NCBI GenBank assembly: GCA_963205185.1
Contig: CAUJHZ010000035.1
Span: 1 to 64,000, forward strand
Direction: 5' to 3'
From: Planctomycetota bacterium
GTDB lineage: Bacteria; Planctomycetota; Phycisphaerae; Phycisphaerales; UBA5793
DNA length: 64,000 nucleotides
Part shown: positions 1 through 64,000 of the stretch, in pieces
How positions within the stretch are numbered: the first letter of the stretch is position 1
Layout of the letters: the number at the start of each line of letters is the position of its first letter
Notes under the pieces: generated by a model
Database searches by the model: none
What the model was told of the DNA's origin: nothing
Seen by the model: only the letters and a program-made list of their open reading frames with translations
Position numbers and translations under genes: made by a program

Positions 1-28
1 CCGAGGTCGGGACGATCTGCCGACCGGC

Positions 29-62
29 CAACGACGCCCCGCCGCGCGGCGGGGCGTCGTTG
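29..62. terminator. Perfect inverted repeat, probable terminator of a gene left of the window
   Basis: The two 17-base arms (29-45 and 46-62) are exact reverse complements with no spacer, so the tip must open into a small loop. The stem is very GC-rich. A clear T-tract does not follow (only TTGTC), so this could be a rho-independent terminator with a weak tail or another hairpin. No gene inside the window reads into it from the left. Confidence 0.5.
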
Positions 63-108
63 TCACTGGCACAGTCATACTCGAATCAGACCACAGAGGA
101 AAGATACA

Positions 109-202
109 AGGTCGGGACAAGGCTCGGCGCAGGCCCGGCGATTCGCATGCGGCAGCGCGCCCGCAGGTCGGGACAAGGCTTTGCGCAGGCCCGGCGATTC
201 GC
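109..202. repeat. Two-copy 38-bp direct repeat
   Basis: Bases 109-146 and 165-202 are the same 38-base sequence with two adjacent mismatches, starting 56 bases apart. The first ten bases (AGGTCGGGAC) also occur at 4-13. Two copies with an 18-base spacer do not make a CRISPR array. This may be a short intergenic repeat family or a local duplication. Confidence 0.7.
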
Positions 203-563
203 GCTTCGATTGAATTGCGCGCGCGTCACGCGTTCGCAACGTCCCGTCTTCGAGGCCGAAGGCCTCATCGTGAGTAGACGGGGGCCCAGGGAGCGCAGCG
301 AGCGCGACCCCCGGATCGCCGGGCCCAAATGCATCGCACCCCGAAGGGCGTGCTCGTGTCGTGCGGCACGAATCGCGCCGGGTGCGCACGCACCCCACGA
401 GAACTCCTTCGGAGTTCAGAGGAATGCGCGCCGCTTTCCCGGGGGTGGCGCTCGAAGACTCGCTTCACCGCCGGCTACTGACGATCACATCTCCGGCGTA
501 AAAGCCATCGCGCCCTTCGAATGCGAATGCCACACGGTGACTTGGACGTTCGAGTAGCGCTGC
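203..563. other. Non-coding stretch before the sulfotransferase gene
   Basis: No convincing gene was found here. The open frames that cross it are rich in Arg, Ala and Pro with no recognisable motif, as expected for GC-rich non-coding DNA. It lies beyond the 3' end of the minus-strand gene at 564-1481 and would contain that gene's terminator, but no strong hairpin with a T-tract stands out. Confidence 0.4.
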
Positions 564-1481
564 TCAAGCCTCGCGGCGCGTGCGGCGGTCGGCCTGGCCG
601 CAGATCGACTGGATCATCTGCACTTCTTCATCGGTGAAGCCCTTGTACGTCGCACGCTCCTGCGGCCGCACGTCGGAAACGTCGATCGGCTCATCGGGGT
701 GGGCGGCGCCGATGTGGGCAAAGAGCCGGGCCATGATCCCCGCCGGATCGGCCAGGAGTTCTTCGTAGCGCTGCATCAGCACCTGGGACGGATGGCTCGA
801 CACGTACTTCTCGCCGCGCTCGACGAGGATTTTCCACAGGTGGGCCCGCCTGGCGAGTGGATTCGCGTCGGCGGGGACCTGCCCGTAGATGCGGCGCCAG
901 AGCCCCTCGCGCGGGTTATCAAGCCCCGGCTGCCAGCCGTAACTCGTCTCGCGCCACGAGCGGATGGTGTGCACGGGATCGCGGCTCAGGACGATGACCT
1001 TGAGTTCGGGCCATCCTTCGACGAGTTCGCCGAGGAACTCCATGAACGAGATGGGATGCTTGACGCCGACGCACAGCGGCAGGGCGCGATCGAAATCGAT
1101 GTGGACGTTTCGCCGCACCGAACCGCGGTGCGCGGTGTCGGTGGTGGGGCGCGACGGGTCTTTCTGATCGACCTTGGTGGGCACGGTGCCGCGCGTCGCG
1201 ATCTGCCGGGCAATCGAGTTCATGTAGCCGCGCAGGAGTTTCGCAGGCTGGCCCCGCGCCAGCAGCGGGTCGCCCACCACGACCGGCTCGTTGACGACGA
1301 CGACGTTGCGCTTGCGCGTAAGCAGGGCGCTGAGCAGGCTGGTGCCGCTGCGCGGCGGCCCGGTGAGAATGAACGGCTTGATCGCCACGCCCGGGTCGCG
1401 GCCGGACTCGATCGTGCGCAGCCAGAGCGCCTTGAGACGCATCTTGAGAACCAGCGACGACCTGAACTGCAGTTTGGCCAC
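564..1481 (-). CDS. Sulfotransferase family protein
   Basis: This 305-residue protein probably transfers sulfate from PAPS to an acceptor. The 5'-phosphosulfate loop is seen as LTGPPRSGTSLLSALL at about residues 39-54. The 3'-phosphate motif is seen as VIVLSRDPVHTIRSWR at about residues 162-177. The length fits the Sulfotransfer_1/3 families. The frame opens with GTG and shows no clear ribosome site; the Met at residue 14 (base 1442) is an alternative start that keeps both motifs. The acceptor cannot be told from sequence. Planctomycete genomes often hold many such genes. It stands alone, convergent with nothing, 49 bases beyond the dus stop on the same strand. Confidence 0.85.
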   Translation of the reverse strand: MAKLQFRSSLVLKMRLKALWLRTIESGRDPGVAIKPFILTGPPRSGTSLLSALLTRKRNVVVVNEPVVVGDPLLARGQPAKLLRGYMNSIARQIATRGTVPTKVDQKDPSRPTTDTAHRGSVRRNVHIDFDRALPLCVGVKHPISFMEFLGELVEGWPELKVIVLSRDPVHTIRSWRETSYGWQPGLDNPREGLWRRIYGQVPADANPLARRAHLWKILVERGEKYVSSHPSQVLMQRYEELLADPAGIMARLFAHIGAAHPDEPIDVSDVRPQERATYKGFTDEEVQMIQSICGQADRRTRREA

Positions 1482-1530
1482 CGGGCGATTATTCGATTGC
1501 CGAGGCGCACAATCGACCGGCGCATCTGAA

Positions 1531-2601
1531 TCAGGTTGTCATGACCGCCTCGGGGTCCGCCACCTCATCGGGCTGCCTCGCGCCGAGATGCTCGACAAAC
1601 GCCCAGTGCGGCACCATTGTCCACGCAGGGTCCACGCGCCTCTCCAATTCATCCATCGCTGCGTGGAAGTCATTTGCGCCATTCATGAGCCGGATTCGCT
1701 CCTTGAACGGCTTGACGTGGCCGAGGCTGGTCCCGTACGCCGCAATTCGGCCGCGCATGACGATCATCGCCAGCCGGTCGCCCCGGTAGCGCCGCATGAG
1801 TTCAAAGTGCAGCCGGATGAGCCGGGCTTTCTCCAGCACGGTCGGTTCGGCGGGCGCCTGGCCGGTCGTGAGCAGTTCGTGAATCTCGCGCAGCACCCAC
1901 GGCCGCTTGATCGCCGCCCGCGCGACCATCACGCCGGCGCACTTCGTGTGCTCGATCATCCGCGCAGCGGCGGCAGAGCTGTCCACGTCGCCATTGCCGA
2001 TCACGGGAATCTGCCGCACCGCGGCGACGACTTCAGCGATCCCGTCGAGGCTCGCCGTGCCCTTGAATCGCTGCGCCGTGGTGCGGCCGTGGATGGTGAT
2101 GAGTTGAATGCCGATCTCTTCCAGTTGGCGCGCCAGGCGCGGCGCGGTGATCTCGCACGCGCTCCAGCCCAGGCGCAGCTTGGCCGTAACCGGAATGGAA
2201 ACCGACCTGACGATGCGCTCGGCCATGCGCGTGGTGCGATCCGGATCGCACAGCAGCATCGAGCCGCCGTTGGTCTTGGTCACCTTGTCCACGGGGCAGC
2301 CCATGTTGATGTCGATGAGCGTCGCGCCCTGCGACTGGGCCCACTGCGCCGCCTGGCAGAACCAGTCGGCGTCGTTGCCGTACAACTGCACGCCGTAGGG
2401 CTCGTCGTCGGCGCTGACGCGGGCGATCTCGAGGCTGTCGCGGTTCTGCTCGAGGATGCCGCGGCTGTGCAGCAGTTCGGTGTAGGTGAGGCCGCTGTGG
2501 CCGGCGGCGCGGCAGGTGAGCCGGAACGCGAGGTCGGTGTAACCCGCGATGGGCGCCAGCAGCACGCGGCAATCAGTCTGAAACGGCCCGATTCGGAGCA
2601 T
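1531..2601 (-). CDS. dus: tRNA-dihydrouridine synthase
   Basis: This is an FMN enzyme that reduces uridines of the tRNA D-loop to dihydrouridine using NADPH. It has 356 residues, usual for DusB-like proteins. The FMN-binding start of the barrel is LLAPIAGYTD (14-23), and the catalytic loop NMGCPVDKVTKTNGG carries the general acid Cys102. IHGRT and GNGD motifs of the phosphate-binding strands follow. The Met at 2601 was chosen because it sets LLAPIAG at the normal distance from the N-terminus; an upstream Met at 2658 would add 19 unlike residues. The gene is divergent from the PAS kinase at 2668, so 66 bases hold both promoters. The frame stays open far upstream, which is antisense shadow of the kinase. 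Confidence 0.93.
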   Translation of the reverse strand: MLRIGPFQTDCRVLLAPIAGYTDLAFRLTCRAAGHSGLTYTELLHSRGILEQNRDSLEIARVSADDEPYGVQLYGNDADWFCQAAQWAQSQGATLIDINMGCPVDKVTKTNGGSMLLCDPDRTTRMAERIVRSVSIPVTAKLRLGWSACEITAPRLARQLEEIGIQLITIHGRTTAQRFKGTASLDGIAEVVAAVRQIPVIGNGDVDSSAAAARMIEHTKCAGVMVARAAIKRPWVLREIHELLTTGQAPAEPTVLEKARLIRLHFELMRRYRGDRLAMIVMRGRIAAYGTSLGHVKPFKERIRLMNGANDFHAAMDELERRVDPAWTMVPHWAFVEHLGARQPDEVADPEAVMTT

Positions 2602-2667
2602 CGCGAAAGTGTACGCCCCGGCCGCAATTCCGTGCAGCGCCGGTGCGGCACCTATCATTGCCCGCTC

Positions 2668-5049
2668 ATGAATGACGTGACCCATCACGACCCCGCCCTG
2701 CGGCCAGAGGCGGTCAGCGCCGAACTCGAACGCCTGATCCTCGATACGGCGGACGAGGGATTTTGCCTGTTTTCGGCGCGGGATTCGCGCGTCATTGCCT
2801 TCAACCAGCGTTTCGTCGAAATCTTCGGTTTCGAGCAGGCGTGGGTGAACTCCGAGCCGACTGTGCAGGCGGTCGCCCAGGCCATCTACGAGCGGCAGCG
2901 CAATCGCAACCCCGACCGGGGTGAGCACATCAACCGCGTTCTCAAGCGCCACGAAGCGCCGGGCGGGCGCGAGATGGAACTCGAACTGCTCAGCGGCCGG
3001 TTCATCATCGGCCGCACCCAGGCGGCGCGCGGCGGCGAGCGGCTGTACACCTTCCGCGACGTCACCAGCGAGCGGCGCATTCTCGACCAACTCCAGGCCG
3101 AGCGCGAGCGCCTCGCGTCGCTCGTGCTGCACGCGCCTGTGGCACTGTACATCATCAACTGCTCGACGGGCATGACGACGCAGGTCAGCCGCAGCATCCG
3201 CAACGTCTCCGGCCAGGAAGCCGAGTCGTTCATCGGCCCCAGCCGCGACTGGGAGCGTCATGTGCACCCGGATGACCGGGCCCTGGTGCGGCGGACGATC
3301 TCGCAGGCGATCACGGGGCAGTACCGCTACGACATCGACTACCGCTACATCAAGCCCGACGGCACGGTGCGGTGGGTGCGCGACACGGCCGGCCCGCTGC
3401 CGGCGGTCGCCGGGATGGAGCCGCAACTGGCGGGCGTGGTGATCGACATCACGCGCCAGAAGACGGCCGAAGAAGAACTGCGCCAGAGCGAGCGCCGCTT
3501 TCGCGAACTCGTCGAAGGCGTTTCCGATTTCATCTTTTATGAGCACGACGCCGATCGCCGCCTGACGTACGTCAGTCCTTCCGTCGAGCGCATGCTCGGG
3601 TACAAGAGCCGCGAACTGCTGGGCCACCGCTTCGGCGAGTTTCATCCGGATCACGTCGCGGCCGACCTGGCCCGCGCGCGCGAGAGCGTGGCGGCGGCCA
3701 TCGAGACCAAGCGCCGCCAGCCGCAGTATGAGGTCGTGCTCCGCCGCAAGTCCGGCGAGCCGGTGTTGTGCGAGATCATGGAGTATCCCGTCGTCGTGGA
3801 CGGCGAGGTCGTGGGGTTCCACGGCGTGGCGCGCGACATCACCGCCATCCGCGACATGCAGCAGCGCCTGCGCGAGCGCGAGCGCCTGGCCATCCTCGGC
3901 ACGTTCGCGGGCGGTCTGGCGCATGATCTGAACAACCTGCTCCTTCCCATTCGCGCGGGCCTGGATGTGCTCGAGCGCGATCCGGATCCGGACAAGGTCG
4001 AAGCGCGCGTGGCGTCGATTCGGCGGGCGACCGATCACATCGCCGAACTCACCAAGAAGCTGCTCATGTGGACGCGGCATGAGAACTCGCAGGTGTCGGC
4101 CCTGTCCACGACCGCAACGGACGTGCGCGCGTGGGTCGAGTCGGCGCTGCCGTTCTACCAGGATGCGATCGCCGCGCGCGAGGGCGACCCACCCATCATC
4201 GTGCGCCTCGAGATGCGCGATCCGCCCCGCTGCGCCAAGATTGACGGCGACCTGCTCAAGCAGGCGATCCTGAATCTGTTTCTCAACGCGCGCGATGCGA
4301 TGACCGGCGGCGGCACGATCACCCTCAAGGTCGATCGCAGCCCGCCGGGCTGGGCCGTGGCCGTCGAGCCGCTCAGCGCCGCGTCGAGTCCGGGAGAATA
4401 CGAAGGCGCCGATCGCGCCAGCCTGCCGGGCGTGCGCTTTACCGTGACCGATGAAGGCTGCGGGATGGATGAGTCGGTCCTGCAGCGGGCGTTTGATCCG
4501 TTCTTCTCGACCAAGGCGCGCGGCAAGTCGACCGGCCTGGGCCTGGCGCTGGTGGGCAGCATTGTTCGATCGGCTGGCGGACAGGTGCAGATCCGCAGCC
4601 GGCTGGGGCAAGGAACCTCGATTATCGTTGATGTGCCCGCACGAGAGGAACCCGATCGCGCCGGCTCGATCGGGGTTCGGCCCGCGCCCGAGCGCGCGCC
4701 GCAGCCCGGCAAGGTGCTCGTCGGCCTGAGCGATCCGCGCGTGGCGGCGTTCATCCGCACTGGCCTGGCCCATGCGGGCATGGCGGCGCGCGTCGAGTCG
4801 CGCGGCGAGCCGGAGCTGGACGAGGTCGCGTGGATCATCGATCCTTCCATCGTCGGCCCCGCGGAGGTCGCGCAGGCCATGCGCGCGCGGCCCGATCTCG
4901 TCGTCGCCGCGCTCGGGCCGGCCGATGATCGGGCCGGCTGGCCGCAGGCTATACTGTGGCTTGCGGGCCCGGTGGATGCCTCGACGTTTCACACAATCGT
5001 CGAGTCGGTGACGGCCCGGCAGAGTGAGTGCAGAGGTCAGGACGAATGA
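2668..5049 (+). CDS. PAS-domain sensor histidine kinase
   Basis: This 793-residue protein appears cytosolic, with no signal peptide or membrane helix. Three PAS-type sensor regions lie at about 20-135, 145-270 and 275-395, the second and third joined by typical PAC sequence (DITRQK). The dimerisation/phosphoacceptor helix is GLAHDLNNLLLPIRAG with His419. The ATPase domain has the N-box LNLFLNARDAM, the G1 box DEGCGMDE and the F/G2 region DPFFSTKARGKSTGLGLA, about 535-625. The last 115 residues look like a worn receiver domain without the conserved switch Lys. The stop overlaps the ATG of the response regulator at 5046 by four bases, so the two are translationally coupled and very likely cognate. 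The signal is unknown; PAS domains often bind small ligands. Confidence 0.9.
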   Translation: MNDVTHHDPALRPEAVSAELERLILDTADEGFCLFSARDSRVIAFNQRFVEIFGFEQAWVNSEPTVQAVAQAIYERQRNRNPDRGEHINRVLKRHEAPGGREMELELLSGRFIIGRTQAARGGERLYTFRDVTSERRILDQLQAERERLASLVLHAPVALYIINCSTGMTTQVSRSIRNVSGQEAESFIGPSRDWERHVHPDDRALVRRTISQAITGQYRYDIDYRYIKPDGTVRWVRDTAGPLPAVAGMEPQLAGVVIDITRQKTAEEELRQSERRFRELVEGVSDFIFYEHDADRRLTYVSPSVERMLGYKSRELLGHRFGEFHPDHVAADLARARESVAAAIETKRRQPQYEVVLRRKSGEPVLCEIMEYPVVVDGEVVGFHGVARDITAIRDMQQRLRERERLAILGTFAGGLAHDLNNLLLPIRAGLDVLERDPDPDKVEARVASIRRATDHIAELTKKLLMWTRHENSQVSALSTTATDVRAWVESALPFYQDAIAAREGDPPIIVRLEMRDPPRCAKIDGDLLKQAILNLFLNARDAMTGGGTITLKVDRSPPGWAVAVEPLSAASSPGEYEGADRASLPGVRFTVTDEGCGMDESVLQRAFDPFFSTKARGKSTGLGLALVGSIVRSAGGQVQIRSRLGQGTSIIVDVPAREEPDRAGSIGVRPAPERAPQPGKVLVGLSDPRVAAFIRTGLAHAGMAARVESRGEPELDEVAWIIDPSIVGPAEVAQAMRARPDLVVAALGPADDRAGWPQAILWLAGPVDASTFHTIVESVTARQSECRGQDE

Positions 5050-5711
5050 GCGCAGCGCACAAGATCGGCATCGTTGTTGTTGATGATCACGAAATTGCCC
5101 GCGAGGGAATCCGGTCCCGCATCGAGGTCGAGCCCGACCTCACCGTGCTGGCCGAACTGCCCTCGGCTGACGATCTCATCCAGGTCTGCGAGAAGCACCA
5201 CCCGCAACTGGTCCTCATGGACATCGATATGCCCGGCGCCGACCCATTCACGATGATCGCCGATCTGCGCCGGCTGTTTCCCGAGATCCGCATCGTCATG
5301 CTCTCGGCCTACATGCGCGATGGTTATATGGATGCGGCGGTGCAGGCGGGCGCGTGGGGCTACCTTTCGAAGAACGACCCGTTTGACGTGATCCTCAAGG
5401 GCGTGCGCAAAGTGCTCCAGGGCGATCTCGCATTCCCTGTCGAGGTGCTCGAACGATTCGAATTCAGCGGCGGCAACATTCGGCGGCGCACGACCGAGTC
5501 AACGACGCCCATCAGCACCCTCACGCCGCGCGAACTCGAAGTCATGCGCCTCATCGCCAAGGGCCTGAGCACCAAGGAGATCGCCGGCGTGCTGCATCGC
5601 AGCCCCAAGACGATCGATGCACATCGCACAAGCCTGATGCGCAAACTCGACATCGACGACCGCGTCGAACTGACGCGCTACGCGATTCGCGAAGGCATCG
5701 TCGAGCCGTGA
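5046..5711 (+). CDS. NarL/FixJ-type DNA-binding response regulator
   Basis: This 221-residue regulator has a receiver domain at 5-125 and a LuxR-type helix-turn-helix at about 155-215. The receiver shows the acidic pair Asp13/Asp14, phosphoacceptor Asp59 in LVLMDIDMPG, Ser87 and the switch Lys109. The output domain begins LTPRELEVMRLIAKGLSTKEIA and holds the recognition helix around SPKTIDAHRTSLMRKL. The start at 5046 was preferred over an in-frame ATG at 5028 because it overlaps the kinase stop (ATGA) and gives a normal N-terminus. The kinase at 2668-5049 is the expected partner. Target promoters are unknown. Confidence 0.93.
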   Translation: MSAAHKIGIVVVDDHEIAREGIRSRIEVEPDLTVLAELPSADDLIQVCEKHHPQLVLMDIDMPGADPFTMIADLRRLFPEIRIVMLSAYMRDGYMDAAVQAGAWGYLSKNDPFDVILKGVRKVLQGDLAFPVEVLERFEFSGGNIRRRTTESTTPISTLTPRELEVMRLIAKGLSTKEIAGVLHRSPKTIDAHRTSLMRKLDIDDRVELTRYAIREGIVEP

Positions 5712-5756
5712 GGCGGCGCAGCGGCCCGGCGAGTCGGCCGCGTACGATAATCAACC

Positions 5757-6662
5757 ATGGATGCGGGCGATGCGCTTCACAGCGCGGATGTTTCCATTGA
5801 ACCTGCAGCGAGTGCGGATCGAAGCGATGCCGCGCAGCGCTGGCCCGGCCTGGCGGACTTGCCCGAGCCGCAGGAAGTTTTCGTGGTCCGCCACCGGCGC
5901 AGCGGCGCGCTGAGCGGCGCGATGGCGGTCGATCCATACCCCGTGCCGTTTCGCATCACGGGCCGGGCCGTGCGGCTGTTTGTCGATGATGGACCGCAGG
6001 CGGATGCCATTCGCCTCGCTCTGCTGCGCGAAGCCGAACGGGGCGCGGCGAACCTCGGTCTCCAGGCGCTCTATGCCGGCGACAGCGTGCCCGAGCGCAG
6101 CGAGCAATCGCGCCTCTGGCGGCGCCTGGGATTTGAGTCGAATCCCAAAATCGCGCATTACGAAGTCGTGCTGGCCGCGTACCTCGACCTGCTCACTCCG
6201 ATGTATGATGCGCTGACGGTGCGCGGCCATGTGCCGATCGAGGCGCGAATCATTCCCCTCGCCCAGTCGCCGATCGGCGAAGTGATTCAACTGCAGATCG
6301 AACACATCGGCGGCGACGCGGGCCGGCTCGAGACGCGCCTGCGCGGCCGCGGGTATTACCCGTTTGATCCGCAGCTGAGCCGCGTCGCCATGATGGATGG
6401 CCGCGTGTACGGCTTTCTTCTGGCGCAGGTGGACCGCTATCGGCGGCTCATGGTGGAGAGCAGAGTCGTCGCCCCCGGACACCGCCGTTCGTGGGTGAAC
6501 GTCGCAATCATGCAGGAAGCGGCCTCGGCGGCGCTGCGTCAGGGGTTTGATCGCATCCGCTTCCTCGCCGGCGACCGCCACCAGGACACCCACCGCCTGG
6601 CCAGAAAGGCCGGCCCGGCGATGCATCGGCGGGAAGTGATGGTGCGGCGGGTGGGGCCGTAA
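5757..6662 (+). CDS. GNAT-like acetyltransferase, probably two-domain
   Basis: This 301-residue protein has two half-domains that each look like a GNAT fold. In the second half, SRVVAPGHRRSWVNVAIMQ recalls the acetyl-CoA loop after the beta-bulge strand, followed by a helix and FDRIRFLAG. The first half has a similar stretch ending in LWRRLGFES, the usual LYxxxGF signature. The substrate is unknown. It starts 45 bases after the response regulator, on the same strand, and may share its transcript. Its last 138 bases (6519-6656) recur almost unchanged at 8411-8548. The family call is moderate because overall similarity is judged by eye only. Confidence 0.6.
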   Translation: MDAGDALHSADVSIEPAASADRSDAAQRWPGLADLPEPQEVFVVRHRRSGALSGAMAVDPYPVPFRITGRAVRLFVDDGPQADAIRLALLREAERGAANLGLQALYAGDSVPERSEQSRLWRRLGFESNPKIAHYEVVLAAYLDLLTPMYDALTVRGHVPIEARIIPLAQSPIGEVIQLQIEHIGGDAGRLETRLRGRGYYPFDPQLSRVAMMDGRVYGFLLAQVDRYRRLMVESRVVAPGHRRSWVNVAIMQEAASAALRQGFDRIRFLAGDRHQDTHRLARKAGPAMHRREVMVRRVGP

Positions 6663-6823
6663 CGGCGGGCGCACCTCCCTACCCAAGAAAGCGTACAAGA
6701 ATATGGAAAATTTTCGCCTGCCGCGACGGACGCTCATGGGGCTCCGGTACAATGGCGCCGGCAAGGCTCTGCAGCGGATTCCGCAGACCTTCGGCCGTTC
6801 TTGGATGACTCGTCCTAGTGATC

Positions 6824-6828
6824 GGAGG
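6824..6828 (+). promoter_or_regulatory. Ribosome binding site that fixes a GTG start
   Basis: GGAGG lies 6 bases before the GTG at 6835. It favours that codon over the ATG at 6703, which would add 44 residues unlike any leader and hide the signal peptide. Confidence 0.6.
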
Positions 6829-6834
6829 TTGAAC

Positions 6835-8406
6835 GTGGCTTTCAGCAAGAGCGACAGCGGACCCAGCGTCTCTCTCACCGTCGGGCATCTCGTGGTGTTT
6901 GGCTTGGGCTCCACCGCCCCGTCGACCGCGGTTGGACAGATCCAGTTCGATGACCCTGTGACGTACTCAGGAATGGGCGAGTGCTCGGGCCATGTGACGG
7001 CAGATCTTGATGCTGACGGCGACGCCGACCTCATCGTCCTCGGTTCACACAGCGCCTTTCTTCATTTTAACCAGGGCGATGGAACGATGCTGCGCGAGGC
7101 GAGCATTCCCATGCAGCCCATGATGACCGGCGGAAAGATCGCCGCGGGCGATCTTGATGGCGATGGGGATGTGGATCTTGTCTGGAATGAGTTCACGGAT
7201 CGCAGTTACTACTATTATTACCTCAAGTACAGCATGCGCGTCTGGCTCAACGACGGCTCCGGGCGCAACGGCGAAGTGCAGACGACAGTCATCGATCACG
7301 GGACGAAGGGCGGATTGGAACTTCTCGATCTGACCGGCGATGGACGGAAAGATATCCTTCTGGGCTATCCGATCAACAATCTCACGGCCATGATCAATCG
7401 GGGCGCGCAGGGGTTTGAGGTCCGCACGATCTATAATAATCAAGAAGGCGGCGAACTGACTTCTTTGACGGTGGGAGACTTCGACGGCGACAGTGATCTT
7501 GATGTCGCCGCGGCCTTCCAGACAATCTTCTACGCTGAAGTTAAGAACTCGAATCTGCAATTACTGTTCAACGATGGAGCAGGCACAATGACGCTCGGCG
7601 CTGTACTGTACCTGCCCGAGTGGGATAGCCAGCAACTGACCGCCAATTCCATGGCCTGCGGTGACCTTGACGGTGATGGCGACCTGGACCTCACGCTGGG
7701 TGTCAACAACACGTTTACATCTTCGCGGCCCATGATGGTGGTCAACGCAGAGAATGACCGTGGTGAACGCTTCAACCTGATGCCTTCCAGGCCGGCGGGA
7801 ATGGTTGCAGGTGGAGGAGTCGAGCTGACCGACATTGACCTCAATGGCCGGCTCGACATTGTCTGCGTAGGCCTGGCGAACGCGGACATCCGCGTTCTTG
7901 AGAACCTCGGCAGGTTTGCCTTCGGTGATGTTCTAATTTTCGACTCCGCGCTGAGCCACGGTCGGTCCGTTTCCCCCGCGGACCTCACCATGGATGGAAG
8001 GCACGATCTTGCAGTGGTCGCGGAATCAGGCTTGGCGGTGCTCGCAAATGAGACGCCCTTGATCGGCCCTCGATACAATCACAGCGCGCTGGTGCGCGGC
8101 CAGGAGGCGACATTCGTCGTTGCCAATGCCGAGCCTGGTGAAGAGGCCTGGTTCCTGTACAGCCGCGTCGGCGTCGGCAACTCACTGGGCTACAGCGTGC
8201 TGGGCGGCATGACGATCGACCTCATGGAGCGGTTTGAGATATTCGGCGTTGCGACGGTTCAGCAGAATGGACGGGCTGTGCTTCGGCGCACCATCCCCCT
8301 CAACGCCGAACCGGGGCCGATCGCCACCCAAGCCGTCATCCGCCGCGGGTCGGGCGGGATCGATTCCGTCAAGACGCCGTTTCGAACCGCTGTAATAGCC
8401 CCATGA
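6835..8406 (+). CDS. Secreted FG-GAP/VCBS repeat protein, copy 1
   Basis: This 523-residue protein has a signal peptide followed by at least seven FG-GAP/VCBS-type repeats, each with a calcium-loop motif such as ADLDADGDADL, GDLDGDGDVDL, GDFDGDSDLDV and GDLDGDGDLDL. It should fold as a secreted beta-propeller. The last 115 residues form a separate beta-rich module beginning near ALVRGQEATFVV and ending SVKTPFRTAVIAP. The same module closes the paralogue at 8862 and, less closely, the subtilase at 39069. The GTG start is supported by a GGAGG six bases upstream. The biochemical role is unknown; adhesion or carbohydrate binding at the surface is typical for the fold. Confidence 0.8.
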   Translation: MAFSKSDSGPSVSLTVGHLVVFGLGSTAPSTAVGQIQFDDPVTYSGMGECSGHVTADLDADGDADLIVLGSHSAFLHFNQGDGTMLREASIPMQPMMTGGKIAAGDLDGDGDVDLVWNEFTDRSYYYYYLKYSMRVWLNDGSGRNGEVQTTVIDHGTKGGLELLDLTGDGRKDILLGYPINNLTAMINRGAQGFEVRTIYNNQEGGELTSLTVGDFDGDSDLDVAAAFQTIFYAEVKNSNLQLLFNDGAGTMTLGAVLYLPEWDSQQLTANSMACGDLDGDGDLDLTLGVNNTFTSSRPMMVVNAENDRGERFNLMPSRPAGMVAGGGVELTDIDLNGRLDIVCVGLANADIRVLENLGRFAFGDVLIFDSALSHGRSVSPADLTMDGRHDLAVVAESGLAVLANETPLIGPRYNHSALVRGQEATFVVANAEPGEEAWFLYSRVGVGNSLGYSVLGGMTIDLMERFEIFGVATVQQNGRAVLRRTIPLNAEPGPIATQAVIRRGSGGIDSVKTPFRTAVIAP

Positions 8407-8410
8407 TCAC

Positions 8411-8548
8411 GCGGCGTCGGCGGCGCAGCGTCAGGGGTTTGATCGCATCCGCTTCCTCGCCGGCGACCGCCACCAGGGCACCCACCACCTGGCCAGAAAG
8501 GCCGGCCCGGCGATGCACCGGCGGGAGGTGATGGTGCGGCGGGTGGGG
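8411..8548 (+). repeat. Displaced copy of the 3' end of the GNAT-like gene
   Basis: This 138-base stretch matches 6519-6656 without gaps and with six mismatches, about 96% identity. It corresponds to the last 46 codons or so of the gene at 5757-6662, but the head of that gene is missing, so it is a gene fragment rather than a gene. It lies right after the first FG-GAP gene, as if a block reaching from the GNAT gene end onward had been copied. Confidence 0.9.
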
Positions 8549-8642
8549 TAAGGGTTGAGTGCGATCCCCAAAAAGGGGGTGGATTCCCGTTGCATCGCGT
8601 CCCGCGATTCGGTACCATGCGCGGTATCGGAGGAGAGAATCG

Positions 8643-8840
8643 ATGCGACAGTCTCAAGCAGCGTCCGGCGAACACCGTGGAGCAGCCGCAGGGCGCGTGG
8701 CTGCCCTCGGTCTCGGTACCACAGCCGTGTCGGCGGCGCCTAAGTCACCACTCTCGGAAGTCATCCTGCAGCCGTCATCCGCCTCGGCCCGGTCCGGGCG
8801 GATTCGGTCAACAGACTGGTTTGGAGCGCTCGGATCGTAA
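8643..8840 (+). pseudogene. Internally deleted remnant of a third FG-GAP secreted protein
   Basis: A ribosome site (GGAGGAG) and ATG open a 65-codon frame. Its first 32 codons look like the leader of the neighbouring FG-GAP proteins (Ala-rich with AALGLGTTAVSAA). The next codons, PLSEVILQ, match the C-terminal PLAEVVLQ of the gene at 8862-10427. After that, the DNA keeps matching the gene end (CCGTCATCCGCC onward) but one base is missing, so the frame shifts and the rest is scrambled. The whole propeller region is absent. This reads as a decayed copy that lost its middle and then drifted. A short translated product cannot be excluded. Confidence 0.7.
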
Positions 8841-8861
8841 CAAAGTGAGATTGGAGCCGCG

Positions 8862-10427
8862 ATGAACAGATTATGCAGCCCGACGCACCGACCGGAACGG
8901 CCCATCACCCTCGTGGCCTTTGGCATCGGTACGACCGTAATTGCGGGGGCGACCCACGCACAGGACATACATTTTGAGAGCCTGAACTATCGCGGCATCT
9001 TTCATGCGCAAGCCGTTGTCGGTGTTGATCTGAACCAGGATGGCCTCAGCGATCTGGGGATACTCGGGGAAGACCGCTTCCATGTCGCCATCGACGACGG
9101 ACCCGGTTCGGCGCTGGTTCTATCACGGCCGTTGACAGGCGGTCGTGGCCCGCTTTTTGCCGCCGACCTGGATGGTGATGGTCATTCGGATTTCGTTCAT
9201 CGAGAACAGGTTGATGGCAGGGTCGTCATCACCGCGCTGTACAACGCCGGCCGAGGCGCATCACCCGAAGTGTCTCATGTTCCCCTGGAGTCGGGGTACC
9301 TTCAGCCTTGGTGCGTTTCCGATCTCGACGGCGATGGCTTGGCAGACATCGTTCTCAATTGGAAGTACTGGAGCCGAAAGCCGCAGGTCCGCACTCTCAT
9401 GAGTCGATCGCGAGGCGAGTTTGAGGCGTCAGTTCTTTATTCCCACCCGGAAAGTTGGCGCCTGCTCGACGTGGTTGCGGGCGACTTTGATGGCGACGGC
9501 GATAACGATCTCATCGCCATCTATGGCCAAGTCTGGTACTTCAACTACTACGCCTATTCCGGAGAAGCGGAACTGCAACTGCTTGCGAATGATGGTGAAG
9601 GGGGCTTCTCGCTCGCCTCCCGCCATCCGCTCCCGTGGCGAGATTCCGACTGGATTCCTCAGCGCGTTGCGATTGGCGACATCGATGGAAACGGCGATCT
9701 TGACGCGGTTGTGGTCGCGGCAAATGAAAACGTGTATGACGAATTTCAGGCACTGCCGCTGATTAATGTCGAGGGCGAGCTGATTCCGGGCACCATGAGC
9801 CGGTTTGGAGGCGTCAGCAGTGTCACGGCCCTGATTCTGCGGGACCTGAATGTGGATGGTCAACTCGATCTGGTGACGATGGGTGCCAACCACTGGAGTG
9901 AACAACCGGGCTTCTGGGTTCTGCCCAATGTCGGCGACGGCCGCTTCGGCTCCCCAGCGTTCCATGCGCTGCCGTTCGACGGTCGTGCAATGCGAGTCGC
10001 AGATATGCCCGCAGATGGGCGCTGGGACCTTCTTATTGCCGGCGGTAATTCCGTTCTCGTCATGCGAAACACTTCGCCGATCGGTAATGTGCGCCTCGAG
10101 AACGGCCCGCTCGTTCGCGGCGCGGAGGTGACGCTCACCGTGCGGCGGGCGGATCCGGGCGAGATGGTCGGCTTCCTGGGCTCGCTTAGCGGAAGCGGTT
10201 ACTCGCGCGGCATCCAGCCACTCGGCGGGATCACGCTCGATCTGAACGAACCAATTCAGATGCTCGGCAGCGCTGTGGCTGACGGCAATGGAGTTGCCGA
10301 GTTTTACTTCACCGTGCCCCCCAACGCGCCGCTGGCTGAAGTGGTCCTCCAGGCCGTCATCCGCCGCGGGCCGGGCGGGGTCGATTCCGTCAAGACGCCG
10401 TTTCGAACGGCGCGGATTACGGACTGA
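8862..10427 (+). CDS. Secreted FG-GAP/VCBS repeat protein, copy 2
   Basis: This 521-residue paralogue of the gene at 6835 has the same plan: a leader (hydrophobic part ITLVAFGIGTTVIAGA, cleavage probably after THAQ), a row of FG-GAP-type repeats with calcium loops (VDLNQDGLSDL, ADLDGDGHSDF, GDFDGDGDNDL, GDIDGNGDLDA, RDLNVDGQLDL) and a C-terminal beta module from about residue 415 ending SVKTPFRTARITD. A TTGGAG lies seven bases before the ATG. The repeats have diverged from copy 1 much more than the C-terminal module has. It is probably an exported surface or extracellular protein of unknown binding target. Confidence 0.82.
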   Translation: MNRLCSPTHRPERPITLVAFGIGTTVIAGATHAQDIHFESLNYRGIFHAQAVVGVDLNQDGLSDLGILGEDRFHVAIDDGPGSALVLSRPLTGGRGPLFAADLDGDGHSDFVHREQVDGRVVITALYNAGRGASPEVSHVPLESGYLQPWCVSDLDGDGLADIVLNWKYWSRKPQVRTLMSRSRGEFEASVLYSHPESWRLLDVVAGDFDGDGDNDLIAIYGQVWYFNYYAYSGEAELQLLANDGEGGFSLASRHPLPWRDSDWIPQRVAIGDIDGNGDLDAVVVAANENVYDEFQALPLINVEGELIPGTMSRFGGVSSVTALILRDLNVDGQLDLVTMGANHWSEQPGFWVLPNVGDGRFGSPAFHALPFDGRAMRVADMPADGRWDLLIAGGNSVLVMRNTSPIGNVRLENGPLVRGAEVTLTVRRADPGEMVGFLGSLSGSGYSRGIQPLGGITLDLNEPIQMLGSAVADGNGVAEFYFTVPPNAPLAEVVLQAVIRRGPGGVDSVKTPFRTARITD

Positions 10428-10498
10428 GCGAATGTCGGCGCTTTGGGGTTATGGTTCCCATGACCGGCCCGGGGCGGGGCTGGTAGACTCCTGCTGCC

Positions 10499-11743
10499 AT
10501 GGCTGACGCAGAAGATATGAACGAAGGCCCAAAATATGTGCCGCATCCGGTGACGGGGGCGCCGGCGCCCTCGCCGGCCGCAACGGGAGGGCCAGGCGCA
10601 TCACCGAGCGGCGCGAGCGCCGACGCGGATGAAGTGGAGCCCGGTCAAGGCGCCGCCAAGCCGGAGGCGTTCAAATACATCCACAGCGCCAGCCTGCCGG
10701 ACCTGCTGGAACATCTCAACATCACCGTCATGGCCACCACGTTTCAGGCCGGGCGCGTGCTGTCGTTCTCGGGCGGCGGCGGGCGCTGCTCGCTGCTGCT
10801 GCGCGCGTTTCAGCACCCGATGGGGATGGCGGTCAACCAAGACCGCATGGCACTGGTGTGCAACAACCAGGTGCTGCACCTCGTCAACCAGACCGATCTC
10901 ATCGACCAGGAGGGCAAGCGGCCGCAGTATGATGCGTTCTACGTGCCGCGGCGCATGCACGTCACCGGCGACATTGCCGGCCACGAGGCGGCATGGGGCG
11001 TGAATCCGGAAGCCGGCGACCGCGGCGCCTCCACCAGCGCCGATGGCGGCGATGACCTTTTTCACTCGCTCTGGGTGGTGAACACGCGCTTCTCGTGCCT
11101 GGCCACGCTCGATCAGGGCTTTTCGTTCGTGCCGCGCTGGCGGCCGGAGTTCATCACCAAACTCGCGCCGGAAGATCGCTGCCACCTCAACGGCATGGCG
11201 ATGGAGGGCGGCCGGCCGCGCTACGTCACCATGCTCGCGCGCAGCGACACCGCGCAGGGCTGGCGCGATCACAAGACTGACGGCGGGTGCATCATCGATG
11301 TGCGCAACAACGAGGTCGTCGCCCGCGACATGGCGATGCCGCACTCGCCGCGCATCTATCGCGACCGGCTGTGGGTGCTCGAATCGGGCCGGGCCGAATT
11401 GCAGTACGTCGATCCGGAGACGATGCGACGGCAGACGGTGGTGCGCCTGCCCGGCTACGCGCGCGGCCTGGCGTTTTACGACCGCTTTGCGTTCGTCGGT
11501 CTGTCCAAGGCGCGCGAGAAGCGCATGTTCGGCGGCCTGCCCATCGAAGAGCACAAGACCGAACTGCAATGCGGCATCCAGGTCGTCGATCTCGACGCGG
11601 GCAAGGTCGTCGCGTTCATCCAGTTCGAAGCGGGCTGCGAAGAGCTGTTCGATGTGCAGGTGCTGCCGAATTCGCGGCGGGCGAACATCATCGGCTTCAC
11701 CAAGGACACGGTGAACGGGATCTTTGTGCTGCCGAAGAAGTGA
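10499..11743 (+). CDS. TIGR03032-like conserved protein
   Basis: This 414-residue protein has no signal peptide. After a low-complexity Pro/Ala/Gly head of about 55 residues, the rest resembles the TIGR03032 family of unknown function, with HPMGMAVNQDRMALVCNNQV, LNGMAMEGGRPRYVT, GLAFYDRFAFVGLSKARE and a terminal TVNGIFVLP. The regular strand-turn pattern suggests a beta-propeller. The LNGMAM...PRYVTML region is the most conserved part of the family as I recall it. It does not overlap its neighbours. The function is unknown and the family assignment was made from memory. Confidence 0.75.
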   Translation: MADAEDMNEGPKYVPHPVTGAPAPSPAATGGPGASPSGASADADEVEPGQGAAKPEAFKYIHSASLPDLLEHLNITVMATTFQAGRVLSFSGGGGRCSLLLRAFQHPMGMAVNQDRMALVCNNQVLHLVNQTDLIDQEGKRPQYDAFYVPRRMHVTGDIAGHEAAWGVNPEAGDRGASTSADGGDDLFHSLWVVNTRFSCLATLDQGFSFVPRWRPEFITKLAPEDRCHLNGMAMEGGRPRYVTMLARSDTAQGWRDHKTDGGCIIDVRNNEVVARDMAMPHSPRIYRDRLWVLESGRAELQYVDPETMRRQTVVRLPGYARGLAFYDRFAFVGLSKAREKRMFGGLPIEEHKTELQCGIQVVDLDAGKVVAFIQFEAGCEELFDVQVLPNSRRANIIGFTKDTVNGIFVLPKK

Positions 11744-11786
11744 TCGGTGATGCTGCGCATTTTTCTGCAGATTTGGGGAGAGTTGC

Positions 11787-12362
11787 ATGCGAGTGCAGTG
11801 CATTCATCCTGGCTTGACGGACGAGCTTCGGGCTTGCTTGGATGGCGAGACCATCGAATACATTGCGCAACTGGGAACGGCATCCGGACTTGAACGCGGA
11901 CTGCATCACGTCGTTTACGGCTTTGACCAGTGGGGCGGGCTTGACGGCTACTACATTGCCGACGCGAATTGCAGCTGGTATCCGATGTGGTATCCCGCGG
12001 TCTTCTTTCTGACGGTCGATCCCCGACCATCAAAGCACTGGCAACTGAGTGATTGGACGAGTCCGGCGGAGCCGGGCTTTCGAGCAAGTGTCATTCCACC
12101 CTGGGCTGCTGATCTCCGCTTTCTTGAGGCCTTGCTTGACGGTGAGCCTGATGCCGTTGCCGTTTTCAAGCAATACCGCGAACTGATGGATCTTGAGTTC
12201 GCTGACGATCCTGCGCGGCTAGCCGCTGATCACTTGCAGGAAGCGTGGGTGCAGTGTCCTGGCTGCGATGATGCCTGGGAGGTGCAAGACCGGGTACCCG
12301 AAATGGTTCGATGCCCGCATTGCAGGGCGGTTTGGTTGAGCCCATTTCGGGCCGGAGATTGA
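11787..12362 (+). CDS. Hypothetical protein with C-terminal zinc ribbon
   Basis: This 191-residue protein is not a family I recognise. Its C-terminus has two Cys pairs, CPGC at about 153-156 and CPHC about 20 residues later, which would bind one zinc ion. The N-terminal 150 residues are rich in Trp, Tyr and acidic residues and have no hydrophobic segment, so it should be cytosolic. A GGGGAG lies seven bases before the ATG. It starts 43 bases after the TIGR03032-like gene and may share its transcript. Confidence 0.6.
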   Translation: MRVQCIHPGLTDELRACLDGETIEYIAQLGTASGLERGLHHVVYGFDQWGGLDGYYIADANCSWYPMWYPAVFFLTVDPRPSKHWQLSDWTSPAEPGFRASVIPPWAADLRFLEALLDGEPDAVAVFKQYRELMDLEFADDPARLAADHLQEAWVQCPGCDDAWEVQDRVPEMVRCPHCRAVWLSPFRAGD

Positions 12363-12492
12363 TCCGCTGCGCGTCGGCGGCTGCGGGGGACACGATCAAC
12401 CGCGGACGGCGACGCCATTTGCCCCAAACTACGAACTCGGACCCGCGAGCGTGCATTGAGATATCATTCTGCCAAGGAACTTATGGGAACTG

Positions 12493-12810
12493 ATGCGCCG
12501 GATTCACGACAACCTCCAGTTTGACGAGCGGGCGATTGCCGAGTTCTGCCGGCGCTGGAGAGTGGTCGAACTGTCACTCTTCGGCTCGGTATTGCGGGAT
12601 GATTTCCGCCCCGACAGCGATGTCGATGTGCTCGTGGTCTTCGAGGATGGTGCTCCCTGGACGTATTGGGACTGGGGGGCCATGAGTGACCAACTCAGTG
12701 CCATCTTCGGTCGCTCCGTCGACCTTGTTGAGAAGCGGTCCGTGCGAAACCCATACCGGCGAAAGCACATCCTGTCCAATCGCCAGGTCATTCATCGGCA
12801 TGCGGCCTGA
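12493..12810 (+). CDS. mntA: MntA-type nucleotidyltransferase antitoxin
   Basis: This 105-residue minimal nucleotidyltransferase carries the exact family signature GS-x10-D-x-D in FGSVLRDDFRPDSDVDVLV, with the two metal-binding Asp residues. A third acidic residue is expected in the strand SVDLVE. In characterised MntA-HepT pairs the enzyme inactivates the toxin by adding AMP to a Tyr beside its active site. The next gene is such a HEPN protein and overlaps this one by 11 bases, so they form one unit. The antitoxin comes first, as in many type VII pairs. Confidence 0.88.
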   Translation: MRRIHDNLQFDERAIAEFCRRWRVVELSLFGSVLRDDFRPDSDVDVLVVFEDGAPWTYWDWGAMSDQLSAIFGRSVDLVEKRSVRNPYRRKHILSNRQVIHRHAA

Positions 12811-13168
12811 AGACAGCGACATGGCGCGTGTCTGGGACATCGTCCAATGGGGCGAGCGTCTTGCCCGGCTGCTCAAAGACACATCCTGGCCACAGTACAG
12901 CGCCGACGAGGTGAGGCAGATCGCCGTCGAGCGATGCATCGAGGTCATCGGCGAGGCCGCGCGTTCACTGTCCGACGAATTCAAGAATCAGTACGACGGA
13001 ATCCCGTGGCGGGCGATCGTTCAGCAGCGCAACGTCATCGCGCACGGCTACTTCTTTCTCGAACGCGATCGACTGTGGCACGTCGCAACCGTCGAAGTGC
13101 CGAAGCTCGTTGCACAGCTCGCTCCGGCGGTAGCGGAGCCGCCCAAGTGCGATGAACCAGAAGAATGA
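12800..13168 (+). CDS. hepT: HepT-type HEPN toxin, probable RNase
   Basis: This 122-residue HEPN-domain protein (DUF86 type) has the catalytic and target motif R-x4-H-x-Y as RNVIAHGY. Arg and His make the RNase site, and the Tyr is the residue AMPylated by MntA in studied pairs. The helix with ERCIEVIGEAARSLS is also typical. The ATG at 12800 gives an 11-base overlap with mntA; a second Met at 12821 is an alternative start. A GC-rich hairpin with the palindromic arms AGCCGCG/CGCGGCT begins at the stop codon. Confidence 0.88.
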   Translation: MRPEDSDMARVWDIVQWGERLARLLKDTSWPQYSADEVRQIAVERCIEVIGEAARSLSDEFKNQYDGIPWRAIVQQRNVIAHGYFFLERDRLWHVATVEVPKLVAQLAPAVAEPPKCDEPEE

Positions 13169-13197
13169 GCCGCGCTCCGAGCCTTCGGGTCGCGGCT
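13168..13197 (+). terminator. Hairpin at the end of the MntA-HepT unit
   Basis: AGCCGCG (13168-13174) pairs with CGCGGCT (13191-13197), and the loop itself holds a smaller CCGA/TCGG stem. AAA follows rather than a T-tract, so termination strength is uncertain. Confidence 0.4.
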
Positions 13198-13271
13198 AAA
13201 CCGGGCCTCACTCCCCGGTCCAGTGCAAGATTTGTTCGAACTCGGCCGCGTTTCGTCCGATACCCTTAAGC

Positions 13272-14825
13272 GTGCCGATTCGAACGTCCACCGATCTTCC
13301 GCCCGAACTCCGCGCCTGGCAGGCCGAGGCTCGCGCCCGCGCCGCCGAATACGGCCTGGATTTCTTCGAGACCATCTTCGAAGTCGTTGACTTCGACACC
13401 ATGAACCAGCTCGCCACCTACGGCGGGTTTCCTATCCGCTATCCGCACTGGCACTGGGGCATGGAATACGAAAAGCTCCGCAAGCGCGACACCTACGGCA
13501 TGGGCCGCATCTACGAGATGGTCATCAACAATGACCCGTGCTACGCCTACCTGCAGGAGAGCAACTCCGTCACCGACCAGAAGCTGGTCATGGCCCACGT
13601 CTACGCCCACTGCGACTTCTTCAAGTGCAATGCGTGGTTCGGCAAGACGCATCGCAACATGATGGATGAAATGGCCAACCACGCCACGCGCGTGCAGCGC
13701 CTCGTCGAGCGACACGGCGTGGATGAGGTCGAGCGCTACATCGACTCGTGCCTGAGCATCGAGCACCTCATCGACCCGCTGTCGATGTGGGTCACGCGCG
13801 AGAGCGACCGGCGCGCCGCGGGCCAGATGCACCCGGAGGAGCAGGGGCCGACGCTCTTTGACGGCGTGAAACTCCCGGCCAAGGACTACATGGACCGCTT
13901 CATCAACCCGCCCGACAAGATCGCGCAGGAGCAGGCCCGGCGCAAGGAGATCGAAGCGACGGCGAAGCGCAAATTCCCCCTCGAACCCGCGCGCGATGTG
14001 CTGCTGTTCCTGCTGCGCAACGCCCCGCTCGAAGAGTGGCAGCGCGACATCCTCGGCATCATCCGCGACGAGGCGTACTACTTCGCTCCGCAGGCGATGA
14101 CCAAGATCATGAACGAAGGCTGGGCCACCTACTGGCACAGCAAGATCATGACTTCGCACCTGCTCGACACGACCGAGATCATCGACTACGCCGAGCAGCA
14201 CAGCGGAGTGGTGTACATGGGCCCCGGCGGCTTCAACCCCTACAAGATCGGCGTGGAGATCTACAAGGACATCGAAGAGCGCTGGAACACCGGCCGCCAC
14301 GGCCAGCGGTGGGAGGCCCTCGAAGGCATCGGCGAGAAGCAGCGCTATGACGACAAGTCGAACCAGGGCCGCGAGAAGATCTTCGAAGTCCGCCGCATCT
14401 ACAACGACGTCAACTTCATCGATGAATTCCTGACGGATGAGCTGATCGACCGGCTCAATCTCTACCAGTACCGCCGCGACCCGCACACGGGCGAGAACGT
14501 CATCGTCAGCCGCGACCCGCGCGTGGTGCGGCAGACGATGCTTTATCGCATCAGCAACATGGGCCAGCCGTTCATCTACGTGGTGGATGCGAACTACCGC
14601 AATCGCGGCGAGTTGTACCTCGCGCACCAGTGGAACGGGCTGGAGGTGGATGCGGGCCGGGCGGCAGAGGTGCTGGGCGCGCTGCAGGTGATGTGGAAGC
14701 GGCCGGTGCACCTGCAGTTGCGCATCAACGAAGAGATGACGCTGCTCACCTGCCGCGGCGGGGATGAACTGGATCGTGAAAAGATTAACGAAGAGACGCC
14801 GCCGCCGGCCCACCGCATCGAATAG
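13272..14825 (+). CDS. spoVR: SpoVR family protein
   Basis: This 517-residue protein is full length for the SpoVR family and keeps its signature blocks: FPIRYPHWHWGMEYE near the N-terminus, YAYLQESNS, VMAHVYAHCDFFKCNAWF, LLDTTEIIDYAEQHSGV and FNPYKIGVEIYKDIE. SpoVR acts in spore cortex formation in Bacillus, but most carriers do not sporulate and the biochemical role is not settled; the His/Glu-rich blocks suggest a metalloprotein. The usual companions PrkA and YeaH are not next to it here. The start is GTG with no strong ribosome site. A small CCGCCG/CGGCGG hairpin at 14826-14841 directly follows the stop. Confidence 0.93.
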   Translation: MPIRTSTDLPPELRAWQAEARARAAEYGLDFFETIFEVVDFDTMNQLATYGGFPIRYPHWHWGMEYEKLRKRDTYGMGRIYEMVINNDPCYAYLQESNSVTDQKLVMAHVYAHCDFFKCNAWFGKTHRNMMDEMANHATRVQRLVERHGVDEVERYIDSCLSIEHLIDPLSMWVTRESDRRAAGQMHPEEQGPTLFDGVKLPAKDYMDRFINPPDKIAQEQARRKEIEATAKRKFPLEPARDVLLFLLRNAPLEEWQRDILGIIRDEAYYFAPQAMTKIMNEGWATYWHSKIMTSHLLDTTEIIDYAEQHSGVVYMGPGGFNPYKIGVEIYKDIEERWNTGRHGQRWEALEGIGEKQRYDDKSNQGREKIFEVRRIYNDVNFIDEFLTDELIDRLNLYQYRRDPHTGENVIVSRDPRVVRQTMLYRISNMGQPFIYVVDANYRNRGELYLAHQWNGLEVDAGRAAEVLGALQVMWKRPVHLQLRINEEMTLLTCRGGDELDREKINEETPPPAHRIE

Positions 14826-15034
14826 CCGCCGCTTTCGGCGGATCAGCCGGGAATAAACGCTGCGAATGGGCGTCAAATCGGCACAAATCCGACGAATCCA
14901 GTGTGAAACTGCATCCGGAACAGGTGCCCGGGCGGTCAAGTTGTGCACATTCGCAACCCCGCGCCTTGCAGTCGAGCGTAAAATGACGCATACTACCAGC
15001 GACGACACTCCGAGGGACCGAAAGGAGAACGTCG

Positions 15035-15469
15035 ATGCACAACGTGGGGCAACTGCTCGACCGCAAGGGATCGAAGGTCATCACCACGTCGCCGGATACG
15101 ACCGTCAAGCAGGCGGCGAAGGTGATGAGCGACCACCACATCGGCGCGGTCATGGTCGTGAAGGCGGACGGAGAGGTCGCCGGCATCTTCACCGAGCGCG
15201 ATGTCATGGGCCGCGTCGTGGCCGAGTGCCGCAACCCGGCCGACACCCCTGTGCGCGAAGTCATGACGACTTCCGTCGCCGTCTGCTCGCGGCAGACCAC
15301 GCTCGACGAGGTGCGCACGATGATGCGTTCGCGGCGCATCCGCCACATGCCGGTCGTCGAGGATGGCCGCCTGAAGGGGATGATCTCGATCGGCGATCTG
15401 AACATCGTCCAGGACGAGATCCACATCCAGACGATCCAGTACCTCGAGCAGTACATGTACAAGCCGTGA
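15035..15469 (+). CDS. Two-CBS-domain protein
   Basis: This 144-residue protein consists of a CBS (Bateman) pair at about 8-62 and 75-130, a module that binds adenine nucleotides. Each half has the typical alternation, with GAVMVV..GEVAGIFTERDVM and HMPVVEDGRLKGMISIGDL. No other domain is attached, so it probably regulates a partner. AAGGAG lies seven bases before the ATG. A weak promoter-like pair, TTGCAG at 14966 and CATACT at 14989 with 17 bases between, lies upstream but is speculative. Confidence 0.88.
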   Translation: MHNVGQLLDRKGSKVITTSPDTTVKQAAKVMSDHHIGAVMVVKADGEVAGIFTERDVMGRVVAECRNPADTPVREVMTTSVAVCSRQTTLDEVRTMMRSRRIRHMPVVEDGRLKGMISIGDLNIVQDEIHIQTIQYLEQYMYKP

Positions 15470-15533
15470 GGGTGTGCCCGATCGCGCTGCGCGCGCGGCC
15501 GGATCACGTGGCGCCCGCGCGAAGGAGCGAACC

Positions 15534-16637
15534 ATGACCCTGCACATCGCCACGGCGGCGCTGGTGCTGGTTCAGCCGCCGGCGGCCGCAGCGCTTGCGG
15601 CCGGTCCAATTCAGCGTGTCGATCCCATCGAGTACAGGGTGCAGATGGATGTTTCGGTTCCCCACCTGGGTCGCCGCACGCTCTGGATGCCGCTGTTCAA
15701 GGAAGGCCAGTACCACAGTATTGACATGACCCGATTCGACGAGTTCGTCGCCGCCGCGCCCTTCGAGCGCAACAAGCCAAACTGGAGCGCCAGGCCGGTC
15801 GACATCCCGTCGATGGGCAGCTACGCCACCATCGAGTGCGGCTCGCCCGGGTTATACGACAACGAGTTGCGGATCACCGAGTACGTCACGGCGTACTCAG
15901 CGCAGGCCGACGAACCCGCGCTCGCGGCGATCGACTGGCCCAACGCCTGGCCGATCGAAGTGGACTGGGCGCTGCGGCCGCAGATGTTCATCGAGTGCTT
16001 CAACCAGCGCGTGGTCGATCTGATGAACACCTGGACCGCGGGCCGCCCGCGCTCGCTCGAACCTTTCTACCTCGGCAAGGAACTGGCCCGCCGGTCAGTC
16101 GGGTTCGTTCGCGTGAGTGGCGATGAGGTCGAGGTGACGCTCGACTCGCACCAACAGCGCGTCATGACGGCGATCCGCGTGCAGGGCGCGCTGGCGGCAA
16201 TCGAGAACCAGCGAGGATCGGTGAACGATCTTGTCTGCCTCTATGTTGCCGTGTGTCGCGCTGCCGGCCTGCCCGCCCGCCCCATCATCGGCATCGACGC
16301 CGACGAGCAGGAGGAGTCGCTGCTGTCCTGGGCCGAGTTCTACGTGCCCGACGCCGGCTGGGTGACGGTGGATTTTCAGCGCCTCGTCCGCAGCCCGGGC
16401 TCGATGGACGATCTCACCCGCCCGTGGCCCGGCGTGGCCAACGACGATGACCTCAACGAACGCATTCCGCTGTCGTGCTACTTCTACGCGCCGCCGATTC
16501 ACAAGTGGCCCGACCCGGCTCCCGATCCGCTGCTCTGGGCGTGGGAGACGATGCCGCAGGATCGCCGGAGCAACTTATCCAAGGCGACGCTGAAGATCGA
16601 GATTGATCACGCGCCTCGCCGCGCCCCGCAGAGATGA
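15534..16637 (+). CDS. Secreted transglutaminase-fold protein lacking catalytic Cys/His, copy 1
   Basis: This is a 367-residue protein with an N-terminal leader (about 1-24). The Met at 15534 was chosen because it follows AAGGAG and begins the leader. The second half has the transglutaminase core: CRAAGLPARPIIGID and SWAEFYVPDAGWVTVDF. Aligned to the family pattern G-x-C, the nucleophile position is Val230, and the His of the H-x-W strand is Leu264; the last Asp is kept. It therefore seems to be a non-catalytic member. It is the first of three consecutive paralogues, which share a front segment around Q-R-x-D-P-x-x-Y. Confidence 0.8.
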   Translation: MTLHIATAALVLVQPPAAAALAAGPIQRVDPIEYRVQMDVSVPHLGRRTLWMPLFKEGQYHSIDMTRFDEFVAAAPFERNKPNWSARPVDIPSMGSYATIECGSPGLYDNELRITEYVTAYSAQADEPALAAIDWPNAWPIEVDWALRPQMFIECFNQRVVDLMNTWTAGRPRSLEPFYLGKELARRSVGFVRVSGDEVEVTLDSHQQRVMTAIRVQGALAAIENQRGSVNDLVCLYVAVCRAAGLPARPIIGIDADEQEESLLSWAEFYVPDAGWVTVDFQRLVRSPGSMDDLTRPWPGVANDDDLNERIPLSCYFYAPPIHKWPDPAPDPLLWAWETMPQDRRSNLSKATLKIEIDHAPRRAPQR

Positions 16638-16673
16638 GACGCCGGCGAGAGTGCCGCAGGAAGGGAGGAGCGC

Positions 16674-17801
16674 ATGAACCTGGTGGCCCTGCTCATCGCG
16701 AGCCAGTTGGTCGCGGTGCACGCGAGTCAGTCGCCGCCGCTGAGTGATGCCATTCAGCGCACTGATCCGAAGCGCTATCGCCTGCAGATTTTCGGCGACA
16801 TCAGAGTGCGACGCGTGGTGGAGGAGAATCCGGACCCGGCATGCATGGTCGCTACGCCGCTGATCGTTCCATTCGCCAAGGACGGCGCGTACCACTTCAT
16901 CGATCCGCCCGAGCCGGGCCAGTACCTGATCGTCCTCTACCGGCAGAAGAAGGAAGTTCCAAAGAACTTCGAGTTCATCCCGATGGACTCGCTCGAGTCA
17001 TCCGCAGCGCGAATTGAACTCCCAATGGCGATCAACGAGCGGATCAAGTTCATCGTGCAGCAGTTCGAGACGTGCTACAACGCCGAAGTGGATGAGAAGG
17101 CTCTTGCTGCGCTGCCATGGCCGGATGTGTGGCCCACCGATGCGCTGGCGGCGTTGCAGCCGCAGATGTACATCGAGCACAGCGACAGCCGCATCGTGGA
17201 TCAGATGAACGCGTGGACCGGCGGCGAACCGAAGCGAGTGACGCCATTCATGCTCGGCAAGGAGCTGGCGCGCCACGTGACGACGCGGTTTCAGGTGAGC
17301 GGGCTCGGCGTATGGTCGGTTGACGAGGGCATTCATAACGGCATCCGCATCACCGGCGCCGTTGCCGCGCTCGAAGCGCGGCGGGGTTCGATTCACGACG
17401 AGGTGTGCCTGTTCGTGGCGGTCTGCCGCGCTGCGGGTCTGCCCGCCAGGCCGGTCATCGGCGTCAACGTCAACTCCAGGATCAGGGAAATCATTTCCTG
17501 GGCTGAGTTCTACGTGCCCGGCGCGGGATGGGTGACGGTGGATTTCGAGCAGCTCAACAGCCAGTCGGGGCCGATGCGTCAGATCAACCAGTCCTGGGAC
17601 GGGCTTGGAGACGACGATACGCTCAATCAGCGCCTGCCCTTGGCCTATACCTACCACCCGCCCGTCAATTTCGCCGGCAGCAAGCCCGTTGAGCGGCCGC
17701 TGCTGTGGTCTTGGACCGCCTGCCCGGACACCTTTGATATCATTCAACTCATGGACATCGACATCGACCGCGCGGCGTTCGCGCCCAACCCCGAACCCTG
17801 A
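16674..17801 (+). CDS. Secreted transglutaminase-fold protein lacking catalytic Cys/His, copy 2
   Basis: This is a 375-residue paralogue of the genes at 15534 and 17860. The leader covers about the first 18 residues, followed by SPPLSDAIQRTDPKRYRLQI, a front block also seen in copy 3. The core carries VCLFVAVCRAAGLPARPVIG and SWAEFYVPGAGWVTVDF. The nucleophile position is Ile240 and the His position is Ile274, so catalysis by the usual triad is not expected. GGGAGGAG lies just before the ATG. The gap to copy 1 is 36 bases, so all three are probably co-transcribed. Confidence 0.8.
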   Translation: MNLVALLIASQLVAVHASQSPPLSDAIQRTDPKRYRLQIFGDIRVRRVVEENPDPACMVATPLIVPFAKDGAYHFIDPPEPGQYLIVLYRQKKEVPKNFEFIPMDSLESSAARIELPMAINERIKFIVQQFETCYNAEVDEKALAALPWPDVWPTDALAALQPQMYIEHSDSRIVDQMNAWTGGEPKRVTPFMLGKELARHVTTRFQVSGLGVWSVDEGIHNGIRITGAVAALEARRGSIHDEVCLFVAVCRAAGLPARPVIGVNVNSRIREIISWAEFYVPGAGWVTVDFEQLNSQSGPMRQINQSWDGLGDDDTLNQRLPLAYTYHPPVNFAGSKPVERPLLWSWTACPDTFDIIQLMDIDIDRAAFAPNPEP

Positions 17802-17859
17802 CCGGCGGATCGAACGCAGCGCCAATAACCGCCGCCTCCGCCTCAAACGAGATTCCACC

Positions 17860-19008
17860 ATGAAGCCCACCGCCCTTTTTGCCGCCGCTGCGCTTGCCGT
17901 CGCCTCTTCCGCATTCGCCTCGCCTCCGTTGAGCGATGCCATCAAGCGGTACGAACCGGTCGAGTATCAGTTGACGATCACCGGCTACGTGACCGCCTAC
18001 CAGAGCCGCTTCAACGCGGAAGACCAGTACGAACTCAATCTGGAGAACACGCCGCTCGTGTTCCCCATCATCCCCAGCGGCGCGTACCACACCATCGACA
18101 TGGAGCGCCTCAAGACCACCCTCGAACTCGACGACCGGCAGGCGGAGTCCAAGTTTGAGATTCTGCCCACGGCGCAGGCCGATGGGCGGCTGGCCCGGTT
18201 CAACATTCCCAAGTTCAAGGGCAAGCAGGTGGAGTACTCGCTCGAAGAGTTCGTCACCTGCTACAACGCGAAGGTGGATGAAGCCCGGCTTCGCGCCATC
18301 GGCTGGCCCGAGAAGTGGCCCGCCGAGGTGTCGAGCGAGCTGCAGCAGCAGCGCTATATCGAATCCACCAACGAGCAGATTGTGCAACTGCTCGAGAAGT
18401 GGACCAACGGCAAGGCGAAATCCGCCCCGCCTTATGTGCTCGGCAAAGAACTGACGCGCCTGACCGTGCAGAACTTTCAGATCAACGGCAAGAACTGGTT
18501 CAATGACGAACTCAATCGGTTCGCCGGCCTCGAAGTGCAGGGCGCGCTCAAGTCGGTCGAACAGATGCGCGGCACCTCGCACGACTGCGTGTGCCTCTTC
18601 GTCGCCGTCTGCCGCGCCGCCGGCCTGCCCGCGCGCCCGGTCATCGGCATCCAGATGCTCGATGACGACCGCGGCCGCGACTTCGAGGACGACGACAAGC
18701 GCATCATCTCCTGGGCGGAGTTCTACGTGCCGACCGCGGGCTGGATTGCGGTCGATTTCCGCCCGCTGTTCAAAGCGCCCGGCCGCATGCACGACCTCAA
18801 CCGCGAGTGGCCCGGCGTCGGTACCAATGACGAACTGAACCTGATGGTGCCGATCTCCTATCACTTCCATCCCCCGGCCAGCGTGCGTGCCGAAGGGCGC
18901 GATGGCAAGCCGATGCTCTGGGGCTGGCAGCCCGTGCCCGTGTCGGTGCCCAGCGACCAGATGCTCGAGTGGAAGATCATCAAGGCGCCCAAGCGCGGCG
19001 GCAGATGA
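17860..19008 (+). CDS. Secreted transglutaminase-fold protein lacking catalytic Cys/His, copy 3
   Basis: This is a 382-residue paralogue with a clear leader (MKPTALFAAAALAVASSAFA) and then SPPLSDAIKRYEPVEYQL. The Met at 17860 was chosen because the leader starts there, although the frame is open further upstream inside copy 2. The core has VCLFVAVCRAAGLPARPVIG and SWAEFYVPTAGWIAVDF. The nucleophile position is Ser240 and the His position is Ile283; the Asp is retained. Ser at the nucleophile site could in theory act, but without the His this is unlikely. The fold may serve as a binding or scaffold domain outside the cell. Confidence 0.8.
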   Translation: MKPTALFAAAALAVASSAFASPPLSDAIKRYEPVEYQLTITGYVTAYQSRFNAEDQYELNLENTPLVFPIIPSGAYHTIDMERLKTTLELDDRQAESKFEILPTAQADGRLARFNIPKFKGKQVEYSLEEFVTCYNAKVDEARLRAIGWPEKWPAEVSSELQQQRYIESTNEQIVQLLEKWTNGKAKSAPPYVLGKELTRLTVQNFQINGKNWFNDELNRFAGLEVQGALKSVEQMRGTSHDCVCLFVAVCRAAGLPARPVIGIQMLDDDRGRDFEDDDKRIISWAEFYVPTAGWIAVDFRPLFKAPGRMHDLNREWPGVGTNDELNLMVPISYHFHPPASVRAEGRDGKPMLWGWQPVPVSVPSDQMLEWKIIKAPKRGGR

Positions 19009-19082
19009 TGCAGGCTCGATGACAGACAATCAAATTCCCGATGCATGCTTGCCGCCGCCTGATGAGGTGCCTCTGATAGGCC

Positions 19083-20576
19083 ATGGCTGGAAAGCATACA
19101 TCAACGGCATCGGAACATATTCGCCGCGGCGCCCGGCCCGGTCGCGTGAAGAAGCGATACATACTTCTGCTGGTCATGCTCTTGCTGCTCGGCTGGGCGG
19201 GCTGGACGGTGGTGCGACTGCTGTTCGCCAAGCCGGGGCCGTATGTCGATTATGAAGCGCAGATCATTGACCTGCTGGAGTCGCCGCATGCCGACGAAGA
19301 GAACGGCTGGGCGGCGTACGTGGCGGCGCTTGCTGCGTTTGATGCGGTGCCGGCGCCACAAGAGCCCGGGGGCGTATTCGGGGGATCCGGCCCGACCGAC
19401 CTTGACGCCGTCGTGAGCGGCGACTTTGACGCCGGCCGGCTCGAAGAGGAACTCGCGTATCTGGTTGACCTTCGTGAGGCCGCCGTGTTCAAGGCGTTGG
19501 GCGACCTGTCGCCCTACCAGCGGTTCACTCGCTCTGAGCTGGGCGTCGAGGCCGGTCGATCGCTGATCGGTTCGCTCACGTCCGAAGAACTGACGCGGGC
19601 GCGTCGCCTCGGCAAAGTGCGCCGCGCCTCAATGCGCGTTGCCGCCGAAGCGGGCGACTGGACGGAATTCGCTCTTGCATTCAACGATCTCCTGATTCTC
19701 GCGCGCGCTGCGAGCCAGGAGCCGAGCATCCTGGGGTATCTTGTAGCGAGTTCATTCGTCACAAACGCCTGCAACGAACTCGCGCTCACTCTTGGTGAGC
19801 GTCAAGTGCCTGAATCCGTGTGCGGCACGCTCCTGACTCTCTTGGATGAGCGAGTCCGCCTGGCGCCAGTCTCCCAGGTCTTGGAGTGCGAACGGCTGAT
19901 TGTCTATGACCGCATCCAGCGCACGCACACCGCCGGCGGCCAGGTCATCATGTCGCGCCTGGGCAATGTGGATGCCCCACCCGGCCCGTCACCGGCACGC
20001 ATCGAAAACCTCAAGGGGATCATTCAGGCCAGCCGCGCCGAGACGAAACAACTGGCAGACGAGTACTTCGATGCGCTGATTGAACAGGCCGCCATGTCGC
20101 GCGTCGATCGTGCGAATCACCCTTTCGACTTCGATCACTTCGGCGGGACGCTTGCTCCCCACAAGTACGCAATGCTCGGAACCAGCTTGCCAATCGGCGA
20201 GCGGGCCATCAGGGCCGCAGACAGGCGCGGCAGCGTCGTAAACGCCACGAGGCTGCTGCTGGCCATCGAGGTGTACCAGGGCCGGCACGGCCGCGCGCCC
20301 GAATCGCTCGCGCAAGCGATTGATGATTGGCGCGTAGGCGATGTTTCCGATCCGGTCGCGTGTGGCCCGTTCGGTTACGTGCTGCGCGAACCCACTGCCG
20401 ACGATTCCCGCCCGTTCCTGCTCTATTCCGTGGGCGTGGACGGCGAAGACAACGGCGGAATCGAGCCGCCCCCGAACGATTACGGAAGACGCCCCGATGC
20501 GCTCACGAATGACACAGGCTCAGTCGGCTACGACTACGTCTTCAACCGCCTCCGCGAGCCGGTGGAGGAGCGTTGA
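19083..20576 (+). CDS. Membrane-anchored pilin-like protein, copy 1
   Basis: This 497-residue protein begins with a basic stretch (GRVKKRY) and one membrane helix at about 28-50, so most of it lies outside the membrane. The end resembles the C-terminal part of type II secretion pseudopilins, a motif common in planctomycetes: an Ala/Leu helix, GRHGRAPESLAQ, a Pro-Phe-Gly turn, then FLLYSVGVDGEDNGG. It closes with YDYVFNRLREPVEER, found at the same place in both following genes. The middle 300 residues are helical with no family I recognise. It is the first of three tandem paralogues and its function is unknown. Confidence 0.72.
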   Translation: MAGKHTSTASEHIRRGARPGRVKKRYILLLVMLLLLGWAGWTVVRLLFAKPGPYVDYEAQIIDLLESPHADEENGWAAYVAALAAFDAVPAPQEPGGVFGGSGPTDLDAVVSGDFDAGRLEEELAYLVDLREAAVFKALGDLSPYQRFTRSELGVEAGRSLIGSLTSEELTRARRLGKVRRASMRVAAEAGDWTEFALAFNDLLILARAASQEPSILGYLVASSFVTNACNELALTLGERQVPESVCGTLLTLLDERVRLAPVSQVLECERLIVYDRIQRTHTAGGQVIMSRLGNVDAPPGPSPARIENLKGIIQASRAETKQLADEYFDALIEQAAMSRVDRANHPFDFDHFGGTLAPHKYAMLGTSLPIGERAIRAADRRGSVVNATRLLLAIEVYQGRHGRAPESLAQAIDDWRVGDVSDPVACGPFGYVLREPTADDSRPFLLYSVGVDGEDNGGIEPPPNDYGRRPDALTNDTGSVGYDYVFNRLREPVEER

Positions 20577-20650
20577 GTGGCGAGCGCCGGACGTCGCAAA
20601 ACCGCGTCCGCGAGACTTGCCAGACCCCCGCGCTGCTGCTCTCATCTCAC

Positions 20651-22165
20651 ATGAGACATTCTGCCGCCTCTGAAACCTCATCACGCGCGCATTTCGCCCC
20701 GCCGCGCCGCGGCCGGGTGCGCAAGCGCTACATCATCCTCGTCGTCACGCTGCTGCTGCTGGGGTGGGCCGGATGGAAGCTCTTGCGGATCGTGTCGGCG
20801 AAGGCGAATCCGCTGGTGGACTACACCGTTCAGTTCAGAGCCTTGTCTGAGTCGGCACAACCGGAGGGTGAGAACGGATGGCCAGCACTTTCGGCGGCGC
20901 TGGCGCGCTTTGACGCACTGGGCGATCCGGCGATCGAAGGTTGGCCGACGGATCCTGATCAATCGAGCGAAGTGAAGGGCTTGAAGGCTCTGGTGAAGGG
21001 TCGATATGAACCGGCGCGCGTTGAACTCGAAATCGCCTACGTCGAATTCGTGGAAGGCTCCGATGTGCTGCGCGAAATCCAGGCGGCGCTGGAAGCGCCG
21101 CGCTTCGTGCGAACGGCTTTCGAAATGGACGACTATGGCCTGATCGGCACGGCGCTGCCGGAACTCCGGCCGGCGCGGGCGGTTGCGAAAGTACGCCGCG
21201 GCTCGATGCGCCTCGCAGCGGAGCGAGGCGACACTGGTGAACTGCTGTCTGCTTTCCGCGATCTGAACCGCCTTGCAGCGGCCAGCACCGGCGATCCGTG
21301 CGGCCTGTCTCAGCTGGTGGCCGGGAGCATTGTTCAGATTGCCTGCGAGGAGCTGAACTGCCTGCTCATTGAGCACGAATTCGATGGGGCGACCTGTCAT
21401 GCACTGCTGAACATGCTTCCCCGCGGAGAGATCGGTTTGCCATTGTCAGTGGCTTTGGAAGGGGAACGCCTGATGATGCACGACCTGATTCAGCGCACGC
21501 ACACCGATGATGGCAACGGCGATGGCCTGCTCATTCCAAGCCAGATCGAGCGGTTGTCGGGCCATAACCCGTGGACCGCTCGCTTCGGGTCCGTCGACCA
21601 CCCTATCGCAAACGTCATCGGCATCGTCTATCCGAGGCGCGCTGAGACGCGTCAAGTGGTTGATACTTACATGGACGCCGTCGTTCGGCAAGCCCGTCTA
21701 TCGCGATTCGAGCGGGATGCCGATCCGTTCGATCTGCAACAATTCCACGACCAGTTGCCCGAACGTCAGGTGTTTGGAAGGTTCTTCCTGCCGCTCCTCG
21801 ACCGGGTTCTCAGTTCCCAGCCCGCCTGGCAGTCTCGCCTTGCCGCAGTGCGCATCGCCATCGCTATTGAGATGTACGAAGCGATTCACGGCCGCCTTCC
21901 CGAGTCTCTCGATGCACTCGCGCCCGAGTGCATCGAGACGCTGCCGATCGACGCCGTCAGCGGTTTGCCGTTTGGATACGTGCAGCGTGAGCCAACCGTC
22001 GAAGACCCGCGGACGTATCTGCTCTACTCACTCGGCGTCGATCTGCAGGACAACGGAGCGGTCGAATTCGAAGACGACCCAACCGCAGCACTGATCGATG
22101 AAGTTGATGGAGCAGGCTACGACTACGTCTTCAACCGCCTGCGCGAGCCGGTGGAGGAGCGTTGA
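20651..22165 (+). CDS. Membrane-anchored pilin-like protein, copy 2
   Basis: This 504-residue paralogue shares the plan of copy 1: basic head, one membrane helix at about 33-52, a helical middle and a pseudopilin-like end (IHGRLPESLDAL, YLLYSLGVDLQDNGA) closing with the same YDYVFNRLREPVEER. The Met at 20651 was chosen over 20573 because it aligns with copy 3, which shares SETSSRAHFAPPRRGRVRKR. The 74 bases between copy 1 and copy 2 are closely repeated between copy 2 and copy 3, pointing to tandem duplication. Confidence 0.72.
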   Translation: MRHSAASETSSRAHFAPPRRGRVRKRYIILVVTLLLLGWAGWKLLRIVSAKANPLVDYTVQFRALSESAQPEGENGWPALSAALARFDALGDPAIEGWPTDPDQSSEVKGLKALVKGRYEPARVELEIAYVEFVEGSDVLREIQAALEAPRFVRTAFEMDDYGLIGTALPELRPARAVAKVRRGSMRLAAERGDTGELLSAFRDLNRLAAASTGDPCGLSQLVAGSIVQIACEELNCLLIEHEFDGATCHALLNMLPRGEIGLPLSVALEGERLMMHDLIQRTHTDDGNGDGLLIPSQIERLSGHNPWTARFGSVDHPIANVIGIVYPRRAETRQVVDTYMDAVVRQARLSRFERDADPFDLQQFHDQLPERQVFGRFFLPLLDRVLSSQPAWQSRLAAVRIAIAIEMYEAIHGRLPESLDALAPECIETLPIDAVSGLPFGYVQREPTVEDPRTYLLYSLGVDLQDNGAVEFEDDPTAALIDEVDGAGYDYVFNRLREPVEER

Positions 22166-22333
22166 GGAGGCGGCGAGCGCCGGGCGTCGCAAAACCGCGT
22201 CGGCGAGACTTGCCGGATCGCCGCGCGGCTCCTCTCATCTCACATGAGACTTTCTGCCTCCTCTGAAACCTCATCACGCGCGCATTTCGCCCCGCCGCGC
22301 CGCGGCCGGGTGCGCAAGCGCTACATCATCCTC
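22115..22333 (+). repeat. Duplicated gene junction between pilin-like copies
   Basis: Bases 22115-22333 and 20526-20740 carry the same junction: the last 16 codons of one copy, the intergenic gap and about 30 codons of the next copy. They differ at roughly one base in ten, while the cores of the genes are far more diverged. Confidence 0.85.
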
Positions 22334-23755
22334 ATCGTCGCAATGCTGCTGCTGGGCTGGCTCGGCTGGACCATCTACCGGGCCGTGACAGCGCGGCCGG
22401 GCCCGCTGGTCGATTACGCCGGCCAGATGCTCGAAATGAGCGCCAGCCTCCAGCCGCCCGGCGCCAACGGGTGGACCATCATGACCGAGGCGCTGAACCA
22501 GCTCCAGTCCATCGGCCTGCCCGAGCGCGATGACTGGCCGGACGATCGGCAGGTCGTCGAAGATGCCCGCTTGCTGCATCGCGTGCTCGAAGGCCCGTTC
22601 GATGCCGAGCGGCTCAAGTTTGAACTCGCGTACCTCGAACACATCCGCGCCTCGGGCGTGCTCGAGCGCCTCGATGAGTTCGCCGCCTGCCCGCGGGCCG
22701 TGCGCCCGGCGTTCGAAGGCGCTGACGACGCCGGCATGCTGGCTGTGCTGCTGCCCGAATTGAGCCTCGCGCGCAGCGCCGCGCGGGCCCGTGTCGCGGC
22801 GATGCGCGAGGCCGCTCAGCGCGGCGACATGGATGAACTCGTCCGCGCGTGGTCGCACACCATCGCCCTCACGCGCGCCATGTCATACGACCCGACCGTC
22901 ATCAGCGATCTCGTGGGCGTCGCCATTCTGGCCTTGGGCACCCAGGAACTCAACCGCATCCTCACCGAACATGAAATCGACGAAGCGACGTGCCGGCGGC
23001 TGCTGGCGATCATCGATGAGCGGCCGGTGCTGGCGCCGGTCACTGCCGTGCTCGAGCGCGAGCGCCTCGCCCAGTACGACATCATCCAACACACGTTCTC
23101 CGATGATGGGCATGGCGATGGCATGTTGCTCATGAACAGACTGCAGGAGCTGACCAATTACGCGGGCGGCGGCCTCAGCGGGCCGCAGCATCCGATTGTG
23201 AACGTCGCCGGCATCATCCTGCCCCGGCGGGCCGAGACGAAGCGCACGCTCGATGAGTTCTTCGATCTCGCTGTTGAACAGGCGAAGATGCCGCGCCCCA
23301 GGCGCGATGCCGACGGCGTTGATCTTGATGCGTTCGTCGCGCAACTGCCGCGATTTCAGGTCTTCCTTCGCCTCATGCTGCCTGCCATCGGCCGGCTGAT
23401 GAACTCGCACGAATCCGGCGTGGTCAATGTTGAGGCGACCCGAGTCACGCTGGCGCTGGAGATGTGGCACGCACGGCACGGCGACTGGCCCGAAACGCTC
23501 GACCAACTCGCGCCCGATTTCCTCGATTCATTTCCACAGGACCCCCTCAGCGGTCAGCCCTTCGGCTACGTGCGGCGCCAGCCGACGGCGGACGATCCGC
23601 GGCCGTACCTGCTCTACTCGTTCGGGGCCGACGGCGTGGACAACGGCGGAATTGAGCCTGCGGGCGACCGACCGGGCACGGCGCTGTCGTACGCCACGTC
23701 GCCGGGCGATTACGTCTTCAACCGCCTGCGCGATCCAGCAAGCGACGAGCGGTAG
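22244..23755 (+). CDS. Membrane-anchored pilin-like protein, copy 3
   Basis: This 503-residue protein is the third member of the array. Its first 35 residues are nearly the same as in copy 2 and lead into a membrane helix (ILIVAMLLLGWLGWTIY). The end has ARHGDWPETLDQLAP, a QPFGY turn and YLLYSFGADGVDNGG, and it closes with YVFNRLRDPASDER, so its last residues have drifted from the other two. It is the last plus-strand gene before the convergent block that begins at 23836. Confidence 0.72.
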   Translation: MRLSASSETSSRAHFAPPRRGRVRKRYIILIVAMLLLGWLGWTIYRAVTARPGPLVDYAGQMLEMSASLQPPGANGWTIMTEALNQLQSIGLPERDDWPDDRQVVEDARLLHRVLEGPFDAERLKFELAYLEHIRASGVLERLDEFAACPRAVRPAFEGADDAGMLAVLLPELSLARSAARARVAAMREAAQRGDMDELVRAWSHTIALTRAMSYDPTVISDLVGVAILALGTQELNRILTEHEIDEATCRRLLAIIDERPVLAPVTAVLERERLAQYDIIQHTFSDDGHGDGMLLMNRLQELTNYAGGGLSGPQHPIVNVAGIILPRRAETKRTLDEFFDLAVEQAKMPRPRRDADGVDLDAFVAQLPRFQVFLRLMLPAIGRLMNSHESGVVNVEATRVTLALEMWHARHGDWPETLDQLAPDFLDSFPQDPLSGQPFGYVRRQPTADDPRPYLLYSFGADGVDNGGIEPAGDRPGTALSYATSPGDYVFNRLRDPASDER

Positions 23756-23835
23756 ATGTCGCATTGATGAAGTGGCCGTACTTGTCGCAGCCTTCCAGCG
23801 ATGTGCGATTCACGATCAGTTCGGGCCTGGCGCGG

Positions 23836-25557
23836 CTATTCGATGCGCACGACGTTGCTCGTCGCGCAGCGGGTGATATCGACGAGTTGGAGGTAGCCGC
23901 CGCAGACGCTGCGGGGGACGGTGCGCTTGATGCGGCCGGCGCCGAACTGGCCCGCCGAGCCGGTGTGGGCGACCTGCAGGCCGAGTTGGCCCAGTTCCAG
24001 GGCGGTGCCTGAACATGGGTTGCCGTTGGGGATGACGAAGTTGCCGGTGCGCTTGGCGTAGAGGATGGCGATGCGGGCCCGCTGGTCCGGCGTGGCCTGG
24101 AACCAGCGCACTTCGATCTCGCCGCCGGGTCCGCTGAAACAGTCGGGCACTTTCTGCAAGGTCAGCACCGGCGGCGGACAGTTGCCGGGCTGCCCGGGGT
24201 TGAGGTCGAAGGAGTAGACAGCGCCGACGGCGTCGAACTGCGTACCGCCGGGGCATTGGGTGGCCAGCGCGCCGACGACCGCTATTTCGGCCGACGGGCC
24301 ATAGCCGAGTGCCAGATCGACGGCAAAGGCGTCATAATCATCCTGCGCATGTCCAATCAGCAACTGGACGGCGACCCATGCTCCGCTTGCCGGGTTCCGC
24401 CGGTAGACATATGCGGCGCCGGACTCGCGTCCGAACTCGTGGCTGTTGACAGCGCTGATGACCACTCGATCGTGATTCTGGCGGTCAAGGTAGACACGGT
24501 GTCCAAAGAGCAAATCGTCCGCGTTGGCCACAGGCGGCGGAATGCGCGCTTCCTCAGACCACTTGCCTGCGGCATCGCGCGCGAAGAGGTAGACGCCGCC
24601 CGGGCCCTCATACGCGCCGCCGCCATTCTCGCTCTGGCTCCCGATGGCGAGACGAAAGTCATGGTTCTGCAAGTCAGTCATCCAAATATCGACGTCGTAT
24701 CCAAACTGATCATGAATAGCTGGCTCGTGCGCTGCAAATGTGGTTTCGAGCTGCCAATCATTCATCGCCGTTTCGAACCGGTACGCATATGCGGCACCCG
24801 GGAATTCCTCGCGCGCAATGCCGTAAAAGGGCGCGCCGACTGCGACGATTGCGGTTCCACCGACCTCTGCGGCGGACAGCGAACTGCCGTAACCGTCTTC
24901 GGGATGAGGTTGCGGCGCCTGCAGACGCTGCTGCTGCTGCCATGTGCCCTGCTGATCCTGCTCGAAGATGTATACCGCGCCACCGAGTTCGTGGCCGATC
25001 GAGCCCGGCGCACCCACGACGAGAAAGGTGCGAGCACCGAAAGTCGCCCAAGTGAGATACCTTCCAAACCACTCGTATGGTAGAGGCTGGACCGGCACAA
25101 CAGAAGATTCCTGTGACCAGTTCCCGCTAGATTCGAGGACAAAAATGTCTACCATTCCAGCGTCGGGCGCAACGTCACTTTTTTGCGGACTGCCGACGGC
25201 GAGCAGCCAGCGATCATGCTCCGGATCGTGCTGGAGCGCCACCGAATAGCCAAAGGCGTCGTGCGGCGTGAGGTCGATGGGCCGAAGTTCGGCCTCTTGC
25301 TGCCAATTGCTGGACTGTTCGTCAAGCATGAATGTCGTTACGAGCCCGCCGAGCGGGTCGAATTCGCCTACGGCCATTCGTCCCTGCGCAAGATCGATCG
25401 CTTGCCCGAAGGTGCCTGGCTCACATGGCGGCATAATCCGCTCCAGTTGCTGGGGCGGGCACGGAAGTGTTTGCGAAAGAGCCGCGCCTGCCCAAGCGAG
25501 CGCTACCACGCATGAAGCAATGTTCCGGCAACGTGCGCTGATCATCATGGAGTTCAT
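23836..25557 (-). CDS. Secreted FG-GAP propeller protein with C-terminal Cys module
   Basis: This 573-residue protein has a leader of about 28 residues ending AALSQ. It then has integrin-like FG-GAP blades (FGYSVALQ, YGSSLSAAEV, FGYDVDIW, FGHRVYLD) that alternate with recurrent phrases such as VVGAP and AVGAPFY. The final 105 residues are a separate module with four to six Cys (PDCFSGPGGEIEVRW, NPCSGTALELG, SVCGGYLQLVDITRC). The same module forms most of the small protein at 61627. Its gene follows the frameshifted FG-GAP gene by 22 bases, so the two probably form one transcript. It is likely extracellular; the ligand is unknown. Confidence 0.78.
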   Translation of the reverse strand: MNSMMISARCRNIASCVVALAWAGAALSQTLPCPPQQLERIMPPCEPGTFGQAIDLAQGRMAVGEFDPLGGLVTTFMLDEQSSNWQQEAELRPIDLTPHDAFGYSVALQHDPEHDRWLLAVGSPQKSDVAPDAGMVDIFVLESSGNWSQESSVVPVQPLPYEWFGRYLTWATFGARTFLVVGAPGSIGHELGGAVYIFEQDQQGTWQQQQRLQAPQPHPEDGYGSSLSAAEVGGTAIVAVGAPFYGIAREEFPGAAYAYRFETAMNDWQLETTFAAHEPAIHDQFGYDVDIWMTDLQNHDFRLAIGSQSENGGGAYEGPGGVYLFARDAAGKWSEEARIPPPVANADDLLFGHRVYLDRQNHDRVVISAVNSHEFGRESGAAYVYRRNPASGAWVAVQLLIGHAQDDYDAFAVDLALGYGPSAEIAVVGALATQCPGGTQFDAVGAVYSFDLNPGQPGNCPPPVLTLQKVPDCFSGPGGEIEVRWFQATPDQRARIAILYAKRTGNFVIPNGNPCSGTALELGQLGLQVAHTGSAGQFGAGRIKRTVPRSVCGGYLQLVDITRCATSNVVRIE

Positions 25558-25579
25558 GGCCTATCGATATTCGCGGAAG

Positions 25580-27338
25580 TTAGTGCGCGATCATGTAGAT
25601 GCCGCCTCGATCATCCTTCGTGGGGTACGTGGCGTAGTCCCATCCGGGGGAGCCGATGATGAACTCATCGTTACTGTTTGTGGCACCATCAGCATCACCG
25701 ATGAATGCGATGGACCGGCCGAGCTCGGGCGCGGATTTATTGTACGTCGCACCGCAGTCGATTCGATAGTACGCACTGCTATCAGCGATGGCCGCCCAAG
25801 TGATATGCCCGCCGTTTTTGCCGACCGACATACTGCCGGTGTACCGATAGAGATAGGCGAATCCTCGGTTTTCATCGAGGGTCGACGGCGAGTAGCCGCA
25901 CGGCGACTTGCCGCGAGGCGCGCCGACAATCAGATCAGCGCGTGAACTCGTCTGCTTATCCGTATTCCCATCACACGCCATGGCGAAACCGAACTGGACG
26001 ATGTTGTCGTTTGTCGGGCCATCAATGATGATGTTGGCGTCCTCGGCGGACCACACCTTGTCGTTGACGCCCGGCCAGCCGCTCGAGTAATCCGGCAGGA
26101 GGAACACGTAGACGCGACCGACGGCGTTCTGAGCCGTTTCCGTATGGAGATTGCTGGAGATCACGATGTCGTTCACGCCGTCGCCGTTGAGATCGCCCTG
26201 CGACGCCAGCCCTTGGCCGAATTTGTCCTCGGCGTCCTCACCCTCGAAGATCACCTTGGCGAGCGAACCCGCATCCTGATCCACCGAGGACCAAGGCGTC
26301 CCGCCGGCGAAGAGATAGACCGTACCCACGCGGCAGTCGTTGGTAAGTTCAGCGTGTCCCTCATACTGCTGGTATTCATCGTAGTAGTCAAATTGCGTGG
26401 TGCAGGTGGCAAAGTCCTCTGGCGTACGACCCGTGGCAGCGATGATGAAGTCGTCATTGCCGTCGTCGTTCACGTCACCGACACAGGCTACGCGGGCGCC
26501 GAAATACCCTCGCGTCTGCTCGCCGTTTGGATTAAGATCAGGACTCCAACCCGCTTCGCCTCGAATGACCAGATCGGCGTCTTCGACGTCGTTCCAATCC
26601 GTGCCCGCAGCCACCCAGTTGTCATTATCGAAGACGTAGGCCGCGCCCGTCCAGTCCTCGAGGGCAAAGCCGTTGGAGTCGAAGATGCAATCCTCGCATT
26701 CGCTCCAGTAGCGGGCGCCCACGAGCAGATCGAGATCGCTATCGCCGTTGAAATCTCCAAGCGCCATCGACCAGCCGAAGTTGTCTCCCTGTTGCCCGCC
26801 GTAACTCGGGTCGCTACGAAACTTGTACGCAAGGACAAAGGCGCTGGTCTGGCTGTTCCAGTCGTAGATGTAGACCGCACCGTTCTCCAGCGCGCCGGCC
26901 CCCTCCCCGCCGGGCGCGGAGATGACCAATTCATCATCGCCGTCACCGTCGACGTCTCCGGCGGTCATCGCGTAGCCGAAGAAGACGCAATCAAGCGGCT
27001 GAGCGTCGGGGTTGGGAACCTCGGTCGCGCCGCTCCAGGAGGAGTCGTACTCGTAGACGTAAACATGCCCAACGCCGTCGTTGCTTGGAAAGTCCTCGTG
27101 CATCATCTCCCAGGTCGAGACGGCGACTTCGCGCTTTGTGTCGCCATCGAAGTCACCGGCCGCGAGTGCGTGGCCGAACTGGGGGCCGTATCCGGAGCCG
27201 AGGTTCGGGCCGAGCACATCTGGCGTGGTCACCGTCGTCTGGGCCATGCAGAGGCTACCCCCCCCCCGCGATGAGCGAAGCGGAGAGCGCGAGCGAAGCC
27301 GGGTTGAACAGCGAGCGGCGAAGGTTCGTTCCCATCAT
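25580..27338 (-). CDS. Secreted FG-GAP propeller protein, frameshifted in a G10 tract
   Basis: The main frame (from 27247) gives 555 residues of FG-GAP repeats (GHALAAGDFDGDTKREV, TAGDVDGDGDDELVISAPG, MALGDFNGDSDLDLLVGA and others) but no export signal. Directly upstream, another frame starts at 27338 after GGGAGG and encodes a good leader (MGTNLRRSLFNPASLALSAS, then LIAGGG) before it stops at 27255. The two frames meet in a run of ten G (27258-27267 on the plus strand as C). With nine G, one 585-residue protein results, with leader and probable cleavage after SLCMAQ. The cause may be phase variation or a base-count error in the assembly. Confidence 0.75.
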
Positions 27339-27728
27339 TTGGCCATCCTCCCAAAAGCGGTTACGGGGCACCCTGAATTCCACACCCACAGCATGCCCTA
27401 GATCAGGGGAGATGTCAAGCGAAATCCCTATATTTATCGGAAACTGGTTTTGCTCGTGCGGCATGGAGAGGCTTGGAAAAGGTGATTGCAGGTAAGGTCC
27501 GCCGAGACGCCATGGACGCCATACTCACGCCAAAAGAATCGTCCCGCGACCGACGTGGTCGCGGGACGATTTGGAAGAACCAGTCACCAGCCACCCGGGG
27601 GCTGTTGGATTCGACTGGTGACTGTGAACTTTTGGCTCGTGGCTCAGGGCCGCCGCGCATCGCGGTGCGGCAGCGGAAGATGTCTGCGGCAGCGCGGCCA
27701 ATTGCACGAAGTCGAAAAAATCTGTCAC
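27339..27728. other. Intergenic stretch with two palindromes
   Basis: No gene is seen in these 390 bases between the minus-strand anti-sigma gene and the next minus-strand gene. They hold the terminator hairpin at 27537-27571 and a second inverted repeat, CAGTCACCAG at 27581-27590 with its complement at 27615-27624. The promoter of the frameshifted FG-GAP gene should lie in 27339-27530. Confidence 0.5.
27537..27571 (-). terminator. Intrinsic terminator after the anti-sigma gene
   Basis: A perfect 15-base stem (27537-27551 with 27557-27571) has a five-base loop. Read on the minus strand it is followed by CTTTTGG, a short T-tract. It lies 157 bases past the stop of the minus-strand gene at 27729. 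Confidence 0.7.
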
Positions 27729-28574
27729 TCACTGCTGCGGCGGCTCGGGATCCGGCAGGGGCTGGCCGGGCTCGGGCAGCCGGTCGGGCGCCGTGAGATG
27801 TTCGACCAGGGCCGGCTCGTCCAGTGGCGTCACCTCGAACAAGACCAGCGAACCCAGTTCGCGGCGGAACACGTGCAGGCCCGCATCAGGCTGCGGCGGC
27901 GGCTCGTTGTCTTCATTCTCCAGCCGATCGACGAAGACCATCACCGGCTCGCCTTCCACCAGCGCCAGTACGCCGATGGTCTGCTTGCTGTAGATGTTGA
28001 AGAAGTTCAGCCCCTTGGCATCCACGCCCGCCGGCAGCGGCAGGTTCATGGAAAGCATCTGGCCGAACGCATCCTTGAACACCATGGCGAAGACCGCATC
28101 GTCGCTGCAGACCCACTCCTCCTTGAAGCCTGAATCCACGGTGTGGCGGTACGCCTGCATGAGAGATCGGTGCGGCCCGGAGTCGTAGGCGCCCTCGGGC
28201 GAGCCCGTCATGATCGTCGCGATCTGCCACAGGCCGACAATGCCCAGCAGCAGTGCAGCCGCCACGGCAAAGCGGCGCCATGCCGCGGGCAGACGCAGTT
28301 TCATCTGCGGCGGACTCTGCACAGCGCGTGCCTCGTCGTCGCCAGCCGTTTCGATGTGCTTGCGGATGGCGGCAAGCACGCGATCGGGCGCGGGCGGCTG
28401 GGAGTAGCGGTTGAGCGACTCGTCGATGCGCCGTTGGCGTTCGATCTCGTCGGCGAGCGCTGCATCCTCGGCGAGGCGGGCCTCGAAAGCGCTGCGCTCT
28501 TCAACCGACATGAGGCCGTCGAGGTAGCGATCGAGGGCGTCGCCGCGGTCATGCCCGGAGGAGGTCGTGTTCAT
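27729..28574 (-). CDS. Probable transmembrane anti-sigma factor
   Basis: This 281-residue protein sits directly after an ECF sigma gene and overlaps it by four bases. Its N-terminus (ALDRYLDGLMSVEERSAFEARL, 13-34) is the type found in anti-sigma factors, but without the His-x3-Cys-x2-Cys zinc motif. One membrane helix lies at about 101-122 (RFAVAAALLLGIVGLWQIAT), so residues 1-100 would hold sigma in the cytosol and 123-281 would face outward as a sensor. The outer part has no family I recognise and ends in a Pro/Glu-rich tail. The assignment rests on position and layout. Confidence 0.75.
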   Translation of the reverse strand: MNTTSSGHDRGDALDRYLDGLMSVEERSAFEARLAEDAALADEIERQRRIDESLNRYSQPPAPDRVLAAIRKHIETAGDDEARAVQSPPQMKLRLPAAWRRFAVAAALLLGIVGLWQIATIMTGSPEGAYDSGPHRSLMQAYRHTVDSGFKEEWVCSDDAVFAMVFKDAFGQMLSMNLPLPAGVDAKGLNFFNIYSKQTIGVLALVEGEPVMVFVDRLENEDNEPPPQPDAGLHVFRRELGSLVLFEVTPLDEPALVEHLTAPDRLPEPGQPLPDPEPPQQ

Positions 28575-29281
28575 GCGCCCTCCCTCCCGCCGGAGCCGGT
28601 TGAGGCGCCGGTCGAATCCGCAAGCCGGTCGCGCAGCGCGGTGCGGGCCCGGTGGACATGGCTCATGGCGGTGCCTTCGGCGATGTCGAGCGTGCGGGCG
28701 ATCTCGCGGTATTCCATGCCTTCGATCGTGCGGAGCAGCAGGCAGGCGCGGGCGGTGTCGCTGATCCCATCGAGGGCGCGGACGAGCCGGTCGTCGAACG
28801 CCGCCTGTCCGCCGGGCAGTGAGAGGTTGGCGGCGAGGCGGAGTGGATCAGCCTTGCCGCGCTCGCCGCGCGGAGGCTGACCGGAGTCGGCGTCGATGAG
28901 CGCGGGATCGGTCGAAGCGCTGGTGTGGCGTCGATTGCGTCGGGCGAGGTTGAGAGCGGCGTAGCGCACCGTTTGACCCATCCAGGCGACAAAATTCGTG
29001 CCCCGCTGGAAATGATCCAGCTTTCCCAGGGCGATGATCGCGGCTTCCTGCACAACGTCTTCGGCGAGGTTGCGATCGTGAATCAGGCCGAGCGCGATGT
29101 ACCACAGGACCCGAAAAGACTGCTCGAACAGCGCCGCAAACTCGCCAGGCGAGATCTGCCCGGCGCGGGGTTGCGGCGCGGCCCCCCCTTCGCCGTGAGA
29201 CGCTCGGGGCCGCACGGCGGCCGGCGCGTCCGCGCGCTCCTGGTCGCGTTGGGATTCAGAGCCGGCCATGCGTTTTTCCAC
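28571..29281 (-). CDS. ECF-type RNA polymerase sigma factor
   Basis: This 236-residue sigma-70 family protein has a Pro/Ala-rich head of about 45 residues, then sigma region 2 (FRVLWYIALGLIHDRNLAED, VVQEAAIIALGKLDHF) and region 4 (LLLRTIEGMEYREIARTLDI, with SHVHRARTALRDRL as recognition helix). There is no region 3. The linker between them is long, about 45 residues. It is coupled by a four-base overlap to the anti-sigma gene. The PEP-CTERM-like genes upstream on the same strand are possible targets, which is a guess from position only. A Met at residue 5 is an alternative start. Confidence 0.88.
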   Translation of the reverse strand: MEKRMAGSESQRDQERADAPAAVRPRASHGEGGAAPQPRAGQISPGEFAALFEQSFRVLWYIALGLIHDRNLAEDVVQEAAIIALGKLDHFQRGTNFVAWMGQTVRYAALNLARRNRRHTSASTDPALIDADSGQPPRGERGKADPLRLAANLSLPGGQAAFDDRLVRALDGISDTARACLLLRTIEGMEYREIARTLDIAEGTAMSHVHRARTALRDRLADSTGASTGSGGREGA

Positions 29282-29347
29282 AGCACGAATGTAGGACCCC
29301 GGCGGCGTTCATTGCATCTTTCCCGCCGCAAGGGCAAACACAACGCA

Positions 29348-29377
29348 AACGACCCGGCCCAAGAGGGCCGGGTCGTT
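29348..29377. terminator. Terminator between a PEP-CTERM-like gene and the sigma gene
   Basis: A perfect 13-base GC-rich stem (29348-29360 with 29365-29377) has the loop AAGA. On the minus strand TTTGCG follows. It ends transcription of the minus-strand gene at 29409. Confidence 0.75.
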
Positions 29378-29408
29378 GATCGTACCAGGATGGAATGGTC
29401 GGAGCGTC

Positions 29409-30146
29409 TCAGGCCGTGCGGCGGCGACGTCCGATACCGAGGAACCCTGCCGCGGGCAGAAGGCAAAGCATCGACGCCGGAGCCGGGATGATGGTGAATC
29501 CCACGCCGTCGATGTAGTGGCCCGCGAATTCCGAACCAGCCACGTCGTTGTAGACGTCTTCGGAAACGGCGATGCGAATGGCGATGAAATCGGTCTCCTC
29601 GGGGAGAATGAAGCTCAGGCGCGCTTCCTCCCAGGAGCCGACGTCGCCATCGCTGTGAATGCTCGACTGGGTGGCGCCGAGTTCACTGCGACCCCACTGC
29701 GCGGGGAACGAACTCGCGTCGCCCGAGTAGGCGTACACGCTGACGGAGAACATCGTGTCCACGTCGATCGAGTAGTCGTCCGCGACGCGGTTGAAGAACG
29801 CGCTGCCGTCGATTCGGCCGTTCCCTGAGTTGATCATGGACCGGTAGTCGGACATGTCAACGAGTTGCCAGAGTTCGGAGCCCATCGACGGGGCGGGCCC
29901 GTTGACGGTGGTGGCGTTGAACCGGAGCATGTTGACGCCCTCGAATGGGCGAACCTCATTCTCCTGCTCGACGATGGACGACATGTCCCCGCGCCAGTAG
30001 CCGTAGCCATTCGGCAGGGCGCCGGTCGTCTCGGTCATGGTCTCGAACCCCCCGTTGGCGACCAGCACATCCGCCTCCGCGGCTCCGGCCGTGCCCATGG
30101 CTGCGGCCGCACCGATGAGAAGCGCTGTGTACTTCGATGGTTTCAT
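29409..30146 (-). CDS. PEP-CTERM-like sorted surface protein, copy 1
   Basis: This 245-residue secreted protein has a leader (MKPSKYTALLIGAAAAMGTA, cleavage near AEA). The core recurs in the two next genes: NAGFETM..TTG-LPxxYGYWRGDM near the start, FEGVxMLRF, a central FNRV, and EFAGHYIDGVGFTIIP before the tail. The tail PAPASMLCLLPAAGFLGIGRRRRTA is a PEP-CTERM-type sorting signal: Pro-rich turn, membrane helix, Arg cluster. In such systems an exosortase cuts and anchors the protein; none is in this window. The Met at 30146 follows an AG-rich ribosome site. Confidence 0.82.
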   Translation of the reverse strand: MKPSKYTALLIGAAAAMGTAGAAEADVLVANGGFETMTETTGALPNGYGYWRGDMSSIVEQENEVRPFEGVNMLRFNATTVNGPAPSMGSELWQLVDMSDYRSMINSGNGRIDGSAFFNRVADDYSIDVDTMFSVSVYAYSGDASSFPAQWGRSELGATQSSIHSDGDVGSWEEARLSFILPEETDFIAIRIAVSEDVYNDVAGSEFAGHYIDGVGFTIIPAPASMLCLLPAAGFLGIGRRRRTA

Positions 30147-30537
30147 CTCTCTCTTCTCCCTATGAGGTGAGCAATCAGTTTCATGAACCACGCACGAGCC
30201 GTGGTCCATCGATCATCCACACGATAGGTTAATCGCGATGGTCCAACCGGCTACCGATTTGGGCCGATTTCGCCGAAAAACGCTGCGACTGAATTTTTCA
30301 AAATCCGCGTTTTTGGCGCGATATCGATACCCATAAGCAAATACCTTGCAAAACGGGCGTCGGACGAGCGCTCCGCACGCGCGCCGCGGCCATCTGGGCA
30401 TCCGGACATGCGCACATTTGCGAACCGTGACGGCGCGGCGTCTTCGATTCAGTCCGCCACCGCCGCCGGATGATCAGAAAACGAACGACCCGGCCGCACG
30501 GGCCGGGTCGCATGAGACGTTCAACTGGATCTTTGAA
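30147..30537. other. Intergenic stretch between PEP-CTERM-like copies 2 and 1
   Basis: No gene was found. It contains the terminator of copy 2 (30486-30510), a short inverted repeat ACCACG/CGTGGT at 30187-30205 and an A/T-richer zone at about 30285-30345 that is the likeliest promoter area for copy 1. Confidence 0.5.
30486..30510 (-). terminator. Intrinsic terminator after PEP-CTERM-like copy 2
   Basis: A ten-base perfect stem (30486-30495 with 30501-30510) has a five-base loop and, on the minus strand, is followed by TTCGTTTTC. It lies 27 bases past the stop of the gene at 30538. Confidence 0.8.
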
Positions 30538-31272
30538 TCACGCGTGGCGGCGACGGCGGCCGAGGGCGAGCAGGCCGGCGGGCGCCAGGCACAGCAGCGA
30601 AGCCGGGGTCGGGATGATCGTGAAGCCGACGCCGTCCACGTAGTGGCCGGCAAACTCGGCGCCGCTGACGTCATTGAAGATGTTTTCGGTCGCGCTGAGG
30701 CGAAGCACCACGAAATCAGTCGCTTGCGGGAGGAGGAAGGACAGCGACGCCTGCTGCCAGGACTGAAGATCGCCATCGCTGGCGAAGGCGGACTGGCTCG
30801 AGCCGAGTTCGTTGTGAGTCCACTGGCTCGGGAAGGTATCCGCCGAACCGGCGTAGGCATACACGCCGATGGAGAACATGGTGTCAACAGCTGAGCCGAA
30901 CGACTGATTGACGCGGTTGAAATACGCGCCGGCGTCGATCTGGCCATTGCCCGAGCGGATCATTGATTCGTACGAGGAAACGTCGATGATCTGCCATATC
31001 TCCGCGCCGACCGCGCCCGAGGCGCCGTTTCGCGTCGTGTTGTCGAAGCGAAGCATGCAGATGCCTTCGAAGGGCAGGATGTCGTTCTCCGTGCCGACGA
31101 TCGTGCTCATATCGCCGCGCCAGTACCCGTAGCCGTTGGGCAGGGTACCGGTGGTCGACACCATCGTCTCGAAGCCCGCGTTGGAAATCATGTCAGCTTG
31201 AACCGCGCCGGCGGCGCCAAAGACGGCCGCGACTGCACCAAGGGACACGACGCTGCGAAGAACAGATTTCAT
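30538..31272 (-). CDS. PEP-CTERM-like sorted surface protein, copy 2
   Basis: This 244-residue paralogue has a leader of about 26 residues (MKSVLRSVVSLGAVAAVFGA, ending VQA). It shares with copies 1 and 3 the blocks NAGFETMVSTTGTLPNGYGY, WRGDMSTIV, FEGICMLRFDN, YFNRVNQ and EFAGHYVDGVGFTIIP. The sorting tail is TPASLLCLAPAGLLALGRRRR followed by His-Ala, so it has the helix and Arg cluster but TPAS rather than a strict PEP. The fold is probably a beta-sandwich of the carbohydrate-binding type. Its substrate is not known. Confidence 0.82.
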   Translation of the reverse strand: MKSVLRSVVSLGAVAAVFGAAGAVQADMISNAGFETMVSTTGTLPNGYGYWRGDMSTIVGTENDILPFEGICMLRFDNTTRNGASGAVGAEIWQIIDVSSYESMIRSGNGQIDAGAYFNRVNQSFGSAVDTMFSIGVYAYAGSADTFPSQWTHNELGSSQSAFASDGDLQSWQQASLSFLLPQATDFVVLRLSATENIFNDVSGAEFAGHYVDGVGFTIIPTPASLLCLAPAGLLALGRRRRHA

Positions 31273-31496
31273 CTCACTCTCCCCGTAAAACAGATCCCAC
31301 CGAAAGCAGGTTCGCGCGAGCGCGCAGCCTATTCGGACGCGTTAGAATACCACAACTCCGGCGATAATGCAAGAGAGTCACGGAAGATTTGCGAAAACTG
31401 TCGAGGTTTTTGCTCAGCGCGGCACGGTCCCAGTCGGGAAGGCCGCCCGAATGCGGCGGAGAATTTGGTTTAAGTTAGGGAATCGGTGGAAGGAAA

Positions 31497-31522
31497 GGGC
31501 TCGGCCCGCTACGGCCGAGCCC
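31497..31522 (-). terminator. Intrinsic terminator after PEP-CTERM-like copy 3
   Basis: A ten-base stem (31497-31506 with 31513-31522) has a six-base loop and, on the minus strand, is followed by TTTCCTTCC. It lies 35 bases past the stop of the gene at 31558. Confidence 0.75.
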
Positions 31523-31557
31523 CTCTCGAAGGCGCTCTTCGGCCCCCCCCGGGGCGC

Positions 31558-32292
31558 TTACGGCCGTCGTTGCCGGCGGCCCAGCAGCAGCAGGCTGGCG
31601 GGCAGGAGGCAGGCAATCGAGGCCGGGGTGGGAATGATGGTGAATCCCACGCCGTCCACATAGTGCCCGGCGAATTCGTTGCCGGTGACGTCGTTGTAGA
31701 CGTTTTCGGATGCGCTGACTCGAATCGCGATGAAATCGGTCGCGTCGGGCAGATTCCACCGCAGCGCGATCTGCTCCCAGGTTTCGGCGTAGCCATCCGA
31801 TTCGAACGCGAGCATGGCGGAGCCAAGTTCGCGATGGCCCCACTGGCCGGGGAACGAGCCGACTTCGCCCGCGTACGCATACACCCCCAGCGAGAACATC
31901 GTGTCAACCGGCGTCTCGACAGGCACGCCCACGCGATTGAACCAGGCGCCCGCATCGGCGATCGCTCCGCCGGATCGGATCAGCGGCATGTACGACGAAA
32001 CGTCGATGATCTGCCAGAGTTCTGAGCCAATCGACGGTGATGAGCCGTGCGCTGTCGTGTGATCGAAGCGCAGCATGCAGACGCCTTCGAACGGAATGAT
32101 GTCATTCTCTCCGTGGACGATGTTGGTCATGTCTCCGCGCCAGTAGCCGTAGTCCGTCGGCAGCGGTCCTGTGGTGGAGATCATGTTCTCGAAGCCGGCG
32201 TTGGTGATCACGTCGGCGCGGGTCGCGCCGAACATGCTGCAGGCGACGGCGGCGGCGCCTGCAAGGAGTAACTTGCATCTCGTGTTGTTCAT
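31558..32292 (-). CDS. PEP-CTERM-like sorted surface protein, copy 3
   Basis: This 244-residue paralogue is the first of the trio in transcription order. Its Met at 32292 follows GGAGGAAG and starts a leader ending near TRA. It carries the same blocks (NAGFENMISTTGPLPTDYGY, WRGDMTNIV, FEGVCMLRFDH, FNRVGVPVETPVDTMFSLG, EFAGHYVDGVGFTIIP). The tail is TPASIACLLPASLLLLGRRQ followed by RRP. It has its own terminator and about 285 bases separate it from copy 2, so the three genes are transcribed separately. Confidence 0.82.
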   Translation of the reverse strand: MNNTRCKLLLAGAAAVACSMFGATRADVITNAGFENMISTTGPLPTDYGYWRGDMTNIVHGENDIIPFEGVCMLRFDHTTAHGSSPSIGSELWQIIDVSSYMPLIRSGGAIADAGAWFNRVGVPVETPVDTMFSLGVYAYAGEVGSFPGQWGHRELGSAMLAFESDGYAETWEQIALRWNLPDATDFIAIRVSASENVYNDVTGNEFAGHYVDGVGFTIIPTPASIACLLPASLLLLGRRQRRP

Positions 32293-32591
32293 CTTACTTC
32301 CTCCAATCGAGATGACCGCGATCGGCTCGTCGGTTCCGCAATGCGGCGCAGCCTGACATCGCCTGTTCAAGAATACACCCAACTGCAGGAAGCGTGCGTG
32401 GTTGGCGGCGGTTTCTGACGATTCCGGGAACGCCGCCCCGAGGGAGACACATTAAGCACTTCCCCCCGTCGCACACCCGCGTGTGAAAGGCGAATTCCAT
32501 TTCCGCGAGAGCGTCAAATGTGCGCGTGCGCGCGGCGCTCACCTCTGCTTATGACGCTGCGGAGCCTGCCGTTGCCAGCGCGATGCGCGAC

Positions 32592-33239
32592 TCATTCCTG
32601 CGGCCGGCACGCCGCCACCAGGCGCTCGAACAGGCCCAGACCCAGAGCGGCATCGGCTGTGCGCTCCGGATGCCACTGCACGCCGACGCGAAAGCGGCAG
32701 GCGGGATCGACCAGCGCTTCGATCACGCCATCGTCAGACAGTGCGGCGACTTCGAGGCTGCCCGAGTCAGACACGGCCTGGCGGTGATGGCTCTGCACCT
32801 GTCCCGAGCCGATGGCGCCGCTGACCGCGTGCATCCTGTGGCCCCAGTGCTTTTCGTGCGTGGGCAGCGTCTCAGGCAGGCGCTGGTGCAGATCGCCGCC
32901 GGCAACGAGGGCCATCAGTTGCATGCCCAGGCACACGCCCAGCGCCGGTTGCTGACGCGGCAGCCGCTCGAGCAGCGCCACTTCAAACGCCTGGCGATCG
33001 GAATCAAGCGGCGTGGCGAGCGGGTGCGTGGCGCGGCCGAAGGGTTCCATGCGCGGATCGTCGCCCCCGGAGAAGACAAAGCCGGCGCACAGCGCAAGAT
33101 ACTCGTCGAGACAGTCCAGGTGGTGAGGGAGCACGATCGGCGTGCCGCCTGCCTGAGCGATCATCAGCGAATAGGCGCGCGCGGATTTGTAGAACCGATC
33201 ATCCGCGTCCGCCGTGATGCCGATGACGGGTCGTGCCAT
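32592..33239 (-). CDS. Gamma-glutamyl hydrolase-like class I glutamine amidotransferase (peptidase C26)
   Basis: This 215-residue enzyme of the PuuD family splits gamma-glutamyl bonds; the PuuD member hydrolyses gamma-glutamyl-GABA in putrescine breakdown. The nucleophile elbow is GVCLGMQLMALV with Cys103, and the His/Glu pair is His190 and Glu192 in VGVQWHPER. FSGGDDPR (57-64) is the oxyanion region. No other putrescine gene is nearby, so the exact substrate is open. It follows the signal peptidase gene by nine bases on the same strand and is probably co-transcribed with it. Confidence 0.85.
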   Translation of the reverse strand: MARPVIGITADADDRFYKSARAYSLMIAQAGGTPIVLPHHLDCLDEYLALCAGFVFSGGDDPRMEPFGRATHPLATPLDSDRQAFEVALLERLPRQQPALGVCLGMQLMALVAGGDLHQRLPETLPTHEKHWGHRMHAVSGAIGSGQVQSHHRQAVSDSGSLEVAALSDDGVIEALVDPACRFRVGVQWHPERTADAALGLGLFERLVAACRPQE

Positions 33240-33248
33240 GGCGGGTGA

Positions 33249-34946
33249 TCAGTGAATGAACCGCATGGCGCCGAAATTGGGTACGAATCGAACCGCGCCT
33301 TCGCGCACGCCTTCGGGCGAGGGGAAGTAGACGAAGAACGCTTTGCCGAGCAGCAGTTTGCGATTGACCACGCCCGGCGCATCGTCGATTTCCTGGGCGA
33401 TCCACGGAGCGGGGTTGCCCCACAGCCGGCCGTCGAGGCTGGCCGGGCTGTTGTCACCGCAGCAGAAGTATTGATCTTCGTCGAGAAGCAGCAGCGCAGT
33501 TGGATGCGTGGCCAGGGCAGGCTGAGAGCCACCGTGTTCGTTGGAAGGCCGGTAGTAGAGGTCTCGATCGAGTTGGACGCGGTGCAGCGTGACGGGTGAT
33601 CCGGCAAAGCGCCACTCCAGCCGAAGCGGCCTGGGCTGGTGCTCGGCGGACACGTACTGGTTGCTGCTGCCATCCTGCGCGGCCTGTGCCCCCGACAAGC
33701 CCGTGGCAAACAGCAGGCGCTCCGACGGATGCCAGTCATACGTCGCCTGGGCGATGCGCTGCCCGTCGATCCACAGCCACAGGGCCTGATCGACGTGCCA
33801 GAACTCGACGCTGGTCGGCCGGCCGGCGGGCGCGAAACCGTCGATCTGCTCGTCGGCGAGCACCACCCACGAAGCGGCGCCGTCCTGCGGCCGCATGCGC
33901 AACTGCACATTTGTCGGCGTGATCACGGCTTCAAATTCGTGTCCGCGACACTCGAGGTGAATCGTCGATTCCAGTCCGTCGGCGTCGGGCGCGATCATCC
34001 CGGCGAGGCGGATATCCGAGACATTGAGCGGCTGACTCACACGATCATCCTCGACCGGCTCGTTGTACGCCACGCGGTCGGTGACGGCCCGGCTCGGAGC
34101 GAACGCGAGTGGGGCGGGCGATGGCGAATCGGCCCGATAGGAGCGCCGGTTTGCCACGTCCCAGCCCTCGCCGGACCAGGGCGGCAGCCAGCCGCCGCGC
34201 AGACGATCGGGATCGATGGGAATGAACTCGCTGTGGTACACGGGCTGCCAGACGTGGCGCTGCACGTGCTCAGGCTTTCGCCGCACCTCGAACCACTCGG
34301 AGGCCAGCGCCCCGTCTTCGCGAATCAGTTCGTGCAGGAATTCGGCGGCCTGCTCGCGAGTGGCGTCGGCGGCGAGCCCGGCGCTGCGCAGTTTCTCGAT
34401 CGCATCGGTCACGGAGAACACGTCGCCGTCGGCGAGCCAGATCGCCTCGCTGGGCAGACCGATGAGTCGTTTGATGTAATTTTGTGTTGGATCCGTGGGG
34501 TTCTTGAAGACCACGACGTCAAATCGAGTGGGATCAAAGAACGAATAGAGATACTTGAGCACGAGGATGCGGTCGCCCATCCGCGTACGGCGATTGGAGA
34601 TCACGATCTCATCGGCCCGGTTGCTCATGAGCATCGGGTCGGTGAGCACATACGGCGATTGGCCGCCGAGCACCGGCCCGGCCTGGTTGTTGCCGGCGTT
34701 GGAATCGGAGCCGTTCGGGCCGACGGTGTAGTTGTACCCGCTGTCGGGGGCGCGGACGGCGGCGTGGGCGCCCAGCAGCGTCGGCGCCATCGAGCCGGTC
34801 GGGATGACGAACGCCTCGACGACAAAGCCGCGAAAGGTGAACGCGAGGATAAACGCGATGAGCAGCGACTGGAGCGTGTCGATGACCGACAGATCCTCGC
34901 GGTCGTGTTCTCCCGCCGCCTTGTCGGTGTCGTCAGTGTGGGGCAC
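33249..34946 (-). CDS. lepB: Signal peptidase I with large insertion
   Basis: This is a 565-residue membrane protease that removes signal peptides of secreted proteins. A membrane helix lies at about 25-45, followed at once by box B, IPTGSMAPTLLG, with nucleophile Ser52. Box D holds Lys159 in NYIKRLIGLP, and the last box CCGDNSPASLDGRLWG lies at about 492-507. Most bacterial enzymes have about 200-350 residues; here roughly 330 residues separate the Lys region from the last box and form an extra outer domain with several beta strands. Enlarged forms occur in planctomycetes. It serves the many secreted proteins of this region. Confidence 0.92.
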   Translation of the reverse strand: MPHTDDTDKAAGEHDREDLSVIDTLQSLLIAFILAFTFRGFVVEAFVIPTGSMAPTLLGAHAAVRAPDSGYNYTVGPNGSDSNAGNNQAGPVLGGQSPYVLTDPMLMSNRADEIVISNRRTRMGDRILVLKYLYSFFDPTRFDVVVFKNPTDPTQNYIKRLIGLPSEAIWLADGDVFSVTDAIEKLRSAGLAADATREQAAEFLHELIREDGALASEWFEVRRKPEHVQRHVWQPVYHSEFIPIDPDRLRGGWLPPWSGEGWDVANRRSYRADSPSPAPLAFAPSRAVTDRVAYNEPVEDDRVSQPLNVSDIRLAGMIAPDADGLESTIHLECRGHEFEAVITPTNVQLRMRPQDGAASWVVLADEQIDGFAPAGRPTSVEFWHVDQALWLWIDGQRIAQATYDWHPSERLLFATGLSGAQAAQDGSSNQYVSAEHQPRPLRLEWRFAGSPVTLHRVQLDRDLYYRPSNEHGGSQPALATHPTALLLLDEDQYFCCGDNSPASLDGRLWGNPAPWIAQEIDDAPGVVNRKLLLGKAFFVYFPSPEGVREGAVRFVPNFGAMRFIH

Positions 34947-35048
34947 GCCTGTTCTCCGGTCGTCGCGAAGCGGATCCTACGATGTTCGGCACGAATGATA
35001 TCGACCGGCGGGGCTCGAGGTGGCGTCTTTTGATCGGAGAGGTGGGCG

Positions 35049-36236
35049 ATGAGCCGGGACTTCGAATATGGCGTACCCGAGAGCGATGGCGAACGGGCAG
35101 CGCTGGGCGAGATTCTGCGACAGACCTTCAACTTCCAGCGCGAGCGCGTGCCGCAGTTTTTTGAACTGTCGGGCCACGAGAATCTGCGAGTGCTGCGCCA
35201 CGGCGGATCGGTGGTCGGCGGTCTGGTGATCGTTCACATGGGGCAGTTCTTCGGCGGCCGGTCGGTGAAGATGGCCGGCATCGCCGCGGTGGGAATCGAC
35301 CCGCACATGCGCGGCCAGGGCGCCGCCAGCGCGCTGATGAGCGCGGCGGTGCGCGAGATGCACGGCATGGGATACCCCATCACCTCGCTTTACCCGGCCA
35401 CGCAGCCGCTCTACCAGCGCGCCGGATACGAGCAGGCGGGAACGTTCTACCGCTGCGTTCTGCCCACCGCCGCCATCGATTCGCGCGATCGCGATCTGCA
35501 CCTGCGGGGAATCACCCAGGGGGATCTTGCCGCCGTCGAGCAGTGCTATGAGCAGCGGGCGCGGCACGTGAACGGGCACCTCGATCGCGGCCACTACGTC
35601 TGGACCCGGGCCCGGCATCACCGCAACGAGCCGGCGCGCGGCTTTCTCGTGGAGGGCAACGGCGGCGTCGAGGGATATGTCTGTTACGCGCACCAGGACT
35701 CGCCGACGCGGTCGTACAACCTCTACTGCACCGATCTCGTTGCGCTGACGCCGCGCGCGGCTCTGCGGCTGCTGCGCTTCTTTGCCGATCATCGCTCGAT
35801 GGTGGGCGACGTCATCTGGCATGGTCATCCCGGCGATGCGCTGCACCAGAACCTGCGCGAGCAGCACGTCCGAGACGAAGTGAAAGACCAGTGGATGCTG
35901 CGCCTGCTCGACGTCGGCGCCGCGCTCGAAGCGCGCGGCTACGAGCCGGGCGTGAGTGCCGAAGTTCACCTCGACGTGCACGACGACGCCGTGCTGCCCG
36001 AGATCAACCAGGGCCGCTGGCTGCTCCGCGTCGAAGGCGGCAGGGCAACGGCGCAGCGCGAGGCGGGTCGCGGGGACGTGCGCGTCAGCGTCCGCGGCCT
36101 GGCGTCGCTCTATTCAGGACTGCTCACGCCGTGGCAGGCAAGAGCAGCGGGGCGGCTCGAGGGCCGCGATGAAGCGATCGCGCCGCTGAGTGCGATCTTC
36201 GGCGGCGGCTCGCCGTGGATCGCCGATCACTTCTGA
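35049..36236 (+). CDS. Eis-like GNAT acetyltransferase with SCP2-type C-terminal domain
   Basis: This 395-residue protein has the layout of Eis: an N-terminal GNAT domain (about 1-150) with the acetyl-CoA loop VGIDPHMRGQGAASALM, LYPATQPLYQRAGYE as the closing signature, a second degenerate GNAT domain, and a sterol-carrier-like end (VLPEINQGRWLLRVEGGRA to PLSAIFGG). Eis members acetylate amines of aminoglycosides and lysines of proteins, so the substrate here is unknown. It is divergent from the signal peptidase gene and overlaps the convergent gene at 36227 by ten bases. Confidence 0.87.
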   Translation: MSRDFEYGVPESDGERAALGEILRQTFNFQRERVPQFFELSGHENLRVLRHGGSVVGGLVIVHMGQFFGGRSVKMAGIAAVGIDPHMRGQGAASALMSAAVREMHGMGYPITSLYPATQPLYQRAGYEQAGTFYRCVLPTAAIDSRDRDLHLRGITQGDLAAVEQCYEQRARHVNGHLDRGHYVWTRARHHRNEPARGFLVEGNGGVEGYVCYAHQDSPTRSYNLYCTDLVALTPRAALRLLRFFADHRSMVGDVIWHGHPGDALHQNLREQHVRDEVKDQWMLRLLDVGAALEARGYEPGVSAEVHLDVHDDAVLPEINQGRWLLRVEGGRATAQREAGRGDVRVSVRGLASLYSGLLTPWQARAAGRLEGRDEAIAPLSAIFGGGSPWIADHF

Positions 36237-37897
36237 CCCTCGCCGGCGGCCAGCGGCCCGAGCGACTGAGGCGAGGTGTCGTAGAACACGACGCTGCACG
36301 GCATCATGCGCCGGCCGGTCTTGCCGTAGCCGCCGGTTGCCCACACGGCCAGCGTGCCGCCGTCGGGCGAAAACGCCACGTGAGGCTCTTCATCGCCGGG
36401 CGAGCCCCCCAGCGTGGCGAGGACTCTGCCCGTGGCAGCATCAATGATCGCGAAAGAGCCGGTGGTGAGGTACGCCGGAGACCCGCCCGCACCGAGACCC
36501 ATCCGCTCGTCCGACTGGCGCGGCGTCGTGGCCGTTGTCCATCCATTCAAGGCCGTATCAGCCGCCCTCGGCAGATCCACCGGGGGCTGCGGCATTGCCT
36601 GCACCTGCGCCTGTCCGGGCGACCACACGCCGGCGACCGCGGGGGTTCCTTCGGCAGACCAGGTCGAGCGAGCGCGGCTCCGGTAGAACGCGATTACGCC
36701 GCCGGGCCCGCCGGCGAGACAGCATTCGGTGGAGACGGCGCCGGACAGCGGCGCCAGCGACTTGCCATCACTCAGGTCGAACAGTTCCAGCGACGGTAGA
36801 TCCGGCTCGCGCGAGGCGCCGCGCACCGACACAATCGTCGCCGGCTCGCGCACCGTCGCGACGGGCACGTTCGGCCAGCCCGGCACGCGGTCGAGCGGCA
36901 CGAGCGCACGGCGCTTGCCGCTGGGCAGATCGATGGTCGCCGACTGCCGGTCCGAACGGATGGCGCACACGAAGCGCTCGCTGGGGTCGAGCGCCAGAGC
37001 GCGAAGCATGACGGCCGGCTCTGTTGGGCCGAAGACCTTGATGCGCCTCTTGAGCGAGCCGGTGTGCAGGTCGAATTCAAACAGTTCGCGCCGTCCCATC
37101 AGCAGGATCGCGCTGCGCTGTCTCAGAATGGCAAAAAAGGGTTCGTCGATCTCCCGGCCGGATCGGTTGAACATCGGGCGGCTGACGATGCGGCGTTTGA
37201 CGGCGCCGGTGCGGGCGTCGATCTCTTCGAGCCGCACCATGGCGATCCGATGCCGATCGATGAAGCCGGAGTCGCCAGCGGCGACAGCCCAGTTCATACT
37301 GCGTGCCGAGGGCCAGCGGACGAGTCGCGACATCCAGCCGTGGCGCGGGAGAAGGTCGCTGCAGCCGAAGTAAAGCCCCGCGAGCAGAGCGAGCAGCAGC
37401 GAGACGGTCAGCAGGGCCCGATACGGCGCGCGATGCCCGATGACGATCTGAGATTCATCCAGTTCAGTGCCGCACTCAGGGCATCGGCTCGGCTCGGCAA
37501 GTCCGGTGAGTTGATAGAAACAGTCGCGGCAGTGCGGCTGGCCGGGCGCGAGCCGCCACTGGCCCCACGAGCGCCGCACCAGGCGCAGCATCATCCAGAG
37601 CAGCGCGATGGCGAGGAGTCCGAAAGCCGGTTCGACCCAGTTCTCGAGAGCCACGGACCACAGGTTGATCGCGTCGACGCGCGAGGAGACAAGCAGCGTC
37701 TCATCGTCGAGCCACTGCGCATCGCTGAGCCAGCGCGACTCGGGGAAGTGCGCCGCGGCAGACGGCGAGAGTTCGACGACGTCGGTTGTTTGCCCCTGCG
37801 TCGTTACGGGCCGGCCGATCGCGGCCAGCAGCGTGAGAACGATCGACGCTGCACGAAGCAGCCCGCGACGCAGCCGACCTGTCCGCCGCGCGATCAT
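36227..37897 (-). CDS. Membrane protein with zinc ribbon and propeller-like domain
   Basis: This 556-residue protein has a leader-like N-terminus (about 1-38), a membrane helix at about 90-110, a zinc ribbon CRDCFYQLTG...CPECGTELD at about 123-148, another helix at about 160-185, and a 350-residue outer part with propeller-like blades (strand runs and phrases such as FSPDGGTLAVWATGG). The ribbon type CxxCxYxLxGL...CPECG recurs at the end of the small membrane protein at 63081. The function is unknown; WD40-like parts usually bind partners. Confidence 0.65.
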   Translation of the reverse strand: MIARRTGRLRRGLLRAASIVLTLLAAIGRPVTTQGQTTDVVELSPSAAAHFPESRWLSDAQWLDDETLLVSSRVDAINLWSVALENWVEPAFGLLAIALLWMMLRLVRRSWGQWRLAPGQPHCRDCFYQLTGLAEPSRCPECGTELDESQIVIGHRAPYRALLTVSLLLALLAGLYFGCSDLLPRHGWMSRLVRWPSARSMNWAVAAGDSGFIDRHRIAMVRLEEIDARTGAVKRRIVSRPMFNRSGREIDEPFFAILRQRSAILLMGRRELFEFDLHTGSLKRRIKVFGPTEPAVMLRALALDPSERFVCAIRSDRQSATIDLPSGKRRALVPLDRVPGWPNVPVATVREPATIVSVRGASREPDLPSLELFDLSDGKSLAPLSGAVSTECCLAGGPGGVIAFYRSRARSTWSAEGTPAVAGVWSPGQAQVQAMPQPPVDLPRAADTALNGWTTATTPRQSDERMGLGAGGSPAYLTTGSFAIIDAATGRVLATLGGSPGDEEPHVAFSPDGGTLAVWATGGYGKTGRRMMPCSVVFYDTSPQSLGPLAAGEGQK

Positions 37898-38002
37898 GTC
37901 CGAGCATACTGCCGCGAGGTCCGGGCATCCAGTTGCCCGGCGCGAGGCCGAGGTAGAATGGCTCGACTTGTGATCCTCGACTCAGATGCGAGAGCGTGAC
38001 CC

Positions 38003-38911
38003 ATGATCAGCCTGACAATCCTGACGCTTGCTCAGACTGCAGACCAGCCCGCGGATGCCCAGGCGGCTGAGGAGACGTCCAATCAGCTCCCGGAATGGTT
38101 CATGCAGGCGCAACTGCTCATCCGCGAATACGCGCTGCCGGTGGTCGGCGCGATTGCGGTGCTCATCGCGGCGCTGGTGATCTCGGCCTGGGCGCGGCGG
38201 GCGATGGAGGCAGCGCTCGTTCGGGCGCGGCTGGAAGTGACGCTTGCCCGATTCTTCGGGACGATGGTGCGCTGGGCCATCATGATCCTGGGCATCGTGA
38301 CCTGCCTGACACTTTTCGGCTTTGACATGACCAGCATCGCAGCCGTGCTGGGCGCGGCGGGCATCGCCATCGGCCTGGCGATGCAGGGCAGTCTGTCGAA
38401 TCTCGCCAGCGGGGTGATGCTGCTCGTGTTCCGCCTGTTTCGAGTCGGCGACGTTGTGAAGATCGGCGGCGAGACGGGAATCGTCTTCGCCATCGACTTG
38501 TTCGTCACCACCATCGACACCTTCGACAACCGGCGGATCTTCATCCCCAACAGCCAGGTGTTCGGCAACACGATTGAGAACATCACATATCACCCCATCC
38601 GGCGCGTCGATGTGCCCGTGGGTGTGTCGTACGACGCCGATCAGGATGCGACGCGGGCGGCGCTCATGGAGGCGGCGCTGAGCGTGGACATCCGCTGCAA
38701 GGAGAAGGACCCCGCCGCCGTCGTGATGGACTACGGCGACTCGTCCGTGAACTGGCAGGTTCGCGTCTGGGCCGACCGGACGACGTTTCTCGACGTGCGG
38801 CAGGCGACGATCCGGGCAATTCGCAAATCGCTCGACGCGGCCGGCATCGAGATTCCCTACCCACAGATGGATGTGCACCTGGACTCGGCCGCCGCGCCGC
38901 CCGGCGGCTGA
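38003..38911 (+). CDS. mscS: Small-conductance mechanosensitive channel (MscS family)
   Basis: This 302-residue channel releases solutes under hypo-osmotic shock. Membrane helices lie at about 35-58 and 85-107, and the pore helix TM3 is seen as GAAGIAIGLAMQGSLSNLAS with the usual Gly/Ala packing. The beta domain follows (RLFRVGDVVKIGGETGIV, IPNSQVFGNTIENI). The C-terminal alpha/beta domain includes VPVGVSYDADQDATRAAL. The N-terminal 30 residues are acidic and may include a leader. Length is near E. coli MscS (286). The gene stands alone. Confidence 0.93.
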   Translation: MISLTILTLAQTADQPADAQAAEETSNQLPEWFMQAQLLIREYALPVVGAIAVLIAALVISAWARRAMEAALVRARLEVTLARFFGTMVRWAIMILGIVTCLTLFGFDMTSIAAVLGAAGIAIGLAMQGSLSNLASGVMLLVFRLFRVGDVVKIGGETGIVFAIDLFVTTIDTFDNRRIFIPNSQVFGNTIENITYHPIRRVDVPVGVSYDADQDATRAALMEAALSVDIRCKEKDPAAVVMDYGDSSVNWQVRVWADRTTFLDVRQATIRAIRKSLDAAGIEIPYPQMDVHLDSAAAPPGG

Positions 38912-39068
38912 AAAGCGCGATGGCCGGCGCAGAACCAGCCCGAGATCGGGTAGGATGTGGGGCGGCGCCAGCGCCGGATCTCCCGGAAGGGCATAACGGA
39001 CTGGGCCGGCGAGTTGTTAACAAGGGTCTATCGCGGGGGCAGAAAACCACCTACAGGAGGAGTCGAGC

Positions 39069-40868
39069 ATGCATAAGAGACATCACCACATGGCTGCTGC
39101 GGTTCTGGCGCTGGGCGCGCTGGGCCTGAGCGCCGCCAGCACGGCCTGGGCGCAGGACGCGGGCTCAGTCAAACTGCGCGACAACCTCGCCGAGGTGCTT
39201 CGCCAGTCTCAGCCTGACGCCATGGTCCCGGTCGCGATCATCATGCGCGACCAGGCATCCCGCCAAGAGGTCGATCGCATCGCCCATTTGGGGGATAAAG
39301 ACTTCCGGCGGCAGGCCATGCGCGACCTGCTCAAGCCGCTCGCCGAGGCCTCGCAGGCGGACCTGCTGGCCGATCTGCGACGTGCAGAGGCCACCGGCGC
39401 CGTCGACCGGGTCCGCCCGTTGTGGATCCACAATGTGATCGGTTTGCGCGCCACCCCCGAGGTGATCGCGCAGATCGCTCTGCGGCCTGACGTGGCCTAC
39501 GTCCATTACGACCGCCCCTTGGGTGTGGAGGTTCTGCCCTTCGAACCCGGCACGGGCAACACGATCAGCGAGATCGAGTGCGGCGTCGACCTCATGGGCG
39601 CGCCGCTCGTGTGGAATGAACTCGGCTTCACCGGACGCGGCGTGGTTGTCGGCGTGATCGACACCGGGGCGTGCCTGACGCACCCCGACCTGCGCAACCA
39701 GGTCTGGACGAATCCCGGCGAAGTAGCCAACAACGGAATCGATGACGACGGCAACGGGTACATCGATGACATCAACGGCTGGAACTTCGAGAGCAACAAC
39801 AGCAACGTCGGCGATACGTTCGGCCACGGGACCCATGTGACGGGAACGGTGTGCGGCGACGGCGCGAACGGCACGCAGACCGGCATGGCCCCCGACGCCT
39901 CATTTATGACCCTCAAGTTCTGGAACTCCTTCTCCGGTGAGCAGTCGGTGTGGGACAGCATTCAGTACGGCGTGGACAACGGCGCACACGTACTCACCGC
40001 CAGCCTCGGTTGGCCGCATTCGACCAGTCCGGACCGCCCGACGTGGCGCACCGTGTGCGAAAACGCCATGGCGGCAGGTGTGGCCGTGGTGTTTGCGGCC
40101 GGCAACGAGGGCAACTGCTGCCCGCCGGTTGATTCGGTGCGCACGCCCGGCGACGTGCCGGACATGATCACCATCGGCGCGACGGACTGCAACGACAACC
40201 TCGCGAGTTTTTCAAGCCAGGGCCCCATTTCATGGACGGGCATCCAGCCCTGGAACGACTGGCCGTATCCTCCCGGAAAGATCAAGCCGACCGTCTCGGC
40301 GCCGGGCGTGAATACCAAGTCCACCTCTTCGAACTGCTCGGGCTACGAGATCTACAGCGGAACGTCTATGGCCACGCCGCACGTGGCGGGGACGATCGCG
40401 CTGATGCTCGAAGCGAATCCCAGCCTTGACCACTTCGCCATCAAGGATCTGCTCGAAGCCACGGCGCTCGATCTGGGCGACCCGGGCAAGGACAACCGCT
40501 TCGGCTCCGGCCGCGTCAACGCCTACGAAGCCGTGATCGCGGCGATGACCGGAGATCCGCCGATGCGGCTGGTCACTTCGCGATTCGTCGCGGGCGTAAA
40601 CGCAGACGCGGAAGTCTTCCGCGCCACGCCGGGCGCGACCGTCGCTTTCATCTACAGCATCCGCGGCACGGGCAGCACCTACGTGCCGCAGCTGGATGTG
40701 ACGCTGGACCTGTCTTCGCCGGCGCTCGCGGGCGTTCGCACGGCGGACCAGGACGGCTACGCGCTGCTCCGCAAGCGCGTGCCGCCCAACACGCAGGGCG
40801 TGCACGTCTGGATGCAGGCCGCCGAATTCCAGCGCAAGAGCAACGTGGTCGATCTGTTCATCGAATAG
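39069..40868 (+). CDS. Secreted subtilisin-like serine protease (S8)
   Basis: This 599-residue protease has a leader of about 29 residues (ending AWAQ), a propeptide to about 185 and an S8 catalytic domain with Asp198 (VVVGVIDTGA), His253 (FGHGTHVTGT) and Ser433 (YSGTSMATPHVAG). The stretch NNGIDDDGNGYIDDINGWNF is a calcium-site insertion seen in many environmental subtilases. After the domain, the last 100 residues form a beta module (from about VAGVNADAEVFRATPGATV) related to the end of the FG-GAP proteins at 6835 and 8862. AGGAGGAG lies before the ATG. A strong bidirectional terminator follows. Confidence 0.93.
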   Translation: MHKRHHHMAAAVLALGALGLSAASTAWAQDAGSVKLRDNLAEVLRQSQPDAMVPVAIIMRDQASRQEVDRIAHLGDKDFRRQAMRDLLKPLAEASQADLLADLRRAEATGAVDRVRPLWIHNVIGLRATPEVIAQIALRPDVAYVHYDRPLGVEVLPFEPGTGNTISEIECGVDLMGAPLVWNELGFTGRGVVVGVIDTGACLTHPDLRNQVWTNPGEVANNGIDDDGNGYIDDINGWNFESNNSNVGDTFGHGTHVTGTVCGDGANGTQTGMAPDASFMTLKFWNSFSGEQSVWDSIQYGVDNGAHVLTASLGWPHSTSPDRPTWRTVCENAMAAGVAVVFAAGNEGNCCPPVDSVRTPGDVPDMITIGATDCNDNLASFSSQGPISWTGIQPWNDWPYPPGKIKPTVSAPGVNTKSTSSNCSGYEIYSGTSMATPHVAGTIALMLEANPSLDHFAIKDLLEATALDLGDPGKDNRFGSGRVNAYEAVIAAMTGDPPMRLVTSRFVAGVNADAEVFRATPGATVAFIYSIRGTGSTYVPQLDVTLDLSSPALAGVRTADQDGYALLRKRVPPNTQGVHVWMQAAEFQRKSNVVDLFIE

Positions 40869-40896
40869 ACGCCGCACGCCAATCCTGGCGCAATGA

Positions 40897-40930
40897 AAAG
40901 CCCCCGCCGAAGCGATTCGGCGGGGGCTTT
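40897..40930. terminator. Bidirectional terminator between subtilase and the selW operon
   Basis: A perfect 14-base stem (40897-40910 with 40917-40930) has a six-base loop. The arms start with AAAG and end with CTTT, so both strands get a short U-tract. It lies 28 bases past the subtilase stop and 22 bases past the selenoprotein stop, which supports a real gene end on the minus strand. Confidence 0.88.
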
Positions 40931-40952
40931 CTCCTGTGTCTTGCGCGCAGCG

Positions 40953-41177
40953 CTACGCGTAGGAACCCAACGCGTCGAGCAGTTTCGCGTGGTCGGGAAA
41001 CTCGCCCGTCTCGTGCTTGCTGTAAATGAGTTTGCCGTTCACGGTAACGTCAAAGACGCCGCCTGAACCTTCGATCAACTCGGCCTTGGCACCGAATCGA
41101 TTCCTGATTTCGTCCGCCAGACCGGCGGCTCGGGGGCGGTAGTTTCACATACCGCAGTACTTGATGGAAACCTTCAC
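40953..41177 (-). CDS. SelW/Rdx family selenoprotein, in-frame TGA read as selenocysteine
   Basis: Read from GTG at 41177, this gene encodes 74 residues with one TGA at codon 11 (41145-41147). Around it stands KYCGMUNYRPRAA, the CxxU redox motif of the SelW/Rdx family in its usual place after the first beta strand. After the TGA the frame continues with family features: LADEIRNRFGAKAELIEGSG, then GGVFDVTVNGKLIYSKHETG and FPDHAKLL, ending TAG. AGGAG lies six bases before the GTG. A hairpin with a GGUCU loop follows the TGA (41114-41128). The family has a thioredoxin-like fold and is thought to act in thiol redox. It ends the panB-to-map run. A Cys form would have TGC here; a simple nonsense mutation fits less well. 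Confidence 0.88.
41114..41128 (-). promoter_or_regulatory. Bacterial SECIS-like hairpin after the TGA
   Basis: On the minus strand, 21 bases after the TGA, CCGCC-GGTCT-GGCGG forms a five-base-pair stem with the loop GGUCU. The E. coli fdhF SECIS element, as I recall it, also presents GGUCU in its apical loop at a similar distance (about 18 bases) from the UGA, where SelB binds. The lower part of the element is not clearly paired here. Confidence 0.75.
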
Positions 41178-41183
41178 GTGCTT

Positions 41184-41188
41184 CTCCT
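41184..41188 (-). promoter_or_regulatory. Ribosome binding site of the selenoprotein gene
   Basis: AGGAG on the minus strand lies six bases before the GTG at 41177. It supports a real start in a frame that otherwise looks broken by the TGA ten codons later. Confidence 0.7.
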
Positions 41189-41285
41189 CTTGCGGTTTTC
41201 AGTGAGCGCGTCGAAAATCCGCCCGCGCGCGCCACACGCGCAGGGCCTGAGAAGCAATGATATCGGCGCGTCGCCGCCGCCGGCC

Positions 41286-42092
41286 TCAGCCGACGATCAT
41301 CGGCAGTTCTTCGAGGCCCGCCGTGAGCACGCGCGGGCCCTGCTCGGTAACCAGCACGTCGTGCTCGTAGTGCACGCTCAGTGAGCCGTCGGCGGTGCGG
41401 ATGGGCCACTGCCGCGGCTTTTGCTGCATGCGGCTCGTGCCCGCGGCGATGATCGGCTCGACGGCGAGCAGCAGCGGGGGCTTGATGCGGTACTGCGCAT
41501 CGGGCCAATCGCCGGGATAGGCGGGTATCGCATTGGCCACGTGCGGCTCGGTATGCAGGCTGCGGCCGTAGCCATGCCCGCCCAGGCCGGTGACGCAATG
41601 AAAGCCGTACTCACTCTCGACGCACTGCTGCACCGTGCGGGCCCAGCGGGTAAGTGGGTAGCCGGGCTGCAACTGCTCGACGCCCCGCCGCAGGGCCTCG
41701 ATCCCGCACTCGCACAGGCGGATGGCTTCGTCGCTGCCCTGTTCGATGATGTAGGTCCAGGCGGCGTCGCCGATCCAGCCGTGGTAGACCACGCCGATGT
41801 CGATGGAAATCACGTCGCCGCGCTTGAGCGGCTCGAGCGACATGCCCGCGGTGCCGTGGACGACGACATCGTTGACGCTCAGGCAGGCGTGCGACGGAAA
41901 CGCGGGGTACCTGCCGGTGCGATAGCCGAGAAAAGCACTGCGCGACCCGAGCCGCGCCAGCGTCTCGCCGACGAGTCGATCGATCTCCCCCAGCGTCATC
42001 CCCGCGCGAAGCCGAGGCGCGAGGAACTGGTGCGTTTCGACGACGAGTTCCGCGGCCCGCGTCGCGTCGGCAATGTCCTGCTCGCGCAGCAT
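41286..42092 (-). CDS. map: Methionine aminopeptidase, type I
   Basis: This 268-residue enzyme removes the N-terminal Met from new proteins. All metal and catalytic residues are in place: His79 (VVHG), Asp98 and Asp109 (SIDIGVVYHGWIGDAAWTY), His173 (GLGGHGYGR), His180, Glu212 (AVEPII) and Glu243 (YEHDVLV). The Met at 42092 gives the usual N-terminus; the open frame further upstream is shadow of the preceding gene. It follows the gene at 42133 by 40 bases in the minus-strand run, with the selenoprotein gene 108 bases downstream. Confidence 0.95.
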   Translation of the reverse strand: MLREQDIADATRAAELVVETHQFLAPRLRAGMTLGEIDRLVGETLARLGSRSAFLGYRTGRYPAFPSHACLSVNDVVVHGTAGMSLEPLKRGDVISIDIGVVYHGWIGDAAWTYIIEQGSDEAIRLCECGIEALRRGVEQLQPGYPLTRWARTVQQCVESEYGFHCVTGLGGHGYGRSLHTEPHVANAIPAYPGDWPDAQYRIKPPLLLAVEPIIAAGTSRMQQKPRQWPIRTADGSLSVHYEHDVLVTEQGPRVLTAGLEELPMIVG

Positions 42093-42132
42093 CGTGTGCG
42101 ATGGTAGCGACCGCGGGGCGCCAGGCGCACAC

Positions 42133-44190
42133 TCAGGGTCGAGCGCGGCGGACGAGGTCGCGCGCATACGGCTCTTTGGCCTCGGCTTCGAATTCATCGA
42201 GCATCGCGTTGATCTGATCGCGCCGGCCCAGAGCTTCCATGACCGGCGCCAGTCGTACCGCATCGACGTAGCCCTTGGGCGTGCGGATGTGCTCGCGCAG
42301 CAGCATCAGGTCAGCCGGTTTGTCAATCGTTTGCAGCGAGGGGATCCACTTGAGCCAGAGCAGATCCTGCTGTTCGGCGGTGACCTGCGAGAGCGGGATC
42401 TGCTCGAAAGCGTGCATGAGCGCGGGCCCGTCGCCTTTGCGGAAGATGACTCCCAGCGCCAGTGCAATGGCGTCCGCAGAAGCCTTGTCCTTGAGTCGCT
42501 GCTCGTAGAGGCTCAGCGCCACGTCGTCGAGACCGAGCAGGTTGAGCGTGCGCAGCACCGGCGTCCAGTCGCCGCCAGTCGTGGCTCCGTCCGTTGCTTC
42601 CCGCAGCACTTCGCGCAGATTCAGGCCTTCGATCGGCCGCGCGTCGGGCGCCAGGCGCGGAAGTTCGGGCAGCAGGATCATGAGCGGATCGCCAATGGTC
42701 GTCACGCGCCATGGCGCCTGCTCCCACACCCGCGCCGCGACAAGGAATGGAACTGCTGAACGCAGCCGGTCCACGAGCAGTTCCGGCGGCACGAAGGCGC
42801 TCAGCGTCGGTTCCTGCACGCTGCCGACGTACGCGTACGCCCCGCGCTCGAGCCAGCGACCGGCGAGGGTGTTGCGATTCTCAGGCGCCAGCGCCGACCA
42901 TGAATGCACAAAGTGCACCGCCGCGGGCGTGTTGAGGATCGGCATGTCGTGCATGAACACGCGCGTCTCGTCGGCCGCTTCGAACCAGTTCTGATTGCCG
43001 CTGGTGTTGACGAGAATGAGGTCGGCATGCAGGCCGCTGGGCGCGAGTCGCTCCCACGCGGCGGCGGTGCTCGCCGGACTCGAGATCTGCCGCACATCGA
43101 GCCCCGCTTCGCGCAGGCGCGCGGCCGGCTGGTCCATCGCATAGCGCGACCAGGGCGAACCTCCGCCGTAGGCATCAAAGAGCAGCGCCCTGTCGTGCTC
43201 GAGAAAGATCGAAGACATCGCCATGTACGTCGTCCGCGTCGTCGGCCCGAAGATCCAGCCCGCAATCGCCCAGCGCTTCAACCCCGTGCGCGCCAGCCCG
43301 TCGGTGACGGCGTTGTGCGAGCGGCCCGACGCGTCGCTCGCATCGGCGTATCGATTGCCAAGTTGGCGCGCGAGGGTGATCGTGTCGATCGCATCACCGA
43401 GCGCGTCGTATGGATAACCGGTCGAAGCCACGCAGGACTCGACCGCAGCGCTGAGCCGGGGCCAGTCTTCCGCGGAGACCACCTGGTTGGCATGCCCGAA
43501 TCGCTCATCGAGAAACGTGATCGGCTGGCCGCGATCGGCCGCCAGCGCCAGCGCCGCCGGCCACGCCTCGTCCTTGACCGAAGTGATGACGACGCCTGGC
43601 GGCGTCCACTGCACGGCGGCGAACCGATCCTTCATGTTGTCGGCCGTCGGCTCGTCCGCCTCTGCGCCGGTGCTCCAGGCGCGCGAAACCATGCGGCGCA
43701 TCTGCTCCTGCAGCGCTTCGGGCGGAGGAAGGGGGTGTCGCGTGGGCTGCTTGCGGACCACCTCGGCCGGCTTGAAGCGCCGAATGAACATCGGCGCATA
43801 CTGATCATCTTCAAAGAGCACAGGCCAGCGGCCGAGCAGACTCCACTCCGAAATCGCTTCCAGGTAGGTGGCCTCATCAGGCACGAGCACCACGCGATCG
43901 ATCGTCGGCACCTTCGAGCGCACCATCGCCACGCGCAGGCCCGGCCGCACGGGCCAGGGGTAATCTTCGATCGTTCGCCCGGGCTCCTGCGCCTGTTCAC
44001 TCTGCTCCGGCGGCGCCTTCGTCGGCGACTGGGCCTCGCCAGTCTTCACCGGCGGCTGAGTCGGCGCCTGAGTCGATTCGTCACTCGAGGCGTCCGAACG
44101 CGGGGCCGGGTTTTCGCGCCCGCACGCGCTGCACAGCGACGCCAGGGTCAGCACAATCACCGGTGCGAAATGACGAATGGGAAATGCCAT
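42133..44190 (-). CDS. Large secreted protein with gingipain-like C-terminal region
   Basis: This 685-residue protein has a leader whose end LASLCSAC may be an imperfect lipobox, then a Pro/Gln/Glu-rich linker to about residue 75. The middle region (about 85-500) ends with VHFVHSWSALAPENR, ERGAYAYVGSVQEPTLSAFV, PFLVAARVWEQAPWRVTTIG and DPL, which resembles the end of peptidase C25 (gingipain) domains. The expected Cys after a hydrophobic strand is not seen, so it may be inactive. The last 180 residues are helical, like TPR repeats. The role is unknown. It lies 42 bases after the glycerate kinase gene. Confidence 0.6.
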   Translation of the reverse strand: MAFPIRHFAPVIVLTLASLCSACGRENPAPRSDASSDESTQAPTQPPVKTGEAQSPTKAPPEQSEQAQEPGRTIEDYPWPVRPGLRVAMVRSKVPTIDRVVLVPDEATYLEAISEWSLLGRWPVLFEDDQYAPMFIRRFKPAEVVRKQPTRHPLPPPEALQEQMRRMVSRAWSTGAEADEPTADNMKDRFAAVQWTPPGVVITSVKDEAWPAALALAADRGQPITFLDERFGHANQVVSAEDWPRLSAAVESCVASTGYPYDALGDAIDTITLARQLGNRYADASDASGRSHNAVTDGLARTGLKRWAIAGWIFGPTTRTTYMAMSSIFLEHDRALLFDAYGGGSPWSRYAMDQPAARLREAGLDVRQISSPASTAAAWERLAPSGLHADLILVNTSGNQNWFEAADETRVFMHDMPILNTPAAVHFVHSWSALAPENRNTLAGRWLERGAYAYVGSVQEPTLSAFVPPELLVDRLRSAVPFLVAARVWEQAPWRVTTIGDPLMILLPELPRLAPDARPIEGLNLREVLREATDGATTGGDWTPVLRTLNLLGLDDVALSLYEQRLKDKASADAIALALGVIFRKGDGPALMHAFEQIPLSQVTAEQQDLLWLKWIPSLQTIDKPADLMLLREHIRTPKGYVDAVRLAPVMEALGRRDQINAMLDEFEAEAKEPYARDLVRRARP

Positions 44191-44232
44191 TGCAGGATCA
44201 TAAGGATCGCGCAGAGCCCGGCGGGCGAAAAA

Positions 44233-45384
44233 TCAATCGAGCCACTTTCGCACAGCGGCCTGGGCGATCTGCGCGAGGTACTGCGGACCATTGCGGATGG
44301 ACTCATCGAGATCGTGACCCAGATCACTGATGGCGTAAACGGCCTGCACGCGCAGCGGCGCATCGGGAAGCGTCCACTGGCGGGCCGCAGAAGAGGCGTC
44401 GCCGACGAGCGCGATCACCGGCACACCGCGCGCCGCCGCGGCCGCCACTACGCCGCTGACCGCCTTGCCTCCGATCGACTGCTCGTCGAGCCGGCCCTCA
44501 CCCGTGAGCACCAGGTCGGCCCGTTGCACGCGCTGGTCGAAGCCGACGGCGTTGAGCACGAGTTCGATCCCTCGCCGCAGTGATCCGCCGAGCAGGGCGG
44601 CGATGCCAAACGTGCAACCCCCGGCGGCGCCCATCCCCGGCGCATCGGCGTCGGCATCGGGCAGCAGCGACGCGAGGTGGCGCAGGCCGCGGTCGAGCCG
44701 CTGCACATCCGATGGTGAAGCGCCTTTCTGCGGCGCGAAGACGAGCGCCGAGCCGCGCGGGCCGTAAAGCGGATTCGTCACATCGTTGGCCGCGATGAAG
44801 CGCACGCCGCGCTGCCCCAGCGCCGCGGCCGCCGATCGGTCAATCGAGCTGATCGCTTCGAGATGCGCGCCGGTCATGCATTCGTCGCTCGACTGATCGA
44901 GCGAGCGACCGTCGTCGAGAGTGAACCGCACGCCCAGCGCCTGCGCCAGGCCGCACCCGCCGTCGCACGTCGAAGAGCCGCCCAGGCCGATGAAGATCGT
45001 CGTGCATCCGGCATCGATCGCGGCGGCAGCCAGTTCACCCACGCCAAACGTGGTCGTGTGCAGCGGATTTCGGCGCTGCCTGGGCACGAGCGCGAGCCCC
45101 GCAGCGCTGGGAAGTTCGATGATGGCCGTCTCGCCATCGGGCAGCACACCCCACTGGGCGTCGATGCGCATGCCCGGCAAGGGGCCGCGCACGGTGGCGG
45201 TGCGCATGGCGCCACCCGTCGCGCTGACGAGCGCTTCAACGGTGCCTTCGCCGCCGTCGGCGATCGGGCAGAGATCGAGTTCGGCTTCAGGCGCCGCGGC
45301 TGCGGCGCCTCTGGCGATTGCAGCCGCCGCCTGGGCCGGCGACATCGACTCCTTGAACCCGTCAGGCGCGATGAGAAACCGCAT
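44233..45384 (-). CDS. Glycerate kinase
   Basis: This 383-residue enzyme of the GarK/GlxK family phosphorylates D-glycerate, usually to 2-phosphoglycerate. The N-terminal signature is IAPDGFKESMSPAQAAAAIA (5-24). PIADGGEGTVEAL and FIGLGGSSTCDGGCGLAQAL form the nucleotide and substrate sites, and LVLTGEGRLDEQSIGGKAV is the C-terminal signature. Length matches the family. It sits between an HtrA gene and the large secreted protein in the same run, with gaps of about 40 bases; no other glycerate pathway gene is close. Confidence 0.94.
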   Translation of the reverse strand: MRFLIAPDGFKESMSPAQAAAAIARGAAAAAPEAELDLCPIADGGEGTVEALVSATGGAMRTATVRGPLPGMRIDAQWGVLPDGETAIIELPSAAGLALVPRQRRNPLHTTTFGVGELAAAAIDAGCTTIFIGLGGSSTCDGGCGLAQALGVRFTLDDGRSLDQSSDECMTGAHLEAISSIDRSAAAALGQRGVRFIAANDVTNPLYGPRGSALVFAPQKGASPSDVQRLDRGLRHLASLLPDADADAPGMGAAGGCTFGIAALLGGSLRRGIELVLNAVGFDQRVQRADLVLTGEGRLDEQSIGGKAVSGVVAAAAARGVPVIALVGDASSAARQWTLPDAPLRVQAVYAISDLGHDLDESIRNGPQYLAQIAQAAVRKWLD

Positions 45385-45422
45385 GGCGGATCATCTGCTG
45401 CCGGTGCGTCGATTTCCTGCGA

Positions 45423-46850
45423 CTACCGGCCCGGCCCGACGTGGAGGGTGCGCGTGCGGCGCTGGCCGTCGCTGCCCAGGTAGACCATATCAACCGCTTC
45501 GCCCCGGCTGAGCGGATCGAGCCCTTTGACAAGATCGGTAAGCGAAGCGACGGGTTTGCCGCTGATTTCGAGTACGATCATGGAAGCCGTCAACCCGTGC
45601 TGATCGGCTGTCAGGCCAGGCTCGACGCGTTCGAGGCGCACGCCCGTGGCGGCGGGCAGGCCCGCGGCTCGCGCCTGTTCGGCGGTGAGCGCGCTGGCGG
45701 CCAGGCCGAGGTCTTCCAGCCGGTTTCGCAGGTCGATGAGCGTCCAGTCGCCCAGCACCACATCGATGGGGATGAGCTGCTTGTCGCGCCAGATCTGCAG
45801 CCGCACGACTGAGCCGGGTCGCAGGTTGTGGATCATGGTGCGGAAGGTGTCCACACGGAGCGCGGACTGGCCGAAGGCTTCGAGAATCACGTCGCCGGGC
45901 TGCAGTCCTGCGGCCTCGGCGGGCGATCCCTGCGACACCGATTCAATGAGCACGCCCGATTCGGGCAGGCCGAGATCGGCGATGAGCGTTTCATCGCTCG
46001 GCATGTCGCGCAGTTCGACGCCAAGCCCGCCGCGCTGGATGGGCACACCAGCGATGATCTGCTCGACGGCGAACTCGATGATGTCCAGAGGAATGGCCAG
46101 GCCCACGCCGGTGAAGCGGCCGCTGCGGATCGGGTCCTTGGGATCGACCGCGATGGCCATGTTCATGCCGACCAGTTCGCCGTAGATGTTGGTGAGCGGT
46201 CCGCCCGAGTTGCCGGGGTTGATGGCCGCGTCAGTTTGGATGTAGTTCTCGTATCCGCCCTCGGTGTTGAGGTGCGCCTGGCGGCCCTGCCCGGACACGA
46301 TGCCGAACGACATCGACCCCTCAAAGCCGAACGGCGAGCCGAAAGCGAAGACGAGATCGCCCTGGCGCACGCGCGTATCGGTGGCGCGGAGGATGGGCAC
46401 CACGCGGCGGCTCTCGATGCGGAGCACGGCGATGTCGGTGCTCTCATCGCCGCCGACGACCTTGGCCGTATGCGGCAGCCCATCCACGAAGCGCACCTCG
46501 ATGCGCGAGGCGTCCGCGATGACGTGGTAGTTCGTGACGATGTGGCCCTGGTCGTCATAGACCCAGCCGCTGCCCTGCGAAGGAAGCGAAGCGAGCATGC
46601 CGCGCCCGCTGCGCTCGACGGTGATGTGCACGACGCTGGGCTCCACGGCCCGGGCGATGCTCTCGAAGGTGTTGTTCATCTGCGCCAGCAGCGAGGAGGA
46701 GCGCAGGTCCTGCCGGGCCACACGCGTGGTGAGCGACTCCTGCGAATACTGCAGGCGATCGACGAGCATCGGGCCCGCGAGGAGCACCACGGCGGCGGCG
46801 ATCATCACCACCACGCTCGGTGCGTATCGATGCAGTCCCCGCGTGTTCAA
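45423..46850 (-). CDS. HtrA/DegP-type serine protease with two PDZ domains
   Basis: From the TTG at 46850 the protein has 475 residues: a membrane anchor at about 13-30, a trypsin-like domain with His109 (TNYHVIAD), Asp139 (ESTDIAVL) and Ser215 (NPGNSGGPL), then a PDZ domain (GSPAEAAGLQPGDVILEAFG) and a second, weaker PDZ (EPGLTADQHGLTASMIVLEI). It should face the periplasm and degrade or refold damaged proteins. The TTG was chosen because AGGAG lies seven bases upstream and it avoids a 44-base overlap with panB. An ATG at 46916 would add 22 basic residues before the anchor. Confidence 0.92.
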   Translation of the reverse strand: MNTRGLHRYAPSVVVMIAAAVVLLAGPMLVDRLQYSQESLTTRVARQDLRSSSLLAQMNNTFESIARAVEPSVVHITVERSGRGMLASLPSQGSGWVYDDQGHIVTNYHVIADASRIEVRFVDGLPHTAKVVGGDESTDIAVLRIESRRVVPILRATDTRVRQGDLVFAFGSPFGFEGSMSFGIVSGQGRQAHLNTEGGYENYIQTDAAINPGNSGGPLTNIYGELVGMNMAIAVDPKDPIRSGRFTGVGLAIPLDIIEFAVEQIIAGVPIQRGGLGVELRDMPSDETLIADLGLPESGVLIESVSQGSPAEAAGLQPGDVILEAFGQSALRVDTFRTMIHNLRPGSVVRLQIWRDKQLIPIDVVLGDWTLIDLRNRLEDLGLAASALTAEQARAAGLPAATGVRLERVEPGLTADQHGLTASMIVLEISGKPVASLTDLVKGLDPLSRGEAVDMVYLGSDGQRRTRTLHVGPGR

Positions 46851-46872
46851 AGGCAAACTCCTGCGTGCAGCC

Positions 46873-47748
46873 TCAGCGCGCTGCCGGTGCGGCCGGCCGG
46901 TGCGGAGCGGCGTCATGCCCGTCGGGCTTCACCATCTGGTAGGGATGTTCTCCCAGATCGTTGCGATCGACCTTATCCATCCAGGTCTTGACGGCCTTGA
47001 CGAGTTCGTGGCCGAAGTCAGCGACCGGCTGAGCGAATTTCGGCTGCCAGTCCGTCAGGCCCAGCAGGTCGTGCAGCACAATGACCTGGCCGTGACACGC
47101 CGGCCCGGCGCCGCAGCCGATGACCGGTATCGTGGACCCCTGAACGATCTCGTGCGCCACTTCCGCCGGCGTGGCTTCCACAAGCAGCATCACCGCCCCT
47201 GCCGCTTCGAGCGCTCGGGCGTCGGCGATGAGGCGCATCGCCTCCTCGGGCGTGCGGCCGACCGAGCGGTAGCCTCCGGCGAGCTTGGTCTGCTGAGGAC
47301 GCGAGCCGATGTGCGCGACGACGGGGATGCCCGCGCGGGCCATCTTCTCGACCAGCGGCGCGAACGAGCGATCGACCTCGACCTTCACGAGATCGGCCCC
47401 GGCCTGCGTCATGAATCGGGCCGCGTTGCGCAGGGCTTCTGCGTCGTCGGCCTGGTAACTCATGAACGGCATGTCGGCCATGAGCATGACGTTGGGCGCG
47501 CCGCGCCGCACGGCTGCAGTGAGCGCGACCATGATGTCCATACCGGCGTAGTAGGTCTGGTCGTGGCCGAGCACCATCTCCGCCAGCGTGTCGCCCACCA
47601 GCAGCATGGGCAGGCCCGCCCGCTCCATCCACCGGGCGGTGGTGGCGTCATAGCAGGTCAGGCAGGCGAAGCGGCGTCCCTCGACCATCATTTTGCGGAT
47701 CGTCCGCAGGGTCACCCGCGCGTTCAAAGCATCTTCAGTCGCAGCCAT
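46873..47748 (-). CDS. panB: 3-methyl-2-oxobutanoate hydroxymethyltransferase
   Basis: This 291-residue enzyme makes ketopantoate from 2-oxoisovalerate and methylene-tetrahydrofolate, the first step of pantothenate and CoA synthesis. The family blocks are LTCYDATTARWMERAGLPML, VGDTLAEMVLGHDQT, VMLMADMPFMSY, GRTPEEAMRL, the catalytic Glu in LLVEATPAEVA, and IPVIGCGAGPACHGQVIVLH. The Met at 47748 gives the normal N-terminus. An extra His/Pro/Ala tail of about 20 residues ends the protein. It is first in the minus-strand run and divergent from the tricorn-like gene; other pan genes are not seen. Confidence 0.95.
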   Translation of the reverse strand: MAATEDALNARVTLRTIRKMMVEGRRFACLTCYDATTARWMERAGLPMLLVGDTLAEMVLGHDQTYYAGMDIMVALTAAVRRGAPNVMLMADMPFMSYQADDAEALRNAARFMTQAGADLVKVEVDRSFAPLVEKMARAGIPVVAHIGSRPQQTKLAGGYRSVGRTPEEAMRLIADARALEAAGAVMLLVEATPAEVAHEIVQGSTIPVIGCGAGPACHGQVIVLHDLLGLTDWQPKFAQPVADFGHELVKAVKTWMDKVDRNDLGEHPYQMVKPDGHDAAPHRPAAPAAR

Positions 47749-47851
47749 ATCGTTGATGATTCTAGTCTTCCGCTCGTTGGCGCGGCTAACGTGGCGGGAA
47801 GCGAGGACCCATCGCATCGTCATGGAAATGCCGTCAGTGGAGCACCTTTCG

Positions 47852-50800
47852 ATGAATCTGAACGAATCAGCCGGCCTGAGGAGCCTTCTGTGCAGCCTTC
47901 TGATACTGCTCAACGTCGCCTGCGCCCAGCGCGGACGCGCCGGCGTGCAGGACGCCGCGGCGACGACCGCGCAGGTCACTTCGGCGCCGCAGAGGGTCGA
48001 GCAGGCGCCCGTGGGCTACTACCAGTACCCGGCGGTGCGGGGTGATTTGCTCGTTTTCTGCGCCGAGGGCGATCTGTGGTCGGTGCCGCTGCAGGGCGGT
48101 CGGGCCCGGCGACTCACGACCCACCACGGCGACGAGACCAATCCCGCCATCTCCTTCGACGGCCGGTGGATCGCATTCACGGCCCAGTATGAAGGGCCGA
48201 CGGAGGTCTACGTGATGCCCGCGACCGGCGGCCTGCCCACGCGACTGACCTTCGACGGCATGCGCGATTACGTGGTGGGATGGACGCCCGAAGGCAAGGT
48301 CATGTACCGCACCTCGGCGTACTCGACGCTGCCCGGCTACCAGCTGGCGACGGTCGATCCCGCATCGCTCGAAGTCACGCTGCTGCCGCTGGCCCAGGCT
48401 TCGCAGGGCGTCTTCGACGAGGCGGGCCGGACGCTCTTCTTCACGCGCTTCGCGTTCCAGGGAAGTCACACGAAGCGCTACGCGGGCGGCACGGCCCAGG
48501 ACCTCTGGCGTTACACCATGGGTGAAGAGGAGGCCTTTCCGCTGACCGCCGACTACGACGGCACGAGCCGCGACGCCATGTGGGCCCGCGGCCGGGTCTA
48601 CTTTGCCAGCGACCGCGACGGCACGATGAACATCTGGTCCATGAAGCCCGACGGCGGCGATCTGCAGCAGCACACGCGCCACGTCGGCTGGGATGTGAAA
48701 GAACCCTCGTGCGACGGCTCGCACGTCGTCTACCAGCTCGGCGCCGATATTCATGCGCTGGATCTCGCTTCCGATGCCGACCGGGTCATCGCCATCGGGC
48801 TGACTTCCGACTTCGACCAGCAGCGCGAGCGCTGGGTGACTTCGCCGATGGACTATCTGACGGCGGCGCACATCTCGCCCGATGGAGATCGCGTCGCGCT
48901 GACGGCGCGCGGCGAGGTATTCGTGGCCCCCGTCGGGCCGGGACGGCTCATGACGATCACCCGCGACAAGAGCGCCCGGCACCGCGACGCGCGCTTCCTG
49001 CCCGACGGCGAACGCGTGCTCACACTCAGCGATGAGTCCGGCGAGGTGGAGTTCTGGACGTATCCCGCGAACGGCCTTGGCGAGAGCAAACAGCTCACGA
49101 ACGGCGCTGAGATTTTGCGCTGGGAGGGTGTGCCCTCGCCCGATGGCAAATACCTCGCCCACCACGACAAGAAGCAGCGTCTCTGGCTCCACGACTTCGA
49201 GACCGGGCAGGACCAGGTCATTGATGAGATCACCGACAGTTTCTGGGATGCATTCACTGGTTTGACGTGGTCGCCTGACAGCCGGTATCTCGCGTATGCC
49301 GCGCTGGCGCCCAATACGTTTCAGCAGGTGAAGATCTACGACGTGGCAGGCGGCGCCGTGCACGACGCGACAAGCGTGCGCTACGACAGTTACAGCCCGG
49401 CATGGAGCAAGGACGGCAAGTGGCTCTACTTCCTCTCGGACCGCACCTTCCGCTCGTGGACGGGCTCGCCCTGGGGCCCGCGCGCGCCGCAGCCGTACTT
49501 TCCCGAGACGACCAAGATCTATTACCTCGCGCTGGGGCTCGATCAGCGGTCGCCCTTCGCGCCTGACAACGAACTGATCACGGAGAAGAAGAAGCAGGAG
49601 GAGGCGGCGAAGAAGGAGAAGGAGAAGCAGGAGAAAGAGAAGAAGAAAGAGGAGCCGGCGGAGCAACCGTCGCCAACGCCGGAGCCCGATGAGAACGTCG
49701 AGCAGCCGGCTCCGCAGGATGGAGCGGCCCAGCCGCCGGCTGAAGGTCCGCAAGATCCGGCAGAAGAGAGGAAGGCTCAGGAGAAGGAAGAGGAGGAGCC
49801 GTTCTCAATCGTGTGGGACGGGCTGGCCGAGCGGCTCTATGAAGCGCCGGTGGCCGCCGCGAATATGTTCGGGCTCTTCATCGCCGGCGAGCGGCTGTAC
49901 TGGTTCGAGCGAGCGCCCGGCCCCGGCCAGCAGCCCGAGCTGAAGACGATGAGCATCACCAACAAGAGCCCCAAGCCTGAGACCTTCGCCAGCGGCGTGT
50001 CGATCGGCGAATTGTCCAAAGACGGCAAGAAGATCCTGCTGCGCAAGGGTTCGACGCTGTACGTCGTCGATGCCGGCGCCAGCGCGGCTCTCAAAAGCGA
50101 AAACGAAGTCAACCTCAGCGGCTGGGCGCTCAACTTCGACCCGCGCATCGAGTGGCGGCAGATGTTCACCGAGGCCTGGCGCCTCGAGCGCGACTACTTC
50201 TACGACTCGGCGATGCACGGTGTGGACTGGCAGGCCATGCGCGAGAAATACCTGCCGCTGGTCGATCGCGTCACCACGCGCGCGGAACTGAGCGACCTGC
50301 TGGCGCAGATGGTCGGCGAAGTGTCGGCTCTGCACATCTTCGTCTACGGCGGCGATCTGCGCCGCGGCGAGGAGAGCATCGGCATCGCCACGCTCGGCGC
50401 GCGCCTCGTGCGCGATAACCAGGCCGGCGGCTGGCGCGTGGAGCACATCTACGAAGCCGATCCCGATGAACCATCGTCGCGCAGCCCCCTGGATGAGCCA
50501 GGCGTGGATGTGGTGGAAGGCGATGTCATTACGATGGTCAACGGCGTGTCGCTGGCCGACCCCGGAGCCAATCTCGCCTCGCTGCTGCGCTACAAGGCCG
50601 GCCAGCAGGTGCGGCTGCGCATCGTTCACACGGAGGGTGATGCTACGACCGAGCGCGATGTCATCGTCCAGCCCATTCCATCGCAGGCCGAGCGCAGCCT
50701 GCGCTACGACCAGTGGGAGTACACCCGCCGCCGGCGCGTGGAGGACAAGGGCGACGGCGAAATCGGCTACGTGCACCTGCGCTCGATGGGCGGCGGCGAC

Positions 50801-51379
50801 ATCGGCCAGTGGACCCGCGATTTCTTCCCCGTCTTCGATCGCAAGGGCCTGATCATCGACGTGCGCCACAACACCGGCGGCAACATCGATTCGTGGATCC
50901 TCGGCCAGCTGATGCGCCGCGCGTGGATGTACTGGTCCGGCCGCCGGGGTGAGCCGGCGTGGAACATGCAGTACGCCTTCCGCGGGCACATGGTCGTGCT
51001 CTGCGATGAGTCAACCGCATCCGACGGTGAGGCGTTCGCCGAAGGCTTCAGGCGCCTCGGGCTGGGCAAAGTGATCGGCACACGCACCTGGGGCGGCGAG
51101 ATCTGGCTCTCGAGCAGCAACGTTCTCGTGGATACCGGCATCGCCACCGCGGCCGAGTTCGGCGTGTACGGCCCCGAGGGCGAGTGGCTTATCGAGGGCC
51201 GCGGCGTGGAGCCGGACATCATCGTGGACAATCCGCCGCACGAGACGTTCAAAGGCGCCGACGCCCAACTCGACGCCGCCATCGAGCACCTGCTCAAGCG
51301 GATCGCCGAAGAACCGATCGTAGTCCCGCCGCAACCGGCCAAACCGAACAAAGCGAGTCCGGACAATCGGAGGAAGTAG
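47852..51379 (+). CDS. Secreted tricorn-like protease (S41 family)
   Basis: This 1175-residue protein resembles tricorn protease homologues, which process peptides. It has a leader (possible lipobox near NVACAQ), two propeller regions with TolB/WD40-like blades (SFDGRWIAFTAQYEG, WSPDSRYLAYAAL, WSKDGKWLYFLSDR), a Lys/Glu-rich then Pro-rich linker at about 575-650, a C1 helical part with SALHIFVYGGD, a PDZ domain at about 850-930 and an S41 catalytic end with the nucleophile Ser in CDESTASDGEAFAEGF. The Met at 47852 starts the leader; an in-frame ATG at 47822 adds ten residues. Confidence 0.9.
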   Translation: MNLNESAGLRSLLCSLLILLNVACAQRGRAGVQDAAATTAQVTSAPQRVEQAPVGYYQYPAVRGDLLVFCAEGDLWSVPLQGGRARRLTTHHGDETNPAISFDGRWIAFTAQYEGPTEVYVMPATGGLPTRLTFDGMRDYVVGWTPEGKVMYRTSAYSTLPGYQLATVDPASLEVTLLPLAQASQGVFDEAGRTLFFTRFAFQGSHTKRYAGGTAQDLWRYTMGEEEAFPLTADYDGTSRDAMWARGRVYFASDRDGTMNIWSMKPDGGDLQQHTRHVGWDVKEPSCDGSHVVYQLGADIHALDLASDADRVIAIGLTSDFDQQRERWVTSPMDYLTAAHISPDGDRVALTARGEVFVAPVGPGRLMTITRDKSARHRDARFLPDGERVLTLSDESGEVEFWTYPANGLGESKQLTNGAEILRWEGVPSPDGKYLAHHDKKQRLWLHDFETGQDQVIDEITDSFWDAFTGLTWSPDSRYLAYAALAPNTFQQVKIYDVAGGAVHDATSVRYDSYSPAWSKDGKWLYFLSDRTFRSWTGSPWGPRAPQPYFPETTKIYYLALGLDQRSPFAPDNELITEKKKQEEAAKKEKEKQEKEKKKEEPAEQPSPTPEPDENVEQPAPQDGAAQPPAEGPQDPAEERKAQEKEEEEPFSIVWDGLAERLYEAPVAAANMFGLFIAGERLYWFERAPGPGQQPELKTMSITNKSPKPETFASGVSIGELSKDGKKILLRKGSTLYVVDAGASAALKSENEVNLSGWALNFDPRIEWRQMFTEAWRLERDYFYDSAMHGVDWQAMREKYLPLVDRVTTRAELSDLLAQMVGEVSALHIFVYGGDLRRGEESIGIATLGARLVRDNQAGGWRVEHIYEADPDEPSSRSPLDEPGVDVVEGDVITMVNGVSLADPGANLASLLRYKAGQQVRLRIVHTEGDATTERDVIVQPIPSQAERSLRYDQWEYTRRRRVEDKGDGEIGYVHLRSMGGGDIGQWTRDFFPVFDRKGLIIDVRHNTGGNIDSWILGQLMRRAWMYWSGRRGEPAWNMQYAFRGHMVVLCDESTASDGEAFAEGFRRLGLGKVIGTRTWGGEIWLSSSNVLVDTGIATAAEFGVYGPEGEWLIEGRGVEPDIIVDNPPHETFKGADAQLDAAIEHLLKRIAEEPIVVPPQPAKPNKASPDNRRK

Positions 51380-51507
51380 ATTCCGGCCGAAGGTGCTCGC
51401 GCGACACGTCAGAATCGCGCGAGACAATTGCTCGTTGCGTTTCAGCGTTCCCGCTGCTCACCTCGATTTCACCCCGATTTCATCCCCGCGCGCGATACTT
51501 TGCTGGG

Positions 51508-51789
51508 ATGGGACAAGAGCGCGAAAAACTCCACGGCATGTCCACGATGAGCGTCGTGCTCTCGTGCATCCTGGCGTTCATCATCGGCGCCAGCCTCATG
51601 TTCATGGCCATGCAGACCATCGGCGGGGTCATGCTGCTGGGTGGTGGAGAGTCTGAGTCCGACGCTCCCAGCGAATCCATGTCAGGCGCGCCCGCGCCTG
51701 ATAACCGCGTGACCGAACTGCCGCCTGCCGAGCAGATGCCCGAAGCGGAGTCGGATGCGGACCACCGGGAGGAGGATGGCGGGGAATGA
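51508..51789 (+). CDS. Small single-pass membrane protein
   Basis: This 93-residue protein has one membrane helix at about 15-40 (VVLSCILAFIIGASLMFMAM) and an acidic, Pro/Ser-rich outer tail of about 45 residues. I recognise no family. Its stop overlaps the ATG of the lipoprotein gene at 51786 by four bases, so the two are translated together and probably act in the envelope. Confidence 0.6.
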   Translation: MGQEREKLHGMSTMSVVLSCILAFIIGASLMFMAMQTIGGVMLLGGGESESDAPSESMSGAPAPDNRVTELPPAEQMPEAESDADHREEDGGE

Positions 51790-52196
51790 ATCGCGCGCCG
51801 CTTCTTGCCGTTCCATGGACTGCCGCCGCGATGCTTGCGCTCGTGAGCGGCTGCGCGCAGCCGCCGCAGCAGACGGGCGTGCGCGTCGGCGATGAGACGC
51901 TCGATCAGTTCGAAGCAGGTGTGACGACCGAAGCGTGGCTGGTGGCGGTTCTCGGCGCACCGACCGACGAAGCAAAGGTTGAAGGGCTGCCCGACACCAA
52001 GGTGTTCCGCTACTCGCTGGGCCAATCCGTCGGGGGCCTGGGCGCACTGCTGTCCGGCGAGGGCAGCAAGAACACCGCCGTCGTCTACTTCATCATCACC
52101 GATGGCATCGTCACGCGCTTCTGGGCCGACCGGGCGGTGGAACACACCATCTTCGGCCAGCCGGTGGAGTCGCCCTCCGGCGAGAAGCAGGAATAG
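51786..52196 (+). CDS. BamE/SmpA-like lipoprotein
   Basis: This 136-residue protein has a lipoprotein leader with lipobox LVSGC (Cys at about residue 23). The rest, with TLDQFEAGVTTEAWLVAVLG, APTDE, VFRYSL and ITDGIVTRFWAD, follows the pattern of BamE/SmpA-type domains: a helix pair that ends in a Gly-Pro turn, then a beta sheet. BamE assists outer membrane protein assembly; whether this one does is open. It is coupled to the small membrane protein before it. Confidence 0.65.
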   Translation: MNRAPLLAVPWTAAAMLALVSGCAQPPQQTGVRVGDETLDQFEAGVTTEAWLVAVLGAPTDEAKVEGLPDTKVFRYSLGQSVGGLGALLSGEGSKNTAVVYFIITDGIVTRFWADRAVEHTIFGQPVESPSGEKQE

Positions 52197-52302
52197 TCCA
52201 ACTCCGTGCTGCAAGCGCCAGGCGGCGATCGTCGTGGTGCGCTTCGCCCGACTCGACATTCGATCGGGCGGCGGCGACGCCGGGCGCACGCTACCGTCTG
52301 CT

Positions 52303-54963
52303 ATGTCTTCGCCGCTGACGCAGGACATCGCGTGGCTCAATGCGCGGCTGGATGAAATTGAGGCGGGATCGGCCGATCTTCGCCTCGACGCCATCCGCCG
52401 CGCGGCCGCCGGCATGCTCGAATCGGGCGCGGTGGATCCATCGCTGGCGACGTTCGGCGAGCGCGAGATTCACGCGGCACTCAAACACCTGACCATCCGC
52501 TTTCATCTGCGCAACAAGGCCGAGCAGGTGCAGATCGTGCGCATCAACCGCCGGCGCGAGCAGCAGGCGTCGCCCGGGCAGCCGCGAGCCGAATCGCTCG
52601 ATGAATCGATTCACACCCTCGCGCGGCGGGGCGTGACGCTTGATCAACTTATGGCGACGCTGCGCGGTCTCGACATTCAGCCGACGCTCACGGCCCACCC
52701 CACCGAGTCGCGGCGGCGCAGCATCATGAACAAGCAGGCGCGCATCGCCGATCTGCTTGCAATCAGAAATGCGCCCGACAGCACGCCCACCGAACAGCAG
52801 CGGGCCCGCAGCGCCGTGCGGCAGACGCTGTCGCTGCTTCTGGCGACCGATGAAGTGCGTTCGCGCCGGCTCGATGTGATCGACGAAGTGCGCAACGGCG
52901 TCCACTACCTCGCGGGAACGATCTGGGAGGCGGTGCCCGCGCTCTATCGGGACCTGGCCGACGCGATCGAGCAGTACTATGGCCAATCGCCCGAGTTGCC
53001 GGTCCTGCTGCGCTACCGCACGTGGATCGGCGGAGATCGCGACGGCAATCCGAACGTGACGGCTGACGTGACGCGCCGGGCGCTGGAGGAGATGCGCCGT
53101 GCCGCCGCCGATCGCCACGCGCAGGCGCTCGAACAATTGCGCCAGGAGCTGAGTGTTTCGGATCATCGCGTCCCCATCGCGCCCGAACTGCTCGAATCGA
53201 TCGCGCGCGATGAGCGGGAAGCGCCGCTGGAGCGCAACCTGGTGCGCCATCTCGAGCACGAACCGCTGCGCATCAAGATCCGCCACGTGCTGGTGCGCCT
53301 GAGCCAGCCGCACTACACGGCGGCGGCGCTGGTCGAGGACCTCCTGCTGCTGCAGCGGTCGCTGCGCCACGCGGGTCTTCACGAAGTGGCGGCGCGCGGC
53401 CCGCTGGCCGATGCGATCATCCGCGCCAGGACTTTCGGCCTGCACCTGGCTGCGCTTGACATCCGCCAGCACAGCCGCGTGCACGAAGCCGTCGTGGCGG
53501 AGTTGCTTCGCACCGCCGGCGTTGAGGACGACTACACCGGGCTCGATGAGCCGGCGCGCCTGGCGCTGCTTCGCCGCGAACTGCAGACGGCCCGGCCGCT
53601 GCTGGCGCGAGGCAGCGATCTGTCGCCTCCGGCGCGCGAACTGCTCGATACGCTGCAGGTCGTGGCTGAAGCGGCGGCCCGCGAGCCTGAGTCGATCGGT
53701 TCGTACATCATCAGCATGACGCATGATGTGAGCGATGTGCTTGAAGTGCTCGTTCTGCTGCGCGAGGTTGGACTGTGGACCATCCACGGGCGCCGCGTGC
53801 AGTGCCCGATCGACGTCGCGCCGCTCTTCGAGACCGTCGATGACCTCCGGCGGGCGGCTGATCTGATGCGGGCGCTCATTACCGAACCCGCCTATGCGAG
53901 TCATCTGTCGGCGCGAGGCGCCTTTCAGGAAATCATGCTCGGTTACTCCGACAGCAACAAGGACGGCGGCTACTGGGTCGCCAACTGGCGCCTGCACGTC
54001 GCGCAGGACGAACTTGCCCGCGCGTGCTGCGACGCCAGCGTGTCTTTCCGCTTCTTTCACGGCCGGGGCGGCACGGTGGCGCGCGGCGGCGGGCGGGCCC
54101 ACCGGGCCATCCTCGCCAGCCCGGCCGCCAGCCGCAACGGCCGCATCCGATTCACCGAGCAGGGCGAAGTCATCTCATTCCGCTACGCCATGCCGGCGAT
54201 CGCGCACCGGCACCTCGAACAGATCACCAATGCGATGATCCTGGCTGCGGCGCCTGACAGCGCGGGCGATGCTCGCGACGGCGTCGAGCCAATCATGGAG
54301 CAACTCGCGGCGACGTCGCGCGAGGCCTACCGGCACTTGATCGACGATCCCGGCTTCTGGCCCTGGTTCGTCGAATACTCGCCCGTACTCCACATCGGCG
54401 AGCTGCCCATCGCTTCACGCCCTGTTTCGCGGAGCGGCGGCGATGTGCAGTTCGACAATCTGCGGGCGATCCCGTGGGTGTTCGCCTGGACGCAGATGCG
54501 CTACAACGCGCCCGGCTGGTTCGGCATGGGCAGCGCGTTCGAGAAGTGCGTGCTGCACGACGCGGCGAGACTGGAGCAGTGCCGCGCCGCATATCGAGTC
54601 GGCGGCCTCTTCCGCGCAATGATCGACAACGCGCAGCAGGAAATGGCCCGGGCCCGCCTGGCCGTGGCGCGGTGGTATGCAGGCGGCGACGGCGAGCGCT
54701 TCCACCAGAGCCTGGCGGACGAGTTCAATCGCGCGCGCAGCGCCATTCTGGCCATCACGGGCCAGGCGGCGCTGCTCGACAACAACCCCGTCATCCAGCA
54801 GTCCATCGCCCAGCGCAACGGCGACACGGATGCGATCAACGCCTTGCAGGTCGAGCTGCTCCGCCGCTGGCGCGAGGCCGGGGCGGATGAGAGGCCGGCT
54901 TTGCGCAACGTCATTCTGCTCAGCGTCAACGCGCTGGCCGCCGCGATGCAGAGTACGGGCTAA
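52303..54963 (+). CDS. ppc: Phosphoenolpyruvate carboxylase
   Basis: This 886-residue enzyme adds bicarbonate to PEP to give oxaloacetate and refills the TCA cycle. The catalytic His132 lies in LTAHPTESRRRSI, and the second signature is IMLGYSDSNKDGGYWVANW (about 543-562), with FFHGRGGTVARGGG next to it. YRTWIGGDRDGNPNVTADVT is another invariant block. The protein ends LAAAMQSTG, close to the usual terminal NTG. The Met at 52303 was chosen for the normal family length; the open frame further upstream lies over the lipoprotein gene. Confidence 0.96.
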   Translation: MSSPLTQDIAWLNARLDEIEAGSADLRLDAIRRAAAGMLESGAVDPSLATFGEREIHAALKHLTIRFHLRNKAEQVQIVRINRRREQQASPGQPRAESLDESIHTLARRGVTLDQLMATLRGLDIQPTLTAHPTESRRRSIMNKQARIADLLAIRNAPDSTPTEQQRARSAVRQTLSLLLATDEVRSRRLDVIDEVRNGVHYLAGTIWEAVPALYRDLADAIEQYYGQSPELPVLLRYRTWIGGDRDGNPNVTADVTRRALEEMRRAAADRHAQALEQLRQELSVSDHRVPIAPELLESIARDEREAPLERNLVRHLEHEPLRIKIRHVLVRLSQPHYTAAALVEDLLLLQRSLRHAGLHEVAARGPLADAIIRARTFGLHLAALDIRQHSRVHEAVVAELLRTAGVEDDYTGLDEPARLALLRRELQTARPLLARGSDLSPPARELLDTLQVVAEAAAREPESIGSYIISMTHDVSDVLEVLVLLREVGLWTIHGRRVQCPIDVAPLFETVDDLRRAADLMRALITEPAYASHLSARGAFQEIMLGYSDSNKDGGYWVANWRLHVAQDELARACCDASVSFRFFHGRGGTVARGGGRAHRAILASPAASRNGRIRFTEQGEVISFRYAMPAIAHRHLEQITNAMILAAAPDSAGDARDGVEPIMEQLAATSREAYRHLIDDPGFWPWFVEYSPVLHIGELPIASRPVSRSGGDVQFDNLRAIPWVFAWTQMRYNAPGWFGMGSAFEKCVLHDAARLEQCRAAYRVGGLFRAMIDNAQQEMARARLAVARWYAGGDGERFHQSLADEFNRARSAILAITGQAALLDNNPVIQQSIAQRNGDTDAINALQVELLRRWREAGADERPALRNVILLSVNALAAAMQSTG

Positions 54964-55160
54964 CGCAGCCGGCCCGGCGGCATGGTGGCGCGCTTTGCGT
55001 AGCTATGCCGGAGTGCACGTGACCAACTGTCGCCCTCGCCCGTTCGGCAGGGCGACGCAGAACCGAAGCCTTGCCGCCCAACCCTGCGGCCGCCCGCGCT
55101 GCGTGCGCAAGGCGCACGACGGACCCTACGATTGCACACCCGCTCGCCGGAGTGTCAATA

Positions 55161-56147
55161 GTGGATGTTGAATCGAAATCAGGTTCCAGCCGTGTCGCCG
55201 TCATCGGCATGGGCCGCGTAGGCGTCGCCTCCGCATACGCCATGCTCATCCAGGGCGTGGCGGACCAACTCGTGCTCATCGATGTCGATGCGCCCAAACG
55301 ACACGCCGAGGCGCTTGATCTCAAGCACGGCCTGACCTTTGTTCCGACCTGCGACGTCGTCGAAGGCGATCTCGATGCGGCGGCGGACAGCGACATCGTC
55401 GTCATCACGGCCGGCGTGAAGCAGAAGCCGGGCCAGAGCCGGCTCGATCTGGCGGAGACCAACGCGGCGATGCTGCGCGACATGATTCCGCGCGTCGTTG
55501 AAGCCGCTCCGCACTCGATCATCCTCATGGTGACCAACCCCGTGGACGTGATGACGATGGTGGCGCAGACCATCGCCGCGCCGCTCGGATTTGCGCCGGG
55601 CAGATTGATCGCTTCGGGCACGGTCCTCGACTCCTCGCGCTTCCGCTCGCTTCTGGCGGCGCGCCTCGACGTGGCGGTGAGCAGCGTGCACGCGTCGATC
55701 GTCGGCGAGCACGGCGACTCGAGCCTGCCGCTGTGGACTTCGGCCACCGTCGGCCACACCCCGCTGCACCTCTATGAGCCGCGCGGCAAGCGGCCGCTGA
55801 ACGTGCGCGATCGCGTGAGCATCTTCGAATCGGTGCGCGGCGCGGCGCAGGAGATCATCGCGGGCAAAGGCGCGACCGATTCGGCGATCGGCCTGACCGT
55901 GGCGAGATTGTGCCGGGCGATTCTGCGCGATGAGAAGGCCGTGCTGACGGTGGGCAGCGTTCACGAGCAGGCGCCGCCGGGCGTGGTGATGGATAGGCCG
56001 ACGTGCTTTTCCCTGCCGAGCGTCGTGGGCCGCGACGGCGTGAATCGAGTCGTGCTCGAAGTGCCGATGAACGATGCCGAGAAGGCAGGTCTGAGTGAGA
56101 GCGTGCGGGTGATCCACGAGGCGTACGGGCGGGTGGCAAAATCCTGA
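55161..56147 (+). CDS. ldh: L-lactate dehydrogenase
   Basis: This 328-residue NAD-dependent enzyme interconverts pyruvate and lactate. The Rossmann motif is VAVIGMGRVGVASAYAML. The loop GVKQKPGQSRLDL has Gln rather than Arg at the position that separates lactate from malate dehydrogenase. NPVDVMT and the catalytic His184 in GEHGDS follow. The GTG at 55161 has GGAG eight bases before it and gives the normal N-terminus; an ATG at 55071 would add 30 residues. With PEP carboxylase next to it, this region handles the PEP/pyruvate node, although the gap of about 200 bases suggests separate promoters. Confidence 0.92.
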   Translation: MDVESKSGSSRVAVIGMGRVGVASAYAMLIQGVADQLVLIDVDAPKRHAEALDLKHGLTFVPTCDVVEGDLDAAADSDIVVITAGVKQKPGQSRLDLAETNAAMLRDMIPRVVEAAPHSIILMVTNPVDVMTMVAQTIAAPLGFAPGRLIASGTVLDSSRFRSLLAARLDVAVSSVHASIVGEHGDSSLPLWTSATVGHTPLHLYEPRGKRPLNVRDRVSIFESVRGAAQEIIAGKGATDSAIGLTVARLCRAILRDEKAVLTVGSVHEQAPPGVVMDRPTCFSLPSVVGRDGVNRVVLEVPMNDAEKAGLSESVRVIHEAYGRVAKS

Positions 56148-56150
56148 GAG

Positions 56151-56571
56151 GGCTCACGCAGAGGCGCGCCGCAGAGAAGGTCCGAGTCGCGCGCATGAGG
56201 GAGCGCGCTGGATGAACGATGTTCAGTAGCCTGACAAGTGGACTGCACTCGCCGCCGTGCATCATCGGATTATCGATCATTGGGATCATGATCGCGATTT
56301 CATCGCATTACGCTCGCGGCCGCATCGCCTTGTTCTGGTTAGCGGTCTGCGTGTTGATCACGCCGCTGTACGGCTACTTGACGTGGGTTGGATTACACCT
56401 TCCCAGGAATCCTGCAAAGTCGGCCTTCGCCTTCAGGAATCAATCGTGGTCGATGTGGTTCAGCGTGCTCGCCCTGTTCATCATCGTTTCGCAAGGCATC
56501 ATCGAGGGTGGCTGGCGACGCAAACGAGCGAAGTGATCTCGCTCCGCGGCCGCCGCGCCTCTGCGTGAGCC
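56151..56571. repeat. 18-bp inverted repeat flanking a small membrane-protein gene
   Basis: The 18 bases at 56151-56168 are exactly repeated in reverse complement at 56554-56571. They enclose the gene at 56219-56536. The arms contain CTCTGCGTGAGC, which resembles intergenic repeats seen in many environmental genomes. No target-site duplication was found at the borders. Confidence 0.8.
56219..56536 (+). CDS. Small three-helix membrane protein
   Basis: This 105-residue protein has three hydrophobic segments at about 13-30, 37-57 and 80-98 and a basic C-terminus (RRKRAK). I recognise no family. It has no strong ribosome site, and its codon use is less GC-biased than its neighbours. It lies between inverted repeats. 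It is either a small transferred gene or a weakly expressed local one. Confidence 0.5.
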   Translation: MFSSLTSGLHSPPCIIGLSIIGIMIAISSHYARGRIALFWLAVCVLITPLYGYLTWVGLHLPRNPAKSAFAFRNQSWSMWFSVLALFIIVSQGIIEGGWRRKRAK

Positions 56572-56620
56572 GTCCGCCCGGGCTAAGATCGGCTTCAGGG
56601 GTTTTGAATCAGCGCCGGCC

Positions 56621-57664
56621 ATGCCCAGCACCGCCAATCTCACCATTGCCGTCTACAGCGAGTCGTCAGGCTGGAAGTTGCCTGCGGCGCTCGTCGAGCA
56701 GATCGCCGGGGTCAGCTCGGCCGTGCGCGTCCGGCCGGTTGACAGCCGGGCCGAGCTGCTCACGCTGCTGCCCGAGACGCATTACCTCGTCGGGTTTCCG
56801 CTGAGCGACGAGGATTTTTACCGCCACGGCCGCAGCCTGCGGTGGATCCAGCTCACCAGCACCACGCCCGAACTTCGCGTCGAACTGCCGCGACTGACGG
56901 CTTCAAACGTGCGGCTGTGCACGGCGTCCTCCATCCAGGCCGCGCAGCGGGCCGAGCACGCGGTGATGCTCATTCTCGCGCTGGTGCGGCGGCTCAACGA
57001 CGCGTTCAGCGCCCAACTCGATCACACCTGGGCGAGTCACGAGTTGTCGAGATCGATCGCGGATCTGGAGGGGATGACGGTCGGCATCATCGGCATGGGC
57101 ACGCTGGGCCGGGCCATCGCCAAGCGCCTGCGCCCGTTCGATGTGGAGATCATCGCGACGCTGGGAGATCTGGAGAATCCGCTGAGCGGGGTCGATGAGA
57201 TGCTGCCGCCCGAGCGGATGGATGAACTCATCGGCCGAAGCGACGTGATCGTGCTCGCGGTGCCGCCCACGGCGGTGCGAAACGTGGTGCTGAACCGGGC
57301 GCTGCTCGAAAACTGTCAGAAGTCCGCGTTTCTCGTCAATGTCAGCCACAACCGCGTGTGCGATGACGCGGCGCTGGCCGAGATGCTCTCGCGGCATCGG
57401 CTGGCGGGCGCGGGGCTCGATTCGTTTGAATCGGCGCCGCTGCCCGAGAGTTCGCCGCTTTGGCGCATGACGAATGTGATCATTACCCCGCGCGTCGCCA
57501 GCGTGAGCCCGCGCTACTGGGAGCGTGCGACGAACATCGTCTGCGAAAACCTGCGGCGGCTGCTCGACGGTCAGCCGCTTATCGATGAATGGACCGCCGA
57601 AGACGGCCGGGAGCAGACCGCGCCGCCGGCGGCCGAGCCCTCTGCTGAACACGCGTCCACATGA
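56621..57664 (+). CDS. D-2-hydroxyacid dehydrogenase homologue with altered active site
   Basis: This 347-residue protein has the D-2-hydroxyacid dehydrogenase plan: a substrate domain, then the NAD domain with GMTVGIIGMGTLGRAIAKRL. In the family, an Arg in N-x-x-R-G, a Glu, and a His in T-P-H form the active site. Here the first motif is NVSHNR with His243 in place of Arg, Glu270 (LDSFESAPLP) is kept, and the last motif is TPRVAS with Arg291 in place of His. The NAD fold looks intact. It may have a changed activity or be a binding protein. Its stop overlaps the methyltransferase start by four bases. Confidence 0.82.
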   Translation: MPSTANLTIAVYSESSGWKLPAALVEQIAGVSSAVRVRPVDSRAELLTLLPETHYLVGFPLSDEDFYRHGRSLRWIQLTSTTPELRVELPRLTASNVRLCTASSIQAAQRAEHAVMLILALVRRLNDAFSAQLDHTWASHELSRSIADLEGMTVGIIGMGTLGRAIAKRLRPFDVEIIATLGDLENPLSGVDEMLPPERMDELIGRSDVIVLAVPPTAVRNVVLNRALLENCQKSAFLVNVSHNRVCDDAALAEMLSRHRLAGAGLDSFESAPLPESSPLWRMTNVIITPRVASVSPRYWERATNIVCENLRRLLDGQPLIDEWTAEDGREQTAPPAAEPSAEHAST

Positions 57665-58491
57665 GCACGCCGCGCGAACAAAACGAGTACGTGCTTGGAA
57701 CGCAGGACGCCGAACTGCTGCGGCTAGGCTTTCAGCATCGCCTCTGGTCGCGGCAGGCGGCCGAGGCGTGGGAGGCGGCGCAGTTCCGCCCGGGTCAGCA
57801 CCTCCTCGACGTTGGTTGCGGCCCGGGCTATGCCACGACGGATCTGGCCCAACTCGTCGGCGCCAAGGGCCGCGTGCTCGGCATCGATACGTCCGAGCGC
57901 TTCATCAGCTATCTGCGAGCACGCGTCGCGGCAAACGGGATGACACAGGTTGAGGCGGCGGTCGGCGACGTGCAGGCCATGAATCTGCCCGAGGCGTCGT
58001 TCGACGGGGCGTACGCGCGCTGGGTGCTGTGTTTCGTCAGCCAGCCGGAGAAGGTCGTGCGCGGCGTGGCGCAGGCGCTCAAGCCGGGGGGCATGTTCGT
58101 GCTGCAGGATTACTACTACTACCGCGGTCTGGCGATCTGCCCGAGCAAGCCGGTCGTGCGCAAGGTCGTCGAAGCCGTGGATCAGAGTTGGCGCATGCGC
58201 GGCGGCGACCCGGACATCGGCAAGCGCCTGCCCAAGATGCTCAAGCAGGCGGGGTTGGAAATCGTGCGCATCGAACCGCTGGTGCGGGCGGCGCGGCCGG
58301 AGACGGCGCTGTGGCAGTGGCCGACGACGTTTTTTGTCAATTACCTGCCCGTGCTCATCGAGATGGGCCTGATCACCCGGGCCGAAGCGGATGAGTGGAA
58401 TGAGCACTGGACCGACTGCACCGCAGACCCCGCCAGCGCGTTCCTCACGCCGCCGATGCTGAGCATTGTGGCTCAGCGCGTCGAAGCGTAA
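57661..58491 (+). CDS. Class I SAM-dependent methyltransferase
   Basis: This 276-residue methyltransferase of the Methyltransf_11/UbiE-like type has motif I HLLDVGCGPGYATTDLA (about 43-59), the acidic end of strand 2 in VLGIDTSERFI, motif post-I GDVQAMNLPEASFDGAYARW and VAQALKPGGMFVLQDYY. The substrate is unknown. It is coupled to the dehydrogenase homologue through an ATGA overlap and followed 37 bases later by rsmD. Confidence 0.88.
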   Translation: MSTPREQNEYVLGTQDAELLRLGFQHRLWSRQAAEAWEAAQFRPGQHLLDVGCGPGYATTDLAQLVGAKGRVLGIDTSERFISYLRARVAANGMTQVEAAVGDVQAMNLPEASFDGAYARWVLCFVSQPEKVVRGVAQALKPGGMFVLQDYYYYRGLAICPSKPVVRKVVEAVDQSWRMRGGDPDIGKRLPKMLKQAGLEIVRIEPLVRAARPETALWQWPTTFFVNYLPVLIEMGLITRAEADEWNEHWTDCTADPASAFLTPPMLSIVAQRVEA

Positions 58492-58528
58492 GCGGCTCTG
58501 GCGGCCGGAGCACGGAGAAGTCGAACAC

Positions 58529-59125
58529 ATGCGCATCATCGCCGGAGAGTTTCGCAGCCGCCACCTCGCCTCGCCGCCCGGGCACATTCCGACGCGGCCG
58601 ATTACCGATCGCGTGAAGGAGGCGATGTTCAACCTGCTGCGCGGCCACTTCGAGGATGTGCCGGTGGTGGACTGTTTCGCGGGCGCGGGCGGTATCGGAC
58701 TCGAAGCGATCAGCCGCGGCGCGGCGCACTGCCTGTTTGTCGAGCAAAGCCGGGTCTGCGCCAAGACCCTCACGAGCAACATCGAGTCGCTCGGAGTTCA
58801 GGATCGGTGCGACGTGGTCATCGGCGATGCGCTGAGCCCGGCCTTGCCGACGCGCCTGCGCAAGTCCCCGCACGTGATCTTTCTCGATCCGCCTTATGCG
58901 CTCACGGAAGATCCGGCGCAGCAGGCCCGTTTGCTCGATCAGATGGCGAGGCTGGCGGCGCACATGGACGCCTCGGGCTACCTGGTGGTGCGCACCGCGT
59001 GGCCGTTCCAGGACGCCCGGCTGGAGCATCCGCAACTGCTCGGGCCCGAAACGCACGAGTACAACAGCATGGCCATCCACCTGTTCCAACCCGCCGCGGC
59101 GCAGGGGCCCGTCACATCTCCATGA
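58529..59125 (+). CDS. rsmD: 16S rRNA (guanine966-N2)-methyltransferase
   Basis: This 198-residue enzyme methylates G966 of 16S rRNA. It begins with the family start MRIIAGEFRSRHLASPPG and TRPITDRVKEAMFNLL. Motif I is VVDCFAGAGGIGLEAISRGA, and the catalytic motif is IFLDPPYAL. The Met at 58529 was chosen because the family starts with MRIIxG. Its end overlaps the convergent apt gene by 14 bases. Confidence 0.93.
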   Translation: MRIIAGEFRSRHLASPPGHIPTRPITDRVKEAMFNLLRGHFEDVPVVDCFAGAGGIGLEAISRGAAHCLFVEQSRVCAKTLTSNIESLGVQDRCDVVIGDALSPALPTRLRKSPHVIFLDPPYALTEDPAQQARLLDQMARLAAHMDASGYLVVRTAWPFQDARLEHPQLLGPETHEYNSMAIHLFQPAAAQGPVTSP

Positions 59126-59645
59126 CGGCGTGCACGAGGCCGGGATCGTCGAGCAGGTTGCGGCCTCTGAGTTCGACGAGTTCGATGAGTACGGCGATTG
59201 CGACGATCTCTGCGTCGAGCCGGCGGATGAGATCGCAGGACGCTTTGAGCGTGCCGCCGGTGGCGAGCAGGTCATCCACGAGCACGACGCGTTCGCCGGG
59301 CTTGAGCGAATCGACGTGGACTTCGACAGTGTCCTTGCCGTATTCGAGGCCGTAGGCGACCTGGTGCGTGGCTCGCGGGAGCTTGCCGGCTTTGCGGATG
59401 GGTACGAAGCCGCATGACAACGCCTGGGCGATGGCGGTGCCGAAGATGAAGCCGCGCGACTCGGTGCCGACCACGGCGTCGATACCCTGGCCGCGGAAGG
59501 GGTTGGCCATCAATTCGACGGCCAGCGCGAGGCCTCCCGGATCGCGCAGCAGCGGCGTGATGTCCTTGAAGAGGATTCCCGGGATTGGGTAGTCCGGCAC
59601 GTCGCGGATGAGCGAACGAAGATCAAGCATGGCAGGCTCGGACAT
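59112..59645 (-). CDS. apt: Adenine phosphoribosyltransferase
   Basis: This 177-residue enzyme salvages adenine to AMP with PRPP. Family features are DYPIPGILFKDITPLL near the start, VVGTESRGFIFG, FVPIRKAGKLP and the PRPP motif VVLVDDLLATGGT. Length is typical. It is convergent with rsmD. A palindrome (59715-59755) lies upstream, between apt and the end of the protease gene. Confidence 0.96.
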   Translation of the reverse strand: MSEPAMLDLRSLIRDVPDYPIPGILFKDITPLLRDPGGLALAVELMANPFRGQGIDAVVGTESRGFIFGTAIAQALSCGFVPIRKAGKLPRATHQVAYGLEYGKDTVEVHVDSLKPGERVVLVDDLLATGGTLKASCDLIRRLDAEIVAIAVLIELVELRGRNLLDDPGLVHAVMEM

Positions 59646-59714
59646 GAGCGCAGTGTAGCCGCGCAGCGGGGGAGGTGCGAGACGTCGGCAGTTGCGACTC
59701 CAGCAGCGTTAGGA

Positions 59715-59755
59715 AACGATCCTTTCCTTGGCCAGTGCGGTGTGAAAGGATCGTT
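59715..59755. repeat. 12-bp inverted repeat upstream of apt
   Basis: AACGATCCTTTC at 59715-59726 and its exact reverse complement at 59744-59755 have 17 bases between them. It lies 70 bases before the apt start and 35 bases past the stop of the gene at 59790, both on the minus strand. It may be a terminator of the latter (no T-tract) or an operator. Confidence 0.45.
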
Positions 59756-59789
59756 GCGCAGGGGCGCGAGGTGATTCCCAAGGTTCGGC

Positions 59790-61451
59790 TCACCGGCCAG
59801 AAACCGGCGCCGAAGCGCAGGCGTCCGCCACCGCACCGTCTCCGTCCGTCGCAGTTACGTACACCTTGACCCACTGGGCCGCCGGGTTCGCCAGCACTTC
59901 GCGCGGCAGTTCGGCCGTGAAGCGGCCGACGTCGTCGAGCGATACGGTGGTGCGCCAGAGCACCTTGTCGTTGGCAAGTTCGTAGTTGCTCGCGAGCACG
60001 GCGTCGAGCACTTCGCCGCCCACGCCCGCAGCCAGGCGCATCTCGCTCAGGCGCGGAATCGTCTCGCGGCGCGTTTCAATGGTGATAATCGCTTCGCCGC
60101 TGCGGGCTCCTGCAACGCGGCCTCCGGCGCTGGCGGTGGCTGCGTCGAACTTCCACTGGGCCACTTCGGCCGGCGGATAGGCGATGCGCGTCGCCGGGTC
60201 GCCCAGCAGGCCGTATATGCTCACGTGCATGAGCCGCAACTGGGCCGGCGTGCTCTTCCACTTCATCGCCACGGCGATGGGCGCGGCGAGCCCTTCGAGT
60301 TGACGATCAATCTCATCCGGCTCAGCCAGTTGGCGCATCGCGGCCAGGTGCGCTGCGCCCACCGTGGCGCGGCGGCGCTCGCACAACTGCTGCGTGAATC
60401 CCTTCTGCACGAGCGCGTTGGCGTAAGGATGGCTGATGCGCGTCGCGGCGATCACGGCGACCGGCCCGTTGCCGTTGAACAGCATCATCTCGCCCAGCCC
60501 CCGGCGACCGGCCGGGAGATCGACGCGACCTGTCCAGCAGGCGACAAGCAGAGCGATGGGCAGGCGGTTGCCGCTACCCCGCAGGTGGTGCAGCGATTCA
60601 ATGTTGCACACGTCGTAGCGGTTGAGCCCGACGGTGAAGCGATCGAGCATGTCGATCTGGCCGTGGCCCATGTAGTTGACGAGCAGCGCGCCTTCGCTGA
60701 GTCGATCGAGCACCACCTCGCTGAACCGGCCTGGTGGGGCGCAGTACGGCGAGCGCGGATTGGCGTAGGTCATGCTGACGTCGAAGTCGTAAGGCACGAT
60801 CTGATCGACCATGTTGATGAACAGGCGCTCGAGCAAGGCGTCGATCGCGCCGAAGCCGCCTTCGCCGGCAAGGTAATTCAATCGGCGGCGCCACGGACCG
60901 CCGGGCGACTGTGTTTCATAGCGCTTCACCTTGTCGAGCGCGGCGAGCGCTTCGGCGGCGCTGCGGGCCGGGATGCGGCCGAGCGGGAAGTCGGGCAGGT
61001 CATCGAGATCGTCGGCGAGTTGATACGGCAGGTCGGTGGCGATGTCGGCCAGTCCGTCGCGGCCGATGAGATCGGCGTCGGTCTGCGGCCGATGCCAGGT
61101 GGGGATGACTGGTTGCCCATCGCCAGCGGCCACCGGACCGAGCAGGAGCACGGCGAAGTCGCGCGGCGCGGTGCCGGAAGCCGGCGCCGATGCAAAGTGA
61201 CGACGCAGTTGAGCCTGGATGGCGTTGGCGCGTTCCTCGGGCGATGCGCCTGCAGGCGCCAGCGAGCCGGCGTCAAGGGTCTGCACCCGCCAGCCGGTGC
61301 TGCGGCGGTACTCGGCCCACCGCTGCGCGGCGTCGACGAGTGGGGCGGGGTGCACGACCAGCCAGGTTCGTTCGGTTTGTGCCGCAGCGGGCGCCGCCTG
61401 CGCAAGCACCAGCGCCACAACCAGGATCAGGATTTGTCTCAAAGCAGCCAC
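59790..61451 (-). CDS. Secreted gingipain-like cysteine protease (C25 type)
   Basis: From the GTG at 61451 the protein has 553 residues with a leader (ILILVVALVLAQAAPAAAQ). The central region resembles peptidase C25: the catalytic His lies in LLVNYMGHGQID and the Cys in PIALLVACWTGRVD, with VAVIAATRISHPY and LLGDPATRI further on. A C-terminal beta domain (about 430-553) is immunoglobulin-like. No ribosome site clearly fixes the start; the frame opens at a GTG at 61547, which would put 32 residues before the leader. It probably works outside the cell; the target is unknown. Confidence 0.78.
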   Translation of the reverse strand: MAALRQILILVVALVLAQAAPAAAQTERTWLVVHPAPLVDAAQRWAEYRRSTGWRVQTLDAGSLAPAGASPEERANAIQAQLRRHFASAPASGTAPRDFAVLLLGPVAAGDGQPVIPTWHRPQTDADLIGRDGLADIATDLPYQLADDLDDLPDFPLGRIPARSAAEALAALDKVKRYETQSPGGPWRRRLNYLAGEGGFGAIDALLERLFINMVDQIVPYDFDVSMTYANPRSPYCAPPGRFSEVVLDRLSEGALLVNYMGHGQIDMLDRFTVGLNRYDVCNIESLHHLRGSGNRLPIALLVACWTGRVDLPAGRRGLGEMMLFNGNGPVAVIAATRISHPYANALVQKGFTQQLCERRRATVGAAHLAAMRQLAEPDEIDRQLEGLAAPIAVAMKWKSTPAQLRLMHVSIYGLLGDPATRIAYPPAEVAQWKFDAATASAGGRVAGARSGEAIITIETRRETIPRLSEMRLAAGVGGEVLDAVLASNYELANDKVLWRTTVSLDDVGRFTAELPREVLANPAAQWVKVYVTATDGDGAVADACASAPVSGR

Positions 61452-61626
61452 TTCGCTCGGAGGATAGACGCGCCTCGCGGCGTTCACCGCCCGCTGCAGC
61501 GGGGCTTTTCCCAACTCCAGTGGACTTTTCAAAAATCGTTTGCCCACTCGTCCGGGCGGGGCCGAGTGAAGTGTGGAGGCGAAACTCCACCCGCATCAAC
61601 ACCCCCTTGACCAGGAGTAACCGATC

Positions 61627-62016
61627 ATGTCCCGTTCAATCATGCTCACCACCGTGCTGGCCCTGTGCCTGTCGCTCGTCGGATTCGAATCGCGCGCTGC
61701 GGCCGAGGATCTTTCGATCTCTGGCACGTGTCCCGGTGAAGTCACGTTCACCATCTCCGGCTGGGAGCCCGAGAGCAATGTCGCCGTGCTGTTTTCGACG
61801 GCCCCGGGCTCGCTGCGCATCCCGGGCGGCTACACCTGCGCCGGCACGCGGCTTGGACTGAGTCCGCGGAACATCCGCGTGCTCATCAATTTCCACACCG
61901 ACGAGTTCGGCTACGCAAGTTACGCCCTGCGCCTGCCGGCAGGCGCCTGCCGCGGCTCCAGCCAGGCGATTTCGCTCGACACTTGCAGCACGTCCACGGT
62001 TGAACAGTTGCCGTAA
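61627..62016 (+). CDS. Small secreted Cys-containing protein
   Basis: This 129-residue protein has a leader of about 26 residues (ending RAAA). The mature part contains CPGEVTFTISGWEP, LRIPGGYTCAGTRLGL, ACRGSSQAISLDTC and a terminal TSTVEQLP. These match in order the last 105 residues of the FG-GAP protein at 23836 (IPNGNPCSGTALELG, SVCGGYLQLVDITRC). It is thus a free-standing copy of that module. AGGAG lies eight bases before the ATG. The role is unknown; the paired Cys suggest disulfides. Confidence 0.72.
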   Translation: MSRSIMLTTVLALCLSLVGFESRAAAEDLSISGTCPGEVTFTISGWEPESNVAVLFSTAPGSLRIPGGYTCAGTRLGLSPRNIRVLINFHTDEFGYASYALRLPAGACRGSSQAISLDTCSTSTVEQLP

Positions 62017-62102
62017 CGTGTGCGTCAATCGAGCCGCCGCGCCGTTTGTTGATGGCGCGGCGGCTTTGAAGACAACCTGGTCCCATCGGGCGTGACTCCG
62101 CC

Positions 62103-62918
62103 TTATGGGTTGCGGCGCGGACGGCCGCCGAGCAGAATGGCCCCGCCGAGCATGAGCAGGCCGGTCCCAGGTGTCGGGATCGCGACGAAGAGCCCATCAA
62201 AGTAGAGTGGCTCGCTGTTGTTGGGGTTGGTTCCCCAGCGCTCGTTCTGCAGTTGCAGCACACTCAGCGCCGTGAGACTCGTCGGAATCTCGGCTTCGGC
62301 GCGCAGCGCGTGGTCCACGCGAAGCGACGCCAGGCCGGCCTCCATGTCCATCAGCAGGTCGAACGAGTACCAGCGGCCGAATGGATCCGAACCCGGAATG
62401 ATGTGATACGACGAGTCGATGAGCACTTCGCCGGACGTCACCTCGATGTACCAGGCGCGCGATCCGGCGGGCAGTCCGTTGTACTCGATGTTCGTGCACA
62501 ACAGGCCGAACTCGACGCCGACCGGACTTCCCTGGGCGTCGGTGAATTCGAGCCGCCGCTGGCCTTCGAACCGGTCGAGCACCTCGGGCGGAATCGTGCC
62601 CCACTCGCTGGACGCCATGAGCGAGTACCTCGAGCGGAGCGTGGGGAAGATCTCCGACGTGGCGATGTTCACCTGAGCGCGCCCGAAGGAAGCGCCGTCG
62701 ATGAGCGACACCGCCTGCAGTCCCGAGTAGACGACGTCGGATTGGATCGTTCCACTTGCGGTTCCGGGCACAACCATCCAGCCGTTCTGGCCGGAAAGAT
62801 CGCCGATCTGATAGGGTGGCGACTCGTTCGCTTCGAAGCCCGTCTTGTAGATGACCTGTGCCTGCCCCGCCGTACTGGCGACCATGAGCAGACCGGCCAT
62901 CAAGCAATGCCGTTTCAC
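62103..62918 (-). CDS. PEP-CTERM-like sorted surface protein, unrelated core
   Basis: This 271-residue protein starts at the GTG 62918, with GGAGG seven bases upstream, and has a leader ending GQA. The core begins YKTGFEANESPPYQIGDLSG, a pattern common at the start of secreted planctomycete proteins, and is probably a lectin-like beta-sandwich. The tail IPTPGTGLLMLGGAILLGGR ends with an Arg-rich end, a PEP-CTERM-type sorting signal. It does not share the NAGFE core of the trio at 29409-32292. Confidence 0.78.
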   Translation of the reverse strand: MKRHCLMAGLLMVASTAGQAQVIYKTGFEANESPPYQIGDLSGQNGWMVVPGTASGTIQSDVVYSGLQAVSLIDGASFGRAQVNIATSEIFPTLRSRYSLMASSEWGTIPPEVLDRFEGQRRLEFTDAQGSPVGVEFGLLCTNIEYNGLPAGSRAWYIEVTSGEVLIDSSYHIIPGSDPFGRWYSFDLLMDMEAGLASLRVDHALRAEAEIPTSLTALSVLQLQNERWGTNPNNSEPLYFDGLFVAIPTPGTGLLMLGGAILLGGRPRRNP

Positions 62919-63080
62919 TTTCGCACCTCCATTCGTACGAAGACAGCATTTCATTCGTCGCACGGTGCGGCGGATTACTGGAGCGTAATTCGATCGCGCA
63001 CAGGACGCTATAGGGAATGCCACCCCGTTCGACTGCACATGAATAGTGGTGGCGCCGCAGCGCCTTTGCAACGGCGGGCC

Positions 63081-63488
63081 TCAGTGAGGCGCCTCTCGGC
63101 GCGGGCCGGCATCGCCGGTCGACTCGATCGGCACCGGCGCGCCGCATTCCGGGCAGACGGGCTTGGTCAGTTTGGTCGTCGAGTAGCCGCAGCGGAGGCA
63201 GACGGCGCGCGGCGCGGGCACCAGCCAGCGGGCGATGAGGGTGCTCAGCAGCGCCAGCAGCACGCCGGGAGCGAGGCGCTCCAGGCCGAGTTGGATCCAC
63301 TCGTAAGCCTCGCTGGCGGGCATCATGCCGGCGCGGTAGAGCGGCCGCCGCTGAATGTACCAGTAGAAACCGAGAGTCAACGTGGACAGCCCCCGATACG
63401 CAAACACCAGCGCCGCGCCGCGACAGAGCATCACCACGATCATCCGCAGCGTCCGGGCAAGATGGAATGCGCGATCGAGTTCGGTCAT
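63081..63488 (-). CDS. Small membrane protein with zinc ribbon
   Basis: This 135-residue protein has hydrophobic segments at about 15-45 and 72-90, followed by a zinc ribbon CLRCGYSTTKLTKPVCPECG at about 97-116. The ribbon resembles that of the larger protein at 36227. AAGGAG lies before the ATG. It has no recognised function. Confidence 0.65.
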   Translation of the reverse strand: MTELDRAFHLARTLRMIVVMLCRGAALVFAYRGLSTLTLGFYWYIQRRPLYRAGMMPASEAYEWIQLGLERLAPGVLLALLSTLIARWLVPAPRAVCLRCGYSTTKLTKPVCPECGAPVPIESTGDAGPRREAPH

Positions 63489-63547
63489 GTCAGTCTCCTT
63501 CGCGTCATGCTGCTTGAGCAGTGAACGACGTGCGGTGCTGACTCAAG

Positions 63548-64000
63548 TCAATTCCCGAACAGGTCGCGCTGGGCGAACATGCCCTTGTCTTCGAACCACT
63601 TCAGGGCTTCGGGGACGTCGCGGAAGATCTTCGTCGCCGTCTCGGTGATGAATGGCGAAGGGTTCTTCCTCGGTTTCCACACGACGTAGACCTCTTTGGT
63701 GTGCTCAAAGGCGTGCTGGAGTTCGCGCTCGACGCCGCTGCTCAGGCCCGGCATGCCGCCGGGCAGTTCGGGAATGAGCGAGACGATCATGTCGGCCTGG
63801 TCGATGAGTTTGAAGTCGCGCATGTAGATCTGGCCGTCCACATCTCCGGCGATGTCGAGCACCTGCCGCACGGGAACGCGGATCGGTTCATCGCTGATCT
63901 TGCGCCCGCCGAATGCATGCGGCTCGACCTCGAGAAAGTCCTTGCCGGTGCGGGCGCCTTCGATGGCGCGCTCGAGGAGCAGTTTCTCATCCACGTCGCC
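63548..64000 (-). CDS. Hypothetical protein, 5' end outside the window
   Basis: The C-terminal 150 residues of a protein are seen, ending in KWFEDKGMFAQRDLFGN. A Met at 63994 is in frame, but the frame is open to the window edge, so the true start is probably beyond it. IYMRDFKLIDQADMIVSLIP followed by SGVERELQHAFEHTKEVYVV recalls the acidic strand and helix of nucleoside 2-deoxyribosyltransferase-like domains, which is a weak resemblance. No function is assigned. Confidence 0.55.
   Translation of the reverse strand, partial: GDVDEKLLLERAIEGARTGKDFLEVEPHAFGGRKISDEPIRVPVRQVLDIAGDVDGQIYMRDFKLIDQADMIVSLIPELPGGMPGLSSGVERELQHAFEHTKEVYVVWKPRKNPSPFITETATKIFRDVPEALKWFEDKGMFAQRDLFGN

Follow-up and report, generated by a model that had tools for sequence, protein, structure and literature searches.

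The selW-like gene and its surroundings

The window, meaning the whole stretch of 64,000 nucleotides that was analysed, carries on its minus strand a short selW-like gene interrupted by an in-frame TGA. The features of the locus are as follows.

40953..41177, minus strand: selW-like gene, predicted 74-residue Rdx-family selenoprotein (GTG start, Sec-UGA at codon 11, TAG stop; Pfam Rdx and NCBIfam matches)
41145..41147, minus strand: in-frame UGA, predicted to be read as selenocysteine, at the second redox position of CGMU (CxxU); TGA conserved in homologues
41184..41188, minus strand: AGGAG ribosome-binding site, 6 nt 5' of the GTG
40896..40927, minus strand: Rho-independent terminator, 12 bp, GCCCCCGCCGAA-TCGC-TTCGGCGGGGGC-TTTT
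41114..41128, minus strand: putative bSECIS upper hairpin, CCGCC-GGTCT-GGCGG, 5 bp with a 5-nt loop, covariation, -9.5 kcal/mol
41286..42263, minus strand: M24 metallopeptidase gene (PF00557, 1.1e-34), the upstream co-directional neighbour

Direct reading of the minus strand gave GTG at 41177-41175, TGA at 41147-41145 (codon 11) and TAG at 40955-40953. With the TGA translated as U, the frame yielded VKVSIKYCGM-U-NYRPRAAGLADEIRNRFGAKAELIEGSGGVFDVTVNGKLIYSKHETGEFPDHAKLLDALGSYA, a product of 74 residues with a single TGA. The CxxU redox motif consists of C8-G-M-U11 within YCGMUNYRPRAA and is conserved in relatives. The coordinates, frame, length and motif were thus as described in an earlier, sequence-only reading of this DNA. 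That reading had also noted a ribosome site and a strong terminator, and both were found: AGGAG precedes the GTG by 6 nt, and the stop codon is followed by a perfect hairpin of 12 bp (40927-40900) and then TTTT. In the relatives L009-L011, AAGGAG is located at a similar distance from the start, and G+C-rich hairpins resembling the window terminator follow the stop codon. The GTG start is supported because L009 and L011 have ATG at this position. A sigma-70 consensus promoter was not found for the gene, a negative result of little weight in this phylum, and all matches in an Rfam scan of the gene region were below gathering scores. It is plausible that standard gene callers truncate or skip the gene.

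Read-through TGA codons were also sought across the whole window by codon usage; of only four candidates, the selW-like gene ranked second. The top candidate, at window position 33251 on the minus strand, consists of two same-phase stretches split by a TGA, the second of which starts MARPVIGITADADD; this TGA probably separates two adjacent genes in one frame.

The genes around the selW-like gene encode the M24 peptidase, a subtilase, a glycerate kinase and a trypsin/PDZ protease, and the convergent subtilase gene sits beyond the selW terminator. These neighbours do not point to a common pathway, and the M24 peptidase is not known to belong to the selenium system. An ORF of 685 residues at 42133-44190 on the minus strand begins with a lipoprotein-like signal (LASLCSACG) and has no Pfam match at 1e-5.

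Rdx family membership and conservation of the TGA codon

The query for profile searches was the read-through product with its Sec replaced by Cys. It matched Pfam Rdx (PF10262) with an E value of 2.6e-21 and 76.1 bits (cut-off 22.6) over residues 2-69 in one continuous stretch, and NCBIfam TIGR02174 with 62.5 bits (cut-off 34.2). NCBIfam NF041051 (SelTWH_Campy) gave 90.9 bits, above its 88-bit equivalog cut-off; the name of this model refers to Campylobacter-type proteins, whereas the window gene is planctomycete. A full Rdx-type (SelT/SelW/SelH) domain, as first proposed from the letters of the sequence, is therefore recognised by the Pfam model and both NCBIfam models. The PDB relatives by sequence included selenoprotein W (2NPB) as well as bacterial SelW-like proteins, and Cys was aligned with U in the two bacterial SelW-like PDB sequences shown.

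Homologues were collected from 84,980 genomes with six patterns. None of the six patterns had TGA at position 11 and one had Cys, so that TGA was not favoured by the search. It returned 59 loci; L067 was judged on inspection not to be a SelW homologue and was left out. In all 58 remaining homologues, TGA is the codon aligned with position 11. According to their record titles, these belong to about six phyla, the taxa being Planctomycetota, Gammaproteobacteria, Deltaproteobacteria, Chloroflexota, Acidobacteriota, Actinomycetota and Thermodesulfovibrionia. The sequence-only reading had argued that a random stop would not be expected at the second redox codon; the Rdx E value and the unanimous TGA go far beyond chance. 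In a phylum sample of 246 genomes, 97 had a match, and nearly all matches held one TGA. Among the stop-free matches that were read, a Cys form was found in G004 (L118), a genome without selA, and another (L122) in a genome that also holds a Sec copy. Two second Rdx copies, L119 (G148:C182) and L120 (G133:C221), have Gly (GGC) replacing Sec (CVPGNY and CEVGNY), and their genomes also hold a Sec copy.

The gene was then compared with its closest relatives. The dN/dS ratio was 0.17 against L009 (dN 0.109, dS 0.627), 0.23 against L010 (dN 0.125, dS 0.554) and 0.18 against L011 (dN 0.169, dS 0.943), each with a third-position excess. These codon-like substitution patterns indicate that the selW-like gene is under purifying selection.

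A candidate bSECIS hairpin and the selenium machinery

Published rules for bacterial bSECIS elements give an apical loop of 3-9 nt that has G in its first two positions, a stem of 4-16 bp, a distance of 16-37 nt from the UGA and an MFE of at most -7.5 (PMC13188914). The window hairpin agrees with all of them in stem, loop, G, distance and energy; its loop, GGTCT, starts 21 nt past the UGA and has G at positions 1 and 2. The minimum-energy fold of the 54 nt past the UGA in the window was a different structure, and the hairpin was therefore tested by register and covariation. The register was fixed (positions 20-24 with 30-34 past the UGA) and applied to 47 representatives with no more than 85% identity across 54 nt. 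As a result, 90.2% of cells were paired, compared with 81.3 +/- 1.2% when synonymous codons were shuffled per column; none of 1000 shuffles reached the observed value, which is to be read as support and not as a probability because the shuffle keeps amino acids but not relatedness. Slid registers gave 17-63% of cells paired. The pair 21-33 was seen as C-G, G-C, G-U and U-A, mostly via synonymous third positions, and the loops AGUUU, GGUCU, AGUCU, AGCGC and GGGCU all have G at the second position. The hairpin was degraded in non-Sec homologues, with two of five pairs in the Cys form L118 and three of five in both Gly forms. These results support the assignment of the hairpin as a putative bSECIS element, a feature that the sequence-only reading had not mentioned.

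The window's own genome is a 76-contig draft, 97.4% complete. It contains a tRNA-Sec with a tca anticodon (68.2 bits), selA (523.9 bits), selB (353.5 bits) and selD (347.9 bits). Hence selA, selB, selC and selD, the genes that the sequence-only reading had said should be sought in the same genome, were all present; they form a single cluster, selD-selB-selA-tRNA-Sec with selD first (G000:C45:5986-10645). The selD gene (L123) itself has an in-frame TGA in CAG-U-AGK, which we take to be the catalytic Cys/Sec site. Other selenoproteins were looked for in a partial search of the genome: five matches to molybdopterin oxidoreductases lacked an in-frame TGA, and two AhpC/TSA matches flagged with one TGA had no convincing Sec motif on inspection.

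Within the class, selA was found in 57 of 59 genomes with a selW-like gene and in 48 of 239 without it. The corresponding numbers in the phylum sample were 87 of 97 and 78 of 149. A strong selA match was missing in ten of the 97 SelW-positive genomes: G004, which carries the Cys form, and others with TGA that are incomplete drafts. Only few genomes of the order have the selW-like gene or selA, and the trait is therefore patchy. Full Sec machinery and selenoproteins have been described in Planctomycetes (PMC4807772).

Probable selenocysteine insertion, alternatives and relation to known SelW-like proteins

The conserved TGA, the sel cluster and the covarying hairpin uphold the claim of a SelW/Rdx selenoprotein with a recoded TGA. 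We consider it nearly certain, judging from sequence evidence, that the gene encodes a genuine bacterial SelW-like selenoprotein with SelB/bSECIS-dependent Sec insertion, a predicted thiol/selenol oxidoreductase. Ribosomes would start at the GTG at 41177, and SelA would make Sec-tRNA from Ser-tRNA-Sec with selenophosphate from SelD. SelB on the bSECIS, inside the coding region just 3' of the UGA, would deliver Sec-tRNA-Sec at 41147-41145, and translation past the UGA would run to the TAG. Sec would thus be inserted at this codon, and the expected product is a small Rdx protein with a thioredoxin-like fold, in which C8 and U11 probably form a thiol/selenol redox centre. The oxidoreductase activity is predicted by analogy with the family.

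Three other explanations were weighed against this one. Only one base lies between TGA and TGC or TGT, and the genome is a draft of many contigs, so that an interrupted Cys-type Rdx gene was considered, with TGC changed to TGA by mutation or misread in sequencing; however, the same-codon TGA in 58 of 58 homologues from several phyla is decisive against such a pseudogene, and purifying selection, the complete sel machinery and the bSECIS covariation also contradict it, which makes it extremely improbable. Translation of UGA as Trp or Gly is known from some bacteria, and the codon might stand for another residue (Trp, for instance, as in code 4) or be passed by general readthrough. Yet ordinary genes here end in TGA, such as that of the M24 peptidase at 41286, the solved relatives have Cys at the UGA site, and the Sec tRNA with the tca anticodon is present; this explanation has hardly any likelihood. 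Nor is there much more than a negligible chance that the UGA closes a leader peptide of 10 codons and that a separate, independent ORF follows it. Leader peptides of such size exist, but the first strand and the first motif Cys precede the TGA, all relatives conserve them in register, and the Rdx profile is continuous across residues 2-69.

As a SelW-like selenoprotein, the window gene belongs to a family whose CxxU motif and usual Sec form were described in 2005-2008 (PMC1088965, PMC1794560, PMC2398784). SelW-like CxxU proteins rank with the most common bacterial selenoproteins known and are well described, and a further member is therefore of low surprise. Bacterial SelW-like selenoproteins share with it the Rdx domain (PF10262) and CxxU with Sec second (PMC9312934, table; PMC2398784; PMC1794560), a bSECIS immediately past the UGA, and the prevalence of the Sec form, Cys homologues being few in bacteria that use Sec. 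There is no difference of substance; the window gene is planctomycete, starts with GTG and has CGMU. Cys-type Rdx proteins (2FA8, 2OJL, 2P0G; YCTQCNW-type motif) have the same domain with Cys aligned at the UGA. They carry CxxC followed by CNWLLRA, whereas the window branch has UNYxPxA, and the bSECIS hairpin was absent in the single planctomycete Cys example examined. What is added to the known family is a well-supported planctomycete member with a covarying bSECIS, and no new mechanism; it also illustrates that a selenoprotein can be found from raw sequence by its motif.

Cys replacements are nearly absent from the UNYxPxA branch, and a 2006 study already remarked that SelW-like proteins have hardly any Cys homologues in organisms that use Sec (PMC1794560). 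The Sec-type UNYxPxA Rdx branch might be an almost obligate-Sec planctomycete lineage. Where Sec is lost within it, second copies with Gly (CxxG) would arise instead of Cys ones, which would point to a task that Cys is unable to perform; we regard this idea as rather unlikely. A separate observation concerns L011 (WYBR01000113.1), which is titled as Vicinamibacteraceae isolate PLA1; its SelW gene is 73% identical and has a planctomycete-like terminator. This record is possibly mislabelled or from a mixed bin, or the gene may have been transferred.

Follow-up and report, generated by a model that had tools for sequence, protein, structure and literature searches.

The in-frame TGA of a planctomycete SelW-family gene is followed by what is almost certainly a canonical bacterial SECIS hairpin

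The 64,000-nucleotide stretch of DNA analysed here (the window) corresponds to contig C35 in a genome assembly of 4.55 Mb and 76 contigs, and its minus strand holds a short reading frame that is interrupted by a TGA codon with a small hairpin just downstream. The question raised by this locus is whether the TGA is decoded as selenocysteine (Sec), with the hairpin as the element that directs decoding. On the basis of sequence comparison, we consider it almost certain that the hairpin is a canonical bacterial SECIS within the coding region of a SelW/Rdx-family selenoprotein gene, which we call selW. Such a gene would be overlooked or cut short by standard gene callers, and our analysis confirms selW as a selenoprotein gene of this kind. 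The gene is laid out as follows.

41184..41188, minus strand: Shine-Dalgarno AGGAG, 6 nt 5' of the selW GTG (from the sequence)
41177-41175, minus strand: selW start codon, GTG
40956..41177, minus strand: coding sequence of the SelW/Rdx-family selenoprotein, 74 aa (Pfam Rdx match; translation with TGA as U)
41145..41147, minus strand: in-frame TGA, the Sec codon, residue 11 (TGA at the same site in relatives)
40955-40953, minus strand: selW stop codon, TAG

Translation with TGA as Sec yields a protein that begins VKVSIKYCGMUNYRPRAAGLADEIRNRFG..., in which the translated residues C8-G-M-U11 form a CxxU motif near the N terminus. The protein matches the Rdx (SelT/SelW/SelH) family PF10262 with 76.1 bits (cut-off 22.6, E 2.6e-21), NF041051 with 90.9 bits (cut-off 88) and TIGR02174 with 62.5 bits (cut-off 34.2). 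It also matches by sequence solved structures of the Rdx/SelW type (2fa8, 2npb), selenoprotein W among them.

A TGA is a stop in the standard reading, and the codon could be a real stop or a decayed codon, in which case the downstream frame would be a pseudogene remnant and the hairpin a GC-rich coincidence. The distribution of the codon argues against this. In a scan of GTDB genomes with an alignment of six closer selW sequences as the query, TGA occupies the Sec site in all 80 best relatives, which carry labels from Planctomycetota, Gammaproteobacteria, Deltaproteobacteria, Acidobacteria, Myxococcota, Nitrospirae, Chloroflexi, Zixibacteria, Fictibacillus and others. The frame is kept in these relatives, and both TGA and frame are retained in all congeners. 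The best-named relatives are the uncultured planctomycetes Phycisphaerales bacterium UBA5793 and isolate PLA5. Plasmid relatives are distant (<60% identical) and were left out as controls, and a search of viral contigs found no relative.

Sampling of the phylum gives a similar picture. A SelW homologue is present in 143 of 392 sampled genomes, with TGA at the Sec site in 136 of the 143. SelB is found in 125 of the 136 genomes with a TGA-containing SelW, as opposed to 109 of the 256 others (Fisher p = 8e-24, n = 392). The 11 TGA-SelW genomes with no SelB match (G061, G149, G154, G189, G212, G281, G282, G302, G314, G338 and G349) are mostly incomplete bins, and SelB is therefore probably absent from them by way of missing contigs.

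The genome under study encodes a full Sec-decoding apparatus. The genes selD-selB-selA-selC lie in that order in a compact cluster within ~4.7 kb (G000 contig C45:5986-10645, locus L132), and this set of four is the one that defines the Sec-decoding trait. The cluster includes tRNA-Sec (selC) with anticodon TCA, SelA (match 3.6e-157), SelB (1.7e-105, with the SelB wing_2 and wing_3 winged-helix domains) and SelD (7.1e-104). The selD gene itself contains an in-frame TGA. Together, the sel cluster and the TGA-containing selD show that the organism bears the Sec-decoding trait and that its selenoprotein genes number at least two. Downstream of the selD TGA we note a hairpin, UUGCAC-AGGUU-GUGCAA, whose loop lies 31 nt past the UGA and has G at position 2. 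In formate dehydrogenase homologues, no internal stop was found.

This machinery, with the conservation of the codon and the stem covariation and loop codon bias described below, leaves a stop or pseudogene next to impossible. The same genes bear on a second alternative, namely that the TGA is read as tryptophan or suppressed by some other tRNA, with the hairpin serving as a general stimulator of read-through. Other organisms can recode UGA differently, but here tRNA-Sec, SelA, SelB and a Sec-containing SelD are all present, the presence of SelB tracks that of TGA-SelW, the hairpin fits the SECIS model, and Cys, not Trp, is aligned at the Sec site in the solved bacterial relatives. We judge this alternative very unlikely, and Sec decoding of selW remains our preferred reading.

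The hairpin has the following parts.

41114..41128, minus strand: SECIS hairpin CCGCC-GGUCU-GGCGG (covariation, synonymous null, energy -8.2 kcal/mol)
41128-41124, minus strand: 5' arm, CCGCC
41123-41119, minus strand: loop, GGTCT
41118-41114, minus strand: 3' arm, GGCGG

The first-pass annotation placed the stem 16 bases and the loop 21 bases past the TGA; its coordinates and counts are right, on the minus strand, with 16 nt between the TGA (41147-41145) and the 5' arm. A 2026 review that summarises the bSECISearch model (PMC13188914), from which we took our limits, allows a loop of 3-9 nt, a stem of 4-16 bp with at least one G at loop positions 1-2, a spacing of 16-37 nt after the UGA and an MFE <= -7.5 kcal/mol. 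The selW hairpin lies within all of these, with a 5-nt loop, GGUCU, on a 5-bp stem, the loop 21 nt past the UGA, and folding energies of -8.2 kcal/mol (isolated hairpin) and -9.5 kcal/mol (a 29-nt segment containing it). It fits the consensus loop N1-G-[G/U]-N-N2 with pairable N1 and N2 (G-U here, A-U in many relatives) and has no feature outside the model.

Taken singly, the sequence is less telling. Its fold is not significant relative to shuffles (z = -1.49 for a 41-nt stretch and ~0 for longer stretches), a point in favour of the stop or pseudogene explanation. Among synonymous recodings of the selW peptide, 19% form a perfect 5-bp stem whose loop has G at position 2, and 2% form such a stem with the loop GGTCT. 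Evidence beyond chance must therefore come from comparison of homologues. An Rfam search returned no family matching the selW SECIS. A covariance model of the SelW SECIS recovered the known site alone in this genome (E 9e-10); the next-best match, at 0.36, has no convincing TGA-containing ORF, and the scan is uninformative on SECIS elements of other gene families.

The hairpin lies over codons for the conserved residues A-A-G/S-L-A, and GC-rich genomes are numerous in the set, so that coding constraint alone on an Ala-rich segment could be proposed as the cause of stem conservation. Our comparison of 208 distinct TGA-containing SelW homologues weighs heavily against this explanation. Every one of the 208 keeps, in one register or another, a hairpin with no more than one mismatch (synonymous null 118 ± 6, maximum 132), and G stands at loop position 2 in all of them. 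The hairpin is in the selW register in 196 of 208, compared with 76 ± 5 for synonymous recodings, and the 5-bp stem is perfect in that register in 143, compared with 20 ± 4 and a maximum of 30. The homologues share descent, and these counts are thus of non-independent events; an effect of this size, spread over so many phyla, nonetheless makes a chance origin implausible. The first-pass annotation had held that the match is not just GC-rich noise, and the recoding results bear this out; a homologue that kept the TGA and lacked the hairpin, which would have told against it, did not appear.

Compensatory change in the stem, the other sign to be sought in homologues, is abundant. Among 51 diverse sequences, 95.3% of stem cells are paired and 43 changes are two-sided and keep the pair, a number reached by 0 of 500 shuffles. 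The covariation score is 0.577 versus 0.169 in shuffled data, and sliding the 3' arm to other registers gives at most 0.147. Across the 128 distinct hairpins that share the register, G is invariant at loop position 2. Stem pairs 1 and 2 never depart from standard pairing, and pairs 4 and 5 are standard in 99% and 97%. At pair 3 the figure is 78%, the remainder being A-C or U-C mismatches; it is in this single mismatch at the third pair that many planctomycete relatives differ from the bSECIS model.

Two silent third-codon positions that face each other in the stem pair in 157 of 161 Ala-Ala cases (C-G, G-C, G-U, U-A, U-G and A-U). Loop Gly is coded GGT in 61 of 65 cases and loop Ser AGT in 96 of 103 (157/168 combined); in the rest of these genes the two codons account for 146 of 1076 Gly (14%) and 41 of 522 Ser (8%), respectively. 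With the excess of perfect hairpins over synonymous recodings and the residue pairs considered below for codons 7 and 10, these data leave coding constraint by itself barely credible as the cause of stem conservation. The SelW SECIS, then, has been conserved in many phyla of bacteria, and its stem covaries clearly.

A stronger alternative fold that hides the loop would count against the hairpin, and one was found in the naked RNA. It uses the following arm.

41135..41139, minus strand: competing CCGCC arm, 6-10 nt past the UGA, pairing with GGCGG in free RNA (from folds)

When the 9 nt after the UGA are included, GGCGG prefers this upstream CCGCC, and the SECIS pairing probability is 0.12; with those first 9 nt masked, it is 0.98. 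Judged from ribosome footprints, roughly the first 9 nt past the UGA should be covered while the UGA occupies the A site. The alternative fold needs nucleotides 6-10 and should therefore fall inside the ribosome or at its edge. Of four congeners, L018 and L049 lack the competing arm, L048 has it weakened and L047 keeps it. Because the arm is not generally conserved among congeners, it looks incidental.

By analogy with E. coli, we infer the following course of events. A ribosome would reach the UGA and mask the competing arm, while the hairpin, 16 nt downstream, would stay outside. SelB, loaded with Sec-tRNA-Sec and GTP, would bind the apical GGUCU loop through its winged-helix domain and deliver selenocysteine to the A site, and translation would continue. 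The product is predicted to be a 74-residue thioredoxin-like protein that may use CxxU as a redox centre.

The loop had been likened to that of the E. coli fdhF SECIS, with the same GGUCU at a similar distance. The 48-mer that starts at the fdhF TGA was confirmed by exact match: it is found in 5,368 of 5,426 genomes, with annotated fdhF among the matches listed. The GGUCU core is indeed identical, and both hairpins lie in the coding region just past the UGA. The distances are close rather than equal (18 nt in fdhF, 21 in selW), the stem sequence differs, and fdhF, unlike selW, encodes formate dehydrogenase H. The shared GGUCU is typical of many bacterial SECIS elements and denotes no special link to fdhF.

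SelW-like selenoproteins with such hairpins have been described in the Sargasso Sea survey, where SelW is the most abundant selenoprotein family (PMC1088965), in bacterial genomes (PMC1794560) and in Epsilonproteobacteria (PMC4607533), and Sec use in planctomycetes has also been reported (PMC4807772). These known proteins share with selW the family, the CxxU motif, the in-frame TGA and a hairpin with a conserved loop G just downstream; the present host differs in being an uncultured planctomycete. The bacterial SelW SECIS is thus of a well-known kind, to which the present gene adds another case. Our literature search found no paper on this selW gene or on a phylum-wide set of planctomycete SelW SECIS elements.

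The RNA stem appears to steer the protein sequence at two positions. We compared the residues at codons 7 and 10, counted after the UGA, in 194 same-register homologues. The two positions restrict each other: T at codon 10 is confined to homologues with V at codon 7, E and G to those with S, M to those with I or L, S to those with D, and V to those with T, or with A by way of a G-U pair. Mutual information between the two codons is 0.448, compared with at most 0.178 in 1000 permutations, which ignore kinship, and the residue combinations largely preserve pairing in the stem. There were too few closely related Cys orthologues for a control set. We lean towards the view that the SECIS, and not a contact between residues, sets these pairs, and that a peptide-neutral slide of 4 nt gives a register that still functions. 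Amino-acid pairs that are apparently imposed by RNA present a hazard for the inference of protein contacts from coevolution, and the aligned set offers a clean example.

The register itself is mostly kept among homologues, though not in all. In at least 11 of them (L072, L088, L094, L095, L100, L101, L103, L235, L247, L260 and L267) the best hairpin is 4 nt nearer the UGA, with its loop at +17, and by eye L129 and L245 are shifted too. Most shifted loci encode the peptide A-V-S-L as GCC-GTG-AGC-CTG, not GCC-GTC-AGT-CTG, and this coding produces the hairpin CCAGGC-CGUGA-GCCUGG or a close variant. In L099, one extra codon displaces the hairpin and its loop is at +24. All of these hairpins are within the bSECIS limits on loop and spacing. 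Natural variants of this sort, including the A-C mismatch at pair 3, could define the tolerance of SelB in these bacteria.

Around selW, an ORF like type I methionine aminopeptidase (41286-42107, minus strand) lies directly upstream on the same strand, and a subtilisin-like protease gene (39069-40868, plus strand) converges with selW. Between the converging genes lies one further feature.

40897..40928, minus strand: terminator-like hairpin AGCCCCCGCCGAA..TTCGGCGGGGGCT, then a T-run (by eye)

This hairpin is strong and GC-rich with T-runs on both sides, and it looks like a bidirectional terminator shared by the protease gene and selW. Some planctomycetes carry a second SelW-like paralogue with Gly in place of Sec (CxxG; L112, L113, L115-L117 and L119), which does not have the conserved GGT/AGT loop pattern. 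Another paralogue, with the pattern CGYxxRAAxLAA (L271, L272 and L273, in genomes G335, G178 and G191), contains a TGA and carries a hairpin of its own, of the same type as the selW SECIS.
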